Shown one piece after another: positions 1-64,000 of a stretch of DNA of 64,000 bases. The notes beneath the pieces are model-generated. The model was not told where the DNA came from and did no database searches. It saw nothing but the letters and a program-made list of their open reading frames with translations. Source of the DNA: Chloroflexi bacterium TSY (GTDB lineage Bacteria; Chloroflexota; Anaerolineae; Caldilineales; Caldilineaceae); the NCBI GenBank assembly GCA_019217005.1, contig JAHBNG010000070.1, positions 1 through 64,000 of the forward strand, written 5' to 3'. The first letter of the stretch is position 1; each line of letters starts with the position of its first letter. The translations under genes and the position numbers were made by a program.

Positions 1-284
1 ATTTGCTGAGAAACGTCATTGCCGGAGAAGACCGTTTCGGTGGCTCGGGCAGGCCGCCGTATCCATACTCATCAAGAGTCCTGCGGCTTGCGTTGTGACG
101 GTCTGATTAATGGTGTTCATTTGCTGTTGGGCGAGGCCGCATTCTGCATCCCCAAACCAACAGTATGCCCCATCGTCTGATAGACCATTGCAAGGGCTTC
201 GGCTGGAGCGTCAGCTAACACTTTCACATTGCTTTGCGTTACAGCATCGGTTATTTGTCCATTGACTAAAGTTGGATCTGCCAT
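1..284 (-). pseudogene. RebB-family R-body protein, frame-broken and cut by window edge
   Basis: The ATG at 284 follows AGGAACC at good spacing and opens a protein starting MADPTLVNGQITDAVTQSNV. The invariant-looking ITDAVTQ-N-KVL core and following APAEAL/YQT/NA pattern are those of the RebB (R-body, killing trait) family, small proteins that polymerise into coiled ribbons in Caedibacter and other bacteria. In this frame a stop falls at 117, after about 55 residues. The family-like continuation AQQQMNTINQTVTTQAAGLL is present in the -1 frame, and the first frame becomes open again (ARATETVFSGNDVSQQ) and runs past position 1. Two compensating one-base differences near 133 and 46 would give a normal-length RebB. 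Either the gene is decayed or the sequence has two indel errors. It is the last visible gene of a minus-strand operon. Family assignment is confident; functional state is not. Confidence 0.78.
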
Positions 285-469
285 TGTTTGGTTCCTTTCA
301 AATATGTTGCTCGAACATTGACATCGTTTGGTTCACCTTTTTGAGACTGAACATTCGGTCTCGCAATTAGTATTTGGCAATAGGCATTCTCCTTTATGAA
401 ATGATGCAACGCGATAGATGGCATTCTGATCTCTATACGTTTGTGCCTTTGTTACATATGAATTAGGAT

Positions 470-793
470 TTATTGTTTTGAGCCGCTTGCCATCGTGTTC
501 AACATGGTTAGAAGCTGATCAAATGGATCGCTCGTTGCATCAACCGATTGTGTTGCTCCTGTTGTAGCGGTTGGCATTCATCAATCGGTTGATTGCTTGC
601 GTCGTAATCGCTTGACTTAGGACATTCATCTGTTGCTGAGCCGCCACTGCATTTTGCATGGATAGCGAAACTTGCGCGCCATGGCCTGTTGCACCACAGC
701 CAGCGACTGAGATGAAGATTGCGCAGCAGCAGGTTCGTTCGATTGAGCCACTGCATCGGCAATTTGACCACTAAGGACCGAAAAGTCCGCCAT
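470..793 (-). pseudogene. second RebB-family R-body protein, two compensating frame breaks
   Basis: The ATG at 793 opens MADFSVLSGQIADAVAQSNE, the same N-terminal pattern as the RebB gene at 1-284. Read straight, the frame stops at about 643. The RebB-like middle (GAQVSLSMQNAVAAQQQMNV, then LSQAITTQAINRL) lies in the -1 frame, and the tail (TTGATQSVDATSDPFDQLL, ending TMASGSKQ and a TAA at 470) is back in the first frame. So one base appears lost near 668 and one gained near 565. The full conceptual product is about 107 residues, the usual RebB size. Neighbours are small paralogous genes upstream and the other RebB gene downstream, all on the minus strand, consistent with one operon. It may be a true pseudogene or carry sequencing indels; the identical break layout in both copies is noted as a finding. 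Confidence 0.75.
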
Positions 794-929
794 CTGAATC
801 CATGCATCCTAAATAATTGTCAACTGTGAAGTGTAATTGAGAATTTTTGATGAGCGTTCTTGGAAGCTGACGGAAGCCATTGACAATTGAGGCGTTTGTA
901 GGATCCGAGTGTCCAAAGCACCCGTTTGA

Positions 930-1214
930 TCATTTACTATAGAGCGCAACGCTTGTTGTGGAGCGGAACGGCGTCAAAGGGATAAATCTGTCTAAGCCTC
1001 CATTTGTCTCGATGACCACCATCTTGTCATCGCCTGTCTCCCAACCAAGTGCCCAGACAAATTGAAACGGCTCCACGGTATAGATATGTTCGACAATTCG
1101 CCCCTCTTGACTTCCCTGAATGGTAAACTTGGTCGCTTGATCGATATAATTTCCCAAGCAAATCGCCCCACTCTCTGCCAACCAGGTGCCAAAGGGGTGG
1201 CTTGATCTGATCAT
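930..1214 (-). CDS. small R-body-locus protein C (paralogue of the genes at 2705 and 3115)
   Basis: This protein of about 94 residues has no recognised function. Its core (AICLGNYIDQATKFTIQGSQ, then a GWETGDDKMVVIE segment) aligns along its length with AICLNNLLDKSATFQIRGTR and GWEVGADKMLSVE of the gene at 2705-3073, so the two are paralogues. The C-terminal half of the 3115-3750 product has the same layout (CLANYYNNKVGFEV...). The predicted content is mostly beta strand with a conserved Gly-Trp-Glu. No good ribosome binding site precedes the ATG at 1214, and an IS ends only 46 bases upstream, so the original N-terminus may have been cut off: the paralogue has about 40 residues before the shared core and this one about 18. 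It lies between the IS and the RebB genes and is probably a structural or accessory component of the same locus. Confidence 0.6.
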   Translation of the reverse strand: MIRSSHPFGTWLAESGAICLGNYIDQATKFTIQGSQEGRIVEHIYTVEPFQFVWALGWETGDDKMVVIETNGGLDRFIPLTPFRSTTSVALYSK

Positions 1215-1259
1215 AAATGGACTTTTCAGAAATATCCGGGAATTTTCCGATTCTCTTTT

Positions 1260-2728
1260 CTTTACTTTCTGTAAAAGAAAGAGATGAGGGAAAATGTGAC
1301 AAAAAGCGGTTAGCAGTTCATCCTAAAGGTAGAGAAAAAGGAGGAAGGAATGCTAACGCGCCAGAAATAACTATAGCAGTACTGATGAATGTATTGCAAG
1401 TAACGCCGATGGGAACAAACGTAAATGTAATGCGTCTGATGTGGGCAATGCTGAATGGGTCGTTTCTGAAAAGTCGAGAGCAATCCATAGCGCATTGAAA
1501 GAAAGCGGGTTTGAAGATGAGGAGCTCCGGCGAAGCTGGTGGAGCTTTCGATATGGATCATGGGATATCACAAGTCTGCTGGGGTCGTGGCAAGAGAAGT
1601 GGAAAGGGAATGGGAGGCAAAAAAAGTTAGAAGGGTACCGAGTGAAAAGCATAGATATCACAGGGTTCTGGCGACCGAAGCTGCAAGGGAAAGTGAACCG
1701 ACTCTATAACTCAACGGCTCGTCGGGCATTGCCCGCTCATCTTTGGAGTGATGATAAGCTCGGGGAGATAGGCGGGAAGCGAGTGCCACTGCTCAAGGCA
1801 ATCATGAGATGCACGGTTGGAACAAAGGAAGTGAGTTTCGGAAAAAGCTGCTGACAGAGACGAAGAAATCACTGGAGTCAGACGAAGTGGCGGTGGTCGA
1901 TGCCGGGTTTACAATCAGAGAAATGCTAGAAAGCGGCATAGACCGATTTGTCCTGCGGAAGCCATTAACTGCACAGTGCGCCGCAATGAGTTCCCCAAAC
2001 GCAAAGAAAAAAGACCACCTGAATATGGTGATATTGTGCGTCCGCTCTCTCGCAGCTATAAGGGCGACTCGAGGCTACAACTCCGGACTCGTCTGGTCGC
2101 TTTCTCTATAGTGGTCGCCTGATTTGCTATCAAGCATGGCACAATCTCGTCCCCAGAACAACCAAGGTGGATACAGCCAACCGTACCTACTCGATTTACG
2201 TCATTCAGGATCCGGCCTACAACACACCTTTGGTTTTGGCGACCGTTATGACTTTGCAGCCTGAAACCATTTATCTTGTCTACCTGGAACGCTGGCCTGT
2301 TGAACCTCCCCCCTTGGCTTCCAAGCAGATGATTGGCTTACATCGTCAATTTGTTCATGCCGATGAGGCTTGTTTCCGCTTACCTGAACTGGGGCTGCTG
2401 GCTGGCAATCTTCTTTCCCATTTAGCCGCTTCTCTCTCCCATACCGACTGGCTACTGGGATCGAGGCCTCAATCCACTCCCGGCAGGCTGCGCCGTGTTC
2501 TCTCGAGTGCTCTTTTCCAACTCCTGACCAACTCGACCTGACTTTCGGAAAAGGCCTCGGTTTCACACCATTTCCCTAAAGGCGTTCTCGCTCATCGCCG
2601 CCTCAATGCCGCTGCTTAAACTAGCCGAGCACTATTTTTACATTTTATCCCGTTTTTTCAGGGTGGATTCTTTTTTCCGCCCCTTTCGGTTTGCCCTTTG
2701 TCACTCAAGCCTTTACCAGAAAGTAAAG
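1260..2728 (+). mobile_element. IS copy 1 of a ~1.5-kb IS4-like family, decayed
   Basis: The ends are inverted repeats (CTTTACTTTCTG at the left; CAGAAAGTAAAG at the right) identical in plan to the copies at 9478-10977 and 39127-40630. The flanks share CTTTT (1255-1259 and 2729-2733), a probable target duplication. The transposase reading frame is broken in many places compared with the intact copy at 39226-40521, and the element is about 35 bp shorter, so it cannot encode an active enzyme. It is inserted within the R-body-like operon, between two paralogous small genes transcribed in the opposite direction, and probably interrupts their cotranscription. Confidence 0.85.
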
Positions 2729-3073
2729 CTTTTTGAAGAGGACAAAATTCGCTGTTGATAGAAAGGGGGCAAAGAGGCGTGATTGATCTTCAACTTCTAC
2801 TGACAACATCTTGTCTGCACCCACTTCCCAGCCAATGACCCATTCTATTGTGTAGGGTGCAACTTCTATTGAATCAGTCTTGATTACACCCTGACGCGTC
2901 CCACGAATTTGGAACGTAGCAGATTTATCCAGCAAGTTGTTCAAACAGATAGCTGCTGTGTGCCCTGCCGGTCGATGCTGTTCAGCATTCCCTGGAATCA
3001 CGTTTGTGGGTTGATCAGTTGCAGCATCGTGATTGGTTTGGTCGTCACTTGCCTGCTCAAATTGATCATTCAT
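2705..3073 (-). CDS. small R-body-locus protein B with IS-derived C-terminal tail
   Basis: This is a 122-residue product with AGGACG upstream of the ATG at 3073. The first 40 residues are polar and rich in Asp, Gln and Asn; the rest is the shared core of this locus (AICLNNLLDKSATFQIRGTR, then GWEVGADKMLSVE). It is a clear paralogue of the product of 930-1214. The last eight residues (KLYFLVKA) and the stop codon are supplied by the inverted repeat of the IS that begins at 2728; the native protein probably ended near the preceding FVLFK. The gene lies 42 bases downstream of the 3115-3750 gene on the same strand, so the two are probably cotranscribed. No known domain is recognised. A role in an R-body-type particle is inferred only from the RebB genes downstream. 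Confidence 0.62.
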   Translation of the reverse strand: MNDQFEQASDDQTNHDAATDQPTNVIPGNAEQHRPAGHTAAICLNNLLDKSATFQIRGTRQGVIKTDSIEVAPYTIEWVIGWEVGADKMLSVEVEDQSRLFAPFLSTANFVLFKKLYFLVKA

Positions 3074-3114
3074 AGGGCGTCCTGATTCATCTCATGCTGA
3101 ACTCAGAATTAAAA

Positions 3115-3750
3115 TTATTCAGGCTTCGTATAAATTGCAAAGACGGTACTCTGGTTGAAATCTCGCGTGATGGGCTGAGCATACGAGGGGATGGTTTCAA
3201 CCTTCACTTGATATCCTTCTCCCGATGGCAAGGTGTCGATAAACGTAAAAGAATAGGGATCGACCATGATCACGATTTTAGGATAATGCGGATCGGGCTG
3301 GCTATTTTTCAACAATGTCACTTCAAAACCTACTTTGTTATTATAATAATTTGCTAAACAGAGACAGGGCGTTTTGGCAGACTGAATTTTTTTTAGTAAC
3401 GCCTCATCAGATAAACTCAGGTTCGTTTTTAGGGAGGTTGTAAATGTGGATAAGGCTCTTTTGATGTTTGGATGTGTTATGACTTCTGTTTGAGTTACAC
3501 CTAGTTTCTGTTGCAAAAGAGACTCAATCTGTTGTTGTGTTGTTCCTGACTCTGGCTGTGACTCTGCCGCTGCATGTGCTAGTGAATTGGCTAATTCCCT
3601 CGCCTTCTGCTCTGCATCTACCAATACATTCGCCAAGTCATCCGGCGGAGAATGTAGCGGTGCCTTTGCCAAGGCATCTGCCAATGCATTTGCCTTTGTC
3701 GCTGCCTCTGCTAATGCCTTTGCTGCTGCCTGTTGGTTTACAGTGGCCAT
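3115..3750 (-). CDS. R-body-locus protein A: Ala-rich helical N-terminus plus shared beta domain
   Basis: This is a 211-residue product. Residues 1-65 are very Ala-rich and helical (repeated KALAEAATKANALADALAKA-type heptads). A linker and a helical segment follow (QQQIESLLQQKLGVTQ, residues 72-87). The C-terminal 85 residues (CLANYYNNKVGFEV... to VFAIYTKP) follow the pattern of the two small paralogues downstream: an ICL-N-Y start, an alternating beta core and a short hydrophobic end. The ATG at 3750 has GAGAGGC upstream. The gene directly follows the promoter with 11-bp-spaced repeats and is the first gene of the putative operon. The combination suggests a self-assembling or coiled-coil component, but the family is not recognised and the function is inference from context. 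Confidence 0.62.
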   Translation of the reverse strand: MATVNQQAAAKALAEAATKANALADALAKAPLHSPPDDLANVLVDAEQKARELANSLAHAAAESQPESGTTQQQIESLLQQKLGVTQTEVITHPNIKRALSTFTTSLKTNLSLSDEALLKKIQSAKTPCLCLANYYNNKVGFEVTLLKNSQPDPHYPKIVIMVDPYSFTFIDTLPSGEGYQVKVETIPSYAQPITRDFNQSTVFAIYTKPE

Positions 3751-3807
3751 AATTGCCTCTCGTTATTCATATGTCTAGCGCGGAGAATATTGATTTGAGT
3801 AAGGACT

Positions 3808-3922
3808 AGTATAGCAATAAAGTCTCCCGTCCTCGTCCCAAAACTCTCCCAAAATCGGGCAATTTTGACCAATTTCTGAAATTATTCGCTTTCTCTCCCA
3901 AAACTCTCCCAGACTGCTCCCA
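3808..3922 (-). promoter_or_regulatory. SARP-type promoter: two clusters of 11-bp-spaced direct repeats and a -10 box
   Basis: On the plus strand TCCC(A) begins at 3825, 3836 and 3847, and again at 3896, 3907 and 3918: two clusters of three, each with an exact 11-bp period. Read on the minus strand (the direction of the operon) these are TGGGA repeats, and TATACT at 3813-3808 makes a good -10 box with about eight bases between the last heptamer and the box. Heptameric direct repeats at 11-bp spacing that replace the -35 and end about 8 bp before the -10 are the known binding layout of SARP/BTAD regulators, and such a regulator is encoded immediately upstream. Regulation of this operon by that protein is inferred. 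Confidence 0.7.
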
Positions 3923-3983
3923 ACTTATCATAGATATGATACCGATTTATTTCCACAGGCGGGGGGAGGTGATGGATGATCGG

Positions 3984-4019
3984 TATTCAGTGTTCAGTAT
4001 TCAGTGTTCAGTATTCAGG
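3984..4019. repeat. short tandem repeat of a 14-base unit
   Basis: TATTCAGTGTTCAG is repeated about two and a half times between the regulator gene and the repeat-bearing promoter. No function is evident; it could affect spacing or transcription between the two genes. Confidence 0.7.
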
Positions 4020-4070
4020 ATGGGTCAACGGGTCAAGAGACAACGAGTCAGATACTGAATACTTATCACT

Positions 4071-6023
4071 TTAGTCTTGGGAATGCGCCATGAGGCGATT
4101 TTGCCAATAATGGCGTCGTGGAGGAAATAGGCCTGTATAGATGACCTGGTGAAAGAGAGGATAGGTAAAGGCAAATCGATAATCCCGTTGGCCTTCATAA
4201 ATTAATCCATAAAGATAGAGTTCTTCCATAGCATCCAGGAAAGCTTCTTCGGACCAATCGCCAGCTTGCTGAACCTGACGATAGTCAAATTCTAGCCCGG
4301 CGACTGTTGCGGCTTGTAAAATGTGTTGGCTGGTTGGGGTCAATTGGCGTGTTAGAGTGGTAAAGAGGGTTTGTAAAGGATAAGAGATGGGAATTTCGAT
4401 CTTTTCCACTTCTGATAGGAAAGGGCCACTCCAAAATCCCTGGTTGTTAACGTAAATCTGATCCGCTTCGATTAAACTATGAATGATTTCCTGTAACACT
4501 CGGGGATTGCCCCCACTTTCGCGAAAAAGACGATCGGCAACGGAGCGTACTTGTGTACCCTGGAGTCCAGACAGTCGCATCACGAAAGTTTGGCAGTCTG
4601 CCTGGGACAAAGGATTCAACGAAAATGAGAGGACGGTTTGGTGATTTGCGTAGCGGTATTGCAGCCGAGATATGGGATGGTGGGCATCGATTTCTTCTAA
4701 CTGATAGGTGACAACGAGTAAGAGTGGAATTTGTGACATCTGGTCGAGCAGGTATGTCAACCAATCAAGCGTGTCTGTTGATGCCCACTGCAAATCTTCC
4801 AAGACCATCACAAAGGGTTGAAGACGTCCCAGTGCTTTAACAGCCTGGGTCAGCACCTCGAAAAGTTTCAGGTGGCTATGCTCTTGAGAGTCAGACAGTG
4901 TACCTGTCAGATTCTCTGACGATTCAAACCAAATATCAGGCAACAGATGTCTCAACCAGAATCGGTAGGTCGGTTCCAAATCACTTTGCTGAAGTTGGCC
5001 AGCGGCTGGTCGCAAGACAGTCGCCAAGGTTTGATAAGCCAACACTTGCTCGTATTCATGGCAAGTTCCCGTCAAAATCCAAACCCCTTGTTGCTTCAAT
5101 GACTGGGTAAAACTTTGAATCAAATGGCTCTTGCCCACACCTGCCTGCCCGCCAATGAGCGCACAGGCTCCCTCACCTGCTGCGACATTTGTCCACAGAG
5201 AACGCAGGGAATCCATCTCAATGGTTCGGCCAACAAGATCTTGATTTGAATTTAACGTTTTGGCTCGTTCGGGAGTCGGATCCAAGGGTGACGTAATGAC
5301 TGTTGAGACTGACAACCCCTCGCTAATTGCCATCGCCAACTCTTGGGTCTCGGCCATTGGCTCAACCTCAATCTCTTGACGCAAGATGGTCTTGGCTGCT
5401 TCATAGGTCGTCAAGGCCGCGGCACGATCTCCACTCAAATAGTAGAGACGCATCAGGTCACGATATGTTGCTTCGCTTAAGGGATCGAAGGTTAATTGTC
5501 GTTGGGCCAGATTGATCGCCTGATCAAACGCTTCATGTGCCCAATAATGCGTCATCAGCTTCTCTAGCGTTTGGCTATATACCTGTTGCAGTCGATTTCG
5601 TTCAGCCACCACCCAATCATCGTCAAGCTCAGGTAGTAAGTCACCTGTATAGATATCGAGACTCTTTTCCAGACTGAGTACGGTGTCTTGCCGCACAAGA
5701 TGTTCAAATTCAGCAACGTCAAGTGCGTAAGGACCAGATGGATTCCAGTGTAAATCCTGGCGCGTTGAGATAATCCATTCATCTTTCTCGGAGGCAGGCA
5801 ACACCTTGCGCAATTCGTTGAGCGCACGGCTGAGGATACTACGACATTCCGTCTCAGTGGTATCTGGCCAAAGCACAGGGGCAATCCGCTCTCGAGTCAG
5901 AAAGGCGCGACGGTTGAGCAACAAATAGGCAAATAAACGTTTTGCTCGAGGGCGTAACTGTTGAACCGTCGTCTCGTCATGAATAATTTTCAAATGACCG
6001 AACAACTTTATTTGCAACGTCAT
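4071..6023 (-). CDS. BTAD (SARP-like) transcriptional activator with AAA ATPase domain
   Basis: This is a 650-residue regulator. The start at 6023 is chosen because AGGAGG lies just before it; a longer frame from 6089 lacks one. Residues 1-95 form the OmpR-type winged helix of BTAD regulators (LKIIHDE..., LRPRAKRLFAYLLLNRR, SILSRALNELRKVLP). Residues 100-250 are the bacterial transcriptional activator domain with TPR-like helices. The ATPase follows, with Walker A GGQAGVGKSH and Walker B FVMVLEDLQWAS, and then a helical C-terminal region. Such STAND-type regulators act as ligand- or nucleotide-gated activators binding 11-bp-spaced direct repeats. Exactly such repeats lie between this gene and the next gene on the same strand, so it is probably the dedicated activator of the R-body-like operon. 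The ligand is unknown. Confidence 0.9.
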   Translation of the reverse strand: MTLQIKLFGHLKIIHDETTVQQLRPRAKRLFAYLLLNRRAFLTRERIAPVLWPDTTETECRSILSRALNELRKVLPASEKDEWIISTRQDLHWNPSGPYALDVAEFEHLVRQDTVLSLEKSLDIYTGDLLPELDDDWVVAERNRLQQVYSQTLEKLMTHYWAHEAFDQAINLAQRQLTFDPLSEATYRDLMRLYYLSGDRAAALTTYEAAKTILRQEIEVEPMAETQELAMAISEGLSVSTVITSPLDPTPERAKTLNSNQDLVGRTIEMDSLRSLWTNVAAGEGACALIGGQAGVGKSHLIQSFTQSLKQQGVWILTGTCHEYEQVLAYQTLATVLRPAAGQLQQSDLEPTYRFWLRHLLPDIWFESSENLTGTLSDSQEHSHLKLFEVLTQAVKALGRLQPFVMVLEDLQWASTDTLDWLTYLLDQMSQIPLLLVVTYQLEEIDAHHPISRLQYRYANHQTVLSFSLNPLSQADCQTFVMRLSGLQGTQVRSVADRLFRESGGNPRVLQEIIHSLIEADQIYVNNQGFWSGPFLSEVEKIEIPISYPLQTLFTTLTRQLTPTSQHILQAATVAGLEFDYRQVQQAGDWSEEAFLDAMEELYLYGLIYEGQRDYRFAFTYPLFHQVIYTGLFPPRRHYWQNRLMAHSQD

Positions 6024-6216
6024 GATATATCCTCCTAGTGGGTACAAAAAACTGCACTTCTCCTTTGATTGGGTCAGAAAATCTCGCACACAGGCGACAA
6101 ATTTTCTAACTTGCGCCTTAGCGACTTTGTGGAAGGCAATTTCCTAGCATCAGTTGCGTCAACGCTAAGTCAGATAAATCAACGTTCATGAGTCATGGAA
6201 CTGCTGTACTCGACTA

Positions 6217-6286
6217 AAAAAGTTTCGTCCTGTCTCGGCCCAGCAATATTTGATGAGGCGAGTTGTGGTATAGATCTTTTCTAGGG
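6217..6286. repeat. palindromic dispersed repeat (coding-invading family), intergenic copy
   Basis: This 70-bp unit begins AAAAAGTTTCGTCC and ends GATCTTTTCTAGGG, and is flanked by GACTA on both sides (6212-6216 and 6287-6291). It shares its core (GATGAGGCGAG, TGTGGT) with the segment inside the glycosyltransferase gene near 15,770-15,844 and, more loosely, with 21,972-22,046. The direct repeats suggest transposition. The rest of the 6,024-7,253 gap holds no convincing gene: the only reading frame of note (6281-6547, minus) is low-complexity and overlaps this repeat. Confidence 0.6.
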
Positions 6287-6964
6287 GACTATATGAACAG
6301 ACAAGCACTCATTTTCGTGTTCATGGTGGCACTGTCGAACCACATGAGATCCTGTTGAACCGGAATCTATGTTCAAGTTAGTTAATTCCGATTCCTTACA
6401 GGTGGTAGAGATATGGCGATAGAGGTTATAGAAGGTTTTCGCACTGTCCTCGGTGGGGAAGGTCCCTGAGGTAGTCTGTTGACCTGAGCCATTCTGATGC
6501 CTCCTTGGTGTAAGTCTCCACGTTGGGAATGGCGAGGGTTTTCTCACCTAACAGCTTGTCGGCGAAACTGAAACAGCAAAAATTAGGACACGGATAAACA
6601 CAGATTTTCCCGGATTTGTTTGTTGAAATGATTAAAAATCCGTGTTTGTCCTGAAAATCCGCGTCCCATCTCCGTTCTAAGAGACATGGAAGAAGACTTT
6701 TCGGCTCTTCAGAAATACAGGGGTTGACAAGACCAGAAATGGTTGGCGACGATTGAGTGACCGTATCGAAACCAGAGCGGGTCTACCTCCTGAGATCCGG
6801 TTGAACCGCCTTTTCTAGGAATTATGGGAGTGTGAAGTCTATTGAATTATACCGGTTGAGAGATAGGTTGTGCAACGAGCATTTATTTGTTCAGATTGAC
6901 AATATTCAATTCATTGCAGCATCATGACGCGCAGGGTAGCGCCTAAGCGCTACGAACGCGTTAC

Positions 6965-7007
6965 AAAAGCGCTACAGATTCGTTACGAGAAAATCTGTAG
7001 CGCTTTT
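6965..7007. repeat. perfect 16-bp inverted repeat hairpin
   Basis: AAAAGCGCTACAGATT at 6965-6980 and its exact complement at 6992-7007 enclose an 11-base loop. A-rich and T-rich edges on both strands would let it act as a bidirectional terminator for flanking genes, but both neighbours start rather than end nearby, so it may instead be a mobile palindrome. A further GCGCTACGAACGCG-type motif lies just upstream. Confidence 0.65.
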
Positions 7008-7097
7008 CATAGTTGCCGGAAGCTACAATAAGAACCGAATCTGACACGGCACTCAACATGACAGCTTTCCCAATATAGATTACACTTTGACTCATAC

Positions 7098-7181
7098 GTG
7101 CCTATTCGAAAAGTTCTGTGACGAAATATCTTCACTCGAGAAGCTGGTCAGATTCACAACCACTTTTCGGGTAGTTCTAAT
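7098..7181. repeat. dispersed ~83-bp repeat (TTCGAAAAGTTCTGTGAC family), copy 1
   Basis: This unit runs from TATTCGAAAAGTTCTGTGAC to CACAACCACTTTTCGGGTAG and has imperfect inverted ends. Near-identical units lie at 27309-27391 and, in opposite orientation, 31631-31718. All three are intergenic next to gene starts or ends. No reading frame is present. Confidence 0.75.
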
Positions 7182-7253
7182 CCGACAATGGTTGAATGCT
7201 CATTCCTAACTGTGTCAGTCACAGTGGCGGAATGATCCTTTTGGAGTCACAAG

Positions 7254-8039
7254 ATGCTAGAACCAGATCAAGAGTCTTGGAAGGGTGCATGGCGTTCACT
7301 GGGTGTCACAATGCCAGATGAGGCGCTTTTTTCATCGTTGCTGGAGCGCTATGCTGAACCACACCGCGCCTATCACACGCTCGACCATATCCATGCATGT
7401 TTGGAGCATCTGAATAATGTGCGCAATCTGGCTGAACATCCAGCCGAATTGGTGCTGGCTCTCTGGTTTCATGATGCTGTCTACGACATCGGTCAACCTG
7501 ACAATGAAGAACAGAGCGCTCGGTTGGCCAGAGGGGCTCTAGAGGAGCTTGCAGGGGTAGGTTTTTCAGCAACAGACTCAAAAAGGGTCGAAATTGGGCC
7601 TGAATCGGGTGTTTTGGACCCTAAAATGGCCGGTTTTGACCCCGAAATTGGGTCTACCGGAAAAAACCTACCCCTCAAAGCTCTAGAGGAGGCCCAAGTC
7701 ACTGATGTCCCAATTGATGATGCCACTATCCAGCGGATTGAGGAGCTGATTCTCGTGACCAAATATGATCGGACACCGACGACAAATGACGAGGCGCTTA
7801 TGCATGACATTGACTTGGCGATCTTGGGTGCGATGCCAGAACGTTTTGATCAATATGAAGAGCAGATTCGGCAGGAGTATATCCAGGTTCCGTGGGAGAT
7901 GTTCTGTGTGGGACGAGCCGCGATTCTGCGAAAGTTTCTGGAACAACCGGCGCTCTACAGGAGTGATGTGTTTCGGCAGAAATTTGAACAGACTGCACGC
8001 GCGAATTTGGCGCGCTCAGTGGCCCGACTACGGTTGTGA
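7254..8039 (+). CDS. predicted metal-dependent HD-superfamily hydrolase with an inserted segment
   Basis: This is a 261-residue protein of the COG4339 type. Residues 30-80 carry YAEPHRAYHTLDHIHACLEH and the HD signature LWFHDAVYD, and a second metal-site segment is MHDIDLAILG further on. Such proteins are predicted phosphohydrolases of unknown substrate. Residues 99-146 (roughly LAGVGFSATDSKRVE to NLPLKALEE) do not belong to the family. They are encoded by a 144-bp insertion flanked by the 12-base direct repeat GCTCTAGAGGAG, and because 144 is a multiple of three the frame continues. Removing it gives ARGALEEAQVTDVP, a normal family sequence. The stop codon lies at the edge of a dispersed repeat (8032-8108). 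The enzyme may tolerate the extra surface loop; activity is untested. Confidence 0.85.
   Translation: MLEPDQESWKGAWRSLGVTMPDEALFSSLLERYAEPHRAYHTLDHIHACLEHLNNVRNLAEHPAELVLALWFHDAVYDIGQPDNEEQSARLARGALEELAGVGFSATDSKRVEIGPESGVLDPKMAGFDPEIGSTGKNLPLKALEEAQVTDVPIDDATIQRIEELILVTKYDRTPTTNDEALMHDIDLAILGAMPERFDQYEEQIRQEYIQVPWEMFCVGRAAILRKFLEQPALYRSDVFRQKFEQTARANLARSVARLRL
7548..7679. mobile_element. palindromic element inserted in frame inside the HD gene
   Basis: The segment has inverted ends (GGGGTAGGTTTTTC at 7553; GGAAAAAACCTACCCC at 7659-7674) and is bordered by GCTCTAGAGGAG at 7536-7547 and 7680-7691. The direct repeat plus element is 144 bp, exactly 48 codons. The interior repeats CGAAATTGGG twice and can fold into a hairpin. 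It resembles in design the Rickettsia palindromic elements, which also enter genes without breaking frame; no sequence relation to those is claimed. Confidence 0.72.
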
Positions 8040-8108
8040 TAAAAGCGGCGTTTTCCTTGGATCTTATCAAGAGCCAAACTCTGGTTTTCGTATAGAGCAA
8101 AGTATAAG
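8032..8108 (+). repeat. dispersed ~77-bp repeat ending GAGCAAAGTATA, copy 1
   Basis: This unit starts GGTTGTGATAAAAGCGG and ends GGTTTTCGTATAGAGCAAAG. Related copies lie at 18217-18293 and, inverted, at 61821-61896. Here it overlaps the stop codon of the HD gene. Downstream, 8132-8210 is a separate palindrome (GCCATTCCAGAGAAAT and its complement) of a kind also seen at 24588-24690. Confidence 0.7.
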
Positions 8109-8330
8109 ACTTTTCCAACCATTAAAATCCCTAATTTGATCTGGAAAAGCTCAAGCCATTCCAGAGAAATCGACTTGGCAAATTAGAGATTTATTTCTCT
8201 GGAATGGCCTAAATCCACTGCAAAAAGGGTAAAATCGTCACGAAAATGCTGGAGATATTGAAGATTCTGTGACTAAACCTTCAATGCCTTCATCGTTAGA
8301 ATGGGGTTTTTTTGCTAGAGAGTCAAGTAT

Positions 8331-8413
8331 CAGTAGACCGCAACGCGGAGCAAGCATTCTGTAATGCGAAGCGGGTCGGCATGACAGCATGCCGACTCCG
8401 TTGCGGTCTACTG
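8331..8413. mobile_element. 83-bp MITE-like element with CAGTAGACCGCAACG ends
   Basis: The inverted ends CAGTAGACCGCAACG and CGTTGCGGTCTACTG enclose a short interior, and AGTAT is repeated on both flanks (8326-8330 and 8414-8418). The outer CAGTAG and the five-base AGNNT duplication match the longer MITE family at 19361, 41753, 41973 and 48714, so the same transposase may move both. It lies 16 bases before the next gene and may supply or disrupt its promoter. Confidence 0.75.
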
Positions 8414-8429
8414 AGTATAGATTGGAGAA

Positions 8430-9413
8430 ATGATAGTGAGAATGCGAATCGCAACATTTAATTTGGAAAATCTTGATGACATTCCAGGTGCAGAACCATC
8501 CTTGCAGGAACGCATACCCATTTTGCGTCCTCAATTGGAGAGGCTGAACGCTGATATACTTTGCTTACAGGAGGTGCATGGTCAGGAAACGCCAAATGAA
8601 CCACGTCGTCTGTTGGCTTTAGAGAAGTTACTTGCTGAGACCCCATATACGAACTTCGAAATTGCCCATACAAAGACGACGAGAAACGAAGCTTATAACG
8701 AGCGTAATCTGGTCGTTGTGAGTCGTTACCCAGTGGAGGATGTTCAACAATATCGCAACACGCTACTTAATGCACCACTCTACAAAAAGGTCACAGCGAT
8801 TCCAACAGAAGATGAGGCCGATCCCGTACGTGTTGAACGACCGGTTTTTTACGTGAAGCTCCGTTTGGATCAAGACTCTGTATTGCATGTGATCAACCTC
8901 CATCTGAAGTCACGACGACCATCAAACATTAAGGGTCAGAATGATGACCCGCGGTGGGAGTGGGAGAGTGCAGCGGGTTGGGCGGAAGGATACTTTCTTT
9001 CGTCATTGAAGCGTATGAGCCAAGCGTTGGAAACACGCATTCTCGTTGATCAACTCTTTGACGCCGATCCGGCTGCCAAAATTATTGTGTGCGGAGATTT
9101 CAATGCCCACCCCAACGAGGTGCCCGTGGAAGCAATTGCTGGTCGAGTTGAAAATACGGGGAATGCGGATCTCTTGGGGCGCGTTCTCATACCATGCGAG
9201 GCGACGATTCCAGAGCCATCGCGCTTCACGTATATTCACCAAGGACAAAAGCGGTTGTTGGATCATATGCTGATTTCGCGCGAACTGTTGCGCAACTATC
9301 GTGGGGCAGAGATTCATAATGAGACACTACATGACGAAGGCGTTGCCTTTGCTTTTGAGACAAAGTTTCCTGAGTCGGATCATGCTCCATTTGTCGCTGA
9401 GTTTGAAATGTAG
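8430..9413 (+). CDS. endonuclease/exonuclease/phosphatase-family hydrolase
   Basis: This is a 327-residue protein with the whole EEP signature: MRIATFNLENLDD at the N-terminus, DILCLQEVHG (metal-binding Glu), INLHLKSRRP, VCGDFNAHP (Asp-Asn pair) and the terminal SDHAPFVAEF. The family includes DNases, inositol-phosphatases and sphingomyelinases. No signal peptide is seen, so a cytoplasmic nuclease or phosphatase is likely. An in-frame ATG at 8442 (starting MRIATF) is an equally good start; 8430 is kept because GGAGA lies just before it. The gene stands alone, bounded by a MITE-like element upstream and an IS downstream. Confidence 0.85.
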   Translation: MIVRMRIATFNLENLDDIPGAEPSLQERIPILRPQLERLNADILCLQEVHGQETPNEPRRLLALEKLLAETPYTNFEIAHTKTTRNEAYNERNLVVVSRYPVEDVQQYRNTLLNAPLYKKVTAIPTEDEADPVRVERPVFYVKLRLDQDSVLHVINLHLKSRRPSNIKGQNDDPRWEWESAAGWAEGYFLSSLKRMSQALETRILVDQLFDADPAAKIIVCGDFNAHPNEVPVEAIAGRVENTGNADLLGRVLIPCEATIPEPSRFTYIHQGQKRLLDHMLISRELLRNYRGAEIHNETLHDEGVAFAFETKFPESDHAPFVAEFEM

Positions 9414-9477
9414 ATAAGGTCATTCCAGAAAATTAATGATCCACAGATGGACAGGATTAAAGAGATTTTCAAGAAAC

Positions 9478-10977
9478 TTTACTTTCTGGTAAAGGCTTGA
9501 GTGACAAAGGGCAAACCGAAAGGGGCGGAAAAAAGAATCCACCCTGAAAAAACGGGATAAAATGTAAAAATAGTGCTCGGCTAGTTTAAGCAGCGGCATT
9601 GAGGCGGCGATGAGCGAGAACGCCTTTAGGTAAATGGTGTGAAACCGAGGCCTTTTTCCGAAAGTCAGGGTCGAGTTGGTCGGGAGTTGGAAAAAGAGCA
9701 CTCGAGAGAACGCGGCGCAGCCTGCCGGGAGTGGCTTGAGGCTCTCGATCCCAGTAGCCAGTCGGTATGGGAGGAAGAGAAGCGGCTAAATGGGAAAGAA
9801 GATTGCCAGCCAGCAGCCCCAGTTCAGGTAAGCGGAAGCAAGCCTCATCGGCATGAACAAATTGACGATGTAAGCCAATCATCTGCTTGGAAGCCAAGGG
9901 GGGATGTTCAACAGGCCAGCGCTCCAGATAGAAAAGATAAATGGTTTCAGCTTGTAAAGCCATGACGGTCGCCAGAACCAAAGGTGTGTGATAAGCAGGA
10001 TCCTGAAAGACGTAAATCGAATAGGTGCGGTTGGCTGTATCCACCTTGGTTGTCCTGGGGACGAGATTGTGCCATGCTTGATAGCGAATCAGGCGACCAC
10101 TATAGACAAATTGACCAAACGAGTCTGGAGTTGTGGCCTCGAGTCGCTTTCCCCTATAGCATCGAGAGAGCGGACGCACAATATCACCATATTCGGGTGG
10201 TCTGCCTTTTTCCTTACGTTCGGGTAACTCATTGCGGCGCGCTGTGCAGTTAATCGCTTCCCGAAGGACAAATCGGTCGACGTCGCTTTCTAGCATTTCT
10301 CTGATTGTAAACCCGGCATCGACCACCGCCACTTCGTCTGACTCCAGTGATTTCTTCGTCTCTTTCAGCAGCTTTTTCCGAAACTCACTTTCCTTTGTGC
10401 CTACCTCGCATCTCATGATTGCCTTGAGCAGTGGCACTCGTTTCCCGCCTATCTCCCCCCGAGCTTATCATCACTCCAAAGATGAGCGCGGGCAATGCCC
10501 GACGAGCCGTTGAGTTATAGAGTCGGTTCACTTTCCCTTGCAGCTTCGGTCGCCAGAACCCTGTGATATCTATGCTTTTCACTCGGTATCCTTCTAACTT
10601 TTTTGCCTCCCATTCCCCCTTTCCACTCCACTTCTTCTTGCCACGATGAGAGCAGGCTTGCAATATCCCATGATCCATATCGAAAGCTCCACCAGCTTCG
10701 CCGGAGCTCCTCATCTTCAAACCCGCTTTCACTCAATCCACTATGGATTGCTCCTCGACTTTTCAGAAACGACCCATTCATCATCGCCCACATCAGACGC
10801 ATTACATTTACGTTTGTTCCCACCGGCGTTACTTGCAATACATTCATCAGTACTGCTATAGTTATTTCTGGCGCGGTTAGCATTCCTTCCTCCTTTTTGG
10901 GTTCTCTACCTTTAGGATGAAACGCTAACCGCTTTTTGTCACATTTCTCACCTCATCTCTTTTACCAGAAAGTAAAG
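9478..10977 (-). mobile_element. IS copy 2 of the ~1.5-kb IS4-like family
   Basis: The 1500-bp element is bounded by CTTTACTTTCTGGTAAA at the left and TTTACCAGAAAGTAAAG at the right, with AGAAA on both flanks (9473-9477 and 10978-10982). It lies within a dispersed repeat whose halves (CCACAGATGGACAGGAT and GTCGATCTGTGGATCG) remain on either side. Nearly identical to the intact copy at 39127-40630. Confidence 0.9.
9586..10883 (-). pseudogene. DDE transposase of IS copy 2, two homopolymer frameshifts
   Basis: This is the same product as the intact 431-residue transposase at 39226-40521. Two extra bases break the frame: a run of five C where the intact copy has four G on its strand (near 10,616), and a run of six C against five (near 10,453). 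The reading frame therefore falls into three pieces (10883-10515, 10732-10385 and 10437-9586). Because both changes are homopolymer expansions in an otherwise near-identical copy, either recent inactivation or sequencing error is possible. Confidence 0.85.
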
Positions 10978-11056
10978 AGAAAAAGTATCCAGTCAATCCC
11001 GTCGATCTGTGGATCGTTTAAAAATTAGATTCGCCTAAAAGCGCAAGGAAGTGCAG

Positions 11057-11497
11057 ATGAACACTGGAAAAGTAGAAGCTATTTGGATTAAGCGTGCCCA
11101 TGGAGGCGTGATGGATCGCGCGCAAACGGCTGAGGTGAAGGCTGGGCGTGGGATTGTGGGAAGTGCTGATCAGGGTGGAAGACGGCAGGTCACCATCCTC
11201 GAACGAGAAATTTGGGATGAGCTGATGGCACAGTTTAGTAGTTTGCTTGATCCCTCTGTTCGCCGTGCGAATGTACTGGTCAGTGGAATCAAATTGGCCA
11301 ACTCACATGGGCAAACTCTACAGATCGGCTCGAGTCGGATTCGGATCTATGGTGAAACGAAACCCTGTCACATGATGGATGAAATTTTGCCTGGTTTGCA
11401 AGATGCCATGTATCCAGAATGGCGGGGTGGAGCCTTTGGGGAAGTCCTTGACGATGGGGAAATTGCTGTCGGAGATGCTGTTCGCTGGGTTGAATAA
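11057..11497 (+). CDS. MOSC-domain protein
   Basis: This protein of about 146 residues aligns with the compact MOSC (molybdenum cofactor sulfurase C-terminal) family: a beta-strand start ([14 protein letters not shown]), the [15 protein letters not shown] segment, [11 protein letters not shown] and [16 protein letters not shown] with the conserved Cys. Members such as YiiM and YuaD bind or transfer sulfur or molybdenum cofactor. The start at ATG 11057 is preferred over GTG 11051 because AAGGAA lies at the right distance before it. The gene is followed immediately by a tandem hairpin repeat and convergently by a sirtuin gene. Confidence 0.82.
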
Positions 11498-11672
11498 TCT
11501 CTACGCTTATCTCCCAAATGTGTGCAAACCACCGATTGCTGGTCAGAAGTGTCTCCATTGCGCACATTTGTGGTAGATGAGCCAATCTCTACGCTCATCT
11601 ACCAAATGTGTGCAAATCACCGATTGCTGGTCAGAGAGTGTCTCCATTGCGCACATTTGTGGTAGATGAGTC
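11498..11672. repeat. tandem pair of hairpin-forming repeats (~87 bp each)
   Basis: Two units, starting near 11,498 and 11,586, share CCAAATGTGTGCAAA, CACCGATTGCTGGTC and CATTGCGCACATTTGTGG; each folds on itself through CTACCAAATGTG and CACATTTGTGGTAG. The right-hand unit overlaps the 3' end of the sirtuin frame and supplies its last codons. A related single unit lies at 32751-32831. Confidence 0.75.
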
Positions 11673-12410
11673 AATCTCTAATATCGTGGGCAATATCTCC
11701 CCGCTTGGTCCTTGGAGAAAGAGATCGGCCATTCCCGACAAGGCGCTGAACTCTGGATTGACATCAATGACCGTGGCGCCATTTTCCTGCACAATGTAAG
11801 GAAGGTGGGCTGCGGGGTAGACAATGCCGCTGGTTCCAACAACCAACATCACATCGCATTTCTCCGCTGCTTGCCAGGCAGACTCTATCTCACGCAAGGG
11901 CAAAGCTTCACCAAACCAGACAACGCTCGGACGGACCATTCCTCCACAATGAACGCAGGATGGCGGTAATTCTGCACTGCGTTCGGCCGGCTGGAGAGAA
12001 TGTTCCATTGTGCAATCATTGCAATGAAAGCGGCTAATATTGCCGTGTAGATGAATGACGTGCTGACTTCCTGCTTGTTCATGCAAATTGTCCACATTTT
12101 GCGTGACGAGAGTAAAGTTCCTGGTCTGTTCTTCTAGACTGGCCAAAGCAAAGTGACCCGGATTGGGCCTCGCTTCTTCTGTACAACCGTAAAGACGCTC
12201 CATATACCAGCGCCAAACCAATCCAGGATCTGCCAGAAAACCAGCAACCGAGGCCAGTTTCTCCGGATCGAACTTGGCCCAATGGCCAGTCTGTGGATCG
12301 CGAAAGGTTGCAATACCAGATTCGGCACTTACGCCGGCGCCAGTCAAACAGGCAATCGAGTCAGCATCCGCCAATATCTTCGCTGCATCTTGAAACGTTT
12401 GGATGTTCAT
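11631..12410 (-). CDS. SIR2-family NAD-dependent protein deacylase
   Basis: This is a 259-residue sirtuin that removes acyl groups from lysine with NAD+. Visible motifs in order are GAGVSAESGIATFRD (NAD binding), TQNVDNLHEQAG, the catalytic His in HLHGNISRF, two CxxC zinc pairs (C-N-D-C and C-V-H-C), VVWFGEALP, and GTSGIVYPAA. A Tyr-x-x-Arg in the RWYMER segment hints at class III (SIRT5-like) acidic-acyl specificity. The start at 12410 gives the standard N-terminus; a longer frame reaches 12536 but that region overlaps the next gene. The last 12 or so residues come from a hairpin repeat, so the native C-terminus has been replaced. It overlaps no other gene and may form an operon with the channel gene upstream. 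Confidence 0.9.
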   Translation of the reverse strand: MNIQTFQDAAKILADADSIACLTGAGVSAESGIATFRDPQTGHWAKFDPEKLASVAGFLADPGLVWRWYMERLYGCTEEARPNPGHFALASLEEQTRNFTLVTQNVDNLHEQAGSQHVIHLHGNISRFHCNDCTMEHSLQPAERSAELPPSCVHCGGMVRPSVVWFGEALPLREIESAWQAAEKCDVMLVVGTSGIVYPAAHLPYIVQENGATVIDVNPEFSALSGMADLFLQGPSGEILPTILEIDSSTTNVRNGDTL

Positions 12411-12441
12411 AACGTGGCTCTTGTAATCAAACGAAATTTTG

Positions 12442-12846
12442 TTATTCGTGCTCTTCGTCCCTAGAGCTTTGTTCCTTCGTCGCTGACCATTTGTGGCTCT
12501 TATCAGAGAGAATTGCAATGAAGGCCCCGAGTACACCCAAGCCCAATAGAATATAGAGCATGGAAAAGAGCTTGCCTAAACTGGTCTGCGGCGAAAAATC
12601 ACCATAGCCAACGGTCGTCAGCGTAATGATCGTAAAATAGAATGAATCTAAATAGCTCCAGCCCTCTAATCGATGATAAATGTGCGCACCCGAGGCCAAG
12701 ATGATGCCCACGAGTCCCAACAAACGGACAAACTGGGCATCCTGAAACAACACTTGAAACACCTTGAGCAATTGTCTCCCAAAGAAGAAGAGCACGACAA
12801 GCCAAATAAAGGCCATCAAACTGATGGGTTCAATTGTTGGATCCAT
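12442..12846 (-). CDS. two-helix potassium channel family protein
   Basis: This is a 134-residue membrane protein with a hydrophobic N-terminal segment (ISLMAFIWLVVLFFFG), a second helix (LLGLVGIILASGAHIY), a pore loop with the K+ selectivity filter TVGYGDF, and a last helix (LYILLGLGVLGAFIAIL). The short acidic C-terminal tail has no RCK domain. The family conducts K+ as tetramers; no gating domain is visible. Its start overlaps the end of the small gene upstream by 17 bases and it ends 31 bases before the sirtuin start, suggesting cotranscription. Confidence 0.88.
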   Translation of the reverse strand: MDPTIEPISLMAFIWLVVLFFFGRQLLKVFQVLFQDAQFVRLLGLVGIILASGAHIYHRLEGWSYLDSFYFTIITLTTVGYGDFSPQTSLGKLFSMLYILLGLGVLGAFIAILSDKSHKWSATKEQSSRDEEHE

Positions 12847-13048
12847 CTTGATCGATTGCTCCTGAATCGGCGAGTTTTTGAATCTGTTCTTGGGACAATT
12901 GAGTTAGCTTCGCAACGTTCGCTACATCTGCGCCTGACGCTAACAAGGCACGGGCGATTGTTTTGCGTTCTTCTTCGCGACCTTCTTCGAATGAACTTTG
13001 CTTCAGTTCTTCTTCGTGGTGTTCTTCAATCATGCGCGCTCGCTCCAC
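12830..13048 (-). CDS. small charged helical protein, possible Rpn/PD-(D/E)XK tail remnant
   Basis: This frame of 72 codons starts at a GTG. The product (EEGREEERKTIARALLASGA, then KLTQLSQEQIQKLAD) looks like the C-terminal helical tail common at the end of Rpn/PD-(D/E)XK nuclease-like proteins of bacteria. The frame stays open upstream for about 30 more codons (LYTRSEIHRIFDIIEK...) to the end of rpe, without an evident start, so this may be the 3' remnant of a longer gene. Overlap with the channel gene start is 17 bases. Function unknown. Confidence 0.4.
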   Translation of the reverse strand: MERARMIEEHHEEELKQSSFEEGREEERKTIARALLASGADVANVAKLTQLSQEQIQKLADSGAIDQDGSNN

Positions 13049-13131
13049 GGCTGTGACGCTGTCTTTCTCGATAATATCAAAAATGCGGTGGATTTCCGAG
13101 CGTGTGTAGAGCGCTTCATCTACTTCTTCAT

Positions 13132-13812
13132 CTATATTTCCAAGGCGTTGCGCAGAGCCGCTATATTCGTCGCAACTGATGCCTTATCGTTATAGACTCC
13201 GCTCCCCACAACGAACACATTCGCCCCACATTGTACGATTTCGGCAATGTTTCGAACACCCACTCCACCATCGACCTGTAGATCACAAGCAGGTTTGACT
13301 TTGTCCAAGAGTGCCCGCATACGCTGTAATTTCTCTTTGGTCTGTTCGATGAAACGCTGACCGCCAAAGCCAGGGTTGACGCTCATGAGCAGAACAAGAT
13401 CAACGAGCGGAACGACTTCTTCGATGGCTTGGATAGATGTAGCGGGATTGATGGCAACCCCGATCTGAAGCCCTAAATCCTGGATCGATTGAAGCGTACG
13501 ATGGAGGTGTAAGCAGGCTTCTGCGTGAACAGTGATACTATCTGCTCCAGCATCTTTATAATCACTCAAGTACCGAACCGGCTCCTGCACCATCAAATGA
13601 ACATCTAAGGGCAGTGATGTTGCCCGTCGAACCCACTGGATAACCATTGGCCCAAAGCTTATGTTTGGCACAAAGGTTCCATCCATCACATCAAGGTGAA
13701 TGGTGTCGGCACCTCCTTCTTCCGCAGCCCGAATTTGGGCATCCAAATGACCAAAATCGGCAGTTAAAATTGAAGGGGCGATCTTGATTGTGTTCTGATC
13801 GATGTTATCCAT
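13132..13812 (-). CDS. rpe: ribulose-phosphate 3-epimerase
   Basis: This is a 226-residue TIM barrel interconverting ribulose-5-phosphate and xylulose-5-phosphate in the pentose phosphate pathway. Motifs are [13 protein letters not shown] at the N-terminus, [16 protein letters not shown] (catalytic Asp, metal site), [26 protein letters not shown] and DGGVGVRNI (second catalytic Asp), with the phosphate-binding VGSGVY near the end. Length is standard. The gene lies 110 bases downstream of rpiA on the same strand, joining the two isomerase steps of the non-oxidative pathway. Confidence 0.96.
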
Positions 13813-13922
13813 ATTTTGCGGCTCTACGCGAGAAAATGGGAGAACAGGCTGAAACCATCTTTAGGGCGCTGCCAAGCGTCCACCTACGCGAACGCTTGGT
13901 CCAGTGGCTCAGGTCAGCGCTT

Positions 13923-14618
13923 TCAGTCGCTATTTCGATGGTCAACGCCGTGTTCACTGGCAACAAGTAGATCTGTTGTGATTCCCAAAAACAAGCCATG
14001 CTCGACAACGCCAACACGGTCATTTAGAGTTTGAGCAAGTTCCGCTGGTTGAGCAATCGGGCCAAAATTTGCGTCTAGAATTAGATTGCCATGATCGGTC
14101 TCGAAGGGCGTTCCATCAACTTTCGTGCGTAAAATCACTTCGGCTCCTAACTCCTCCAGGAAATTCCGTTGCGATCCCCAACCGAAGGGAATCACCTCAA
14201 TTGGAACAGCCCATGCTGTCCCAAGAACAGGCGACAATTTAGAATTATCTACGATGATTATCTCGCGACGGCTGGCTTGAGCGACAATTTTTTCACGTAA
14301 TAGTGCACCTCTTGCACCTTTGATCAGATCCAAATTAGGTGCAACCTCGTCGGCGCCATCTATCGTTAAGTCGACAATCGGATGTTCTTCTAATGTGGTG
14401 AGCGGAATGCCCAATTTGCGCGCTTCTTGTTCAATGACCGACGAGGTAGGCACGCCAATAATATCTTGCAATACCCCCTGATGCAATCGCTCTGCAATGC
14501 GCCGCACAGCGAGAATTGCTGTTGTGCCAGTACCAAGGCCAAGCACCATGCCCGACTCGGTAAACGTAACGGCCTTATCTGCTGCAGCTTGCTTTAATGC
14601 TTGAATTTGATCGTCCAT
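13923..14618 (-). CDS. rpiA: ribose-5-phosphate isomerase A
   Basis: This 231-residue enzyme interconverts ribose-5-phosphate and ribulose-5-phosphate. It contains [15 protein letters not shown] near the N-terminus, [18 protein letters not shown], the active-site [25 protein letters not shown] (catalytic Glu and Lys) and the family-typical [11 protein letters not shown]. The start at 14618 (MDDQIQAL) gives the usual length; an upstream extension to 14897 runs into the adjacent glycosyltransferase gene and is not used. Upstream is a 160-base gap and then the glycolipid cluster; downstream is rpe. Confidence 0.95.
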
Positions 14619-14781
14619 GTTTGTATTTCTTTTGAAAATTTGATTCTCTATGATGATGACATGATCTACAACTATACCGCACTCGCTCATAAATTTAAAA
14701 TGTAACAGTTCACCCTGCTGCACCGAACAAGGAGGTGACAGTCTCTTCATGAGAAAATCTTCGCACAAAGTGATACGAAAA

Positions 14782-16044
14782 TCATCGGCGTTGCACAAAT
14801 CGAAAACGACCTCCCTTTTCAGTCTGCATAACATGACCACGCCAAACAATCCGTTGCGGAGAGAGTAATGCCACCAAAAGTTGAAGCGGAAAGACAATCT
14901 GGATCAATGGAACCAGCCACGAGCTTTTCCAAGGGGAAGCACTGCGCAAATAAGCGATATTCAGATGGACAAAGATAGCATAACTATAAAACAAGTAAAT
15001 GAGGACGAGCGTCGTCAGTAGCCAGGATGGCCAGAAAATAAGCAGGGTGATGAGCGCAAGCGGCGCGATGGTGGGCAACAATGCGAGAGTATAGAGAAGC
15101 AGCTGTTCCCGTACAGATAGATATCGCATGAGTGATTCGCGTGGGAAGATAAACCATCGCTGTATGAGACTCATGTACTGTCTCCAATCTCGAACGTAGA
15201 TATTGATTGGGTGGCAAAGGGGTGTTTGCTGAAGCTGGTAACCGTGTGAACGAAAGCGCTGCGCAACGGCAAAATCATCGGCCAAGATCGATTCCAATCC
15301 TCGAAAGCCACCAACCCTATCGAGCGTCTTTCGGTATATGATGTAGAACATCCCATTGATGGTAAATGGTTCGTTGAGCGTAATGTAAGGGATATAGGTG
15401 ACCAAGCTGCTGCTATTGACAAAGTAGGCAACCAAGCTCGACCAGAAATTGGAGAAATTGACCTGATAAGGTAACCCAAAGGCTAGCCCGACTCCCGGCT
15501 GATCCAAATAGGGGATACAGCGCCAGAATCCATCTTCAGGTAGCATGGTATCATCGTCCAAAACACAGATCAGATCACCGACTGCAATCTCTAGCCCTAC
15601 GATCAACTTCATCATCTTCGGACTCTCTCCTTGTGCCGGCGGAGGCAATAACTGAATCTTGATTGAACGATTGGGGAACCGTTCAACCAAGTCTCGACAG
15701 ATTTTCTGTCCCTCCTGATCATCATCGTCGAGCAACCAGATATATTCCAGCGAATAATGGCTCGACTTCCCCAAAAAAGTTCGTTCCCGTCCTTGAGCAT
15801 TAAATTTTGATGAGGCGAGGTGTGGTTCAGAGCTTTTCTGATAAACTTCATGGAGGGTCAAATTGTGGGCCAGACAGTCCGCAAGTGTTGGATCACCGCT
15901 CAAGATTGGCTGTAGAATGCTAATTTTGAGCGGCGTTTGGTCGGGTTGTGGAGCAGGAGATCGAAAAAAACGAACAACTGTGATATGTTTCCAAACGCGT
16001 TCGCTGATCAGAATCAAAGCGAATATAGTGCAAAATGTAGTCAT
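14782..16044 (-). CDS. GT2/GT21-type membrane glycosyltransferase (ceramide glucosyltransferase-like)
   Basis: This 420-residue enzyme has an N-terminal membrane anchor, a GT-A domain and three to four C-terminal transmembrane helices. It shows the GT21 motif series: LLDDDDQ (D1), CVLDDDTML (D2), DDFAVAQRF (D3) and IQRWFIFPR (the Q-x-x-R-W motif). HpnI, ceramide glucosyltransferase and related enzymes use this layout to glycosylate lipid acceptors. Residues near 70-100 (YQKSSEPHL to TFLGKSSH) are absent from the neighbouring paralogue and come from a dispersed palindromic repeat; removing 93 bases between two CCAT copies joins NLTLH to [13 protein letters not shown]. The gene is last in the run ketosynthase, hydrolase, GT, GT, suggesting glycolipid synthesis. 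Confidence 0.85.
15761..15853. repeat. palindromic repeat inside the glycosyltransferase frame
   Basis: The core 15770-15844 (CCCCAAAAAAGTTCGTTCCC ... GATGAGGCGAGG ... AGCTTTTCTG) matches the intergenic copy at 6217-6286. CCAT direct repeats (ATGG on the plus strand at 15757-15760 and 15850-15853) are 93 bases apart, a whole number of codons, so the glycosyltransferase frame continues through it. ACTTC also flanks the core at 80-base spacing, so the true junction is uncertain. Confidence 0.6.
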
Positions 16045-16075
16045 ACAGTATCGAGATTTCCTCTTCTCATCCTAT

Positions 16076-17368
16076 TCATCCTGTCAATCTGTGGTTCGTT
16101 CTTTCTTTGGAATCACCTAAATAGTCCATACCGCCCCCAGGTTGCGCCCGCCATCGTTGACCACGCCACTCAAATTCATCATTGCCTAATAGCGCCGCAA
16201 ATACCTGCAGTGGAATGATAAACCCAGCAACGATCAATAAAGGCCAATGTTTAATTGGCATCGTACGCTGCAGAAATAGACGTTCAGACAGAGAATATGC
16301 TCCGATTAGAACGAGGAGACAGATTTGCAGTGGGCGATAGTTCTTTTGACGTTGATCAGTTTGCAGCAAGGATATAAAGGAAAGAAGCCCGACGAGCGGT
16401 GGAATGAAGTTTCCCAGACTGCTGATCAACATGACAAGTTTCTCATAGCGCGTTAAAAAGGGGATCATGGCCACCCGTGGCATCGTAAACCAGCGTTTCA
16501 TTTGCTTGTGGTAGGCTTCCCATGATGCCAAATCATTTTCAACATCATAAATCAGTGGTGTCTGTACACAACGCAACCCAGAGCGACGGATGCGACGGGC
16601 GAGCTCGTGATCATCGTCGAAGTGTTTTTCCATTCCTGTTAGCCCCCCAATTGCATCAAAGACGTTACGCTTGATGGCAAAACAGTGTCCCGTTATCGTA
16701 AATGGCTCGGTCAGATAGCTTAAAGGAACATAACTAAAGAGAGCGTTGGCATTGACAAAGACACTCATTAAACTGGACCAGAGATTGTGCCAAGAGCGAT
16801 AACGGGCTAAGCCAAAGGTAGCACCGACCTCTTTATTTCTAGCTTTTTGAGAGTAAAGCGGTTGGATTAGTACCTGTAGTGCATCAATGGGCAGGGCAAC
16901 GTCGTCATCAACAAAGCACAATATATCTCCAGTGGCCATTGGTAGGCCAGCCAGCAACTTATCCGTTTTGGGAGCAATAGATTCCCACTCATTCTCTTGC
17001 GATGAGTCTGCGTGACTCGCACTGTGCTGATTGTTGGCTGAGACAGGAATGAGGCGGCCAGCCAGGTGAGATTGTGTTGCGAGCCAGATACGACAAGTAT
17101 CGAGTGTCTCATAATCGGACGCGTCACAAAGCAACAGATGCTGAATCGAGCCAGGATAGTCCAATTGTGCTCGACAATCTAACATCTGTGCCAAATTCGT
17201 GGCGCCACGAGTGATCGGTTGCAAAAGTGTCACTGAAGGCCACTGCTCGTCGGCAAAGGTTGGTTTGGATGAGGAACGGTTAAAAAACTGTATAAGAGCG
17301 AACAACTTGAGCAAGCGGTCGAGCGCGTAAAACCACACCAACACTATACTGAGTTTATTGATCCACAC
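16076..17368 (-). CDS. second GT2/GT21-type membrane glycosyltransferase
   Basis: This 430-residue paralogue of the preceding enzyme shows an N-terminal anchor (LSIVLVWFYALDRLL), LLQPITRGA, the D2 motif CFVDDDVALP, FDDDHELARRI (D3) and the membrane-proximal QMKRWFTMPR. The C-terminal part carries several hydrophobic helices. The D1 Asp lies in LLLCDASDYE rather than a DDDD run. The start at 17368 overlaps the hydrolase stop by 14 bases, indicating translational coupling. Two adjacent, divergent GT21-like enzymes suggest two sequential sugar additions to the same lipid, or two acceptors; this is inference. Confidence 0.86.
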   Translation of the reverse strand: MWINKLSIVLVWFYALDRLLKLFALIQFFNRSSSKPTFADEQWPSVTLLQPITRGATNLAQMLDCRAQLDYPGSIQHLLLCDASDYETLDTCRIWLATQSHLAGRLIPVSANNQHSASHADSSQENEWESIAPKTDKLLAGLPMATGDILCFVDDDVALPIDALQVLIQPLYSQKARNKEVGATFGLARYRSWHNLWSSLMSVFVNANALFSYVPLSYLTEPFTITGHCFAIKRNVFDAIGGLTGMEKHFDDDHELARRIRRSGLRCVQTPLIYDVENDLASWEAYHKQMKRWFTMPRVAMIPFLTRYEKLVMLISSLGNFIPPLVGLLSFISLLQTDQRQKNYRPLQICLLVLIGAYSLSERLFLQRTMPIKHWPLLIVAGFIIPLQVFAALLGNDEFEWRGQRWRAQPGGGMDYLGDSKERTNHRLTG

Positions 17369-18195
17369 GATCCCTCCTCAAAGATTGTTCGTAAATCTCA
17401 ATATAATCCTCGATCTTGTCAAGCGTTGCCGCGTGACCCATTCCATCCACGGCAGCCCGTTTGGCATGGGGATAGAGTCTCTCTAGTTCGGCTCGCTCTT
17501 CTGCAGTAAAGACTTGATCATCGTTGGCGTCAACAATCAATATGGGACCCTGGAACATTTGCGCCGCCTCATGTGCAGCCCTCTCTTGTTTGTCCATGTC
17601 GACTAAAATGCGCACGCGGTTGATCAGTTCTGCGCGGGTAAATTGAGGAATGATTTCCGCAAAATAGTTTCGCCAAAAACGTTGCTCGGGCGAATTGTTT
17701 GTCAGAAAAACGGCGATGCTCCCGCGCATCAGACGATGAACGAGCCCGATCGGAAGTCCTGAAAGCAGCTTAATGAAGCGCTCATATCGTCGTGCACGTT
17801 TGAGACTGGGAACACCCGTGTTGGTCAGAATCAGCGAGGCAACCTTATCTGGATGCTGACGTGCAAAAAATTGAGCAACCAGTCCGCTGTAGGAACCACC
17901 AACAATATGGGCCTGATCGACCTGCTCTTTTGTTAGCAATTCTGCCATCCCATCAACCAAAGCCTGAATCGTATCTAGGGCGGGTGGATAAGAGAGAGAG
18001 GATGCGATAAGTCGTTTCGAAGTGCAAAATGGTCTGAAACGATGTCTCTCCAAAACCTAATGCACCTGGCAGTAGAAGCATTGTCTCTGGGCCAACACCA
18101 GATCGAATATACTCCCATTGAATACCATGAATCATCTGGGAAACATAGGCGTGCGTTGAGCGGAAGTGGGTTAGTGATTCGCGCAGGTTATTCAT
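17355..18195 (-). pseudogene. alpha/beta hydrolase, frame broken in a CT dinucleotide run
   Basis: The N-terminal part (from ATG 18195: HGIQWEYIRSGVGPETMLLL, then PGALGFGETSFQ) is in one frame, and the rest (ALVDGMAELLTKEQVDQAHI, VGGSYSGLVAQFFARQHPDK, to DGMGHAATLDKIEDYIEIYE) is in another. The break lies in TCCTCTCTCTCTTATCC near 17,990; restoring one CT unit gives YRILSLSYPPALD and a single 280-residue hydrolase with nucleophile motif GGSYSG, Asp in ILIVDANDDQ and His in GMGHAATL. The slip in a dinucleotide run could be phase variation, true decay or sequencing error. It overlaps the glycosyltransferase downstream by 14 bases. A hydrolase beside a ketosynthase III recalls OleB beside OleA, but the partner genes differ. 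Confidence 0.75.
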
Positions 18196-18216
18196 CGGAA
18201 CAATACACTATACAGC

Positions 18217-18293
18217 GGTTGTGACGAAAACCGGAGTTTTCCGAAGTCCTACCAGAGAGACCAAACTCTCGTTTTCATACAGAGCAAAGTATA
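18217..18293 (+). repeat. dispersed ~77-bp repeat ending GAGCAAAGTATA, copy 2
   Basis: This unit begins GGTTGTGACGAAAACCGG and ends GTTTTCATACAGAGCAAAG, matching 8032-8108 and the inverted copy at 61821-61896. It fills the gap between the hydrolase and the ketosynthase. Confidence 0.72.
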
Positions 18294-18298
18294 GCAGA

Positions 18299-19288
18299 CT
18301 AAAATATCAATGTAACCGCTCCCAATGTCAGCCCTGCACCACTCCCAACCAGCAGGACTTTGTCGCCGCGCCTGATTCTTTGCGCCTCGACAGCCTCTGC
18401 CAGCCCCAGCGGAATCGATGCCGCAATACAATTTCCGCGTTCAGCTAAATTCGAAAAGATCTGCTCTGAACGAAAACCCAGCCGCGAAGTCAATACCGCC
18501 AAACCGTGCCGACTGGCCTGATGAGGAATGACACAATCGATTTCGTCTTGGCTCCAGCAGCAATGCTCAAAATAGCTCGTCAGAAAGGGACCGATCAAGC
18601 GCGTTGCCTTCTTAAAAACAGCGGGACCATCCATGTGGAACATGCTCATCTCTGGCGTGCTATCGGGTGCATTGGGATGATGAAGTGTGCCAGAACCGAT
18701 CATACAAGTTAGATCGGCACCACTGCTATAGGTTGCAAACTGGCTGTGTCCGAGCTGACTAATCTCGTCTGGATTTGAACGGGTGATGATGGCTGCCGCG
18801 GCGGAATCGCCAAAGAGAACGGCACTCTCCGGTTCCTTTGGATTGAGTGAATGAGTTGTCACTTCGCTGCTGTAGATCGCCGCCACGCGATAGACGTTTG
18901 CGGCCACTAGATGCGAGACTGACTGCAAGGTATAGAGGAAACTTAAACAGGTTGCATTGATGTCAAAACAAGTACTGCGCCCCTCTGGCGCTCCTAGCTC
19001 GCGTTGAACGAGCACTGCCGTACACGGAATTGCCTGTTGTGGACCAGTCGATGCCCCAACAATGAGATCAACCTCATCAACCTCAAGCCCCGCCATCTCC
19101 AGCGCTCTGAGAATAGCGACGGCTCCCATACCTGCAGAGGTCTCATTTGTGGCATATCGTCGTTCCCGAACACCAGTTACGCGTTCGATCCAGCCAGGAG
19201 GCAATGACCAAGCTTCCTCCAAGTCCGCACTGGACACGCGCTGTTCAGGCAAGTGATAGCCAAGTCCGGCTATCTTCACTGGTAACAT
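18299..19288 (-). CDS. 3-oxoacyl-ACP synthase III-like ketosynthase (FabH/OleA family)
   Basis: This 329-residue thiolase-fold enzyme has the KAS III catalytic triad: Cys in DINATCLSFLYTL, His in DCVIPHQASRHG and Asn in AERGNCIAASIPLGLAEA. It also has the FabH-type N-terminus (IAGLGYHLPEQRVSSADLEE) and the terminal LLVGSGAGLTLGAVTLIF. KAS III enzymes make a carbon-carbon bond between acyl-CoA and malonyl-ACP or, in OleA, between two acyl chains. The position before a hydrolase and two lipid glycosyltransferases suggests a dedicated lipid precursor rather than the housekeeping FabH. The start at 19288 lacks a strong Shine-Dalgarno but fits the family length. Confidence 0.88.
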   Translation of the reverse strand: MLPVKIAGLGYHLPEQRVSSADLEEAWSLPPGWIERVTGVRERRYATNETSAGMGAVAILRALEMAGLEVDEVDLIVGASTGPQQAIPCTAVLVQRELGAPEGRSTCFDINATCLSFLYTLQSVSHLVAANVYRVAAIYSSEVTTHSLNPKEPESAVLFGDSAAAAIITRSNPDEISQLGHSQFATYSSGADLTCMIGSGTLHHPNAPDSTPEMSMFHMDGPAVFKKATRLIGPFLTSYFEHCCWSQDEIDCVIPHQASRHGLAVLTSRLGFRSEQIFSNLAERGNCIAASIPLGLAEAVEAQRIRRGDKVLLVGSGAGLTLGAVTLIF

Positions 19289-19360
19289 GACAAACTCCTA
19301 ATCTCATGCTTTTATATTCGGTTCAGAATGAAAACCGGAGTGTCAGCGAGATTGGAGACT

Positions 19361-19576
19361 CAGTAGATCCAAATTTCAGGTTTAGAGAGAGAATTTGGGC
19401 TAATTAGTTGACATAAATACGTATTTGCCAGTCAATACCTAGCATTTACGTAAAATTTAAGCGATTTCTAGATATGAAATTGGCTGTTTTTGGCAACTGA
19501 GATCTGAAAAAATGGCCCCAAAATCCCTTCTCTCCCGACTGAAAATAGTCAAAAACGCCAAATTTGGATCTACTGA
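19361..19576. mobile_element. CAGTAG-family MITE, copy a (216 bp)
   Basis: The ends are CAGTAGATCCAAATTT and its complement AAATTTGGATCTACTG, flanked by AGACT on both sides (19356-19360 and 19577-19581). The interior has no reading frame. Almost identical over its whole length to 41753-41967. It occupies most of the gap between the ketosynthase start and the MITE at 19777; nothing else is seen in that gap except the original 3' end of the solute-binding-like gene. Confidence 0.88.
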
Positions 19577-19776
19577 GACTAGAGAATAGAGATTTTCCTC
19601 GGTGGCAGCCAATCTCCAACCTCGAATCTCAAAACCTCCGTTTTCAAATTGATTTCTGTATAGGCGTAAAGTTTAGTCCGGTCTCTTGCTGACACCAAAC
19701 CACGGACTATCCATCATTCGTTCTGCTGCTTCCTCGGCGGCCAGCTCGGCGGCAAGAAATTTCTGTAGGAGAGACT

Positions 19777-19931
19777 GGGGTGGTTCATTTTAGGCGGACA
19801 ATTAGGTTTACATTTTTGCAAAGAGAAAAGATGTTTATATTTTCTACTTTGAGCCATGCTCAGGCAGAAAATGACCTCATATAGATTTTTATCTATGTAT
19901 CAAAAGTGTAAACCTAATTCTGAACCACCCC
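19777..19931. mobile_element. 155-bp MITE (GGGGTGGTTCA family), copy 1, truncating the SBP-like gene
   Basis: The element has GGGGTGGTTCA / TGAACCACCCC ends, is 155 bp long, and has near-identical 8-bp flanks GAGAGACT and GAGAGACC. It is inserted in the last part of the gene at 19914-21884. Beyond it (19776 down to 19673) the original reading frame continues as LLQKFLAAELAAEEAAERMM and then a stop, showing what the gene lost. Confidence 0.9.
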
Positions 19932-21884
19932 GAGAGACCAATCAAAAAATCGTCTCTCTTCAATCCGAATAGCTTGAGCAGATGCGAAGGATACTTGGAG
20001 CACCTCGTCGACTGCCGTGGGAATTTTTTGCCAATAACCGATACGACGCGCTGTGGACGGACGCGCTGGAATGTGGCGCGCTCGAGACACTGGACGTTGG
20101 GTGCTCAAAAACTCGATCCACTCCCAGGCCGCTCGTGGAGATACCGAGTGTTGACTGATCACATTGCCGGCGACACGTAGGGGAGTGATGAGAATCTCCT
20201 CCTCGCTAATAAGGGGCAGAATGTGCGGGCTATGCTGCTGCTGATAATGCTCATAGTGGGTAGGGGCGCCAATCCAATACACGACTTGAGGTGGTACGGA
20301 TAGAGCGTTGAGTACAAGTTGTTTGCGTTCTTCGTCAGCCAAGGCGCTCAAGTCGGGTGTGAAACTTTGCGTTACCTGCTGCTGATACCATTGGATTGTC
20401 TCAATCAGATCTTGCTTCCGCAGCGGACGAGAACAATCTATCTTTCTTTCGCTTTGATCGGCGTCTGCCGGGGCCGCCACCATCGTAGTGGACACCCAAT
20501 TGAACGGTGTATCTATGCGGCATCTGCGTGAGAGCGCACGGGCAAATAACAGATCGCGCGTTTCATCGATGTACATCCATTTGAGCCGCGCATTGTCCAA
20601 CTGGCGTTGAATCACGCTCATCTCATGCTCAATCAGATCCCTACTCAACGAGCTATTCTCGATCAGATTTTGCAAGCTGTCATCAGCCTGACTCACATAG
20701 AGCAAGCGCAGAGAGGCAGAGTGTGGTAACATCCAGAGCCGCTTCTGCCACACTCCCCCATCCCAAATGGCCGGATAGAAATCGGCCATGTCAAATGCAA
20801 CCTTGTTTTCCGTAAAATAGGTTAAGTCATGAATATGTCCCGCTGTGATGAGTTCGGGCGTCGGGATCATATAGGCACTATCGACGAGGGCAAGTAAGTC
20901 GTCTGAATCATTCGGTAAATCCGCTTGCGAAACAATCCGCACGCGCCGTTGAGAATGGTTGAGCATGAAAGTGGTCGCAAGCTGCTCAAATCGGTTTGTG
21001 AGATGGGTTGGGACGGCGTGTCGAATCTCTGGCGGTGCCAAATATTCATGAAGGCGCTGCTCTAACAGTTGCCAAAATCGCTCCGCAGGTTCATTGGCCG
21101 TCGTTAGCGCAATCAGACGTGGGGATGGCACCTCGACTGTATGGGGTGCTGCAGTTGTGCCAAAGCGAGAGCGAACAGTGAGCGATAGGGGCAGACGCTT
21201 GGACAGGCATTTCTTGTTCTCTTCCTGTTCTGAGGGGTTTGATGCGGAACTTTTCTGGGACGTTGGCGGACAGAGTTCACTGATGACCTGCTCAACAAAG
21301 TGGCCGATTTCTGTTTGCCACAACGTATCTTTCTCATAGATTCGCAGTGTTCCCCAACTCTGCTGGCTCTCCTCCTGGTCACCCCAATAGGAGCGAATGT
21401 AAGGGACACGCACCAGTGCTCCCGCCTCGCGTTGATAAAAGAAGACCCGTTGCAAATACTCTTGATCATTCCTCCATTGGACAGTTGCCCAAATATTCGC
21501 TGCCCGACCGCCCACATCGACAATCTCTACTGTTTCTTGTCGGATCGCCTGATTGAGTGGATGAAACTGTGTCGCAATCCAAGCGGGGTCGTCTGCTTGT
21601 GTCGACAAAAATAGCGCAGGATCACCAGACGACGCAGCTCGTTGTTCAAGATCGAGATACAGATTGAGTGTACGGTGTAGTTCGATCCTTTCTTCTTCTG
21701 ACAGTGCAGGCGAAAAAAGTGTACGCAACCATGTGCGTGAAGTGGGCCAGGCGAGCAATGAGACAACGAATAAGCTGAGGATACCCAGCAGAAACCAAGG
21801 CCACAATCGACGTCGGCTTTTTTGCTGCAAAGAGCCTTCATCTCTCTGTTCATCCTGTACCCGCCATTGAAACTCAAAGCTCAT
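19914..21884 (-). CDS. membrane-anchored extracellular solute-binding-like protein, C-terminus replaced by a MITE
   Basis: This 656-residue protein has a basic N-terminus (QQKSRRRLWP), one transmembrane segment at about residues 29-47 (WFLLGILSLFVVSLLAW) and a large outer domain. The second half has the look of a type 1 solute-binding protein (ADFYPAIWDGGVWQKRLWML, LPLISEEEILITPLRVAG, AWEWIEFLSTQRP), the last of these typical of ABC sugar-binding proteins. No transport partner lies beside it. A 155-bp MITE entered near the 3' end: the present stop lies inside it and the tail reads GVVQN. Without the MITE and its 8-bp duplication the frame runs a further 30 or so codons to 19673. The function is uncertain; the family resemblance is moderate. 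Confidence 0.68.
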   Translation of the reverse strand: MSFEFQWRVQDEQRDEGSLQQKSRRRLWPWFLLGILSLFVVSLLAWPTSRTWLRTLFSPALSEEERIELHRTLNLYLDLEQRAASSGDPALFLSTQADDPAWIATQFHPLNQAIRQETVEIVDVGGRAANIWATVQWRNDQEYLQRVFFYQREAGALVRVPYIRSYWGDQEESQQSWGTLRIYEKDTLWQTEIGHFVEQVISELCPPTSQKSSASNPSEQEENKKCLSKRLPLSLTVRSRFGTTAAPHTVEVPSPRLIALTTANEPAERFWQLLEQRLHEYLAPPEIRHAVPTHLTNRFEQLATTFMLNHSQRRVRIVSQADLPNDSDDLLALVDSAYMIPTPELITAGHIHDLTYFTENKVAFDMADFYPAIWDGGVWQKRLWMLPHSASLRLLYVSQADDSLQNLIENSSLSRDLIEHEMSVIQRQLDNARLKWMYIDETRDLLFARALSRRCRIDTPFNWVSTTMVAAPADADQSERKIDCSRPLRKQDLIETIQWYQQQVTQSFTPDLSALADEERKQLVLNALSVPPQVVYWIGAPTHYEHYQQQHSPHILPLISEEEILITPLRVAGNVISQHSVSPRAAWEWIEFLSTQRPVSRARHIPARPSTARRIGYWQKIPTAVDEVLQVSFASAQAIRIEERRFFDWSLGVVQN

Positions 21885-21971
21885 AACTTGCCACGCTTAC
21901 TCGCTCAGAAGAGGAGTATCCCTCAGCGCTCAGAACGGAAGCGGGACGCCCCTTTTCTGAGGGAACAATAA

Positions 21972-22046
21972 TTATATATCCCCAGAAAAGTTTTGTCCCG
22001 TCTTTGCTCTGGGAGACGTGGTACAAAACTTTTCTGAGGATATATA
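21972..22046. repeat. palindromic repeat forming the 3' end of the DUF3604-like gene
   Basis: ATCCCCAGAAAAGTTTTGT and ACAAAACTTTTCTGAGGAT form a near-perfect stem around a 30-base loop, with ATATA at both outer edges. The core resembles the repeats at 6217-6286 and inside the glycosyltransferase near 15,770. It encodes the last 25 or so residues of the neighbouring protein. Confidence 0.65.
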
Positions 22047-24320
22047 GACGGGGCTACTCCATGCTTTCTCCTGATCGACCTGAACAACGCGTATCCAATA
22101 GGGTGTTTCGCCAATCAGCGGCTTCGTATCGAGATAACTCAGTTCGATCTGGTGAGGACCATCTTCCTTCGGTGCAGGGCCAATCTGTACGCAGCTATTT
22201 ACATAACCGGCTTCGATAGTCATCGGGGCACCCCTTACTTGGTTCTTGGAGAATTCAAACGTCGACACAGGCGAATCGAAGCGGCAAAGGGCATCGACCC
22301 CTTGTGCCGCCTCATTTGTATCCCATCGAAAGATGAATCCCGCGGCATTGCCTGCTGTCGCAGAGCGCCAGGCTAACGTTGTGTCATCCACCAAATTAAC
22401 GTCATCAGCTGCGCTCTGGAAGCCAACCGACCGAATCTGGGAAAAGATGCCAGCCGTTGCGCGGAGTGTCCCATCCCAAACCAGTCGTTGCGCACCAGCC
22501 GTTCCCATAGAACGTGCACCGCTCCACAAAATACGCAATAGGTCATCGTGATAGGAAGCGATTTGCCAGCGACAGAGAACTTGCGTACCCCGCAACAGAT
22601 CGATTCGCTCAATTGCAGCAGTCCCCTCTACTTCTAGTTTGATCCGCGGGTAACCACTGGTCTTGTAAGTCGAACCCATCGGGTGACCATCTACCTCCAC
22701 CCAGAGCCGGATCCGTTTTCCCGTGGTACCATAGCAGCGTCTAGCTTGAAAGGCTTCCCAAAGTGATTCTTTATTTAGCTCAGCAGCATAAACACCGGTG
22801 ATACCGCTACGGACATTGCGGTTGAGTCGCCAACCGGGATGATCGGCACCGGGACGGCCTGCCACGCCATCAGCCCCCGCAGTGATGCCCACTTTGTAGC
22901 CCCGACTCAGGGCATCTTCCACAAACCATTCGGAAGTGCCGTGGGTGGAATGGATTTCGGCCAGTGGTTCAAGTTCGGGCGCATGGTAATCCAGATTGGT
23001 GGGACGCCCGCCCACATGCATATTGACCATGATGGGTTCGTCTCGGAAGGCTGCATGGAAGTCGGGGGCCGTGGGAATGTCTGGCTCTGGATCGGGATCC
23101 GTCTCCGTAAAAAATCGACCCGATCGGCGCAGACGTGCCTCATCGTGGTGGTAGATTACGTTGCGGTCGCCACCATCTTTGGTGGGAGGACTCCATTCGC
23201 AGCCAAGGAAGACGACAAAGTGATGGGGATCATCAAATGCAATGGCTTGCTCGCGCGTATGTTGCCAAAGGTCGCGTGTGATGTAGTGGTCGTTGGCCTG
23301 ATGAGTCACAAATTGCAGGCCAGCCACGTCCCGCGCAAAATGATAATGATCGATCAGGCTACCTGCACCACAGCCGATTTCGGTCTGTCCAGAATGAAGG
23401 TCGCCCCAAAAGAGTTGTAGATGAGGGCGTTCGGTATTAATGTGGAAGGGATTGCTCTGTGTCCTGAGTTCAAGTTTCGAGATCGAAGCCGCAATGCAAT
23501 AGCTTCCCGGCTGGTCAATGGAGAGAGAGAATCGATATGCCGTCGGGTTGTCGGACATTGTACCCTCAGAAACTGTCATCGTGGCCGTGGATGATGCATT
23601 TTGTATGGGCATCAAATCAAGTTGAGGCATTGCTTCGCCAAGAGACGCTGCATTGCCCCATCGATCTTCTGCACGTACCAGAACATCAAGTCGTTTACCG
23701 ATTTCGCCTTGAGCCGGTGCGACTGCTACCAGGCGCTTTGGTGAACCAGCCTGAATCGCATAGGAGGGTGGATCGAGCAGTTGAATCCAGCGGTCACTGT
23801 TATCTGGATTCAAGAGCATGAGGAAACCAGCCTGCTTGACGCGACAGGTTGGTGCACGCCAACCCATCCCGCGACCAGAAGAATCACCACAAACGAGACG
23901 TACCTGATCACCACGCACCAACTGTCCCCGTCGAAGAACCAATTCGACACAGTGCATCCAAGGATCGAGATCCCCCATTTGATGATAAATCAGTTCAAAC
24001 AAAGGAGCTTCGCCCTGAACAGGTGAGACCGATTCAACAGAGACAGTCATATACCCATCTTCCTGAGGGGTGTCACTCTGTAGATCGCTCCAATCGAGAG
24101 GCCAACGCCAGGCAATCCGCAAGCGTCCGCCCATTGGCAGACCCGTTTCACCCATCGTAAACTTGAAGGTAACGGTGGTGAATTCCCCCGCTGTCAGAAC
24201 ATCCGCCATCTCGATCGTACCGACCCCATAGAGTCGATTGCGTTCGTCTGGTTCAATTTCTGGCAGATGCCACACGTGAGGGAAACTTGGTTTTCCGCTT
24301 GTTTTTAGCATTGACATCAT
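21972..24320 (-). CDS. DUF3604-like / PHP-type metal-dependent hydrolase
   Basis: This 782-residue protein has a beta-rich N-terminal part of about 300 residues, then a metal-site motif typical of DUF3604 and PHP-like proteins, FWGDLHSGQTEIGCGAG, followed by HYHFARDVAGLQFVTHQAND, FLGCEWSPP, NVIYHHDEARL and NMHVGGRPTNLD. The His/Asp clusters suggest two bound metals and hydrolase activity; the substrate is unknown. There is no signal peptide. It sits at the head of a catabolic block with an enolase-superfamily enzyme and GH4. The final residues (roughly SSEKFCTTSPRAKTGQNFSG) come from a palindromic repeat, so the natural C-terminus is altered. Confidence 0.7.
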   Translation of the reverse strand: MMSMLKTSGKPSFPHVWHLPEIEPDERNRLYGVGTIEMADVLTAGEFTTVTFKFTMGETGLPMGGRLRIAWRWPLDWSDLQSDTPQEDGYMTVSVESVSPVQGEAPLFELIYHQMGDLDPWMHCVELVLRRGQLVRGDQVRLVCGDSSGRGMGWRAPTCRVKQAGFLMLLNPDNSDRWIQLLDPPSYAIQAGSPKRLVAVAPAQGEIGKRLDVLVRAEDRWGNAASLGEAMPQLDLMPIQNASSTATMTVSEGTMSDNPTAYRFSLSIDQPGSYCIAASISKLELRTQSNPFHINTERPHLQLFWGDLHSGQTEIGCGAGSLIDHYHFARDVAGLQFVTHQANDHYITRDLWQHTREQAIAFDDPHHFVVFLGCEWSPPTKDGGDRNVIYHHDEARLRRSGRFFTETDPDPEPDIPTAPDFHAAFRDEPIMVNMHVGGRPTNLDYHAPELEPLAEIHSTHGTSEWFVEDALSRGYKVGITAGADGVAGRPGADHPGWRLNRNVRSGITGVYAAELNKESLWEAFQARRCYGTTGKRIRLWVEVDGHPMGSTYKTSGYPRIKLEVEGTAAIERIDLLRGTQVLCRWQIASYHDDLLRILWSGARSMGTAGAQRLVWDGTLRATAGIFSQIRSVGFQSAADDVNLVDDTTLAWRSATAGNAAGFIFRWDTNEAAQGVDALCRFDSPVSTFEFSKNQVRGAPMTIEAGYVNSCVQIGPAPKEDGPHQIELSYLDTKPLIGETPYWIRVVQVDQEKAWSSPVYISSEKFCTTSPRAKTGQNFSGDI

Positions 24321-24395
24321 AAGATCGGTTTGTTGGTTTGTTGACAGAAGTGTAATTTATAGCCTTTCAGGAAAAGATTTTCCTCTCATGGATGG

Positions 24396-24443
24396 CATTT
24401 CAGCCGGTCAGCTCGTCAACTCTCTGGCTGACCGGCTGAAATG
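24396..24443. terminator. 17-bp perfect inverted repeat, possible terminator or mobile palindrome
   Basis: CATTTCAGCCGGTCAGC at 24396-24412 pairs exactly with 24427-24443 around a 14-base loop. It follows no T-run, so factor-independent termination is not certain. It lies in the gap between two minus-strand genes. Confidence 0.5.
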
Positions 24444-24587
24444 CTGACAAGCTACTGTTTTGCGTGGAAAAACATTATCTGAACATCTATAGTTTGAGGT
24501 CAGGATTGGATCCTCGTTGAGAAAGTTGACTACTAACAATTGGCTTATGCAACCCCAAGGGGTCTTAGCAAAGCCAAACCGCAGCAT

Positions 24588-24690
24588 AAGGCCATTCCAG
24601 AAAAAAATTCCCCATAAGATGGAACGTATCCCCCTGGAATGGCTTAGGCTTTTCCTTTTGAATGGGAGATTTATTTTTTGGAAAAGCCTA
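24588..24690. repeat. two adjacent palindromes (CATTCCAG and GGCTTAGGCTTTTCC types)
   Basis: One stem is GCCATTCCAG / CTGGAATGGC and the next CTTAGGCTTTTCC / GGAAAAGCCTAAG. A related GCCATTCCAGAGAAAT palindrome lies at 8132-8210. It is immediately downstream of the enolase-superfamily gene and could terminate it. Confidence 0.6.
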
Positions 24691-24699
24691 AGCCTTGTC

Positions 24700-25875
24700 C
24701 TACAAGCTTGGTGTCTTATATAGTATCTGTCCATTGACATATATCTCTACATCCACTAAGTAATTTCTCACCTTGGCCTGATCGACGGTCATGCCTAGAC
24801 CAGGAGCATCGGGAATCTGGATAGTGCCATCCTCATCCCGTTCAAGATGATTCTCGGTGATGTCTGTGGCCAGTGGCTTGAGTTCTACTGGATATTTGCA
24901 GATTTCGTCGTCTTTCACTCCTGCGAAGGGCTGGAGCGACGCGCTCAAGGCCAGATGAGAGGTAAAGGTGTGATTGACATAGGCAACGCCACGGGCTTGG
25001 GCATAGTCGGCTACCTGCTTGGCGATGCTCAATCCACCGATACGACCCGCGTCGATCTGGACAAAGCCGACGCCAGCATAGTCGATCATATGTTGCGCCA
25101 TGTAATAGTTATGGCTACCCTCGCCACCAGCCAGCTTGACGCTATCACAGCGCTGAGACAGGGTATGATAGGAACTCAGTGCGCCTGAGACGAATAGTTC
25201 TTCCAACCAGGTGGTGCGACATGTCTCTAATGCAGGCAAACGTTGTGTTGCCTTTTCCACATCGTCACGCCAGACGGTGCCAATGTCGATGAGCAGAACG
25301 CCTTCGTCACCCAACCCCTCTCGCGCTGCCATAAAGTGATCGGCATCTTCCTGTGCGCTCCCCAGACCAATGGGGCCCCAACCAAATTTTGCGGCTCGAA
25401 AGCCGTCGGTGCGTGCTTGACGCCCCTTTTCCAGCGTCTCTTGAGGGGTATCGCCAAAGAGCATCGAAGCATAGGGCAATTTGGGATAGGCGCGATCATA
25501 GCCAAGGAGCTTCCATGCCGGTTCGCTGAGTCTGCGGCCCAGCAAATCCCACAGTGCCATATCAATCCCAGATAGAATGTGATCGGTCTGAAGCAGATCC
25601 ATACTCTCTTCCCGGACCAGATTGCCAATTCGATAGATGTCAGTGACGTCATTCAACTCTTGCCCCAGCACCGATACCTGGACTGGTTTGCATGCGCTGT
25701 GGGACATCGGTGCGACCCAGCCAGCAAGTGACGGCAGCGGTGAAGCTTCGCATTCTCCCCATCCTTCTTCACCCCCCGCAGCGACCCGCACCAGCAATGC
25801 GTCCTGACTGCCATCACCAATGTCCAGAACCTCTGGCATAGATAAATAAAAAAGGTCGACTGATTCAATTTTCAT
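24700..25875 (-). CDS. enolase-superfamily (mandelate racemase/muconate lactonising-like) enzyme
   Basis: This 391-residue protein has the capping domain (IESVDLFYLSMPEV, GWGECEASPLPS, ILSGIDMALWDLLGRRL) and a barrel whose metal and acid-base residues appear in order: FRAAKFGWGP (Lys), VLLIDIGTVW (Asp), WLEELF (Glu), LAGGEGSHNYY (Glu) and YVNHTFTSHLA (His). The superfamily abstracts the alpha-proton of carboxylates, often in sugar-acid catabolism. The start at 25875 is chosen because the upstream extension runs towards an IS630 terminus at 25910. The insertion lies about 35 bases upstream and probably separates the gene from its former promoter. It neighbours PhyH and GH4 genes. Confidence 0.87.
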   Translation of the reverse strand: MKIESVDLFYLSMPEVLDIGDGSQDALLVRVAAGGEEGWGECEASPLPSLAGWVAPMSHSACKPVQVSVLGQELNDVTDIYRIGNLVREESMDLLQTDHILSGIDMALWDLLGRRLSEPAWKLLGYDRAYPKLPYASMLFGDTPQETLEKGRQARTDGFRAAKFGWGPIGLGSAQEDADHFMAAREGLGDEGVLLIDIGTVWRDDVEKATQRLPALETCRTTWLEELFVSGALSSYHTLSQRCDSVKLAGGEGSHNYYMAQHMIDYAGVGFVQIDAGRIGGLSIAKQVADYAQARGVAYVNHTFTSHLALSASLQPFAGVKDDEICKYPVELKPLATDITENHLERDEDGTIQIPDAPGLGMTVDQAKVRNYLVDVEIYVNGQILYKTPSL

Positions 25876-25983
25876 GATGACATGTTCAACTTTCTTCGCC
25901 TCTGCCATAGTGTTTTGTCAGATAAGTTATAATACGGTAAACTCTGCCAGAAAGTGACTAAAAAAACGAGGAGGCAGAGAGAA

Positions 25984-27289
25984 ATGAAGCAAGTATATAA
26001 AGTTAAACTAAGTGATAAAGACAGAAATGAATTAAGGCGAATAACGGCAAAAGGAAAAGAGAACGTAAGAAAGATAAGAAGGGCACATATTCTGCTCTTG
26101 TCAGATGGAGGAAAAACAGACAGAGAAATCATGGAACGAGTGGGAGTGACGCGAGCAACGGTGGTGCGAATCCGCAAAAGATATGTGACGGAAGGGCTAA
26201 CCAAAGCCCTAGAAGAGAGGCCAAGAAGCGGACGACCAGTCGAGATTAGTAACGAAGCCAGAGCCAAAATCACGGCACTAGCGTGTACGAAAGGACCAGA
26301 TGGGCGAAGCCGATGGACTTTAAGGCTGCTAGCAACCACAGCGGTTGAGTTAAAGTTTGTGGAAGACATTTCGCATGAAACCGTGGGGGTGGTTCATTTT
26401 AGGCGGACAATTAGGTTTACATTTTTGCAAAGAGAAAAGATGTTTATATTTTCTAATTTGAGCCATGCTCAGGCAGAAAATGACCTCATATAGATTTTTG
26501 TCTATGTATCAAAAGTGTAAACCTAATTCTGAACCACCCCAAACCGTGAGTGAAATTCTGAAAAAAACGAACTGAAACCCCATTTGAAGGTGCAGTGGTG
26601 TATCGGAAAGTTAACACCTACATACTTGTGGCACATGGAACAAATCTTGGACCTCTATGCACAGCCCTATGACCCCAAGAATCCTCTCTGGTGGGTGTTA
26701 CGATGAAAAACCTTGTCAGCTCTTGGGCGATACAATCGTGCCGATTGAGATGAAACCAGGCAAGAAATGGCGCTATGATCATCACTATGAACGCAAGGGC
26801 ATCTGTTACATCTTGATTGCTTACCAGCCACACACTGGACAGCGGGTTGTTCAGATTACCGAACGGCGCAGAGGCCAAGAGTATGCTCGCTTCATGCATG
26901 ATCTCAAAACGAAACACAATCCTGATGCCGATTCATTACAGATTGTTCAGGATAATCTCAACATTCATTCACCCAGTTCCTTCTACACCATCTTTTCGCC
27001 TGAGGAAGCTTTCGCTCTGGCTCAGCACTTTCAGATGGTTTATACCCCCGTCAACGGGAGTTGGCTTAATATGGTTGAAATTGAACTCTCGGTTATCACT
27101 CGCCAAGTTCTTGATCGCCGCATTGATTCCAAAGAGCTTCTTGAGACTGTTGTCCTTGCTCTTGTCAACGAGCGCAATGAACAATCCGCTACCATTCAAT
27201 GGCAATTTACCCCCGCTCTCGCTCGCCAGAAGTTCCAGCGTTTCTATCCTGTTTTGGATACCGATTCTGATGACCAACCTGTATCATAA
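25984..27289 (+). pseudogene. IS630-type transposase, split by a MITE and frame-broken
   Basis: From ATG 25984 (after GAGGCAGAGAG) the product begins MKQVYKVKLSDKDRNELRRI with an N-terminal helix-turn-helix (DREIMERVGVTRATVVRIRK). At 26385 a 155-bp MITE splits the frame in HETV/SEILKK. Downstream the frame is broken again: near 26568 (A-run, one base short) and near 26700. The DDE core is recognisable: CYDEKPCQLLG, IVQDNLNIH and GSWLNMVEIELSV. The terminal helices end at 27289. Confidence 0.85.
26386..26540. mobile_element. 155-bp MITE (GGGGTGGTTCA family), copy 2, inside the IS630 transposase
   Basis: It has the same 155-bp length and GGGGTGGTTCA / TGAACCACCCC ends as the other copies. AAACCGTG is duplicated exactly at 26378-26385 and 26541-26548. 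Excision of one duplication plus the element rejoins the transposase frame across the site. Confidence 0.93.
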
Positions 27290-27308
27290 CTTATCTGACA
27301 AAACACTA

Positions 27309-27391
27309 CTGTTTATCCGAAAAGTTCTGTGACAAACCATTCCTGCCCGAGAAGTTAGTCAGACTCACAACCACTTTGCGGATAGGTTCTT
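27309..27391. repeat. dispersed ~83-bp repeat (CCGAAAAGTTCTGTGAC family), copy 2
   Basis: TTTATCCGAAAAGTTCTGTG to CACTTTGCGGATAGGTTCTT, nearly the same as 7098-7181 and the inverse of 31631-31718. It follows the IS630 end directly and touches the stop codon of the PhyH gene. Confidence 0.78.
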
Positions 27392-28268
27392 AGCCTCTTT
27401 CTCGCGGCATATCCAACGTACGAAAACGCTGTTGCCAGTGCCACTTGTCGCTACCCGAAACGAAGGCTTTGAGATGCTCTGGCGTCTGTTCTACATAAGC
27501 CGCGCTGGGCTCTTGTCCATTCCAGGCCTGGAACATGGGAGGCGTGTAGCCGCCAATGATGATGACTCGTTCACGGTCGCCACGAATTTGCCCTGTAGCG
27601 TGGATCAACGCTTCGCCAAAGAGCAAGGTAGAGCCAGCCGGTGCGATAACTTGGTGGATCAGCGATGGATCCTCATAGGCACAGGCAATGATATCTCTTT
27701 GCGAACACTGAACCTTATGGCTGCCTGCAATGACAACGGTCCCACCATCGTCCGGCCCCAATTCAGTCAGGTTGGTAAGGGTTTTGACGAAGTTGCAGTG
27801 GTAGAGACCATTTTCTGTGTAGGTACCATACTGCGGTCGCGTGCCCGTATGAAAGCCATAGGTAGGTGCCGCCTTCAGATCGAAATTGGGGTCGAGCGAG
27901 TTGATAATGGCCTCAGATTCCTCCAGCCGCACGGTGCCACCCACCAATTCTTCGGCCATACCTACCAACCGCGGATGGGTCAAGTAATCGAGGATGGACG
28001 GATCGGTCTCCAAAATATGCGCAAAGTGCATGTGATGAGGTTGATAGTGGGAGACGCGGCAGCTGTGCACCACTGCGTTGGCTGGGTCGCCTGTGGCCTC
28101 AAAATCGCGTTTAAGTTTTTGTAATGCCTCGAGCAGCATACCGACCTCGTTCTCAGTCAGCGTATTCTCGATGATGACATAGCCATTGACGTCCAGATAG
28201 TAACGTTGCGCCGGCGTCAATGCCGGGAAGGGACGATGAAATCCGTTTGTTGATCCGTTTTTGTTCAT
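27390..28268 (-). CDS. phytanoyl-CoA dioxygenase (PhyH) family protein
   Basis: This 292-residue Fe(II)/2-oxoglutarate oxygenase-like protein has the opening YYLDVNGYVIIENTLTENEV typical of PhyH. YHCNFVKTLTNL and the later FGEALIHATGQI (distal His) plus Arg in GDRERVIIIGGY make up the cofactor site; the usual HxD near the centre is unclear (the segment reads YGFHTGTRPQYG), so activity cannot be assumed. The substrate is unknown. It belongs to the catabolic block with the enolase-superfamily and GH4 genes and is one of three PhyH genes in the window. Confidence 0.8.
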   Translation of the reverse strand: MNKNGSTNGFHRPFPALTPAQRYYLDVNGYVIIENTLTENEVGMLLEALQKLKRDFEATGDPANAVVHSCRVSHYQPHHMHFAHILETDPSILDYLTHPRLVGMAEELVGGTVRLEESEAIINSLDPNFDLKAAPTYGFHTGTRPQYGTYTENGLYHCNFVKTLTNLTELGPDDGGTVVIAGSHKVQCSQRDIIACAYEDPSLIHQVIAPAGSTLLFGEALIHATGQIRGDRERVIIIGGYTPPMFQAWNGQEPSAAYVEQTPEHLKAFVSGSDKWHWQQRFRTLDMPRERG

Positions 28269-28400
28269 TAGATTCTATGGTATATGATTCACTCGATCTT
28301 AATTTTACATCTACGATTCGATTCCGCAAAGAAGTGTTTTCGCAATGTCAAGAGTGACATCTCCAACATTCCATATCTCTCAGTCCCAGCTCCGCACGTT

Positions 28401-28669
28401 TTACCCCTTCATCCCTGTCAGAGTGATACCTTGAATAAAGCGCTTTTGGGCAAAAAGAAGAGGACGACGACCGGAACAGTGACCACTGTGGATGCGACCA
28501 TCATCAGCTCCCCCTGCGTCCGAAACTGGCCACGGAATACCGCCAACCCGACAGCTAGGGTATATTTGCTGCCGTCGTTCAGATAGATCAATGGTCCCAC
28601 AAAATCATTCCAGGTGTACAGAATGGTAAAGAGCGCAATCGTAAAGAGTGCTGGAGGGGTGAGGAGCAA
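28401..28669 (-). pseudogene. C-terminal remnant of a carbohydrate ABC transporter permease
   Basis: About 85 codons of a MalG-type permease remain: TIALFTILYTWNDFVGPLIY, LAVGLAVFRGQFRTQGELMM and VVTVPVVVLFFL. A missing base in the T-run near 28,455 switches frames; in the next frame the normal ending AQKRFIQGITLTGMKG and a TAA at 28401 follow. The first two-thirds of the gene are absent, and no partner permease or ATPase is nearby. It marks a lost sugar uptake system next to GH4. Confidence 0.85.
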
Positions 28670-28770
28670 GATTACATGACAAACGTACAGAAAATCACCA
28701 CGCCAATGGTTGGGGTCAGGCCACTATTGTTGAATCCAGCAATTCCAAATTAGACCGTTCCAGGTGACTG

Positions 28771-30090
28771 TCACCTGGAGTATTCATATCCTCTATCAAA
28801 ATAGGCCAGAAGATCTCCTTCCGCAGCCCACATTTCATCAAACATCTCTCGGATCTTGTGGAGCGGCAAAACTGACGCAGTGAGCGGCTCTAGCGCAACA
28901 GCATGGAAAGCGGCTTCTCTGTCTCGCTCAACAGCTGCCTTCACAGCCAATTCCTGCACGCTGATGTTCGTCATGTTGAGAGCTGCACACTGAGGAGGCA
29001 ATGCACCGACATAGGTTGTGTGGACCCCCTCCCGATCCACCACACATGGCACTTCGACACAGCAATGGTTGGGCAGATTTGTGATAGAGCCATTGTTCAT
29101 AACATTGCCGTTAAACGTAAAGGGAACGCCAGTGATCTGCGCTTCAATAATGGCTGAGGCATATTCGTGGGAGCGAATCAATTCGGGGACGGTTTCGTTG
29201 CCATCTTGGTCGACCCCCGTATCTTCTTGCCAATCACGCTTTTTGAGCGGCTCCATGCTGACCGTGCGGCCAGTCAGTCCAAAATTATCCATCAACTCCT
29301 GGTTGCGACGGAAATAGGGCAAATATTCAGAATTGTGACGGGTGCTCTCCGTCACAAAATAACCAAATTGCTTCATCATCTCGACCCGCACCTTATCCTC
29401 TGCAAAGATCTCATTGGTGTCAATCGCTTCTCGCACTAGAGGGTAGACGTCTTTTCCATGATGACGGAAGCGCAGAATCCATGCTTGGTGATTGATGCCC
29501 GCAACCAGATAGGAGATTTCTTCATAAGGAATATCAATGCCGTCAGCTAGTTTCTTGGTCGTTCCTTGAACGCTGTGGCAGAGACCCACATTGTGAATGG
29601 TCGATTCAGTGGAGTGTAACCACGTGAGCATACACATGGGGTTGGTATAGTTGAGCAAGAGTGCATCTGGACAGTGAACCTCCATATCCTTGCAGAATTG
29701 GAGATGTTCGGGAGCCGTGCGCAGAAAACGGAAGACACCGCCAGGACCAATCGTATCACCTACCGATTGGCTGATGCCGTAGCGATCCGGGATTCCCATT
29801 TCTGATGCATATGGTTCACCCCAATAGGCGGGACCACCGATGGAAACTGCCGTCACCACAAAGTCGGCACCGGGGAGGAGTTCATGGCGGTCTGTACTGG
29901 CGATACAGGTTGCGGGGAGGTTATGGGCATCAATGGCTCGTTGCACGTAGCGCTGCACACCATACAACCGCTCTTGGTTGATGTCGCAAAGTCCGATGGT
30001 GACATGTTGCAAGTGGGGGCGGGAGAGAATATCAATGGACAGACGGCTGCCAAAACCGCTTCCTGCTCCAATGATGACAATTTTGGTCAT
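28771..30090 (-). CDS. GH4 family alpha-galactosidase/6-phospho-glucosidase-like hydrolase
   Basis: This 439-residue enzyme is of the NAD- and Mn-dependent glycosidase family 4. The NAD-binding motif is IVIIGAGSGFGSRLSIDIL; the family signatures LLLNYTNPMCML (Asn-Pro metal region), VGLCHSVQGT and VAGINHQAWIL (metal-binding Cys and His) follow, and DNFGLTGRTVSMEP lies further along. GH4 enzymes cleave glycosides by an oxidation-elimination mechanism, and this form resembles the MelA-type alpha-galactosidases. The ATG at 30090 has GGAA upstream. The adjacent permease remnant suggests a former sugar uptake and hydrolysis locus. Confidence 0.9.
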   Translation of the reverse strand: MTKIVIIGAGSGFGSRLSIDILSRPHLQHVTIGLCDINQERLYGVQRYVQRAIDAHNLPATCIASTDRHELLPGADFVVTAVSIGGPAYWGEPYASEMGIPDRYGISQSVGDTIGPGGVFRFLRTAPEHLQFCKDMEVHCPDALLLNYTNPMCMLTWLHSTESTIHNVGLCHSVQGTTKKLADGIDIPYEEISYLVAGINHQAWILRFRHHGKDVYPLVREAIDTNEIFAEDKVRVEMMKQFGYFVTESTRHNSEYLPYFRRNQELMDNFGLTGRTVSMEPLKKRDWQEDTGVDQDGNETVPELIRSHEYASAIIEAQITGVPFTFNGNVMNNGSITNLPNHCCVEVPCVVDREGVHTTYVGALPPQCAALNMTNISVQELAVKAAVERDREAAFHAVALEPLTASVLPLHKIREMFDEMWAAEGDLLAYFDRGYEYSR

Positions 30091-30131
30091 GGAAGTATTC
30101 CTTTGGCGTAAGATTGGTGATTCTCGCTAGA

Positions 30132-31328
30132 TTACCTGACCTTTTGAAACGTAATTTCGTAAGACCAGTGTGCGTGAAAAAAGGGCGGTTCACAGCGGTC
30201 ATCGGGCGTGGGGCAGATGGCATATTCATTATCGACTGGCCCTAATTTGCCAATAATATCAGGGATATGAGGTTTGGCTGTGTTCATCTGATTAGAGACT
30301 TGGCTCGTTACTGGTCCACTTGGTATGGAAGCGACATAGAGCTTGTAGGGTTCCCAAAACATCTCAAACTCTGTCCGCCCAGGGCCTTTGTTTCCCGTGA
30401 CAACGGTCAGTTGATCGGCTAGAATATCTTTGACCACTGCCCCGTCGATCCCGTTGCCGTTCTCATCGATCACATTGACAAAGATGATATGTTGACCGCC
30501 GTTGTTAAAGATGCCGCCATTGTTTTCACCAAAGCCAAGGATTCGGTAGTGAACGATATGAAACTGGGCATTTGGATCAAAATTGCCCGCTGTGCCGCTA
30601 TGTGCTGGCGGCTGTGCATCTTCTACAGGAGGTGGAGTGGGAGCCTCTACGACAGAGATCGCAGTGGGTGTTGGAATTGGTGTTGGTGGAAGTGGTATAT
30701 TTGCTGAGACAGGAACGCTGTCGGCATGTCGGACATCGAGTAGGGGACCATAGATCCATCCAGGCTGCTCACTCTCAAAACAACAGACCTGCCACCAATC
30801 CCCCTGCTGATTGCGTCCGATAGTTTTTAACTGCTGATTGGCTGCCACGCTCCCCATGATGTCATACACTGTGCCTGGGCCTTGACGCACGTTGACGATC
30901 TCGGAAATGACAATTGCGACAGGTTCACTGGATAGAGTCAGTTCTTCACCGTTGTGCTGCGGCGTTTTTGTCTGCGTAGGAGTCTGAACTGGAGTTTGTG
31001 TTGATAACTGAGTGACGCGGGTATTTTCCGATGTATCTTCATCAGAGAGTTCGACACTTCCCTCTGTCAGAGTCATCACGTCAGGTGCAGCCGTTCCTTG
31101 TACCTCTTCTTCCCCGGTCGCTTGGTGCGCGGCGAGCGTACTAGTTGGTGTGAAAGTTGGCACCAATACCCTGGTAGGCGTGGGAGTGAAATCTTCAGTC
31201 TCTTCCGGCCCGAAGAAAGCGCCACAGCCATTGTTTACAACGAGTGTAACAAATGCCAAACAGAGCCACAAGAACGTTTTAATTAAGTCATGTCGCTCAC
31301 GGCATTTTTTTAAGTAATGAAATTGCAA
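30132..31328 (-). CDS. secreted lipoprotein-like protein with SH3-like domain
   Basis: This 398-residue protein has an N-terminal hydrophobic stretch (FLWLCLAFVTLVVNNGCGAF) with a Cys that could be lipidated, then Thr/Pro-rich low complexity (TPTPTRVLVPTFTPTSTLA, TQTPVQTPTQTKTP). A bacterial SH3 segment follows (IVNVRQGPGTVYDIMGSVAA to PGWIYGPLL), then another Pro-rich linker and a beta-rich C-terminal domain (FHIVHYRILGFGENNGGIF ... FHAHWSYEITFQKV). Tandem TPTPT linkers are common in secreted proteins of Chloroflexota. Function is unknown; binding of cell wall or extracellular polymer is plausible. Confidence 0.8.
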   Translation of the reverse strand: MQFHYLKKCRERHDLIKTFLWLCLAFVTLVVNNGCGAFFGPEETEDFTPTPTRVLVPTFTPTSTLAAHQATGEEEVQGTAAPDVMTLTEGSVELSDEDTSENTRVTQLSTQTPVQTPTQTKTPQHNGEELTLSSEPVAIVISEIVNVRQGPGTVYDIMGSVAANQQLKTIGRNQQGDWWQVCCFESEQPGWIYGPLLDVRHADSVPVSANIPLPPTPIPTPTAISVVEAPTPPPVEDAQPPAHSGTAGNFDPNAQFHIVHYRILGFGENNGGIFNNGGQHIIFVNVIDENGNGIDGAVVKDILADQLTVVTGNKGPGRTEFEMFWEPYKLYVASIPSGPVTSQVSNQMNTAKPHIPDIIGKLGPVDNEYAICPTPDDRCEPPFFHAHWSYEITFQKVR

Positions 31329-31630
31329 AATAAAACTAAAGCCTATAAATATTTGGTCGGTGGCGAATGTGTTAGATGAAAAAAGCTTTCAGCTATCAGC
31401 CGTCAGCCAGGTCGAAACGACCACTCCGTGAACAGCTGGAATCGGGCCTTGTCTCGCTGCTGATTTTTATACTTTCCTATACTAGAACAAGACTCAACTT
31501 CCCAAACCCTTGTCGGTTTGAGGCGTAGCTTCATTTGGCAATTATAACGCAAGTGGAGGAACGACAGGAAACATCCAGCAAAGAAATAGAAGTTAAAGAG
31601 ATACCTAAACATTGCTGAAACTGAGTGTGA

Positions 31631-31718
31631 CTAAGAACCTATCCGAAAAGTGGTTGTGAGTCCGACCAACTACTCGAGTGAGAGTGCATCACTACAGAAC
31701 TTTTCGGATAAGCACTAA
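31631..31718. repeat. dispersed ~83-bp repeat (CCGAAAAG family), copy 3, inverted
   Basis: CTAAGAACCTATCCGAAAAG to ACAGAACTTTTCGGATAAGC is the reverse complement of the units at 7098 and 27309. Like the second copy it touches the 3' end of a PhyH gene. Confidence 0.78.
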
Positions 31719-32584
31719 GGTCCACTCGCCGACAAACGCTCGTCTGGAAAGCGGTTTGGCTTCATCGGTTCCACATCGCCAGTATAGCGGGGAATGACCG
31801 GTTCGATCTCGTCCAGCGCAGTCTGTGGCCAGTCGCTGTGTCTGCTGTGAAAATCCGCATGAATCCAGCTCTGGGTACTCGGATGAAGGCTGTCGAAGAG
31901 CGGATGAAACCATATAGTGATGACCGTGCGACGTTGATCGGATCGGTTTTCATGGGTAGCGTGAAACATGCGTGCATCACCAATCACCAGATCGCCAGCA
32001 CGTATCGGCACATCATGTTCGTTGGGGTAATCTAGAAAGCGTGGATCATTGGGATTCTCGACACTGTTTATATCGGCTGTGTGTGCTTCGCCCAGGTCGT
32101 GTAGGATATGGCGTCTGCGGTGGGTTCCCGGCAGCAACCGTAGACATCCGTTTTCGACAGTTGTGTCTTCCAGATAGTACATCAGAAAGATCATCGGCGA
32201 AAAGTCGCTATATGCCCGTGGGTCTTGCCACATCAGGCAATCCTGGTGCCAATACAAACGGGGACCACCCGGTGGCTTGCTGATAATTACCGCTTTCCAG
32301 AACTTTGTGTCTGTCAGACCCATCTCATTGAGTGCCTTCAGCGCAATGGGATTGCCAATAATGCCAGCGAGTTCGGGATAGTTATTGGAGTCGATCAGCG
32401 TACCGGGCGCACGCCAACGCGCAAACCGTTCCGGATCCTGATCAGCAATTGCTTGTTTGACACATGCGCGCGTGCGGTTGAGCAAGACATCGTCCGCTAT
32501 GCTTTCTAAGACGCAGTAGCCATTGTGCTGGAGTTGCCTAAGTTTGGTGGAAGGTTCTGATATTGAGAAGGTTTCTGTCGCCAT
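31715..32584 (-). CDS. phytanoyl-CoA dioxygenase (PhyH) family protein
   Basis: This 289-residue protein has the 2-His-1-Asp iron site visible: YWHQDCLMW (HxD) and the distal His in ARMFHATHENRSDQRRTV, where the following Arg would bind 2-oxoglutarate. The N-terminus (LQHNGYCVLESIADDVLLNR) and LRLLPGTHRRRH are typical of the family. These enzymes hydroxylate a range of small molecules and secondary metabolites. The last codons lie within a dispersed repeat. It stands alone between the lipoprotein and ClpC. Confidence 0.86.
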   Translation of the reverse strand: MATETFSISEPSTKLRQLQHNGYCVLESIADDVLLNRTRACVKQAIADQDPERFARWRAPGTLIDSNNYPELAGIIGNPIALKALNEMGLTDTKFWKAVIISKPPGGPRLYWHQDCLMWQDPRAYSDFSPMIFLMYYLEDTTVENGCLRLLPGTHRRRHILHDLGEAHTADINSVENPNDPRFLDYPNEHDVPIRAGDLVIGDARMFHATHENRSDQRRTVITIWFHPLFDSLHPSTQSWIHADFHSRHSDWPQTALDEIEPVIPRYTGDVEPMKPNRFPDERLSASGP

Positions 32585-32750
32585 TTGAATTCTCTACGTA
32601 TCATAAGTCGATGATGGTCTGCGTCATATACTTCCACAACAGCAATTGGGATTATTGGGGCTCCGCGTGTTCGCGGAGCGGAACGAAGCGATGTGGCGAG
32701 TTGCGCATCACTCGCCCCTCGCCACATCACTTGTCCAGTACACTTTATTA

Positions 32751-32831
32751 GGTGGTCTGCCAAATTGTGTGCAAATTCGATTTCTCTCTGACTGCAATCG
32801 GCAATCTACACAATTTGTGCTATACCACCTT
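32751..32831. repeat. 81-bp palindromic repeat
   Basis: AGGTGGT at the left and ACCACCT at the right enclose CAAATTGTGTGCAAATTCGATT and its near complement AATCGGCAATCTACACAATTTG. The unit resembles the tandem hairpins at 11498-11672. Just upstream, 32,656-32,730 holds another imperfect inverted repeat (CCGCGTGTTCGCGG, GATGTGGCGAG/CTCGCCACATC). The rest of this gap appears empty. Confidence 0.6.
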
Positions 32832-32854
32832 TTATCACGTAGAGCTGAATTGTT

Positions 32855-35356
32855 CTATGCCACCTCTTCTGCTTCTACACTCGGTAGCTCCACTGCAATA
32901 GGCGCTTGTTCAACCACGGTGAAGGTCAACTTATTTTCGCCTTCAGAGTCTGGATCATAGTCGACGAGAATGTGATCACCGGTTTTATATTCGCCCTTCA
33001 ACAAACCTTTACTGAGCTCATTCTCTACACGGCGCTGTAAGAGTCGGCGCATTGGACGAGCTCCGTAGCTGGGATCATAACCCACATCGGCCAAATGAAC
33101 AGCGGCTCCATCGGTCAGTTCCGCACTAATGCCCAATTCGTCCAGTCGAACGATGATCTCATCCATCAACAGCATGACAATCTGGCGGATATTTTCCTCG
33201 GTCAACGTGTCGAAGACAATGGTTTCATCAATTCGATTGAGAAATTCTGGACGGAATAGTCGCTTCAATTGATTGCTATATTCCCCCGATGCATATTTGC
33301 TCTCGTCAAATTCAGGGGTCGAGAACCCCAAGGGTCCACGCTTGACAGCTTCCGCTCCCACATTGCTTGTCATAATGACAACTGTATTTCGGAAATCAAC
33401 CGTACGCCCTTGACCATCTGTCAATCGACCATCATCCATAATCTGGAGTAGACTGTTCCAGACTTCTGGGTGAGCTTTCTCGATCTCATCGAACAGAATG
33501 ACCTGATAGGGGCGACGTCGTACCTGTTCTGTGAGTTGACCGCCCTGATCGTATCCGACGTAACCGGGAGGAGCACCGAAGAGACGGCTGACCGTATGTG
33601 GCTCGCGATATTCGCTCATGTCAACGCGCAACAATGCCTCATCGTCGTCAAACATGAAACCAGCCAAGGCTTTGGCCAACTCGGTTTTGCCAACACCCGT
33701 TGGCCCCAAGAAAAGAAATGTACCAATGGGGCGGCGCGGATCTTTCAGCCCACTGCGCGCCCGCCGGATTGCATCACTCACGGCTTCAATTGCTTCACTC
33801 TGCCCGATAATGCGTTTCCGAAGCGCATCTTCCATGTGTAACAGCTTTTCGGATTCGGTTTGCATGAGGCTATTTGTTGGAATGCCCGTCCAAGTACTGA
33901 CAACGGATGCAACATCTTCTGATGTCACAGTATCACCGAGACCGGCTTCCTCTCGCCACGTTGCCACATCTTTCCCGTACTCCTCTTCAATACGCATGCG
34001 CTCAGACTTGTGTTGAGCGGCCTCTTCATATTCGCGTGCCGCCCAGGCCTCTTCTTCCAATTCTTGAAGCTCCTCTAGACGCACTTTCTTCTCTTTAAGA
34101 TGGGGCGGCATCATATATATTGCAACTCGCAACTTGGCAGCCGCCTCGTCGATTAGATCGATGGCCTTATCTGGAAGCTTGCGGTCGGTGACATAGCGAT
34201 GACTCAATTTGACAGCCTCGGTCAGCGAGTCATCGGCAAACTTTACATCATGGTGTTCTTCATAACGCGACCGTAGCCCTTTCAAAATCTCAATGCTATC
34301 ATCAATATTTGGTTCATCTACGTAGACGGGCGCAAAGCGTCGTTCGAGCGCCGAGTCCTTCTCAATATGTTCGCGATATTCGTCCAACGTTGTTGCGCCG
34401 ATACACTGCAACTCGCCTCGTGCCAAGGCCGGTTTGAGCATATTGCTCGCATCCATCGCTCCCGCTGCATTGCCAGCTCCCACAACTGTATGAAGCTCGT
34501 CAATAAAAAGGATTATCTCTCCGTCGCTATTTTGGACCTCCTCGATGGACGCTTTGAGTCTCTCTTCAAATTCACCTCGGAAGCGAGTACCAGCTAACAT
34601 GGCTCCAAGATCGAGAGAAATCACGCGTTTGCCCATAAGCGGCTCGGGCACATCGTTTTTGACAATATTTTGCGCAAGTCCCTCAACAATTGCCGTTTTA
34701 CCAACGCCGGCCTCACCGATCAAGACTGGATTGTTCTTTGTGCGTCGGGAGAGCACTTGGAGAACGCGTAAAATTTCTGGATCACGACCAATGACCGGAT
34801 CGAGCTTGTCTTCACGAGCGGCCTCTGTCAAATCACGACCATATTTTTCCAAGACCCGATACTTGCTCTCGGCACCAGGTTCAGTCACCTTTTTGCCATC
34901 ACGATTTTTGTCGATGGCCTCATACAGGCGCTCTTTGGTCACATTGGCTTCACGCAGGATATTCGCACTCGGTGTATTGCGCTCGCTGGCAATCGCCAGA
35001 AAGATATGTTCAGTGCTAATGAAGTCATCTTCCAGCTTTTTGGCCTCTTCGTTTGCCACATCCATCACGCGCTTCAGCCGGGGTGTGATAAATACCTGAG
35101 CCTGACCGCCACTCCCATAGGGATTGTTCGTGGATTTGGGTTGGCTCTCCAGAGCCGATTCCAGTTTACCCGATATGACATCAACCTGCGCTTCGAGTTT
35201 CTCCAATATCTGCGGAATAACACCTTCTGGCTGTTCTAAAAGTGCCAAGAAAAGATGCTCTGTATCAACTTGTGTATGCTTATAGCGCTGCAGAATTTCG
35301 TACGCCCGCATCGCTGCTTCTTGTGCTTTTTCGGTAAATCTATCGAACCTCATCAT
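32855..35356 (-). CDS. clpC: ClpC-type AAA+ unfoldase, Clp protease ATP-binding subunit
   Basis: This 833-residue unfoldase feeds proteins to ClpP. The N-terminal double Clp_N repeat begins [20 protein letters not shown]. The first AAA domain has Walker [14 protein letters not shown]; a short middle domain carries a UVR-type segment ([20 protein letters not shown]), which marks ClpC rather than ClpB; the second AAA has [13 protein letters not shown], Walker [14 protein letters not shown] and the C-terminal D2 domain. The ATG at 35356 is followed by a second ATG; GGAGG lies about a dozen bases upstream. The gene appears intact and single. A 155-bp MITE sits 160 bases upstream and may affect the promoter. 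Confidence 0.95.
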
Positions 35357-35516
35357 GTTTATTTGAATCCTCCGTCCATGATTCAGCTAACAGCTCATTC
35401 GCCTCATAATTCTCTGGTCTATAGTTGTACCTCAAATCATACCACAAAAAGCGTATAAAAGATTACGAACTAACGTTTTTCTAACGGAATGCATATGCAA
35501 TGGTAACACAAAGTTT

Positions 35517-35671
35517 GGGGTGGTTCATTTTAGGCGGACAATTAGGTTTACATTTTTGCAAAGAGAAAAGATGTTTATATTTTCTACTTTGAGCCATGCT
35601 CAGGCAGAAAATGACCTCATATAGATTTTTGTCTATGTATCAAAAGTGTAAACCTAATTCTGAACCACCCC
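35517..35671. mobile_element. 155-bp MITE (GGGGTGGTTCA family), copy 3
   Basis: Identical ends and length to the other copies, with CAAAGTTT duplicated exactly at 35509-35516 and 35672-35679. It lies between the divergent ends of two minus-strand genes, upstream of clpC and 14 bases after the stop of the aeRF1-like gene. Confidence 0.93.
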
Positions 35672-35685
35672 CAAAGTTTATCACT

Positions 35686-36771
35686 TTAATATCGCGTCAA
35701 TGCTCCAATTTTCCCTAACTCTTCTAAACCATCGTGCTCTTCCAAAACCGTGACACCGATCCCTTGAACCATTGCTCTCCGTAAAACGCTATCGACAGCA
35801 TCGGGCAGTTCCTGGACTCGGCCACTTCCCAGTTCAGACTCATCATTTAACTCGAGGAGAATATAGCCGCTATCGACAAAGCGATAGGCTGGCTGAACAA
35901 AATCGGCGAGCGTGACAACATGTTGCGCTCGACCATTCTGAACTGCCGTGAGCGTTTCGGTTAAACCAGCCACAGCATTCCCCTGTTTCTGCACTTCTGC
36001 AATCAGCGCACTGGCCATTGCCTGCTCTTCTTGGGTAGCGGCCTTTTGAGCCAAATCGAGTGCCTTTTCGCTGATCTCAGCAGGCCCAGCATTGCTCGGA
36101 ACGGCGATTTGTCCCACAACCATGTTGCGTAAGCGATGACTCAACAACTCTTTGAAACGGGCAACATTGGTCTCTGTTCCGGCGAGAATCAGGCGTCTAG
36201 TATCTGTACGGCGGTAGAAATTCTCCGCCAACTCTGCCGCATCTTGGAGATTTTGCCGCGCCACTTCGGCCTCATGTCGCTGTAGGCGCGAGGCAGAACG
36301 CCCCCCCGCTTTATGAGTTTTTACTTCTTCACCAAGATATCCTTCCGCTGCTTCTAAATTTCCCATGTGGAAAGTAAAGAGACGTGCGCCGATCTGCTCA
36401 ACCTGTATGACACCATAGCGTTCATATGTATCCATTAACATGGCCAATTGACGCACATACGGTCGATAGCTGACCATTACACTATCTTCAACAGGTGCCA
36501 TGAAACTTTGCGACCACCAAAAGTCGTTGGCCACGCAACTGAACATCACAATACCACGCCCCTGCCAATTATAACCCATTTCAACGAAATGCTGGATGCG
36601 TTTGATATCGTCTGCATTTGCGTTCTCTGCTCGATCTAAAAGAGCGCGTAACGCCAGTTTATATTTCTCGGGCGAACGGCGATGGGGATCAACATTCAGA
36701 TAAACACTTAATACTGGATGTTCGGGGCTTTCAAATTCAATTACTTGGCGAATTTCAACATCGGTGAGCAT
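35686..36771 (-). CDS. bacterial aeRF1-like (baeRF/VLRF1-type) protein
   Basis: This protein of about 361 residues starts at 36771 because AGGAAGGAG lies before that ATG. The N-terminal part has [15 protein letters not shown] and a beta-alpha core of an RF1-like domain ([36 protein letters not shown]). A charged segment rich in Gly, His and Arg ([20 protein letters not shown]) occupies the position of the catalytic loop of archaeal/eukaryotic release factors, and [17 protein letters not shown] and a C-terminal pelota-like domain with [20 protein letters not shown] follow. Bacterial members are inferred to act on stalled ribosomes or to bind rRNA; the role of this one is unproven. Confidence 0.78.
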
Positions 36772-36859
36772 CGTTTCTCTCCTTCCTATCAAATGATGAG
36801 TTGTGGCTCAAGATAGACCTACGATCCAGATTCCTTCAAGGCCAATCCAATTTCTAACT

Positions 36860-36938
36860 GATTCACAGATGGACGAGAGTCACTGGATTTTCCGCTTGCT
36901 AATCCTGTAAATCCTGTTCATCTGTGGATCATTTATTT
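36860..36938. repeat. dispersed intergenic repeat with CACAGATGGACG / CATCTGTGGATC arms
   Basis: The left arm TTCACAGATGGACGAG and the right arm TTCATCTGTGGATCATTT are imperfectly complementary around AATCCTGTAAATCC. Related fragments lie at 9421-9460 with 10985-11030 (split by an IS) and at 16070-16120. It lies between the aeRF1-like gene and the dehydrogenase. Confidence 0.6.
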
Positions 36939-37931
36939 TTTGGAATTACCCAACCAATTCTGAACGCGTGGATGCTCGAGTACGTCAGGGTTCAGAATAT
37001 GATCGGGTTTGCGTCCCTGGATCGCGTCGGTTGCCTGTTCAATGCTTTTGGCGTCTAGCCGCATGGTCGATTCAACCGAAATACCCGCATTATGATTCGT
37101 GCAAATTATGCGCGGATGTCCTTTGTGGATGGCCCGAGTGCTATTGACTGGATCATCCACTACATAGTAATAAAGCTTTTCTTCTTGAATGGCCCGATTG
37201 ACCGCTTCATCATCAACAAGATTGCCGCGAGAAGGGTTGATCAAAGAAGCGTGAGGCTGCATCAGGGAGAGCAGATCATACGTTACAATTGTCTCATCGC
37301 CTGACACATGGAGTGAGACGGTGTCGCATTCTTTGAAGAGGGTTGCAGGCGAGTCGACAACTTCTGCACCATACTGCGCTGCGATCTCCTCAATGTCGGG
37401 ACGCAGATCGTAGACCAGTAGACGACCATGTTCGCCCAACAGCGGTTTCGCACGCATGGCAACTTCCTGTCCGATACGTCCACAACCATAGAGACCCAGG
37501 GTAGTGTGTTGCGCTTCGTAGGTACGGATAATAGAAAAATCGCCCTGATGGGACAGATTATTAAGGGTATAAACTCGCTTCAGCGTGGCCATCCACTGAG
37601 CGATCGTATACTCAGCCACTGCATCCATATGCACGGGTGTGACCGTAATAATCACACCGACCTGCGTGGCCTTCTCCACATTTACCTTGTCGAACCCAAC
37701 ACCCCAGCGGGCAACAATTCGTAGATCTGAGGCTGCATCGTAAAAAGCGTCTGTATAGAGCGAGGAGCTTGCAATTGACGCGACCAAGCCAGGAGCATGT
37801 TCTGGACCAAGAACCGCTGGCTCATCAACCAATTCGCCCAAGGTTCGGAGATGATCCAATCCCTGTTGGCGCTCGACTGAGGCAAACTCGTCATTCCGAA
37901 ATTGAGCAGTAAGCATAATTTTGGGTTTCAT
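36933..37931 (-). CDS. D-2-hydroxyacid dehydrogenase (NAD-dependent)
   Basis: This 332-residue enzyme is of the D-isomer specific 2-hydroxyacid dehydrogenase family. The Rossmann motif is LGLYGCGRIGQEVAMRAKPL; the substrate-domain pieces are VARWGVGFDKVNVEKA and the catalytic Arg in LINPSRGNLVDDEAV, with the His in CTNHNAGISVEST. The central VSLHVSGDETIVTYDL segment is typical of PGDH-like members. It reduces or oxidises 2-hydroxy/2-oxo acids; the substrate is unknown. The ATG at 37931 has AAGGACATACC nearby. It is not linked to other amino acid genes. Confidence 0.88.
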   Translation of the reverse strand: MKPKIMLTAQFRNDEFASVERQQGLDHLRTLGELVDEPAVLGPEHAPGLVASIASSSLYTDAFYDAASDLRIVARWGVGFDKVNVEKATQVGVIITVTPVHMDAVAEYTIAQWMATLKRVYTLNNLSHQGDFSIIRTYEAQHTTLGLYGCGRIGQEVAMRAKPLLGEHGRLLVYDLRPDIEEIAAQYGAEVVDSPATLFKECDTVSLHVSGDETIVTYDLLSLMQPHASLINPSRGNLVDDEAVNRAIQEEKLYYYVVDDPVNSTRAIHKGHPRIICTNHNAGISVESTMRLDAKSIEQATDAIQGRKPDHILNPDVLEHPRVQNWLGNSKK

Positions 37932-38114
37932 CTTGGTATGTCCTTTTTGGGGTGAGTCATAACATCATATAATAGGTCAAGTATAGCACGCAAGCGAGCG
38001 AACAGCAATGGATTTGAAACTCCTTCTCTAGCGGAGGTCAAGTCGAAGTCAAAAAGGTGCCGCGAAGGAATACGAAGTTTTGACCTCTTCTTCATGAACT
38101 TCGTGGCTCCTTTT

Positions 38115-38924
38115 CGGTTCTCCCGCACTTTCGATGAAAGTGGATCTAGCTCAAAGCTGGGGACCAAGAACGCGGCGGCGCAGGAGGACAAAGTTGGCGC
38201 GGCCATACATCTGACGTTTGATGAACTTCAAGCGGTTGACCTGTCCCTCGGTCTGCCCGTTGCTCCAGGGAGAAGAAAGGGCATGGGTCACAGCGGAAAG
38301 ATCCTGTCGAATCCCATTGGCAAAGGATGTCAATGCGGCGATTCCAGAAGCAGCCACATCGTGGAGCCAAGAAGTCAGTTGCTCCGGCTGTTGGTCCTGA
38401 ACCATCCGGTGCTCGGCGAATCAAACGAATGAGCGTATCAGGACTTGTCGGCATGCCCAGACTCTTCAGCAAACGAGCACCTGCCTCCCCACCTAATGCA
38501 AAGGCCACCTCTTGCTGTTGCTCTGTTCGTCGTTCCGTTCGGCGCGCATAGGGCGCAACCACACCAGGAAATCTTTCTGCAAACGTTCGATGACTACATC
38601 CCTCATTCTTGCAGAAGAAGCTTCTCACTTTCATCTGCAACTGGATTCCATTCCTTGCACACGGCAAATCTGATGGATTTCGCTCATATGATGTATTGAC
38701 TTTGTCTGATTCCTGACCACAATCTGGACATCTCGCTGTCGGATGATTGCTTGACACCTTCAAACTCACTTGCTTGTTGTCAAACTCGACTTCATTCACT
38801 TCTAATTCTGCCTTTTCTGGCAACAGGAACTCTAGTTTTCTCATCGAACGCCTCCTTGATTGAGTCCGGCTTCCTATTATCCACATCCTGTCAAGTCCCT
38901 TTTCATAAATAGTGCGGGAGAACC
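38115..38924 (-). mobile_element. ISL3-family remnant with internal deletion
   Basis: The inverted ends GGTTCTCCCGCACTTTCGAT and AAATAGTGCGGGAGAACC match. At about 0.8 kb it is roughly half the usual ISL3 length. Its right end abuts the truncated integrase, so its insertion cut off the integrase N-terminus. Confidence 0.82.
38151..38844 (-). pseudogene. ISL3 transposase, central DDE part deleted
   Basis: From ATG 38844 (MRKLEFLLPEKAELEV) the N-terminal zinc ribbon is present: CPDCGQESDK and FFCKNEGCSHRTFAERF, followed by the helix-turn-helix region (LLKSLGMPTSPDTLIRLIRR). The frame then leaves the family after RRAP. The C-terminal end of the transposase (QLTSWLHDVAASGIAAL, WSNGQTEGQVNRLKFIKRQM, ending RRRVLGPQL) follows in another frame. 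The catalytic Asp-containing middle is missing, so it cannot transpose. Confidence 0.85.
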
Positions 38925-39126
38925 GCTTTTATCGTATCAAAAACAAGAGACCGGATGTCTCACCTGCTGACCCACTCTTTGCCTCTATGACAGGTGGCAG
39001 GATGGACCGCAACAACATCAAACGGCTACTCAAGACAGCCGCCCGTAGAGCAGGTATCCAGAGTAACGTACATCCGCACAAGCTGCGACATACGTTTGCG
39101 ATTGAGTTTTTAAGGAACGGAGGGAA

Positions 39127-40630
39127 CTTTACTTTCTGGTAAAAGAAAAGAGATGAGGTGAGAAATGTGACAAAAAGCGGTTAGCGTTTCATCCTAAAGG
39201 TAGAGAACCCAAAAAGGAGGAAGGAATGCTAACCGCGCCAGAAATAACTATAGCAGTACTGATGAATGTATTGCAAGTAACGCCGGTGGGAACAAACGTA
39301 AATGTAATGCGTCTGATGTGGGCGATGATGAATGGGTCGTTTCTGAAAAGTCGAGGAGCAATCCATAGTGGATTGAGTGAAAGCGGGTTTGAAGATGAGG
39401 AGCTCCGGCGAAGCTGGTGGAGCTTTCGATATGGATCATGGGATATTGCAAGCCTGCTCTCATCGTGGCAAGAAGAAGTGGAGTGGAAAGGGGAATGGGA
39501 GGCAAAAAAGTTAGAAGGATACCGAGTGAAAAGCATAGATATCACAGGGTTCTGGCGACCGAAGCTGCAAGGGAAAGTGAACCGACTCTATAACTCAACG
39601 GCTCGTCGGGCATTGCCCGCGCTCATCTTTGGAGTGATGATAAGCTCGGGGGAGATAGGCGGGAAACGAGTGCCACTGCTCAAGGCAATCATGAGATGCG
39701 AGGTAGGCACAAAGGAAAGTGAGTTTCGGAAAAAGCTGCTGAAAGAGACCAAGAAATCACTGGAGTCAGACGAAGTGGCGGTGGTCGATGCCGGGTTTAC
39801 AATCAGAGAAATGCTAGAAAGCGACGTCGACCGATTTGTCCTTCGGGAAGCGATTAACTGCACAGCGCGCCGCAATGAGTTACCCGAACGTAAGGAAAAA
39901 GGCAGACCACCCGAATATGGTGATATTGTGCGTCCGCTCTCTCGATGCTATAGGGGAAAGCGACTCGAGGCCACAACTCCAGACTCGTTTGGTCAATTTG
40001 TCTATAGTGGTCGCCTGATTCGCTATCAAGCATGGCACAATCTCGTCCCCAGGACAACCAAGGTGGATACAGCCAACCGCACCTATTCGATTTACGTCTT
40101 TCAGGATCCTGCTTATCACACACCTTTGGTTCTGGCGACCGTCATGGCTTTACAAGCTGAAACCATTTATCTTTTCTCTCTGGAGCGCTGGCCTGTTGAA
40201 CATCCCCCCTTGGCTTCCAAGCAGATGATTGGCTTACATCGTCAATTTGTTCATGCCGATGAGGCTTGCTTCCGCTTACCTGAACTGGGGCTGCTGGCTG
40301 GCAATCTTCTTTCCCATTTAGCCGCTTCTCTTCCTCCCATACCGACTGGCTACTGGGATCGAGAGCCTCAAGCCACTCCCGGCAGGCTGCGCCGCGTTCT
40401 CTCGAGTGCTCTTTTTCCAACTCCCGACCAACTCGACCCTGACTTTCGGAAAAAGGCCTCGGTTTCACACCATTTCCCTAAAGGCGTTCTCGCTCATCGC
40501 CGCCTCAATGCCGCTGCTTAAACTAGCCGAGCACTATTTTTACATTTTATCCCGTTTTTTCAGGGTGGATTCTTTTTTCCGCCCCTTTCGGTTTGCCCTT
40601 TGTCACTCAAGCCTTTACCAGAAAGTAAAG
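39127..40630 (+). mobile_element. IS copy 3 of the ~1.5-kb IS4-like family, intact
   Basis: This 1504-bp element has 17-bp inverted ends CTTTACTTTCTGGTAAA / TTTACCAGAAAGTAAAG and a perfect AGGGAA duplication (39121-39126 and 40631-40636). It is the reference copy, as its transposase is unbroken. Nearly identical to 9478-10977 and clearly younger than 1260-2728. Confidence 0.93.
39226..40521 (+). CDS. DDE transposase of IS copy 3 (IS4-type, tentative)
   Basis: This is an intact 431-residue transposase. AAGGAGGAAGGA precedes the ATG. The central region has the first catalytic Asp in VAVVDAGFTIREMLE; then VLREAINCTARRNELPER, a variable segment, KVDTANRTYSIYVFQDPAYH, and the probable Glu region ETIYLFSLERWPVEHPPL followed by ASKQMIGLHRQFVHADEA. 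The overall spacing resembles the IS4-like DDE families, but no exact family can be assigned without a database. It is the likely source of the activity that moved all three copies. Confidence 0.85.
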   Translation: MLTAPEITIAVLMNVLQVTPVGTNVNVMRLMWAMMNGSFLKSRGAIHSGLSESGFEDEELRRSWWSFRYGSWDIASLLSSWQEEVEWKGEWEAKKLEGYRVKSIDITGFWRPKLQGKVNRLYNSTARRALPALIFGVMISSGEIGGKRVPLLKAIMRCEVGTKESEFRKKLLKETKKSLESDEVAVVDAGFTIREMLESDVDRFVLREAINCTARRNELPERKEKGRPPEYGDIVRPLSRCYRGKRLEATTPDSFGQFVYSGRLIRYQAWHNLVPRTTKVDTANRTYSIYVFQDPAYHTPLVLATVMALQAETIYLFSLERWPVEHPPLASKQMIGLHRQFVHADEACFRLPELGLLAGNLLSHLAASLPPIPTGYWDREPQATPGRLRRVLSSALFPTPDQLDPDFRKKASVSHHFPKGVLAHRRLNAAA

Positions 40631-40767
40631 AGGGAACCCATTTGAGCTAAAAGAACTACTCGGACACGAGACCTTAACGATGGTGATGAATTACTTGGCT
40701 ATAGCAGAGACGGATTTGGAAAATGCACAAAGAAAGTATAGTCCCGCAGACAAATGGAGATTGTGAG

Positions 40768-40932
40768 ATGACAGTTCAAGAGACAGCAGAATACGCAGAG
40801 GTTCACCCTCTGACAGTGTACAAGTGGATTAAACCTGGATGGATTGAGGCAAAGCAGCGATATGACCGACGCTGGATTATCGACAAAGAAAGCGTTGACC
40901 AACTGCTAGAAGGCCCACCACAACAAAGCTAG
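40768..40932 (+). CDS. excisionase-like small helix-turn-helix protein
   Basis: This 54-residue protein (MTVQETAEYAEVHPLTVYKW, then YDRRWIIDKESVDQLLE) has the winged-helix pattern of excisionase/MerR-like DNA-binding proteins. The ATG lies one base after the integrase stop (40764-40766), so the two were translationally coupled. Together they are the remains of an integrating element's int-xis module. A longer frame from 40723 exists but lacks a ribosome binding site. Confidence 0.75.
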   Translation: MTVQETAEYAEVHPLTVYKWIKPGWIEAKQRYDRRWIIDKESVDQLLEGPPQQS

Positions 40933-41151
40933 TTTGCACCTCTGACAGGTGGTAGGACACCTGCCAGAGGCTAACCCATAAACCGTAGACATGGTACGGT
41001 TTGAGCTTGATTTGTCTACTTTTATTGACTAAATCATTTCAGCTTGCAGAGACTCGGTATCAGGGGGATGGAGCAGTGGGGTTTGGGACTTCCCTCACTC
41101 CCTCTTTACTCATTATGTCAAACTATTGTTCCTTCTAAGAGAGTGTTTTAA

Positions 41152-41255
41152 ATGTCATTCTGAGGAGGCTTTGCGACGAAGAATCCCTGGTTCTAAGTGC
41201 AAAAAGAGGATTCTTCGCTCCGTTCCTCCGCTCAGATTGACACGCTGCCACACTT
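41152..41255. repeat. inverted dispersed repeat (GTCATTCTGAGG type)
   Basis: ATGTCATTCTGAGGAGG with GACGAAGAATCC at the left and GGATTCTTCGCTCC with CTCAGATTGACAC at the right are near complements. Such palindromes are common in intergenic DNA of several phyla. The rest of 40,933-41,405 shows no gene. Confidence 0.65.
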
Positions 41256-41752
41256 TTAAAACATTCTCCAAGGCGCTACAACTGCCAATAGATGCTTTGA
41301 GGCGGAAATTTCGCCAAATCTCCTATCGCCATCCGTGAAAGATGAAGGCGTGTTTTCAACATCACAGACACCTATTCATCCCGCCACGGTGGATCGGTCC
41401 ATGTTTCAACCCAATTCCATTGCCAGATCACCTGTTTGGAATGGCAACTCTACCTCGTATTGGAGACCCGCGGTGAAAGGCAAAATTTGGGTTCGGTCAC
41501 CGATATGGTTGCGCAGATCTTCCATGAACGCAAAGGGATCATCGATATTGGGTGGCCAATGACCTTCTGGAATCGGATCTGATTTGCTGTCGGTGCGGTA
41601 GTGAGTTGGAATGAAGAAACGCGGTTGGACATAGTCCATAAATTGTACTAGCTGATCCCACTTTTTGAGACCAAGCTTCATGTGAATGAGAAAATCTACC
41701 CGACCCTTAAGATTCTCTAGCGCAGGGTAGGCCATGTGCAGATCGCCAGTAT

Positions 41753-41967
41753 CAGTAGATCCAAATTTCAGGTTTAGAGAGAGAATTTGGGCTAATTAGT
41801 TGACATAAATACGTATTTGCCAGTCAATACCTAGCATTTACGTAAAATTTAAGCGATTTCTAGATATGAAATTGGCTGTTTTTGGCAACTGAGATCTGAA
41901 AAAATGGCCCCAAAATCCCTTCTCTCCCGACTGAAAATAGTCAAAAACGCCAAATTTGGATCTACTG
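41753..41967. mobile_element. CAGTAG-family MITE, copy b (215 bp)
   Basis: Near-identical to 19361-19576. Flanked by AGTAT at 41748-41752 and 41968-41972, the second of which is shared with copy c. Inserted in the metallo-beta-lactamase-fold gene. Confidence 0.9.
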
Positions 41968-41972
41968 AGTAT

Positions 41973-42187
41973 CAGTAGATCCAAATTTCAGGTTTTGAGA
42001 GAGAATTCTGGCTAAACAGTTGACATAAATACAAATTTGCCGGTCGATATCTAGTTTTTGCGTTAGATTTGGGCGATTTTCAGATATGAAATAGGTTGTT
42101 TTCTGTAACCGAAATCTGAATAAATGACTCCAAAATCCCTGCAATCTCGACTGAAAATCGCCAAAAACGCCAAATTTGGATCTACTG
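41973..42187. mobile_element. CAGTAG-family MITE, copy c (215 bp), tandem with copy b
   Basis: A diverged relative of copy b (same ends, about one difference in six in the interior), more like the short copy at 48714. AGTAT follows at 42188-42192. Order is AGTAT, b, AGTAT, c, AGTAT, so a second element entered at the duplicated target of the first. Confidence 0.9.
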
Positions 42188-42726
42188 AGTATGGTAAAAG
42201 GAGACATGCTTGGTTGTGTGGGTAATGAGATAGCCACAAGTCGGGAGGTCGGGACGTGCGTTTTCACCGCTTTCAACTGCTTCTACCTGGATCGGCCCCA
42301 AGTCAACTTCAACTGGATGAGGGAAATGACGCGTCTCATCGGCTAGATATTTGGGGTAAAGTACCTGAATCTGCTCGCGTGGGATGTGCTTGTCAATAGG
42401 CAGATCGCGGGAAAATGCTGCATCGCCGTAGTACTCGTCAATCGGTTCATTAGGGGCCAGACAGCCGATATTGACAAAGAGTTTTTTGAACCGATCACCC
42501 TGGCAAAGCTTGCGCAATGTTTTGGGATGACAGTGATCAAAGTGTTCGTGGCTGATAAATATATAGTCGTAGATGGGTTTGGCGTTGGCGAGATTCTCGC
42601 CAAAGAGATATGGATCAATGGCAATGTTGACATCGCCAAACAGAATGTCGAAGGCCCCACAGCCCCACCAGCGTAAGTATATATTGTTCATCGATTAGAC
42701 TATCCTCCGGAGTTCTCTATCTCACC

Positions 42727-45198
42727 TTATTCATACGCCAACGTCTCGCGCACCCGCAAACTAGCCGCGTTCCGCGCCGGAATTAAGCTCGCAAGAGCCG
42801 ACACAAGCAAAACAACGATCAGCCAGAAGAGCGGTGCTCGCATGTCAAAGACATAGGTCAGCGGCAGCTTGGCAAAGTTCAACCCAATTTGGCGGCTCAT
42901 CAAACGGCTCATGGGTTGAGAGAGAAGCAATGCACCACACCAGGAGAGCATCCCGATGATCATCCCTTCGACCACAAAGATACGCAAGACGGATCGATCT
43001 GATGCACCAATCGCGCGCAACACACCGATCTCCCGTTTACGCTCCAACACATTGATGCTCATGGTCGCCATCAGTCCCAGACTGCCCACGGTGGCCAACA
43101 GAAAAGCCATGATCATCAAAAGGATCGTGACGATATTGAAGCGTTCGGTGAAGATATCGCGATCCTCAGTTGCCGTGCGGGTCGATTTGATCTCAATGCC
43201 AGCTCGCTGTAGTCGAGCTTCTGCCTCCTGAGCGACTCGCGCCAGCGTGGCTGCATCATGACTGGCTGTCACGAGACGGATTGTGTCTGTCTGTCCGTGA
43301 TGACCTGCCACCTGCCAAAAGTGGGGGAGATTCATATAGACAATCGGTGGTGCAATTGGCGGCTGAAATACTTCATTCAATCCAATCACGCGCCACACAT
43401 CTTCCTCATCACCAATTTTAAGCGTTAATTCTCGATCTAGACCAATATCTGGTTCGTCCAAAAGAAGACCTGTCGAAACAACGATTCCATTCGAATCATT
43501 GGGCTCCAGCCACCGTCCTTCCACCAGATCTGGCTCAAAGATTACTGTGTCGGCCGGCAAAGCATAGACGCGAACGCTATCTCCTTCGCTGCCGTCCGAA
43601 CGGATGGGAATCCCCTCGCGCAACCCCCAACTCTCCACCGTTTGAACACCGGGAATCTGCAGGGTCAAGCTTTCCAATCGTTGGATCCGATAGGCGCGAT
43701 CAAGCTGAATCTGAACATCAAAGCCTTGATCGCCCAGCATCTCTTCCAACGTACGAAAGAGCGAGGCACGAACGCTCAGCACGCTCATAAAGATCGCACC
43801 ACCCAACATTAAAGGGATCAACGTGCGGATGAGACGCCCACGACGCCGCATGGTGTTGCGCAGCGAAAGGCGCAGCGGACGGGATAATTGAACGAAGGAG
43901 AGTGAAAGAGCGGTCATCAGCTCTTGGATTCGTTTACCAATCGGATTTTCCCCAGGGGGCGGTGGCTCCAACCCCTGACTCTGTACAGCTTCGCGGACGG
44001 TTAGACGAGCAGCAACGAGAATCGGATAGAGAGCGGCCAGCAGTGGCACAAGGAGTCCAACCGCCAATTCCAAGAGCAGGATCATGGGACTCAGTTGGAA
44101 TTGGTCAATATCGAAATTTAGCTGACCGGCAACAAACCGCGCAAAGAGGCGCGCGCAAAAAGCACCAATCGGGATCGAGATGAACAGAGCACAGACTCCA
44201 AAGAGCAGAACCATTCGCAAGTAGAGAATGGTAATCTGTTCAGCCCGAGCCCCAATGGCCTTCATCACACCGATTTGGCGCGTCTGCTGAGTCAGCATGG
44301 CGGTAATGACGTTGATCACAAGAAAACCGCTCAGGATGAGAGCGAGAACACCAAGTATCCCCAATATCAACAAAATAGTGGGCAGAAATTCCATGGCAAA
44401 ATGGGTGCCAGGATCGGGCACTTCCGTCCAGAAAACACTATATCCGCTCTCTTCTATTTTGTCAGTTGCAGCCTGCGCAACCTGCGTAATGTGAGCTTTG
44501 TCAAACTGATTCTCGGCAACGCGTAGATGAACTTCGTTGAAATTACGCGACAATCCAAGCCACTCTAGGGTATCGCGTTCAACATATGCGTAAGGAATAC
44601 CCGTAATCTGTGCTGGCGGCTGGTTCATGTCGTGAACCAATCCGACGATACGGAGCGGGCGCTGATCACCTTTTTCAGTTTCGAGCAACAGGGTGTCGCC
44701 GATCTGGGCTTCTGTCAAAGCCAGGGAGTTGCGCTCGATTAGAAGTGTCCGTTCAGGAGGGGGCCAAGGTCCCTGATGCGGGCGTACAATATCTACATGG
44801 TGATCCTGATAGTCCTCCAACGCAAAAAGTCGTAAATCTTGCCAAGCTTCTACTTCATTCCCCGTCCCCTCCAGATTGGCATTGCGATACCGCACTGGTG
44901 CCGTATGCCGACCTTCAGCATAGGCGACTTCGGGCATCCGTCTGATCGACTTCACCATCTCATCGTCAATGGGTGTTGTATGTAGAACGGCGCTCGCTGG
45001 CTGAATGGCTTGATAATTTGCTGGGAGTTCAGTGCTCAGCGTACTGGCGGCGCCGGCGATTGTGCCAAAGGCAAACACACCGACGGCTATTGACAAGATA
45101 ACGAGGAGTGTCCGTGACTTGTGGGTCCAGAGATCGCGTAATGCGTAACGCCAGCGTAAATCCAGGAATCGGTTGTTGGCAAAAAGATTTTTTAGCAT
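42727..45198 (-). CDS. FtsX-like ABC transporter permease
   Basis: This 823-residue membrane protein has two FtsX/MacB-type halves. The N-terminal helix (SRTLLVILSIAVGVFAFGTI) is followed by an outer domain of about 220 residues, three helices near the middle (LLILGILGVLALILSGFLVI...), a second long outer domain with SVLSVRASLFRTLEEML, and a last set of helices (LLMIMAFLLATVGSLGLM, then VERKREIGVLRAIGASD, the FtsX signature). Such permeases drive lipoprotein, peptide or lipid export with a separate ATPase, which is not encoded in this window. A palindrome shared with the adjacent TetR gene lies 30 bases before its start. Confidence 0.9.
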   Translation of the reverse strand: MLKNLFANNRFLDLRWRYALRDLWTHKSRTLLVILSIAVGVFAFGTIAGAASTLSTELPANYQAIQPASAVLHTTPIDDEMVKSIRRMPEVAYAEGRHTAPVRYRNANLEGTGNEVEAWQDLRLFALEDYQDHHVDIVRPHQGPWPPPERTLLIERNSLALTEAQIGDTLLLETEKGDQRPLRIVGLVHDMNQPPAQITGIPYAYVERDTLEWLGLSRNFNEVHLRVAENQFDKAHITQVAQAATDKIEESGYSVFWTEVPDPGTHFAMEFLPTILLILGILGVLALILSGFLVINVITAMLTQQTRQIGVMKAIGARAEQITILYLRMVLLFGVCALFISIPIGAFCARLFARFVAGQLNFDIDQFQLSPMILLLELAVGLLVPLLAALYPILVAARLTVREAVQSQGLEPPPPGENPIGKRIQELMTALSLSFVQLSRPLRLSLRNTMRRRGRLIRTLIPLMLGGAIFMSVLSVRASLFRTLEEMLGDQGFDVQIQLDRAYRIQRLESLTLQIPGVQTVESWGLREGIPIRSDGSEGDSVRVYALPADTVIFEPDLVEGRWLEPNDSNGIVVSTGLLLDEPDIGLDRELTLKIGDEEDVWRVIGLNEVFQPPIAPPIVYMNLPHFWQVAGHHGQTDTIRLVTASHDAATLARVAQEAEARLQRAGIEIKSTRTATEDRDIFTERFNIVTILLMIMAFLLATVGSLGLMATMSINVLERKREIGVLRAIGASDRSVLRIFVVEGMIIGMLSWCGALLLSQPMSRLMSRQIGLNFAKLPLTYVFDMRAPLFWLIVVLLVSALASLIPARNAASLRVRETLAYE

Positions 45199-45229
45199 TT
45201 GGATCTTCTAAATTTCCAGCTGATTTTGA

Positions 45230-45245
45230 TTGATTGGTCAATCAA
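45230..45245. promoter_or_regulatory. probable TetR operator before the permease gene
   Basis: TTGATTGGTCAATCAA is a near-perfect palindrome 31 bases before the permease start. The same sequence with one half altered (TTGATTGACCAGTCAA) lies before the TetR gene, so both are probably bound by the regulator encoded at 45502-46125. Confidence 0.7.
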
Positions 45246-45501
45246 AGTAAAAAGAAGCACAACCACCATCATCATCAACAATTTTATACCATTCGTATCT
45301 GCTCAGTCAGTATTGGTTGGGTAGAGCCGACCTTCCCGGAAGTGGTCAGAAATGGTCTCGAATGCCCGACAACTTTTGACCACATCCGGGAAGATCTTGT
45401 CCCACGCCATTTTATGCAATACCACTCCCAAATGACAAAAAAGGATTTTGCAACCCAACTAGATTTTCGACTGGTATCACGCAATCCGCACCACGCATAA
45501 C

Positions 45502-46125
45502 CTACGGCTTCACAAGCGCTCCATGCAAAAAAACATCAACAGTTGTCTGCACTAGCTCTTCTGGTGTCGGTGCGCGTTCATCCGGCAATTCCAAAATACG
45601 CGTTGTAACGATATAGGCAAAGAGCGGCCCCATAAAACTGCGCACGGCACAGCCAAGATCGATCCGACGAATCACGCCTCTCTCCATCAGACGCTCAAAA
45701 TAACGATAGAGAAATCCTATCATATGCGAGCTGCCCGCTTCCCACATGAGTTCCGCAACTTCAGGTTGACGGAGAGCCTCTCCAAACACGAGACGAATCA
45801 AAGCAAGCGTCGTTGGGTTGGCAGTTACATCTAAAACTGCCGCGGCAAAGAAAGCCAGCACCTGCTCAGGTGGCTGCTCAAACAGCAGATCCGTTGGCTG
45901 AGATGTCAATTCAAGCACAGGCGTTCGTTCCTGAATCACAGCACGAAAAAGATCGCGCTTGTCCTCAAAATAGTGGTAGATCAAACCAGCGGAACCAATG
46001 CCTGCAGCCCGTGCAATATCACGATTCGTGGCTTCCAGAAACCCCTTCTTCGAAAACACTTCGAGTGCTGCATCGATAATTTGATTGCGTCGTTCAATCG
46101 ATGCCTGTTTACGAGTTGTCGTCAT
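45502..46125 (-). CDS. TetR/AcrR-family transcriptional regulator
   Basis: This 207-residue regulator starts at the ATG 46125, which has GAGG just before it. The N-terminal helix-turn-helix reads RNQIIDAALEVFSKKGFLEA, then TNRDIARAAGIGSAGLIYHY; the C-terminal ligand domain is helical (VLAFFAAAVLDVTANPTTLA, GFLYRYFERLMERGVIRRID). Likely represses its own gene and the permease gene through the matching palindromes at 46142 and 45230. The inducing ligand is unknown. The gap of about 300 bases between the two genes holds no other feature. Confidence 0.92.
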   Translation of the reverse strand: MTTTRKQASIERRNQIIDAALEVFSKKGFLEATNRDIARAAGIGSAGLIYHYFEDKRDLFRAVIQERTPVLELTSQPTDLLFEQPPEQVLAFFAAAVLDVTANPTTLALIRLVFGEALRQPEVAELMWEAGSSHMIGFLYRYFERLMERGVIRRIDLGCAVRSFMGPLFAYIVTTRILELPDERAPTPEELVQTTVDVFLHGALVKP

Positions 46126-46141
46126 AAGCCTCACAAATTGA

Positions 46142-46157
46142 TTGATTGACCAGTCAA
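46142..46157. promoter_or_regulatory. probable TetR operator before the regulator gene
   Basis: TTGATTGACCAGTCAA lies 17 bases before the regulator start and matches the palindrome before the permease gene. Autoregulation is inferred. A separate imperfect inverted repeat, GTGTTGCGTATT and AATACGCAACAC-type, flanks the stretch 46203-46325. Confidence 0.7.
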
Positions 46158-46334
46158 ATTTTATCCTAAAATCCGTAACAGTTTTGTAATGGGAAATCCA
46201 AACGTGTTGCGTATTACGTGTTGCCTGGCGCTAGCATTGCAAATATCTGTACGAATGCAATTACAGTAGGCATGTAACTCAACCTGCTTCAAGGCCAGTA
46301 TCACAAATACGCAACACGCAATACGAATACCCTC

Positions 46335-47161
46335 CTACTTCACTTTTTTCATGATCACCTTCCCAATTTCCCGAAATACGTTCGCCTGTTTTGTCTCTGG
46401 TGCTGCCTCGACAAGTGGATGTCCAACGCCAATGCCGCGGCTGATGTGGATGTCCATCGGAATACGCCCCAGGATTTCAACATCGTCACGTTCGACACCC
46501 CAATCTCGCTACGGTGCAAAATCTCAATCGGTTCATCACAATGGGGACAGACCAGGTAGCTCATGTTCTCCACAACACCCAAAATCGGTGCATCGGCCTT
46601 GCGAAAGAAGGCCAAGGATCGTCCCGCATCCATCAGCGAGAGATCTTGTGGCGTGGTGACAATAATGACGCCATCGATCTCTAGGGTACGCAGCAACGTT
46701 TGTTGGGGTTCACCAGAACCCGGCGGTAAATCTACGATCAAGTAATCCAACTCGCCCCACTTGACGTCTTGAAGCGTCTGACGCATGATATTTCCGCCGA
46801 CCTGTGGATCGGGCGTCACGGCATCATCCTGCCCCATCAGTAGACCGATGGACATAACCTTGAGACCAAAGCGCTCCAAGGGGGGGATGTAGGGCTTGGA
46901 AGCCGCACGTGCGATGGGCAGCATGCCCGATGGATCATCGCTGACAATTGACTCTTTGCGATGAATGCCCAACATAATCGGCACGTTCGGTCCATAGAGG
47001 TCAGCGTCATACAAACCGACTCGTACGCCGAGCTGTGTCAGCGCCAAAGCAATGTTCACAGAAACCGTAGTCTTACCGACACCTCCTTTGCCGCTTGCCA
47101 CCACGAGTAGATTTGATACATTCAAGATACGTTTGCGTTTCGCAGGCGGGTGTGAGAACAT
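46335..47161 (-). pseudogene. Mrp/NBP35-type P-loop ATPase, one late frame break
   Basis: The protein carries the deviant Walker A SGKGGVGKTTVSVNIALALT, the switch region GLYDADLYGPNVPIMLG, VDLPPGSGEPQQTLL and the CxxC of LVCPHCDEPIEI, which binds an iron-sulfur cluster. The family loads Fe-S clusters on target proteins. After RSEIGV near 46,503 the normal continuation (ERDDVEILGRIPMDIHISRG, ending VIMKKVK with a TAG at 46335) is in another frame; the present frame runs instead to 46355 with an unrelated tail. One missing or extra base explains it. It could be a real mutation or a sequence error. The ATG at 47161 is the likely start; there is no MIP18 domain ahead of it. Confidence 0.82.
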
Positions 47162-47196
47162 TTGTATTTGCACCAAATTCTATTTGTTATTTGCTA

Positions 47197-47220
47197 TATG
47201 ATAGCAAATATGCTATCATA
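47197..47220. promoter_or_regulatory. palindrome, probable operator of the PIN/RHH module
   Basis: TATGATAGC and GCTATCATA pair around a six-base spacer, 10 bases before the PIN start. Ribbon-helix-helix antitoxins bind such sites, and one is encoded in this module, so autoregulation is likely. Confidence 0.65.
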
Positions 47221-47523
47221 TTAGCTGCCATGATTGCAAAAATTGTTATTGACACCAACGTCTTTGTAAGCGCTCTAATCAGCGAAAAAGGACCAAACCG
47301 CCAGCTTTTACGAAAATGTTTTAAAGGCGAATATCAACCCTTAATGGGAAATGCTCTTTTCAATGAATATGTAGATTTGATTAATCGTCCAAAAATTGGG
47401 CTGGTTCAGAAATAGGTTGACAAAGAAGAGAGTACGTTAACAAGAGAATAGGTTAGAGAAAGAGGCTCCTGTTCAGGCAAAATAAGGGTGTTCAGACCAA
47501 AATAGCCAAAAAGGAGCCTCTAA

Positions 47524-49102
47524 ATGTCAGAGTATCGAACAGACCCCCTATCATTGTCAACCCGAATCGATCTTGCGTTGGAAATGCTCAACCCGAATCG
47601 AGAGTGGGGGAGAGTGAGCGAACTGTCAACGGCGTACAATGTGTCTCGAACGTGGCTCTATAAGTTGAGAGAGAGCGGTGAAGCGGCGCTGAAAGCGATC
47701 TTGTCGCCAGTGAGTCCAGGACCGCAGCCGAAAAGCCATGTGATCGAAGTGGATGAGACGTTCATCCGACGAACCATAACGGTGTTGCCGATGCTGCGAG
47801 GAAGCGTACGAGATATCCAAAGGGGGTTGGGGTTGCTGCTAGGTGGAGCGGTCGGTGGGATTCATCCAAGGGACGCTGGCGGAAGTTGGAGAACTGGCAT
47901 CGGCGTACAATGAGAGCATGGTGCCGACGCTGCCGGTGTTGGGGGAAGCGGATGAAATTTTCTGTGGCGACCAACCGTGCCTGACGGTGGTGGACGGAGC
48001 ATCGTTTGCGCTGTTGAATATCTCAGCAGCCGATGCCCGAGATGAAACAACATGGGGGTTGAAGTTTCTCGAATTGCTCGAGCGAGGCATCACCTTTGAT
48101 GACTTGGTGACCGATGGGGCTTTGGGCATTCAGGCAGGAGCCAAGGCAGCGGGGATGAATGCGCCACACTCCTATGACCTCTTTCACCAAATGCAGAATG
48201 GCACCAAAATCACCCAACGTCTGGAGAGAAATGGACCAGGCCATGACCGACCGTGACGTAGCTTGGCAAGAGTTGGACGAGCAGACTGCTCCTGCACGTC
48301 GCCCTGGGCGACCACGCAAATGCACAGTGACTCTCGAGGTTGCCGACCAAACGGTGCTGACAGCAGTTGACTTGCACGAGAACTGGACATGGCTTCTCCG
48401 AACGGTCCGTCAGGCACTGGAGCCGATTTCACCGACCGGGCAGCTTGTCAACACAGATGCCGCGCAACAAACCATTCTGGCTGCCACCCAACTTATGATG
48501 GAGATGAACCGCGATGAAATTGCACACTTTGCCACCCAACTGCAGCAGAATCTACCTACATTGCTGGCTCCCCTCCGTCGCCTGGAACTATCCCTGGCTC
48601 CCCTCCGCCAGAACCTCTCACCTGAGTACGAAGCCTTCATCACACACCTCTGGACTTATCGCCATGACCATCAACTTCCCATTGAACAGCTTTTCCCTCC
48701 CTCATTGCAGCCTCAGTAGATCCAAATTTCAGGTTTTGAGAGAGAATTCTGGCTAAACAGTTGACATAAATACAAATTTGCCGGTCGATATCTAGTTTTT
48801 GCGTTAGATTTGGATCTACTGAGCCTATGGCTCTTGCTTTCTGGCATGCACTGGATCGCTTCCATCGGGCTTCTTCTCTAGCTGAATCCTTTCATGCTTG
48901 GCTCAGGCCCTTTCTTGCAATCCATCGCCCTTTGCCCGATTGGTTGGCCGCTCTTTTACAGCTCTTTTGGAATCATCGCACCTTCTCACGTGGCAAACGC
49001 TCCGGTCACTCACCCTTAGAACTGGCTACCGATTCCTATGTCCCTTCTTTGGCTGACGCCCTTGATGCCATTCTTCAGCCTCAACAGCAACTGGCTCTTT
49101 AA
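47524..49102 (+). pseudogene. transposase of the PIN-gene IS, frame-broken and carrying a MITE
   Basis: The ATG after AAAAAGGAGCC at 47524 begins a product with a helix-turn-helix (VSELSTAYNVSRTWLYKLRE) and a possible catalytic Asp in HVIEVDETFIRR. The frame breaks near 47,840 and again near 48,230. The second part has ADEIFCGDQPCLTVVDGASF and LVTDGALGIQAGAKAAG; the third EPISPTGQLVNTDAAQQTIL. A 118-bp MITE then interrupts the end, after which ALDRFHRASSLAESFHAWLR and LFWNHRTFSRGKRSGHSPLE complete the protein. The family is not one I can name with certainty; it resembles the poorly classified transposases of the ISNCY type. Confidence 0.75.
48714..48831. mobile_element. CAGTAG-family MITE, copy d (118 bp, internally deleted)
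   Basis: The same CAGTAGATCC ends as the 215-bp copies; the left half matches copy c and the right half is lost except for the end. AGCCT is duplicated at 48709-48713 and 48832-48836. It lies inside the transposase of the IS that lies inside the PIN gene, the third level of nesting. Confidence 0.9.
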
Positions 49103-49444
49103 CCTATTCTCTTTTTAACGTGCCCATTTCAATTTTGTAAACCTAACTCATCCCTTGTTCTGAACCTGCCCCAAAAATTGAAGAACTATGTCCATTACCT
49201 GTTCATGAACGTTACGTTTTGCTGAATGCTTTTATGAGCGTCTGTCAGTGGGTTTCTATTTATTTCTTATGGCGACCAAATCTAAAAGACGAAGGTGACA
49301 ACCATTTAATTGAATTAGCCGTTGCTGGTGGTGCCAATATTATAGTAACGAATAACTTACGCGATTTTCGAAATGCAGAAATAGCCTTTCCCAATATCCA
49401 GATTCATCGACCAGAGGATCTGTTAAACATAGAAGGAATATAAA

Positions 49445-49708
49445 ATGGCAACCCTAACAATCCGTCTTCCGGACGATAAACATGCTCGCCTCAAAGAGAT
49501 TGCACGTATGCGTAAGATGAGCCTCAATCGGTTGATGGAAGAATTCTCTAATATTGCAATTGCAGAGTTTGACGCCGAAATTCGTTTTCGTGCAATGGCA
49601 ATCCAAGGTTCACGAGAGCAGGGACTAGCGCTTTTGGATAAGCTTGATCGACTGTTTGAGACACAGCTGGACCAGGAGTTTACACCCAACTCTGATCGTG
49701 AGGTCTAA
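49445..49708 (+). CDS. ribbon-helix-helix antitoxin-like protein
   Basis: This 87-residue product begins MATLTIRLPDDKHARLKEIA with the beta strand and helices of the Arc/CopG/ribbon-helix-helix fold, followed by an acidic helical tail (FDAEIRFRAMAIQGSREQGL). The ATG starts one base after the PIN stop, so the two were cotranslated, in toxin-first order. The antitoxin would repress the operon at the palindrome at 47197. With the toxin interrupted, this gene may be a free antitoxin. Confidence 0.82.
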   Translation: MATLTIRLPDDKHARLKEIARMRKMSLNRLMEEFSNIAIAEFDAEIRFRAMAIQGSREQGLALLDKLDRLFETQLDQEFTPNSDREV

Positions 49709-49709
49709 T

Positions 49710-50285
49710 ATGACTGCTCAAGTCCAATACCGTCTGCTCTCTGTAGGTGAAGTGGAGCAGATGGTTAAATCCGGCATCCTCACTGAAGATGACAAGATCG
49801 AACTCATCAAAGGACAACTGATCAATATGAGTCCACCTGGAGCTCGTCACGTGGCCAGCGTGAATCGGTTAAACACGAATTTTGCAAGTCAGTTGCAAGG
49901 GCGTTCAATCATTAGCATTCAGAATCCCATTCAGCTGCCACCCTTTTCTCAACCCGAACCGGACGTAGCGCTCCTGCGACCGCGTGATGATTACTACGTT
50001 GATGCCCATCCAACAGCCCAAGATGTCCTGTTACTTATCGAGGTTGCAGATTCTTCTCTCAATTATGATCAGGATACCAAGCTCCCAGTCTACGCAGCAG
50101 CAGATGTGAGCGAAGTTTGGATCTTTAGTCTTCAAGATGGTTGGCTGGACTGCTATCGTCACCCCTCCGCCAACGGATATCGAATTCGAGAGCGCTTCTT
50201 TCCGGGCGATAGTGTCCAACCTGATGCATTTCCTGATGTAACGATTGATGTATCCACGATATTGGGGCAAGTGGCAGATAGATAG
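49710..50285 (+). CDS. Uma2-family (DUF820) putative endonuclease
   Basis: This 191-residue protein is of the Uma2/DUF820 type. It starts at the ATG at 49710, one base after the stop of the antitoxin gene, and reads SVGEVEQMVKSGILTEDDKI, then ELIKGQLINMSPPGARHV, PIQLPPFSQPEPDVALLRPR (the Pro-Asp nuclease motif), VLLLIEVADSSLNYD (Glu-x-Ala) and KLPVYAAADVSEVWI. The fold is PD-(D/E)XK-like. Such genes are abundant in cyanobacteria and Chloroflexota and their role is unknown. Confidence 0.82.
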   Translation: MTAQVQYRLLSVGEVEQMVKSGILTEDDKIELIKGQLINMSPPGARHVASVNRLNTNFASQLQGRSIISIQNPIQLPPFSQPEPDVALLRPRDDYYVDAHPTAQDVLLLIEVADSSLNYDQDTKLPVYAAADVSEVWIFSLQDGWLDCYRHPSANGYRIRERFFPGDSVQPDAFPDVTIDVSTILGQVADR

Positions 50286-50305
50286 CTTCGAAAGGATCCA
50301 ACATC

Positions 50306-50773
50306 TTATTTCCTGAACTCTATCGGCACCCCATCCAACCACCCGACCTCAATCATTCCCCAAAGGCCAATCAAAATTGCCTCGGCAGCATCATGGCGCA
50401 ACGACGTAGGTTGCGGACCATTTGCCCATGTAATCACCTGGCGCGCTAGCTCATCCGCGCTTTGCTTGGAGCGCGTCCCATTTCGCTGTTGCCTGGGATG
50501 TAGCAGCACTTGCCGCCATCTCTCAGCACCGATCTGATGTACCGGGATTTCTCGACGCTTCACCTCGTGTAGCCAAGGTTTGCTGAGTGATCCGCCGCCC
50601 TCGAGAATTACCCAGCCCAAGTTGGGAATACTGCTCAAGATACTATAGACTCCGCTCCTCATACGGGTGATCGAGCCAAAGTTGAGCGACCGATACCAGA
50701 GCAGTTGACGATCTTTGCGAAAGAGGGCCAGTCCAGCCCGTAACCCCAGATCCACTGCTAGTAAGGTCTGCAT
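50306..50773 (-). CDS. RuvC/RNase H-fold-like protein
   Basis: This protein of about 155 residues shows a pattern like Holliday-junction resolvase RuvC: an early Asp in LLAVDLGLRAGLALF, a mid Glu in GWVILEGGGSLSK, and a late Asp-Ala-Ala-Glu in LRHDAAEAILIGLWGM. The fold resemblance is by motif only, and the protein is shorter than RuvC. It may be a nuclease of phage or plasmid origin or a conserved protein of unknown role. It lies convergent with the Uma2 gene and has no clear partner. Confidence 0.55.
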   Translation of the reverse strand: MQTLLAVDLGLRAGLALFRKDRQLLWYRSLNFGSITRMRSGVYSILSSIPNLGWVILEGGGSLSKPWLHEVKRREIPVHQIGAERWRQVLLHPRQQRNGTRSKQSADELARQVITWANGPQPTSLRHDAAEAILIGLWGMIEVGWLDGVPIEFRK

Positions 50774-50986
50774 AGTAGTTTGTCAGGTGTACCAAACAAT
50801 CTTCGTCCGCTCGGCGGAGGATGAAATTGGTGAATATCGATTCTGCGCTTGTTGATTAGAGAGACAATTATATATTGCTCGCGCAAATATATGAAAACAA
50901 ACTTCGTATCTGGGTTCTTCTTCCAAGTTTGAGTATAATAAAATCATCAAATCCCCCGCAATCCAACTATTTAGGAGTGATACTCG

Positions 50987-51994
50987 ATGAATCCACCAAC
51001 GATTGCTCAAATTCGCACTGCCCGCGAGGATCTCGCTGATTATATTGTGGAAACACCTGTGTGGCAATGGCGCAATCAAGAGATAACAGAGGTTGTCGGC
51101 GAGCAAACAGAGGTTTATTTGAAACTTGAACTGTTTCAGCATACAGGAACATTCAAGTCGCGTGGTGCTCTCATCAATGCTCTTGGATTGAGCAAGGAGG
51201 ATCGCTTGCGCGGTTTCACTGCCGTGAGTGCGGGAAATCACGCGATTGCGGTCGCGTTTGCTGCCAATTTGGTTGGCACGACAGCAAAAGTTGTAATGCC
51301 TAAGACTGCAAACCCGATCCGCGTTCAAAAATGTCGAGCTTATGGCGCAGATGTAATTTTGGTCGACGATGTGAGTAAGGCATTTGCCGAGGTCGAGCGG
51401 ATTGAACAGGAAGAAGGGCGCTTTTTTATCCATCCATTTGAAAGTCTACCCACCATCCTGGGCACATCCACTGTGGGTCTAGAGTGGTGCGCACAAGTAC
51501 CGGAGTTGGATGCAGTCATCGTGCCAATTGGAGGCGGCGGATTGTGCGCAGGAATTGCCACGGCTGTGAAGTTGCTGCAGCCAAACTGTAAAGTCTATGG
51601 TGTAGAACCTGAAGGTGCCGATACCATGCGTCGTAGTCTGCAGGCTGGATCGCCTCAGTCGATAGAAGCCGTCGAGACAATTGCCGATAGCTTGGGTGCA
51701 CCCTATGCTGCGCCCTACAGCATGAGCCTTTGTCAGCGCTATGTAGATGACGTCGTTCTCATCTCAGACATTGCGATGCAGCAAGCACAAGATCTGCTCT
51801 TTCACTCAATGAAATTGGCTGTAGAACCCGCCGGAGCAGCCGCGACCGCGGCATTGATCGGTCCCCTCCTGGAAGAGTTACGCGGCAAGCGCGTTGGCGT
51901 AATTGTCTGCGGCAGCAATATTGACATCGATGCATTTGCCACTCAGGTGAACATCGGGCATGATTCATCCTTCAAGGCCATTCCAAGAATATAA
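50987..51994 (+). CDS. PLP-dependent threonine/serine dehydratase or racemase
   Basis: This 335-residue fold type II enzyme has a Schiff-base Lys in GTFKSRGALINALGLS and the substrate loop VSAGNHAIAVAFAANLVGT. The PLP phosphate is held by VPIGGGGLCAGIATAV, and the C-terminal VIVCGSNIDIDAFA is the usual end. No ACT domain is present, so it is the catabolic or racemase-like type, releasing ammonia and a 2-oxo acid from L-threonine or L-serine. AGGAGTG precedes the ATG. It ends 31 bases before an amidase gene on the same strand. Confidence 0.88.
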   Translation: MNPPTIAQIRTAREDLADYIVETPVWQWRNQEITEVVGEQTEVYLKLELFQHTGTFKSRGALINALGLSKEDRLRGFTAVSAGNHAIAVAFAANLVGTTAKVVMPKTANPIRVQKCRAYGADVILVDDVSKAFAEVERIEQEEGRFFIHPFESLPTILGTSTVGLEWCAQVPELDAVIVPIGGGGLCAGIATAVKLLQPNCKVYGVEPEGADTMRRSLQAGSPQSIEAVETIADSLGAPYAAPYSMSLCQRYVDDVVLISDIAMQQAQDLLFHSMKLAVEPAGAAATAALIGPLLEELRGKRVGVIVCGSNIDIDAFATQVNIGHDSSFKAIPRI

Positions 51995-52025
51995 GGGCCT
52001 AAGATAAGCGAAACGAGAAAGACCA

Positions 52026-53459
52026 ATGAACACCACCGAACTCTGTTTTACCCCGGCAACCGAGCTATCGCGCTTAATCCGGTCGCGAGAACTCTCGCCG
52101 GTTGAGCTGATGGATGCTGTTCTTGAACGCATCGACAGACTCAACCCGCAACTAAACGCCTTTCTTGCTATCAACCATGAGGGGGCACGAAACGAGGCCC
52201 GCAAAGCGGAGGCGGCTCTTATGCGTGGCGACGAGCTTGGCCTGCTGCATGGCTTGCCCGTTTCCATCAAGGATCTGGAACCAACTGATGGTTTGCGCTG
52301 TACATATGGTTCCAAGTTTTTCGAAGACAATATTGCTGACATCGATGGGGCCGTGACGGGGCGCGTCAAAGCTACAGGCGGCATTATCACGGGCAAAACC
52401 AATACGCCCCACTATGGTCACAAAGACATGTGTGACAATTTGCTTGGCCCACCCTGCCGCAATCCTTGGAAGCTTGATCGCACGTCAGGTGGCTCTAGCG
52501 GTGGAGCGGCTGCTGCAATCGCTGCTGGCATGGGCCCTCTTGCCCAAGGCTCTGATGGCGCTGGCTCGATTCGGATTCCGTCTGCTCTCTGTGGGGTTTT
52601 CGGCTTTAAGCCATCATTTGGACGAGTCCCTTATTGGCCCAACCGTGACATCTGGGCTGCTCGTTCTCACAATGGGCCTTTGACCCGTACGGTAGCTGAT
52701 GCCGCGTTAATGCTTTCTGCCATTGCAGGTCCCGATCCGCGAGATCCCACCACGATTGATAACCAACCAGATGATTATGTAGCGGCTGTAGCCAACGCCA
52801 GCGCCCAACCAGTCGAAACCCTGAGCGGCCTTCGTGTGGCATGGAGCGTTGATTTTGGCTATGCATTGGTCGAGGCGGATGTGCGAGATTTGACGAGTCA
52901 AGCCGCGGCTCGTTTCAGCGATTTTGGTTGTCATGTGGAGTCGGTCGATCCGGGTTGGCCCGATATGCGCGAAGCAGCAGCGACGTCTTGGTATGTCTCT
53001 TTCGCCGCCCGCATGGCCGATGACTATGCACGGCGACCAGATTGGTTTGAACCAAGCTTGGTGGAAATGATCGAGGCAGGACGCAGAGTCTCTGGTGTGG
53101 ATCATGCTCAGACATCGCTTGCGCCCACAGATTTTTATATGCAGGTGCAGCGGTTTTTTGAGAAGTATGATCTGCTCTTGACGCCCCAAATGCCTATCGG
53201 GGCGTGGTCTATCGAGGGCTGGCCGACCCAGATTGAAGGAGCCGACCTGACATCCGTTTTCGACCGACTCCCCTTCACCTTCCCCTTTAACATGACGGGG
53301 CAACCGGCCGCCAGCGTGCCATGTGGATTGATGAGCGAGGGGTTGCCGGCTGCGCTGCAAATCGTTGGACGGTGGCATGCAGACACACTCGTTTTGCAGG
53401 CGGCAGCAGCCTTCGAGCAGGCACAGCCATGGGCTCATTTGCGGCCACCGCTTACCTGA
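52026..53459 (+). CDS. amidase-signature family amidase
   Basis: This 477-residue amidase has the amidase-signature catalytic set: Lys in LPVSIKDLEPTDG, the two serines in RTSGGSSGGAAAAIAAGMG, and GSDGAGSIRIPSALCGVFGF. The N-terminus (LSRLIRSRELSPVELMDAVL) is typical. Family members hydrolyse amides including aryl amides and glutamyl-tRNA amides; no GatB or GatC is nearby, so a catabolic amidase is more likely than GatA. The gene follows the dehydratase closely and ends at a terminator-like hairpin. Confidence 0.93.
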   Translation: MNTTELCFTPATELSRLIRSRELSPVELMDAVLERIDRLNPQLNAFLAINHEGARNEARKAEAALMRGDELGLLHGLPVSIKDLEPTDGLRCTYGSKFFEDNIADIDGAVTGRVKATGGIITGKTNTPHYGHKDMCDNLLGPPCRNPWKLDRTSGGSSGGAAAAIAAGMGPLAQGSDGAGSIRIPSALCGVFGFKPSFGRVPYWPNRDIWAARSHNGPLTRTVADAALMLSAIAGPDPRDPTTIDNQPDDYVAAVANASAQPVETLSGLRVAWSVDFGYALVEADVRDLTSQAAARFSDFGCHVESVDPGWPDMREAAATSWYVSFAARMADDYARRPDWFEPSLVEMIEAGRRVSGVDHAQTSLAPTDFYMQVQRFFEKYDLLLTPQMPIGAWSIEGWPTQIEGADLTSVFDRLPFTFPFNMTGQPAASVPCGLMSEGLPAALQIVGRWHADTLVLQAAAAFEQAQPWAHLRPPLT

Positions 53460-53486
53460 CGAACGGCGACTAATATCATTAAGGTC

Positions 53487-53516
53487 TGTAGAGACCATAA
53501 ATTCATGGTCTCTACA
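53487..53516. terminator. bidirectional hairpin terminator
   Basis: TGTAGAGACCAT at 53487-53498 pairs with ATGGTCTCTACA at 53505-53516 around AAATTC. It lies between the amidase (plus strand) and the HNH gene (minus strand), where both would need termination, although no T-run follows. Confidence 0.6.
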
Positions 53517-53532
53517 ACCGCAAATGGTATAA

Positions 53533-53931
53533 TTATCTCGGTGGATGCCATCCAGCATTGACCCAACGTTGACGGGCATAAACGATCAATTCGTTGTTGA
53601 TATCAAGGGCCAGAATCGTCGCTCGGCCAATGGCTGAAAGCCCAGTAAGACGAATTCCTGTCACATCCCATTCGAAATGGTCAGACCACGTATGTTGACG
53701 AGGGTTAAACAGTTGAACACGTTCGTTTGTCAGAAGATCAATCGCAGAGGTTTGAGCACCTTTTGTTTCATTGCAACGTCTGCACGCACGACGCAAGTTC
53801 TGGAATTCCGTCGTGCCGTTCTGAGCAAGTGGAGTAATATAATCGGTTGTTAATGCTTGTCCAGTTATATCTTCCCGAGTCTGGCAATAAGTACATTGAC
53901 CATTATCAGCTTCATACAAAAGCTTGACCAA
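53533..53931 (-). CDS. HNH endonuclease-like protein, probably 5'-broken
   Basis: The product carries CTYCQTREDITGQALTTDYI, where the usual His of HNH is Asp, then NLRRACRRCNETKGAQ (second CxxC). Two Cys pairs bind a structural zinc and the metal site cuts DNA or RNA. The present frame opens at TTG just after an in-frame stop, but a longer upstream frame (VTHLRSKLFENW) runs in the adjacent register, so the original start may lie near 54,059 with a one-base break near 53,935. The product is typical of mobile or defence HNH proteins; no partner is visible. Confidence 0.65.
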   Translation of the reverse strand: MVKLLYEADNGQCTYCQTREDITGQALTTDYITPLAQNGTTEFQNLRRACRRCNETKGAQTSAIDLLTNERVQLFNPRQHTWSDHFEWDVTGIRLTGLSAIGRATILALDINNELIVYARQRWVNAGWHPPR

Positions 53932-54166
53932 TTCTCAAATAGTTTACTACGCAAATGTGTGACCAATGAACCAATAAAGCGACGTATTTGAGTGTAGCAT
54001 ACTGTTTTCTCCAATACAATACAATCAGCATACAATTGCTGTTGCGGACAATTATTCAAAGTTCAAATGACGTAGCTGCAAGAATAACGCGGTTGAGGTG
54101 ATCGAGCAGATGTCAAAGGGATACAACACCACAGCCGATTTTGACAATTAAGTTAGACACTGATAT

Positions 54167-54197
54167 TCTAGCAAAATATTGCTATTATTCTGCTAGA
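54167..54197. promoter_or_regulatory. inverted repeat before the Phd/RelE module
   Basis: TCTAGCA at 54167-54173 and TGCTAGA at 54191-54197 lie 12 bases before the antitoxin start, with AT-rich spacer. Position and form fit an antitoxin-binding operator. Confidence 0.6.
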
Positions 54198-54209
54198 GTG
54201 AAAATTTAA

Positions 54210-54509
54210 ATGAATGCAACACCACAGATTATACCAGTAAGTGAATTACGCAATAACTACAATCGCGTGCTCGATTTGGCACAAATTGAACCAGTCTTTC
54301 TGACGGAAAATGGACGTGCGGCTGGTGTATTGATTTCTACTGATGCCTGGGACAGATTGGCCGAGAAGCTCGAAGACTTTCAGGACGTGATTGCTATATT
54401 GGAAGCCGAACTAGCCGTTGCACGCGGTGAGGATGAAGTAGCCGATATAAATATCGAGGAATTGAAAACGATGGCTTTAAGCAATGAATTACAAGCTGAA
54501 GCAATTTAG
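54210..54509 (+). CDS. Phd/YefM-family antitoxin
   Basis: This 99-residue antitoxin has the Phd/YefM N-terminal DNA-binding region: IIPVSELRNNYNRVLDLAQI, then EPVFLTENGRAAGVLISTDA and WDRLAEKLEDFQDVI. The acidic C-terminal part (EAELAVARGEDEVADINIEE) would wrap the toxin. The stop overlaps the toxin start by 26 bases, giving translational coupling. An inverted repeat lies just upstream. Confidence 0.93.
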   Translation: MNATPQIIPVSELRNNYNRVLDLAQIEPVFLTENGRAAGVLISTDAWDRLAEKLEDFQDVIAILEAELAVARGEDEVADINIEELKTMALSNELQAEAI

Positions 54510-54771
54510 TAAACGCATTCAGAATCAATTGCGTCGATTGCCAAATCGAGTTCAAAACGAAATAATTGAAATTATCCTTGAATTAGCATCTGATCCTTAC
54601 CCTCTCATCAGTGAACCTTTACGTGATCAATATGATGATCTAAGAAAAATCAAAGTTGATGGCTATCGTATTATCTATAAGGTGAATGAGGCTGACCGAA
54701 CCGTAACAGTTAGCGCTGTAAAACGAAGAGATCGGGACACGTACACAAATATCTATTCCCTTCTGTTTTGA
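54484..54771 (+). CDS. RelE/ParE-family toxin
   Basis: This 95-residue product, MNYKLKQFSKRIQNQLRRLP, then EIIEIILELASDPYPLISEP and KIKVDGYRIIYKVNEADRTV, has the RelE/ParE fold with basic residues and a C-terminal SAVKRRDRDTY motif, the Arg and Tyr of the mRNA interferase type. It pairs with the Phd-type antitoxin at 54210-54509 in the usual antitoxin-first order. A strong terminator follows at once. Cleavage of ribosome-bound mRNA is expected, not shown. Confidence 0.92.
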   Translation: MNYKLKQFSKRIQNQLRRLPNRVQNEIIEIILELASDPYPLISEPLRDQYDDLRKIKVDGYRIIYKVNEADRTVTVSAVKRRDRDTYTNIYSLLF

Positions 54772-54798
54772 GCCGTTGCTTATAACGGCTTTTTTTAT
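54771..54798 (+). terminator. rho-independent terminator of the Phd/RelE operon
   Basis: GCCGTT and AACGGC form a stem around GCTTAT, followed by seven T. It begins right after the toxin stop codon. Confidence 0.85.
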
Positions 54799-54807
54799 AA
54801 CCAACTA

Positions 54808-56132
54808 GTACAGAAAGGCATAAATGATTACATAGATAATTGCAGGAGTTATGTAAACTGGAGGCATCGATAATATCCCAAAGAAGGAGAAAAAGAGATG
54901 CCAGGTCCAGAAGCCGAAAAAATCGAACTAAGCCCAAAAGCGAAAGAAGGTCTAGAGCAGTTAGTCAAGGGGCACACAACGGGCCAACAGATGGTCAAGC
55001 GAGCGCAGATAATTTTGTACGCAGCTGCGGGTAAAGATTCTGGGACAATTAGCCTAGAAGTGGGCGTGTCTCGCAAAACGGTCTTCAACTGGAAAAAAGA
55101 GATGGCTAGCTCTAGAAGCGATACCGCTGGAAGAACTCACAGCGCAAGAGAGGTTGGAAGACCTGCCACGTCCTGGGGCACCGTCCGTAATCACGGCAGA
55201 CCAAAGATGCCAACTGGAAGCCTTGGCCTGTGAATCGCCAGAGAAGTGCGGGCGTCCCATCAGCGAATGGACAGGGCGAGAAATCGCCGACGAACTGGTC
55301 AAGCGAAATATAGTAGAAAGTATCTCACCCAGACATGCGGCGAGGCTTTTAAAAAAGATGCATCAATTCGGCCCCATATGAGTCGCTACTGGCAAAACAC
55401 GCCCAAGGATGAACTCTTTGAGGTGAAGAGCCAAACCATCAATGACCTCTATGCCCGTGCTTCTGAACTGGCGAAGAAGGGTGAACTCGTTGTTTCCAAC
55501 GATGAAAAGACAGGGGTTCAAGCCCTCGAAAGGAAATATCCCGATCGTCCAACTGTCCCTGGCAAAGACCGTCTCATTGAGCATGAGTATATCCGTCATG
55601 GCACCTTAGCCTTCATCCTGACATTCAATGTTGCCTTGGGTGGCATTCTCTGGGTCACTGCTGAACCCACCCGCACCGAGCACGATTATGTTGCACATAT
55701 TCGCCAGATGGTTGAGGCACACCCTCACATCAAACGTTGGCATATCGTGGTTGATAATCTCAACATCCATTGCTCCGAATCTCTTGTTCGCTACGTGGCC
55801 GCTGAGTCGGACATCACCTGTGATCTTGGTGTAAAAGGCAAATCTGGCATCCTCGAATCCATGAAGACTCGTGCCGAATTCTTGTCCCATCAAGAACATC
55901 GCATTGTCTTCTACTATACGCCTAAACATGCTTCCTGGATGAATCAGATTGAAATCTGGATTAGCATTTTGGTCCGTAAACTATTGCGCAAAGGTTCTTT
56001 TCTTTCTCTTGATGACTTACGCAACAAAGTTTTCGCTTTCATTGACTACTACAACCAAACTATGGCTAAACCTTTCCAGTGGACCTACAAGGGCAAGGCT
56101 CTATCTGCGTAATCATTTATGCCTCTTTGTAC
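54808..56132 (+). mobile_element. IS630-family element (second type)
   Basis: Inverted ends GTACAGAAAGGCATAAATGA and the complementary TCATTTATGCCTCTTTGTAC, with TA at both borders (54806-54807 and 56133-56134). Its terminal sequences and transposase differ from the element at 25910. Confidence 0.88.
54898..56112 (+). pseudogene. IS630-type transposase, broken into three frames
   Basis: GAAGGAG precedes the ATG. The first part (MPGPEAEKIELSPKAKEGLE, then DSGTISLEVGVSRKTVFNWK) is the N-terminal helix-turn-helix. From about 55,110 the sequence continues in a second frame ([40 protein letters not shown]) and from about 55,350 in a third that holds the DDE core: [30 protein letters not shown] and [15 protein letters not shown]. 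Each break is a single base. It is inactive as written. Confidence 0.88.
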
Positions 56133-56259
56133 TAGATTTATGGTAAGTGGTGTGGTTGAAGAGATGGGTTTTAGGATGTGAGACTGTTTTCCGTCGAGCA
56201 AGGCCTAGACACGTTGGTCATAGGAGAAACTGTTACCTATTACATTTAGAGGAACCAAA

Positions 56260-57276
56260 ATGACAAATTCTCTAGTGCGAATTGGCTTTGTCGGATGTGG
56301 ACGGCAAGCAACGGCTTCCTGGTATCCCAACTTTGCCACGATTCCCGAGTTAGATCTGACTGCTTGTTGCGACATTCAGGCCGATTTGGCAGAACGCAAT
56401 GCGCGCTTTTTTGGTGCAAAACATTGGTATACCAAGGTTGACGCAATGTTGGATCAGGAAGATTTGGATGCCGTGATCGTGGTCGGCCCGCCCGATATGC
56501 ACTACACGTGCGGCAAGCAAATCCTCGAGGCCGGACTACCGCTGATGATGGAGAAACCGCCGGCGCGAATTCCAGCTCAGGCCGAGGAATTGGTCGAATT
56601 GGCTAAAGCAAAGGGTGTCCTGACACAGATTGGTCACAACATGCGTCACGCGCCTGGTGTTCGTAAATTCAAGGAACTAATGGCCACACCTGAATTTGGG
56701 CAATTGCTCTTTGTCGAAAGCCGCTATTTTATGCCCAGCCCCATGTGGCCCGAAACCTCGGATTATCGCACTGGCTGGACTTATATGATCTTCCAATCCA
56801 CCCATGCCGTTGATCTGGCGCGCCACATCGGTGGCGAAATCACAAGCATCTATGCAGATCATTCGGTTGGTGCCGAAGGGCGCTTCTCCATTGCGTCTGT
56901 TGCCAGCTTCAAGAGCGGTGCCACGGGTACCATTACTCTCACGGGCTGCACGCCCAACTGGACTTGCAAACTCGAAGCGGCTGGCGATGCCCGCGCCCAT
57001 TTACGCTTGGTCGATCTGCATACATTGCATTTCGAGCCGCACACGGATGAAAGCGGTTATGGACCGACCCCTGGAATTCCCGGTCACTACTGGGCGCCCG
57101 CTGTCCGCGACAATGCTGAAAAGCGGGGCGGCTACTGGCACCAAATGCAGGCATTTGCCCATGCCGTTCAGTCCGGCAAAACAAGCGTACCAACACTCTA
57201 TGACGCCTATCGTGCCATGGTGATTTGTGATGCAATGTTAGATAGTATTGAACGCAAAGAGCCGATTGAGGTATGA
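56260..57276 (+). CDS. Gfo/Idh/MocA-family oxidoreductase
   Basis: This 338-residue NAD(P)-dependent dehydrogenase has the Rossmann N-terminus SLVRIGFVGCGRQATASWYP, CDIQADLAERNARFFGAKHW and the family EKP motif in GLPLMMEKPPARIPAQAEEL. The C-terminal alpha/beta domain follows (VDLARHIGGEITSIYAD with the catalytic Asp-His region, ATGTITLTGCTPNWTC). Family members oxidise or reduce sugars, inositols and similar polyols. AGAGGAACC precedes the ATG. It is 54 bases upstream of a PhyH gene and probably cotranscribed with it. Confidence 0.92.
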   Translation: MTNSLVRIGFVGCGRQATASWYPNFATIPELDLTACCDIQADLAERNARFFGAKHWYTKVDAMLDQEDLDAVIVVGPPDMHYTCGKQILEAGLPLMMEKPPARIPAQAEELVELAKAKGVLTQIGHNMRHAPGVRKFKELMATPEFGQLLFVESRYFMPSPMWPETSDYRTGWTYMIFQSTHAVDLARHIGGEITSIYADHSVGAEGRFSIASVASFKSGATGTITLTGCTPNWTCKLEAAGDARAHLRLVDLHTLHFEPHTDESGYGPTPGIPGHYWAPAVRDNAEKRGGYWHQMQAFAHAVQSGKTSVPTLYDAYRAMVICDAMLDSIERKEPIEV

Positions 57277-57329
57277 GCGTGTTGCGTTCTGACAACCAAC
57301 CCCATCGTGATAACTCTGGAGGAACCTTC

Positions 57330-58262
57330 ATGACAAATAATTCTTATCCCCAACCGACTCGTGACCTGGCACTGGCCAAATCACATCTGGACGAATTTGG
57401 CTACTGCATGTTGGCCGAGGCGCTTACCAGTAGCGAAGTAGCGGCATTGCGCACGCGGCTTGAAGAGCAGGCTGCGGCTGAGTTAGAACAAGACCTTGCT
57501 TATAAAGACGGCGGTCCCAATCGGTCGGGCATCAATCAGCGGGTCTGGTTTCTGGTGAACAAAGGACGCGTCTTCCGCGAGTTATTGCTTCATGAGGAAG
57601 TGCGTGAACTTGTCGGACATGTGCTTGGTGACGATTATCTTCTCTCGAGCTTTACAGCCAACATTGCCAACCCAGGAGGCGTGATGACGATGCACACCGA
57701 TCAGTGGTGGATGCCACCACCTGCCAAGCCAGAGAAGACACTGGTGCGGCCTGGGTCGATGACGCGGGAGAGCTTCCGCGGTCATCATGTTGGGGGCGAT
57801 GAGACCATGGACCAGCCGTTGATTGCGCCAGCCGTGGCTTGCAACGTCATGTGGATGTTGTGTGACTTTACGGCAGAAAATGGTGCAACCCGCATTGTGC
57901 CGGGTAGCCACCAAAGCGGTCGTCAGCCAGATCCTGAGTTGGATCAGGATGCCGAGTGGCTTCCCGCAGAGGGATCAGCCGGGACAGCGGTTGTCTTTGA
58001 AGCACGTACTTGGCACAGCACTGGCGCCAATATCTCCGACGCCCCACGCCTGGGTACGCTGAGTTATTTCTGTGCCCCACAATTTCGACAGCAGGAGAAT
58101 CTAGTCCTTGGCACAGCGCCCGAGGTGTTAGAAGATGCACCCCAAGAGCTACTTGATCTTCTTGGATTTAAGCTCTGGCAAGGGTATGGTCGGATTGAAA
58201 GTCCCAAGAGTGAGTATATCGAACGGGGGCAGTATGCATTGGGGGAACTGCGGCCAGCTTAG
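57330..58262 (+). CDS. phytanoyl-CoA dioxygenase (PhyH) family protein
   Basis: This 310-residue oxygenase starts at 57330, where CTGGAGGAACC gives a strong binding site. The N-terminus LDEFGYCMLAEALTSSEVAA is the PhyH opening. HTDQWWMP supplies the HxD pair of the iron site, and the distal His appears in ARTWHSTGANISDAPRLGTL, with Arg for 2-oxoglutarate. ATRIVPGSHQSG is the family loop. It probably hydroxylates a small metabolite in the same catabolic route as the dehydrogenase upstream. Confidence 0.9.
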   Translation: MTNNSYPQPTRDLALAKSHLDEFGYCMLAEALTSSEVAALRTRLEEQAAAELEQDLAYKDGGPNRSGINQRVWFLVNKGRVFRELLLHEEVRELVGHVLGDDYLLSSFTANIANPGGVMTMHTDQWWMPPPAKPEKTLVRPGSMTRESFRGHHVGGDETMDQPLIAPAVACNVMWMLCDFTAENGATRIVPGSHQSGRQPDPELDQDAEWLPAEGSAGTAVVFEARTWHSTGANISDAPRLGTLSYFCAPQFRQQENLVLGTAPEVLEDAPQELLDLLGFKLWQGYGRIESPKSEYIERGQYALGELRPA

Positions 58263-58340
58263 AAGTGCAACGTAGTGTGTGTTGGGCATTGTGATATCAG
58301 CAAAAGACCATAGAGCAGGTCATCGTTTCGACTATTCGTA

Positions 58341-58576
58341 GAACAAACAGCTTGTAAATGGACGTAGGACTTTACCCCGATCTAGTCACGAAGTCTTACC
58401 CCACCTGCTCGAGAGCTTCAAGTCGGTGCGACGAGAACTGACCTGAACAAGCCCGTATTTAGTCGAGCAATTTATGGTACAAATCCTAGTTGCTCACTAC
58501 CTTACTCTGAAAGGGGGGTAAGACTTTGTGACCAAAAGGGGGGAAAGTCCTACGTCCATTTACAAGCTGTTTGTTC
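58341..58576. mobile_element. 236-bp MITE-like element with ~60-bp inverted ends
   Basis: GAACAAACAGCTTGTAAATG, then GACGTAGGACTTTACCCC, at the left is repeated inverted at the right, GAAAGTCCTACGTCCATT... to TTTGTTC, and the pairing continues through GTCTTACCCC. No target duplication is clear, so the exact borders may be a few bases off. The interior has no gene. It lies between convergent PhyH and enolase-superfamily genes, and the rest of that gap holds nothing recognisable. Confidence 0.8.
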
Positions 58577-58675
58577 CGCATCACGAACAAATAACTCATG
58601 CCATCTGGCCGAAACGATGAGTACTGCATGGTTCGGCTGATTACCAACTAACCAAATCTTGATGCTCGTCAGACC

Positions 58676-59824
58676 TTACGGCTTTTTAGGCTGCACTTTC
58701 GATGAATCAACGTTCTTGGCCTTCTCGATTCGATGCGCTTCCACAACATCCCAATTGAGTTGATGACCCAAGCCTGGTCCAGCGGGCAGAATGAGGTGAC
58801 CATCTTCGATTCGTTCGGCTGGTGTCAGTAGATCGGCTCGCCAATCTGCTTCACCCCAGGCATATTCTAAGATATAGAAGTTTGGGATTGTACTGACAAC
58901 CTGAGCTGTTGCCGCGCTAGCCACTGGTCCAGCCGGTTGGTGAGGAGCAACAAGAACCTGATGCATCCGCGCGGCGGCGGCAATCTGTTTCGTTTCCAAT
59001 AGTCCTCCATCATGCTTGACATCCGGCATGAGTACATCGACAATTCGCTCAGTGAGAAAGGGTCGGAAGCCTTCGAGACCAAAGACACTTTCGGCCGAAG
59101 CGATCGGCATGGGTAAGGCTTCGCCGACCCGACGCAAACCGTCTGGATGGCGATGATGTACAGGCTCCTCATACCAGAAGAGGTTGCAATCGATGAGTTC
59201 TTGGCCCACAGCGATTGCTTCTGATGGTTCCATACGGCTATGGCAGTCGATGGCCAATTCTATCTCGTCGCCGATGGCGGCACGCACGGCGCGGACGCGT
59301 GCGACACCGTTCTGCCAAGCGGCTTGCGGCCCTGTTCGCACGTGATTGGGGGCTTGAAGCTCATCAAATGGAGCAATCTTAATGGCCGTAAAGCCTTCGA
59401 CAACAGCTTGTTGAGCAGCTCGGGCAAAGCCTTCTGGTGTTCGGTTTCGAACATGACGGTTGATATTGGCATAGAGTCGTAGACGTTGCCGCATCTCTCC
59501 CCCAAAGAGGGTATGAATCGGCGCATCTAAGTGTTGTCCCAAAATATCCCAGAGAGCTTGTTCGATGGCGCTCAATGCCGTATAGGCAATGCGCCCTCCA
59601 TTTACGCGTGCCAGTTCATGCCAGATCGCTTCAATTTGACGTGGATCACGACCAATCAACCGTTGGGCAAAGCTTTCGAGCACCGATAGGAGAAGCGCGT
59701 CGTTTCCACTATGGCTTGCTTCGCCCAGCCCAGTGATTTCGGTGTCTGTGTGGACGAGCACAAAGATCCAGTCTCCGCGGTGATTGACGTGGACGACAAT
59801 TGGTTCAATTAAATTAATGATCAT
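58676..59824 (-). CDS. enolase-superfamily (mandelate racemase-like) dehydratase
   Basis: This 382-residue enzyme has the capping domain (WIFVLVHTDTEITGLGEASH, YTALSAIEQALWDILGQHLD) and barrel catalytic residues in order: FTAIKIAPFDE (Lys), LAIDCHSRM (Asp), FWYEEPVHHRH (Glu), IASAESVFG (Glu), DVLMPDVKHDGG (Asp) and VLVAPHQPAGP (His). The pattern fits mandelate racemase-subgroup sugar-acid dehydratases. The gene appears complete and single on its strand. A 155-bp MITE sits 39 bases upstream of the start. Confidence 0.92.
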   Translation of the reverse strand: MIINLIEPIVVHVNHRGDWIFVLVHTDTEITGLGEASHSGNDALLLSVLESFAQRLIGRDPRQIEAIWHELARVNGGRIAYTALSAIEQALWDILGQHLDAPIHTLFGGEMRQRLRLYANINRHVRNRTPEGFARAAQQAVVEGFTAIKIAPFDELQAPNHVRTGPQAAWQNGVARVRAVRAAIGDEIELAIDCHSRMEPSEAIAVGQELIDCNLFWYEEPVHHRHPDGLRRVGEALPMPIASAESVFGLEGFRPFLTERIVDVLMPDVKHDGGLLETKQIAAAARMHQVLVAPHQPAGPVASAATAQVVSTIPNFYILEYAWGEADWRADLLTPAERIEDGHLILPAGPGLGHQLNWDVVEAHRIEKAKNVDSSKVQPKKP

Positions 59825-59862
59825 ATCGGTTTCCCTTGAATTGTTTTTCTTGATAGAATGTG

Positions 59863-60017
59863 GGGGTGGTTCATTTTAGCTGGATAGATAGGTTTACACT
59901 TTTAGAAACAGAAAGAACGTTTATATTCTCTGATTTCGCCGGTTCTCAGAGAGAAAACGGTCTCATATAGATTTTTGTCTATATATCAAAAGTGTAAACC
60001 TAATTTTGAACCACCCC
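59863..60017. mobile_element. 155-bp MITE (GGGGTGGTTCA family), copy 4, divergent
   Basis: Length 155 and ends GGGGTGGTTCA/TGAACCACCCC as in the other copies, but about one base in eight differs (e.g. AGCTGGATAGATAGG), marking it as older. AGAATGTG is duplicated at 59855-59862 and 60018-60025. It sits in the promoter region of the enolase-superfamily gene. Confidence 0.92.
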
Positions 60018-60327
60018 AGAATGTGTGATATAATTCCGGCTTTTATAGATTCATAGAAACGGGTTGAACTATCATCCACTGGTTGCGGTGTATGAGGATG
60101 GATGATATGATACGTCGCTGATCTATCGACTACCCCCAGCCGATGGATTTCTATTTTCCCCATAGTTCCGAATGAATATTCGTGCAGATGATTTTCTGTT
60201 CACCATTTAATCATGGATGTGTACCACGAAGTATGTAAATTGAGTCGGTTCTCTGACTAAGCAGTCTCTATTTACACACTTTGGGACACACTGTTTTAAT
60301 CATTGACTCGGCTACTTCGTGTTTATT

Positions 60328-61794
60328 ACCTTATTTTTGCGCAACGGGAAGGGAATTCTATTCGTTGACGCAATAAGAGCCTGATTCTATTCGATCAAAT
60401 TCGTCAAAATGCCGAAAAAAGGATAGCCTCAAAGAAATTCATTAGAGATACCCGATCCAAGGAGGCATTCATGGCAATAGAATTCGGACTAACGAACGAG
60501 ATCAGCAATACTCAGTATGCACCATTAGCTGCGTTGCTGGCACACTACCATCAAGAGAAAGTGCTAACTGCGTTGAAGAAGATCGAAATACCGGTCAAAA
60601 CGTATGAATATACACCAGCAAGTAAGTTGGAACAGGTGCTGGTTAGCATATTATGTGGTTGCGCAACGCTGACTGAGTTCAATACAAAGGTCAGACCAGA
60701 AAGACTCCTTGCGAAAATTTATGGGATGGAGCAGCTTAGTGAGCAATCAAATATGTCTCGTACATTAGACGCCCTAACTCTAATGAATATCGGTAGAGTG
60801 CGGTCAGCGAAATCTGCAAGCCTCTAAGCCAAATACACAACCACGATTGGCGAGGGTTCTTGTGGTTAGACTTTGACCTATCCGGATTACCATGCGGCAA
60901 AAAGGCACAGAAAAGTCAAAAAGGCTATTTTAGCGGCAAAAAAACGCAACGGGACGCCAATTGGTCCGTGTAAGTTCGGTTAAATACCATGAAACGGTTT
61001 GGTCAGACCTCTATCCAGGAGTCAGCATACAGCTCCATCGTTTCAGCCAGCCGTGCTTGCCACGGAAAGTTCATTAGAGTTAGACGAGAAAAACGCGAGC
61101 GAGTCGTCTGGCGCACCGATGGCGGTGCAGGTAGTGAAGAAAATATTCGGTGGCTGCTCAACCGCAACTATCAATTTATGATGAAGGGCAACTCCAACCG
61201 TCGTGCCCATCTGTGGGCGCAACAGGTGACTCGATGGGATCCTTGCGGTGACGTCTTTCTGGCTGAAATTCCATCCCCTATCAAGTTTAATCGCCCTGTA
61301 CGCATTTTTCTCAAAAAAAGAGTGAAAAACGAGCAAATTTGTGTCAGTTACTACATTTCGACCATCAAATTGCCATCCAAGCGTCACTTCATTTCATATT
61401 ATGACAATCGAGGTGCGGCTGAAATCGAACAATTCCGTAATGATAAAATGGGGTTACACTTAGCTTCTCGTCGCAAGACCCTATTTCTAGCTCAAAAATC
61501 TCTTATCCTTTTGGCTGATTTGGCGCATAATTTGATAGGCCATTTCCATCAGCAAGCTCTCGTGGATACTAGATTTGAACCTTTCCGGCAGAAACGAATT
61601 GTTCGAGATCTATTACAAATACCTGGTTTTCTCTCTTTTCAGAACGGCTCACTTTCACGGATTGACCTGCTAAGTTCACATCCTTATTCTCGTGACCTTC
61701 TGATTTGCTTGAAATCCTATCTAGAGGCCGATTAGAAACCCCCTCTAGTTGCATGAACGAATAGAATCACGCTCTCGTTGCGCAAAAATAAGGT
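60328..61794 (+). mobile_element. IS1380-like element
   Basis: Inverted ends ACCTTATTTTTGCGCAACG and CGTTGCGCAAAAATAAGGT bound the unit, with a possible short duplication near ATTA. It encodes a broken transposase. The preceding 310 bases (60018-60327) show no gene. Confidence 0.78.
60471..61735 (+). pseudogene. IS1380-type transposase, frame-broken
   Basis: The first part begins at ATG 60471 after GGAGG (MAIEFGLTNEISNTQYAPLA, then YTPASKLEQVLVSILCGCAT). The frame then stops near 60827, passes through a region in other frames (HNHDWRGFLWLDFDLSGLPC), and resumes with the conserved core: KRHFISYYDNRGAAEIEQFR, NDKMGLHLASRRKTLFLAQK and LADLAHNLIGHFHQQ, typical of IS1380 enzymes. At least two single-base breaks are needed to explain it. 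Confidence 0.8.
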
Positions 61795-61820
61795 ATTAAT
61801 GGTTAATTTGATTCTTACAC

Positions 61821-61896
61821 TTATACTTTGCTCTGTATGAAAACCGTCGTCTGTCTCCCTTGTCGATTTGTCGAAAATTACGGTTTCTATCACAAG
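61821..61896 (-). repeat. dispersed ~77-bp repeat ending GAGCAAAGTATA, copy 3, inverted
   Basis: Read on the minus strand it starts TTGTGATAGAAACCG and ends GGTTTTCATACAGAGCAAAG, like 8032-8108 and 18217-18293. It lies upstream of the aldolase gene. Confidence 0.72.
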
Positions 61897-61938
61897 CGCT
61901 GTATGAATCGTCCCAATCAATTATAATAGAGGAACCTT

Positions 61939-62727
61939 ATGAGAGCGAACAAGCTTCGTGAATTGCTAAACAACAACAAACCAAGTTTATCCACTCATAT
62001 TCATTCAACCTGGCCATCGATTGTTGAAGCGATTGGCTATACGGGGATGTTCGATTATGTTGAGTTTGTGGCTGAATATGCACCGTATGACCTATACGAT
62101 CTGGATAATCTTTGTCGGGCCGCGGAGTTACATGATTTGGGTATGATGATTAAGGTGGACCAAGAACCGAGCCGATTCTATGCACAGCGCGCCATCGGCT
62201 CTGGTTTTCAGAGCGTCTTGTATGCGGACTGCCACAACGTTGCTGAGTCAAAAGCTGCGATTGCAACAGCGCGACCAGATACACCGGAAGATCAGGGTGA
62301 GTTTGGGGTTGGTACACGCCGCCATGCTTATATGGGATATGGTGGAAGCCCGGATTATGTGAAGGCTCTCCAAGACGTTGTTGTGATGCTAATGATTGAG
62401 AAGAAGGGCGCTGTAGAAGAATTGGAGGAAATTTTGGCCTTGCCCGGACTAGATATGGTTCAGTGGGGCGGCTCAGATTATAGCATGAGCGTCGGAAAGG
62501 CAGGCCAACGTGCATCAGATGAAATTATAGAAGTTGAAAAACATGTGATTAAAACTGCATTGAAGATGGGCATCCAACCCCGAGCGGAAATCGGAAAGCC
62601 CAGCGATGCAGAGTATTATCTTGATTTGGGTGTTCGCCACTTTTGTATTGGAACGGACTTTAGTATTCTGTATTCATGGTTCAAGCAAAATGGTGAAGAG
62701 TTGCGTAGACTTGTGGAGGATGCGTAA
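61939..62727 (+). CDS. HpcH/HpaI-family aldolase/citrate lyase-like protein
   Basis: This 262-residue protein follows AGAGGAACC. It shows the family layout: an early substrate segment (KPSLSTHIHSTWPSIVEAIG), a metal-binding Glu region (DYVEFVAEYAPY), IGSGFQSVLYADCHNVAESK, and the later GLDMVQWGGSDYSMSVGKAG and VRHFCIGTDFSILYSWF, which hold the conserved Asp and Gly residues. The family carries out reversible aldol cleavage of 2-keto acids. It lies next to a TerC gene with only five bases between, so the two may be cotranscribed. Confidence 0.85.
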   Translation: MRANKLRELLNNNKPSLSTHIHSTWPSIVEAIGYTGMFDYVEFVAEYAPYDLYDLDNLCRAAELHDLGMMIKVDQEPSRFYAQRAIGSGFQSVLYADCHNVAESKAAIATARPDTPEDQGEFGVGTRRHAYMGYGGSPDYVKALQDVVVMLMIEKKGAVEELEEILALPGLDMVQWGGSDYSMSVGKAGQRASDEIIEVEKHVIKTALKMGIQPRAEIGKPSDAEYYLDLGVRHFCIGTDFSILYSWFKQNGEELRRLVEDA

Positions 62728-62732
62728 ATATC

Positions 62733-63710
62733 ATGGAAGTAACCATCTGGTTTTGGATAGTATTTAATATTGTTGTTGTTGCTTTATTGCTCGTTGACTT
62801 ATTGGTTTTTCAGCGAGATGCACATGCGATTAGCTTAAAAGAGGCCGGTCTTTGGAGTGCATTTTGGATATTCTTGTCATTGGTATTTTGTGGCGGCATT
62901 TATGTATATGCTGGGCAAGTGCCTGCTCTTGAATGGTTAACAGCCTACGTTGTTGAAAAATCGCTCAGCGTCGACAATATTTTTGTCTTCGTGGTGATCT
63001 TCCAATTTTTCAACGTGTCACCAGCTTACCAGCACCGTGTGCTCTTTTGGGGAATTTTGGGTGCCCTGATCATGCGGGCAATCTTTATTCTCGTGGGGGT
63101 GAGCGCTGTCGAACGATTCCCTTGGGTGATTTATCTCTTTGGTGCGTTCTTGATCTACACCGGCATCCGCATGGCGCTCCAACGGGACGATGAGCACATC
63201 GATCTGGAGAACAATTGGATGCTGCGCATGGTGCATCGATTTTTGCCCATGACTTCTGACTACCGTGGAGCGAACTTTTTTGTGCGCGAGAATGGCAAGC
63301 TCTTTGCGACTCCGCTTCTGATGGTCTTGATATTGGTTGAGGGGATCGATCTGATTTTTGCCGTCGACTCAATTCCCGCCGTGATTGCCGTGACGCAAGA
63401 TCGATTTTTGGCCTATACCTCAAATGTGGGCGCTATTTTGGGCTTACGTGCTCTTTATTTCCTCTTGGCTGGCGTTGTGGATAAGTTTCACTATTTACAA
63501 TTGGGTCTGGCGATTATCTTGACCTTTGTTGGTGCCAAGATGCTCACCGAGCCTCTCTTCCATTTCCATGTCCCCGTGACATTTTCGCTGATCTTCATCT
63601 TGGCTGTCTTGACTCTCTCAATTGTGGGATCTCTCATGTTCCCAGCACGGGAAACACATTCAGAAGCGCACCCTGAACCGCGGAAAGAGTTAAGCCCTGC
63701 ATCAGAATGA
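62733..63710 (+). CDS. TerC/Alx-family integral membrane protein
   Basis: This 325-residue membrane protein has about eight transmembrane segments. TerC features are visible: the N-terminal WFWIVFNIVVVALLLVDLLV, then VVEKSLSVDNIFVFVVIFQF with the conserved acidic and Asn residues in the membrane, and FAVDSIPAVIAVTQDRFLAY, the second Asp motif. Such proteins (Alx, MeeF-type) are implicated in manganese export and membrane protein metalation. No yybP-ykoY riboswitch was seen upstream; the gene follows the aldolase closely. Confidence 0.93.
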   Translation: MEVTIWFWIVFNIVVVALLLVDLLVFQRDAHAISLKEAGLWSAFWIFLSLVFCGGIYVYAGQVPALEWLTAYVVEKSLSVDNIFVFVVIFQFFNVSPAYQHRVLFWGILGALIMRAIFILVGVSAVERFPWVIYLFGAFLIYTGIRMALQRDDEHIDLENNWMLRMVHRFLPMTSDYRGANFFVRENGKLFATPLLMVLILVEGIDLIFAVDSIPAVIAVTQDRFLAYTSNVGAILGLRALYFLLAGVVDKFHYLQLGLAIILTFVGAKMLTEPLFHFHVPVTFSLIFILAVLTLSIVGSLMFPARETHSEAHPEPRKELSPASE

Positions 63711-63745
63711 GATGGCGTTTGAGTTTAATAGAGATTGTCATGAAC

Positions 63746-63801
63746 CATGAAGAGCTTGAAGGAATTGAAGAAGAGATAAACAATCCAGCAAGCTCTTCAT
63801 G
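63746..63801. terminator. 13-bp inverted repeat between convergent genes
   Basis: CATGAAGAGCTTG at 63746-63758 pairs with CAAGCTCTTCATG at 63789-63801, after the TerC stop and before the convergent gene at the right edge. Loop of 30 bases, no T-run; termination is plausible but unproven. Confidence 0.5.
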
Positions 63802-63821
63802 ATTGAATGTAAGTTCATCTC

Positions 63822-64000
63822 TTACATCTGACCAAATGCCGTTAGAAACTCTGCCACCCGCTTCACGACAACGTCTAAAATCTCTTTCCCCTGCACGGCG
63901 GTTGATTTCGCTGGCTCGTCAGTATACCCGGAACCAGCAGCCCAAACGCCATGTTTCTGGATCGTAGCACCAGCCAACGGTGCAAAGAGTCCTGCCCCTT
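63822..64000 (-). CDS. C-terminal part of a creatininase-like protein (cut by window edge)
   Basis: The minus-strand frame runs in from 64000 and ends at a TAA at 63822. The visible tail has HGVWAAGSGYTDEPAKSTAV and an alpha-helical end (KEILDVVVKRVAEFLTAFGQ). This layout resembles the C-terminus of creatininase (creatinine amidohydrolase-like) proteins, which are common beside enolase-superfamily and PhyH genes, but with only about 58 residues the assignment is tentative. Confidence 0.45.
   Translation of the reverse strand, partial: GAGLFAPLAGATIQKHGVWAAGSGYTDEPAKSTAVQGKEILDVVVKRVAEFLTAFGQM

What the first reader, a model, noticed from the sequence alone, without database searches (positions are those of the whole stretch)
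1..6023. Candidate R-body-type locus driven by a SARP/BTAD regulator
A BTAD-AAA regulator (4071-6023) is followed on the same strand by three small genes whose products share one uncharacterised domain (3115-3750, 2705-3073, 930-1214) and then two RebB-family genes. RebB proteins are R-body subunits; R-bodies are known mainly from proteobacteria, with other regulators. A locus of RebB plus a three-member paralogue family under a STAND/SARP regulator has not been described to my knowledge. The shared domain (ICL-N-Y ... GWE-G-DKM) may be a companion subunit or cap.
Basis: partly seen in the sequence, partly recalled or inferred. Interest (0 to 1): 0.85.

Follow-up and report, generated by a model that had tools for sequence, protein, structure and literature searches.

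The report
Half-dead R-body operon behind SARP activator
An unidentified bacterium carries a gene switch of the antibiotic-regulator type next to a half-broken set of genes for coiled protein ribbons (R-bodies), together with small companion proteins of a kind hardly known elsewhere.

Summary
A SARP-type BTAD-AAA regulator (4071-6023, minus) is followed on the same strand by A (3115-3750), B (2705-3073), C (930-1214) and two rebB genes (PF11747, 2e-17). Both rebB genes are frameshifted. B and C look like two halves of one two-domain gene, split by a 1,469-bp insertion sequence with a 5-bp target duplication. The regulatory claim gains support: between regulator and A lie two triplets of GGGA repeats at exact 11-bp spacing, the only such triplets in the window (0 in 100 shuffles). 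The nearer ends 8 bp before an extended -10, the published SARP promoter geometry. The shared domain has four members found among 5.8 billion proteins: three here, one in Chloroflexi bacterium TSY. A profile of it finds nothing significant near 82 other reb loci. The old insertion seems to have cut the operon: genes before it stay open, genes behind it decay. Best reading: a SARP-controlled, partly dead R-body operon with lineage-specific companions, a new variant of a known kind. The companions' role is inferred.

The parts
4071..6023 (-). SARP-type regulator: winged helix, BTAD, AAA_16 (650 aa, open)
3889..3921 (-). distal triplet of 11-bp GGGAG repeats (putative SARP operator)
3818..3850 (-). 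proximal triplet of 11-bp GGGA repeats (putative SARP operator); last heptamer 3822-3828 lies 8 bp from the -10
   Evidence: geometry as in PMC10936776 (passage)
3808..3816 (-). putative extended -10, TGC-TATACT
   Evidence: read from the sequence; not among the sigma-70 sites, which ask for a -35
3115..3750 (-). gene A: Ala-rich N-terminal part plus one companion domain (211 aa, open)
2729..3073 (-). first half of the split companion gene (ORF B without its IS-derived end)
1260..2728 (+). insertion sequence, old copy, terminal repeats, 5-bp duplication at 1255-1259 and 2729-2733, transposase broken
930..1259 (-). second half of the split companion gene: linker piece in one frame, domain C (ORF 930-1214) in another
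570..793 (-). rebB gene 1, frameshifted (pieces 674-793 and 570-671)
49..284 (-). rebB gene 2, frameshifted (pieces 132-284 and 49-132), runs towards the window's end

Best explanation
This is an R-body (reb) operon that was switched on by its own SARP-type AAA regulator. The regulator, probably when its AAA part senses a signal, binds as cooperating monomers to the two triplets of 11-bp repeats and recruits RNA polymerase to the extended -10 upstream of A (inferred from the published SARP mechanism). The transcript would have run through A, a two-domain gene (B+C) and at least two rebB genes. A and BC are lineage-specific beta-sandwich proteins that most likely served R-body use, for instance by binding the ribbon or its target surface (weakly supported inference). 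An insertion sequence then split BC; the genes behind it lost transcription and are decaying, while regulator, operator and A remain open and are probably still used. The host is probably a relative of Chloroflexi bacterium TSY (inferred from one protein).
For: Regulator domains and AfsR alignment. RebB pieces. Two GGGA triplets with 11-bp period, both between regulator and A, 0 in 100 shuffles, the only 4-mer triplets of period 11 in the window; 8 bp to TATACT, as in PMC10936776 (passage) and like the three-heptamer operator of PimR (PMC5930380, passages). Same strand throughout, 41 bp between A and B. Insertion with terminal repeats and 5-bp duplication; frame of B carries on, allowing for 1,474 bases, as the linker frame that matches P0003. 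IS copy 1 has 5.0% substitutions and 17 frame-breaking indels against copy 3; at that rate the regulator and A would hold about 23 and 7 frameshifts, and they hold none.
Against: No transcript or binding data. Triplets of some 4-mer at period 11 are not rare as such: 55 in 1.46 Mb of 87 other loci; the heptamer register that gives 8 bp is my choice. The matches of B's end and of the linker piece to P0003 are weak one by one (E 0.094 and 0.025). About 3 to 5 breaks behind the insertion are fewer than the rate of IS copy 1 predicts, so some of that copy's divergence may predate insertion. No companion domain or such regulator was found at other reb loci, so co-occurrence rests on one locus. C to rebB 1 is 136 bp, and the window ends within the locus.
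Confidence: 0.55

Rival explanations
1. The SARP regulator and the A/BC proteins form a system of their own (for example surface or secreted beta-sandwich proteins), and the reb genes lie downstream by chance or came later.
For: No companion-domain match near 82 other reb loci; regulator and A stay open after the reb genes broke; 136 bp between C and the first rebB gene.
Against: Same strand and contiguous; no terminator-like site listed on the minus strand of 1-6400 outside the insertion. Non-Reb partner genes are known to differ between reb groups (PMC3583457 section 11).
Confidence: 0.25
2. The frameshifts are sequencing or assembly errors, and the operon is intact in the organism.
For: The breaks cluster near the window's end, possibly near a contig end (protein searches give a 73,737-base longest contig).
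Against: IS copy 1 also differs by 5% substitutions from copy 3, while copies 2 and 3 differ by 0.2%. Long ORFs elsewhere in the window are open. The protein that ends inside the IS lies on 4 contigs.
Confidence: 0.1
3. B and C were separate neighbouring genes, and the insertion fell between them.
For: C has an ATG-started ORF of 94 aa of its own; the linker matches to P0003 are short.
Against: Frame arithmetic, order of the matches and P0003, which has a B-like start, the linker and the C domain in one protein.
Confidence: 0.2

Closest known systems
[quoted passage not shown] 2013 (PMC3583457, section 11 and passages read)
   Same: RebB-family genes in a row next to small proteins without known domains
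   Different: Those clusters have HP1.x or HP2.x partners and, in Group 2, sigma-factor and Crp-type neighbours (seen also in L003 and L006); here a SARP regulator and an unrelated companion domain, reb genes broken
SARP regulators with NTPase part, AfsR and PimR type (PMC10936776, PMC5930380; passages)
   Same: Winged helix, BTAD, AAA-type part; 11-bp direct repeats, 3' repeat 8 bp from the -10, three repeats as for PimR
   Different: Target looks like a reb operon instead of an antibiotic cluster; 650 aa against 993 for AfsR; two triplets
Hypothetical protein KFU94_46725 (P0003) of Chloroflexi bacterium TSY
   Same: 77% identity over 79 residues to domain C; start and linker like B and the piece behind the insertion
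   Different: Has one copy of the domain; its neighbourhood could not be read

Membership tests
R-body (reb) locus | RebB-family (PF11747) genes | tested here: met
   PF11747 63.5 bits against cut-off 24 for gene 2; profile pieces for both genes
R-body (reb) locus | At least three reb homologues in one cluster (the count used in PMC13430693) | tested here: inconclusive
   Two seen; the window ends within the locus
R-body (reb) locus | Open reading frames for the subunits | tested here: not met
   Both rebB genes frameshifted
R-body (reb) locus | Forms coiled ribbons | not testable with these tools
   needs microscopy
Raymann Group 1 / Group 2 synteny | HP1.x or HP2.x partners, sigma factor or Crp neighbours | tested here: inconclusive
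   A, B, C show no match to annotated partners of five plasmid loci (best E 0.32, to a RebB protein), but the far side of the locus lies outside the window
SARP regulator | Winged helix plus BTAD | tested here: met
   BTAD 78.6 bits; Trans_reg_C 25.1 bits, just under the cut-off 26.2; AfsR 8hvr over 6-233, E 3.9e-6
SARP regulator | Direct repeats 11 or 22 bp apart, 3' repeat 8 bp from the -10 | tested here: met
   register chosen by me
SARP regulator | Activates transcription of the target | not testable with these tools
   needs a binding and transcription assay

The most novel reading that the evidence does not exclude
A SARP/STAND-controlled R-body system outside the described synteny groups, whose ribbons work with a new family of beta-sandwich companion proteins (A, BC) that attach the ribbon to a target surface; the regulator plus A module is kept in use after the ribbon genes died.
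Probability: 0.25. Interest if true: 0.72.

Novelty: new variant of a known kind. Interest (0 to 1): 0.5.

Why it matters
What switches reb genes on and which partners they need is open in most bacteria: PMC3583457 (section 11) calls the partner genes priority targets, and PMC13430693 (passages) notes regulators near reb genes. A readable SARP operator in front of a reb operon would give a directly testable switch, and would show a SARP in charge of a protein machine instead of a small-molecule pathway. The companion family, with four members found, is a candidate for the missing partner proteins.

Tried and rejected

Searches with no relatives: genome contigs with A2 (its two patterns would not have matched P0003 either), viral contigs with A3, plasmids with P0003, phages at near identity, Rfam and tRNA scans of the window. 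The protein searches reach only relatives that share 5-residue words and a similar length. In ORFs of 83 loci (82 with reb genes, one phage contig) the profile of A, B, C and P0003 had best E 0.54, A alone 2.5, the full regulator no hit at 1e-5 (the single-query lists for B, C and P0003 were cut from view). The winged-helix/BTAD half alone had one hit, L064 at 0.0013, a winged-helix plus TPR protein; the AAA half none. PF03704 (BTAD): 32 of 42 genomes have a match, none on a listed reb-bearing contig within 10 kb except a weak one (8.5e-4), 8.8 kb from the reb genes in G008. I gave those two of the 77 genome-contig loci, leaving out many Thalassospira and other near relatives; the RebB list was cut, so not all reb contigs were seen.

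Literature, open-licence library only: no paper holds both 'R-bodies' and 'SARP' or both 'Chloroflexota' and 'RebB'; none names Chloroflexi bacterium TSY. That TSY comes from a sponge is recalled, not seen in a call.

Full report
What is there. On the minus strand of 1-6023 lie, in order of transcription, a 650-aa regulator, gene A, ORF B, an insertion sequence, ORF C and two RebB-family genes. The regulator carries BTAD (78.6 bits), AAA_16 (94.3 bits) and a winged helix just under the Pfam cut-off (25.1 against 26.2). In the PDB it aligns to AfsR (8hvr over residues 6-233, E 3.9e-6). The open piece 117-284 hits PF11747 at 2e-17. With a profile built from 20 RebB proteins of five plasmid loci, pieces of both genes match in order but in different frames. 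Searched one by one against ORFs of the 83 loci then held, the two pieces of gene 2 found matches in 83 and 15 loci and those of gene 1 in 70 and 78 (its printout says 86, but the ORF set is that). So both genes are real and both are frameshifted.

The companion genes. B and C are clear homologues (E 2e-18); A joins through C (1e-5) but not through B (0.11). Among 5.8 billion proteins, at the sensitivity of the tool, the members found are the three of this window and P0003, 'hypothetical protein KFU94_46725 [Chloroflexi bacterium TSY]'; the taxonomy puts TSY in Chloroflexota. The stretch 1260-2728 is an insertion sequence: it shares terminal repeats and body with two further copies in the window (9477-10977 and 39127-40630) and is flanked by a 5-bp duplication. 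The last 7 residues and stop of ORF B lie inside it. Allowing for the 1,474 added bases, the frame of B continues as the frame of a linker piece beyond the insertion. Short stretches of B's end and of that piece match P0003 in the same order, before the C domain, which is 77% identical to P0003 over 79 residues but now stands in another frame. The short matches are weak one by one (E 0.094 and 0.025); order, spacing and frame make the case. B and C are thus probably the two halves of one gene.

The switch. Between the regulator's stop and A stand two clusters, 3889-3921 and 3818-3850, each of three GGGA repeats at exactly 11 bp. The pattern GGGA-N7-GGGA-N7-GGGA occurs twice in 64 kb, both here, and in none of 100 shuffles. 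Among all 4-mers tripled at period 11 the window has only these two; other periods from 8 to 24 have 0 to 10 such sites. Triplets of some 4-mer at period 11 do occur in other DNA (55 in 1.46 Mb of 87 loci), so what counts is the same motif twice, on one strand, next to a SARP gene. The last heptamer, 3822-3828, ends 8 bp before TATACT (3808-3813), which has TG one base ahead. SARP promoters are described with repeats 11 or 22 bp apart, the 3' repeat 8 bp from the -10 (PMC10936776, passages); PimR binds three heptamers with 4-bp spacers plus a second operator (PMC5930380, passages). The heptamer register here is my choice, and a plain sigma-70 scan does not list this site.

Decay. IS copy 1 differs from copy 3 by 5.0% substitutions and 19 indel events, 17 of them frame-breaking; copies 2 and 3 differ by 0.2%. 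If the regulator and A had drifted at that rate they would carry about 23 and 7 frameshifts; they carry none. The genes seen behind the insertion (C half, rebB 1, rebB 2) are broken. The simplest account is that the insertion cut off the promoter-distal genes, which then decayed, while regulator, operator and A stayed under selection. Two cautions: part of copy 1's divergence may predate insertion, and the roughly 3 to 5 breaks behind it (3, more by eye) are fewer than its rate predicts.

How unusual. A scan of one genome per species found 475 RebB relatives, of which the best 80 were kept as 77 loci; none of these 77 record titles names Chloroflexota. With five plasmid loci that makes 82. The companion profile finds nothing significant there (best E 0.54). 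In 42 of the 77 genomes BTAD matches are common (32 of 42) but not beside reb genes on the contigs listed, one weak match 8.8 kb away excepted. Described clusters have other neighbours: sigma factor and Crp-type regulators in Group 2 (PMC3583457 section 11; seen in L003 and L006). PMC13430693 (results part 1, section 19 and passages) lists several phyla with reb genes; its main text holds neither 'Chloroflexota' nor 'BTAD'.

What it does. Shown: gene content, breaks, repeats. Inferred: activation by the SARP regulator, one transcript, and a role of A and BC with the ribbon. The model of C is a seven-strand beta-sandwich (pLDDT 80.7 in one of five models) without a significant fold match. Such folds often bind things, so a surface- or ribbon-binding role is a guess. 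The main rival is that A and BC have a role of their own. The host's phylum rests on one protein and is not settled.

Noticed in passing
window 9477-10977 and 39127-40630: Two further, nearly identical copies (0.2% apart) of the insertion sequence that splits the companion gene; the copy at 9477-10977 has a 5-bp target duplication too, read from the flanks.
   Followed up: partly
window 9418-9458 and 36910-36950: A 41-bp stretch beside IS copy 2 recurs at 90% identity, perhaps a small dispersed repeat.
   Followed up: no
window 3983-4015: 14-bp tandem repeat just behind the regulator gene, before the operator repeats.
   Followed up: no
L001:878-2128: A phage contig (IMG/VR) encodes a protein holding the stretch VNDQITDAVTQSN, typical of RebB starts; PHROG 32040 also matches the rebB 2 piece at 6.9e-10.
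   Followed up: no
L012:7891-9759: In a Candidatus Eremiobacteraeota locus a 622-aa protein with a Kelch_1 match (2.9e-5) and a PI-PLC-X match below its cut-off (3.3e-4) stands upstream of three reb genes; a possible partner protein.
   Followed up: partly
L064:11086-12549: In an Acidobacteriota reb locus an ORF on the opposite strand near the reb gene encodes a winged-helix plus TPR protein, another regulator type beside reb genes.
   Followed up: partly
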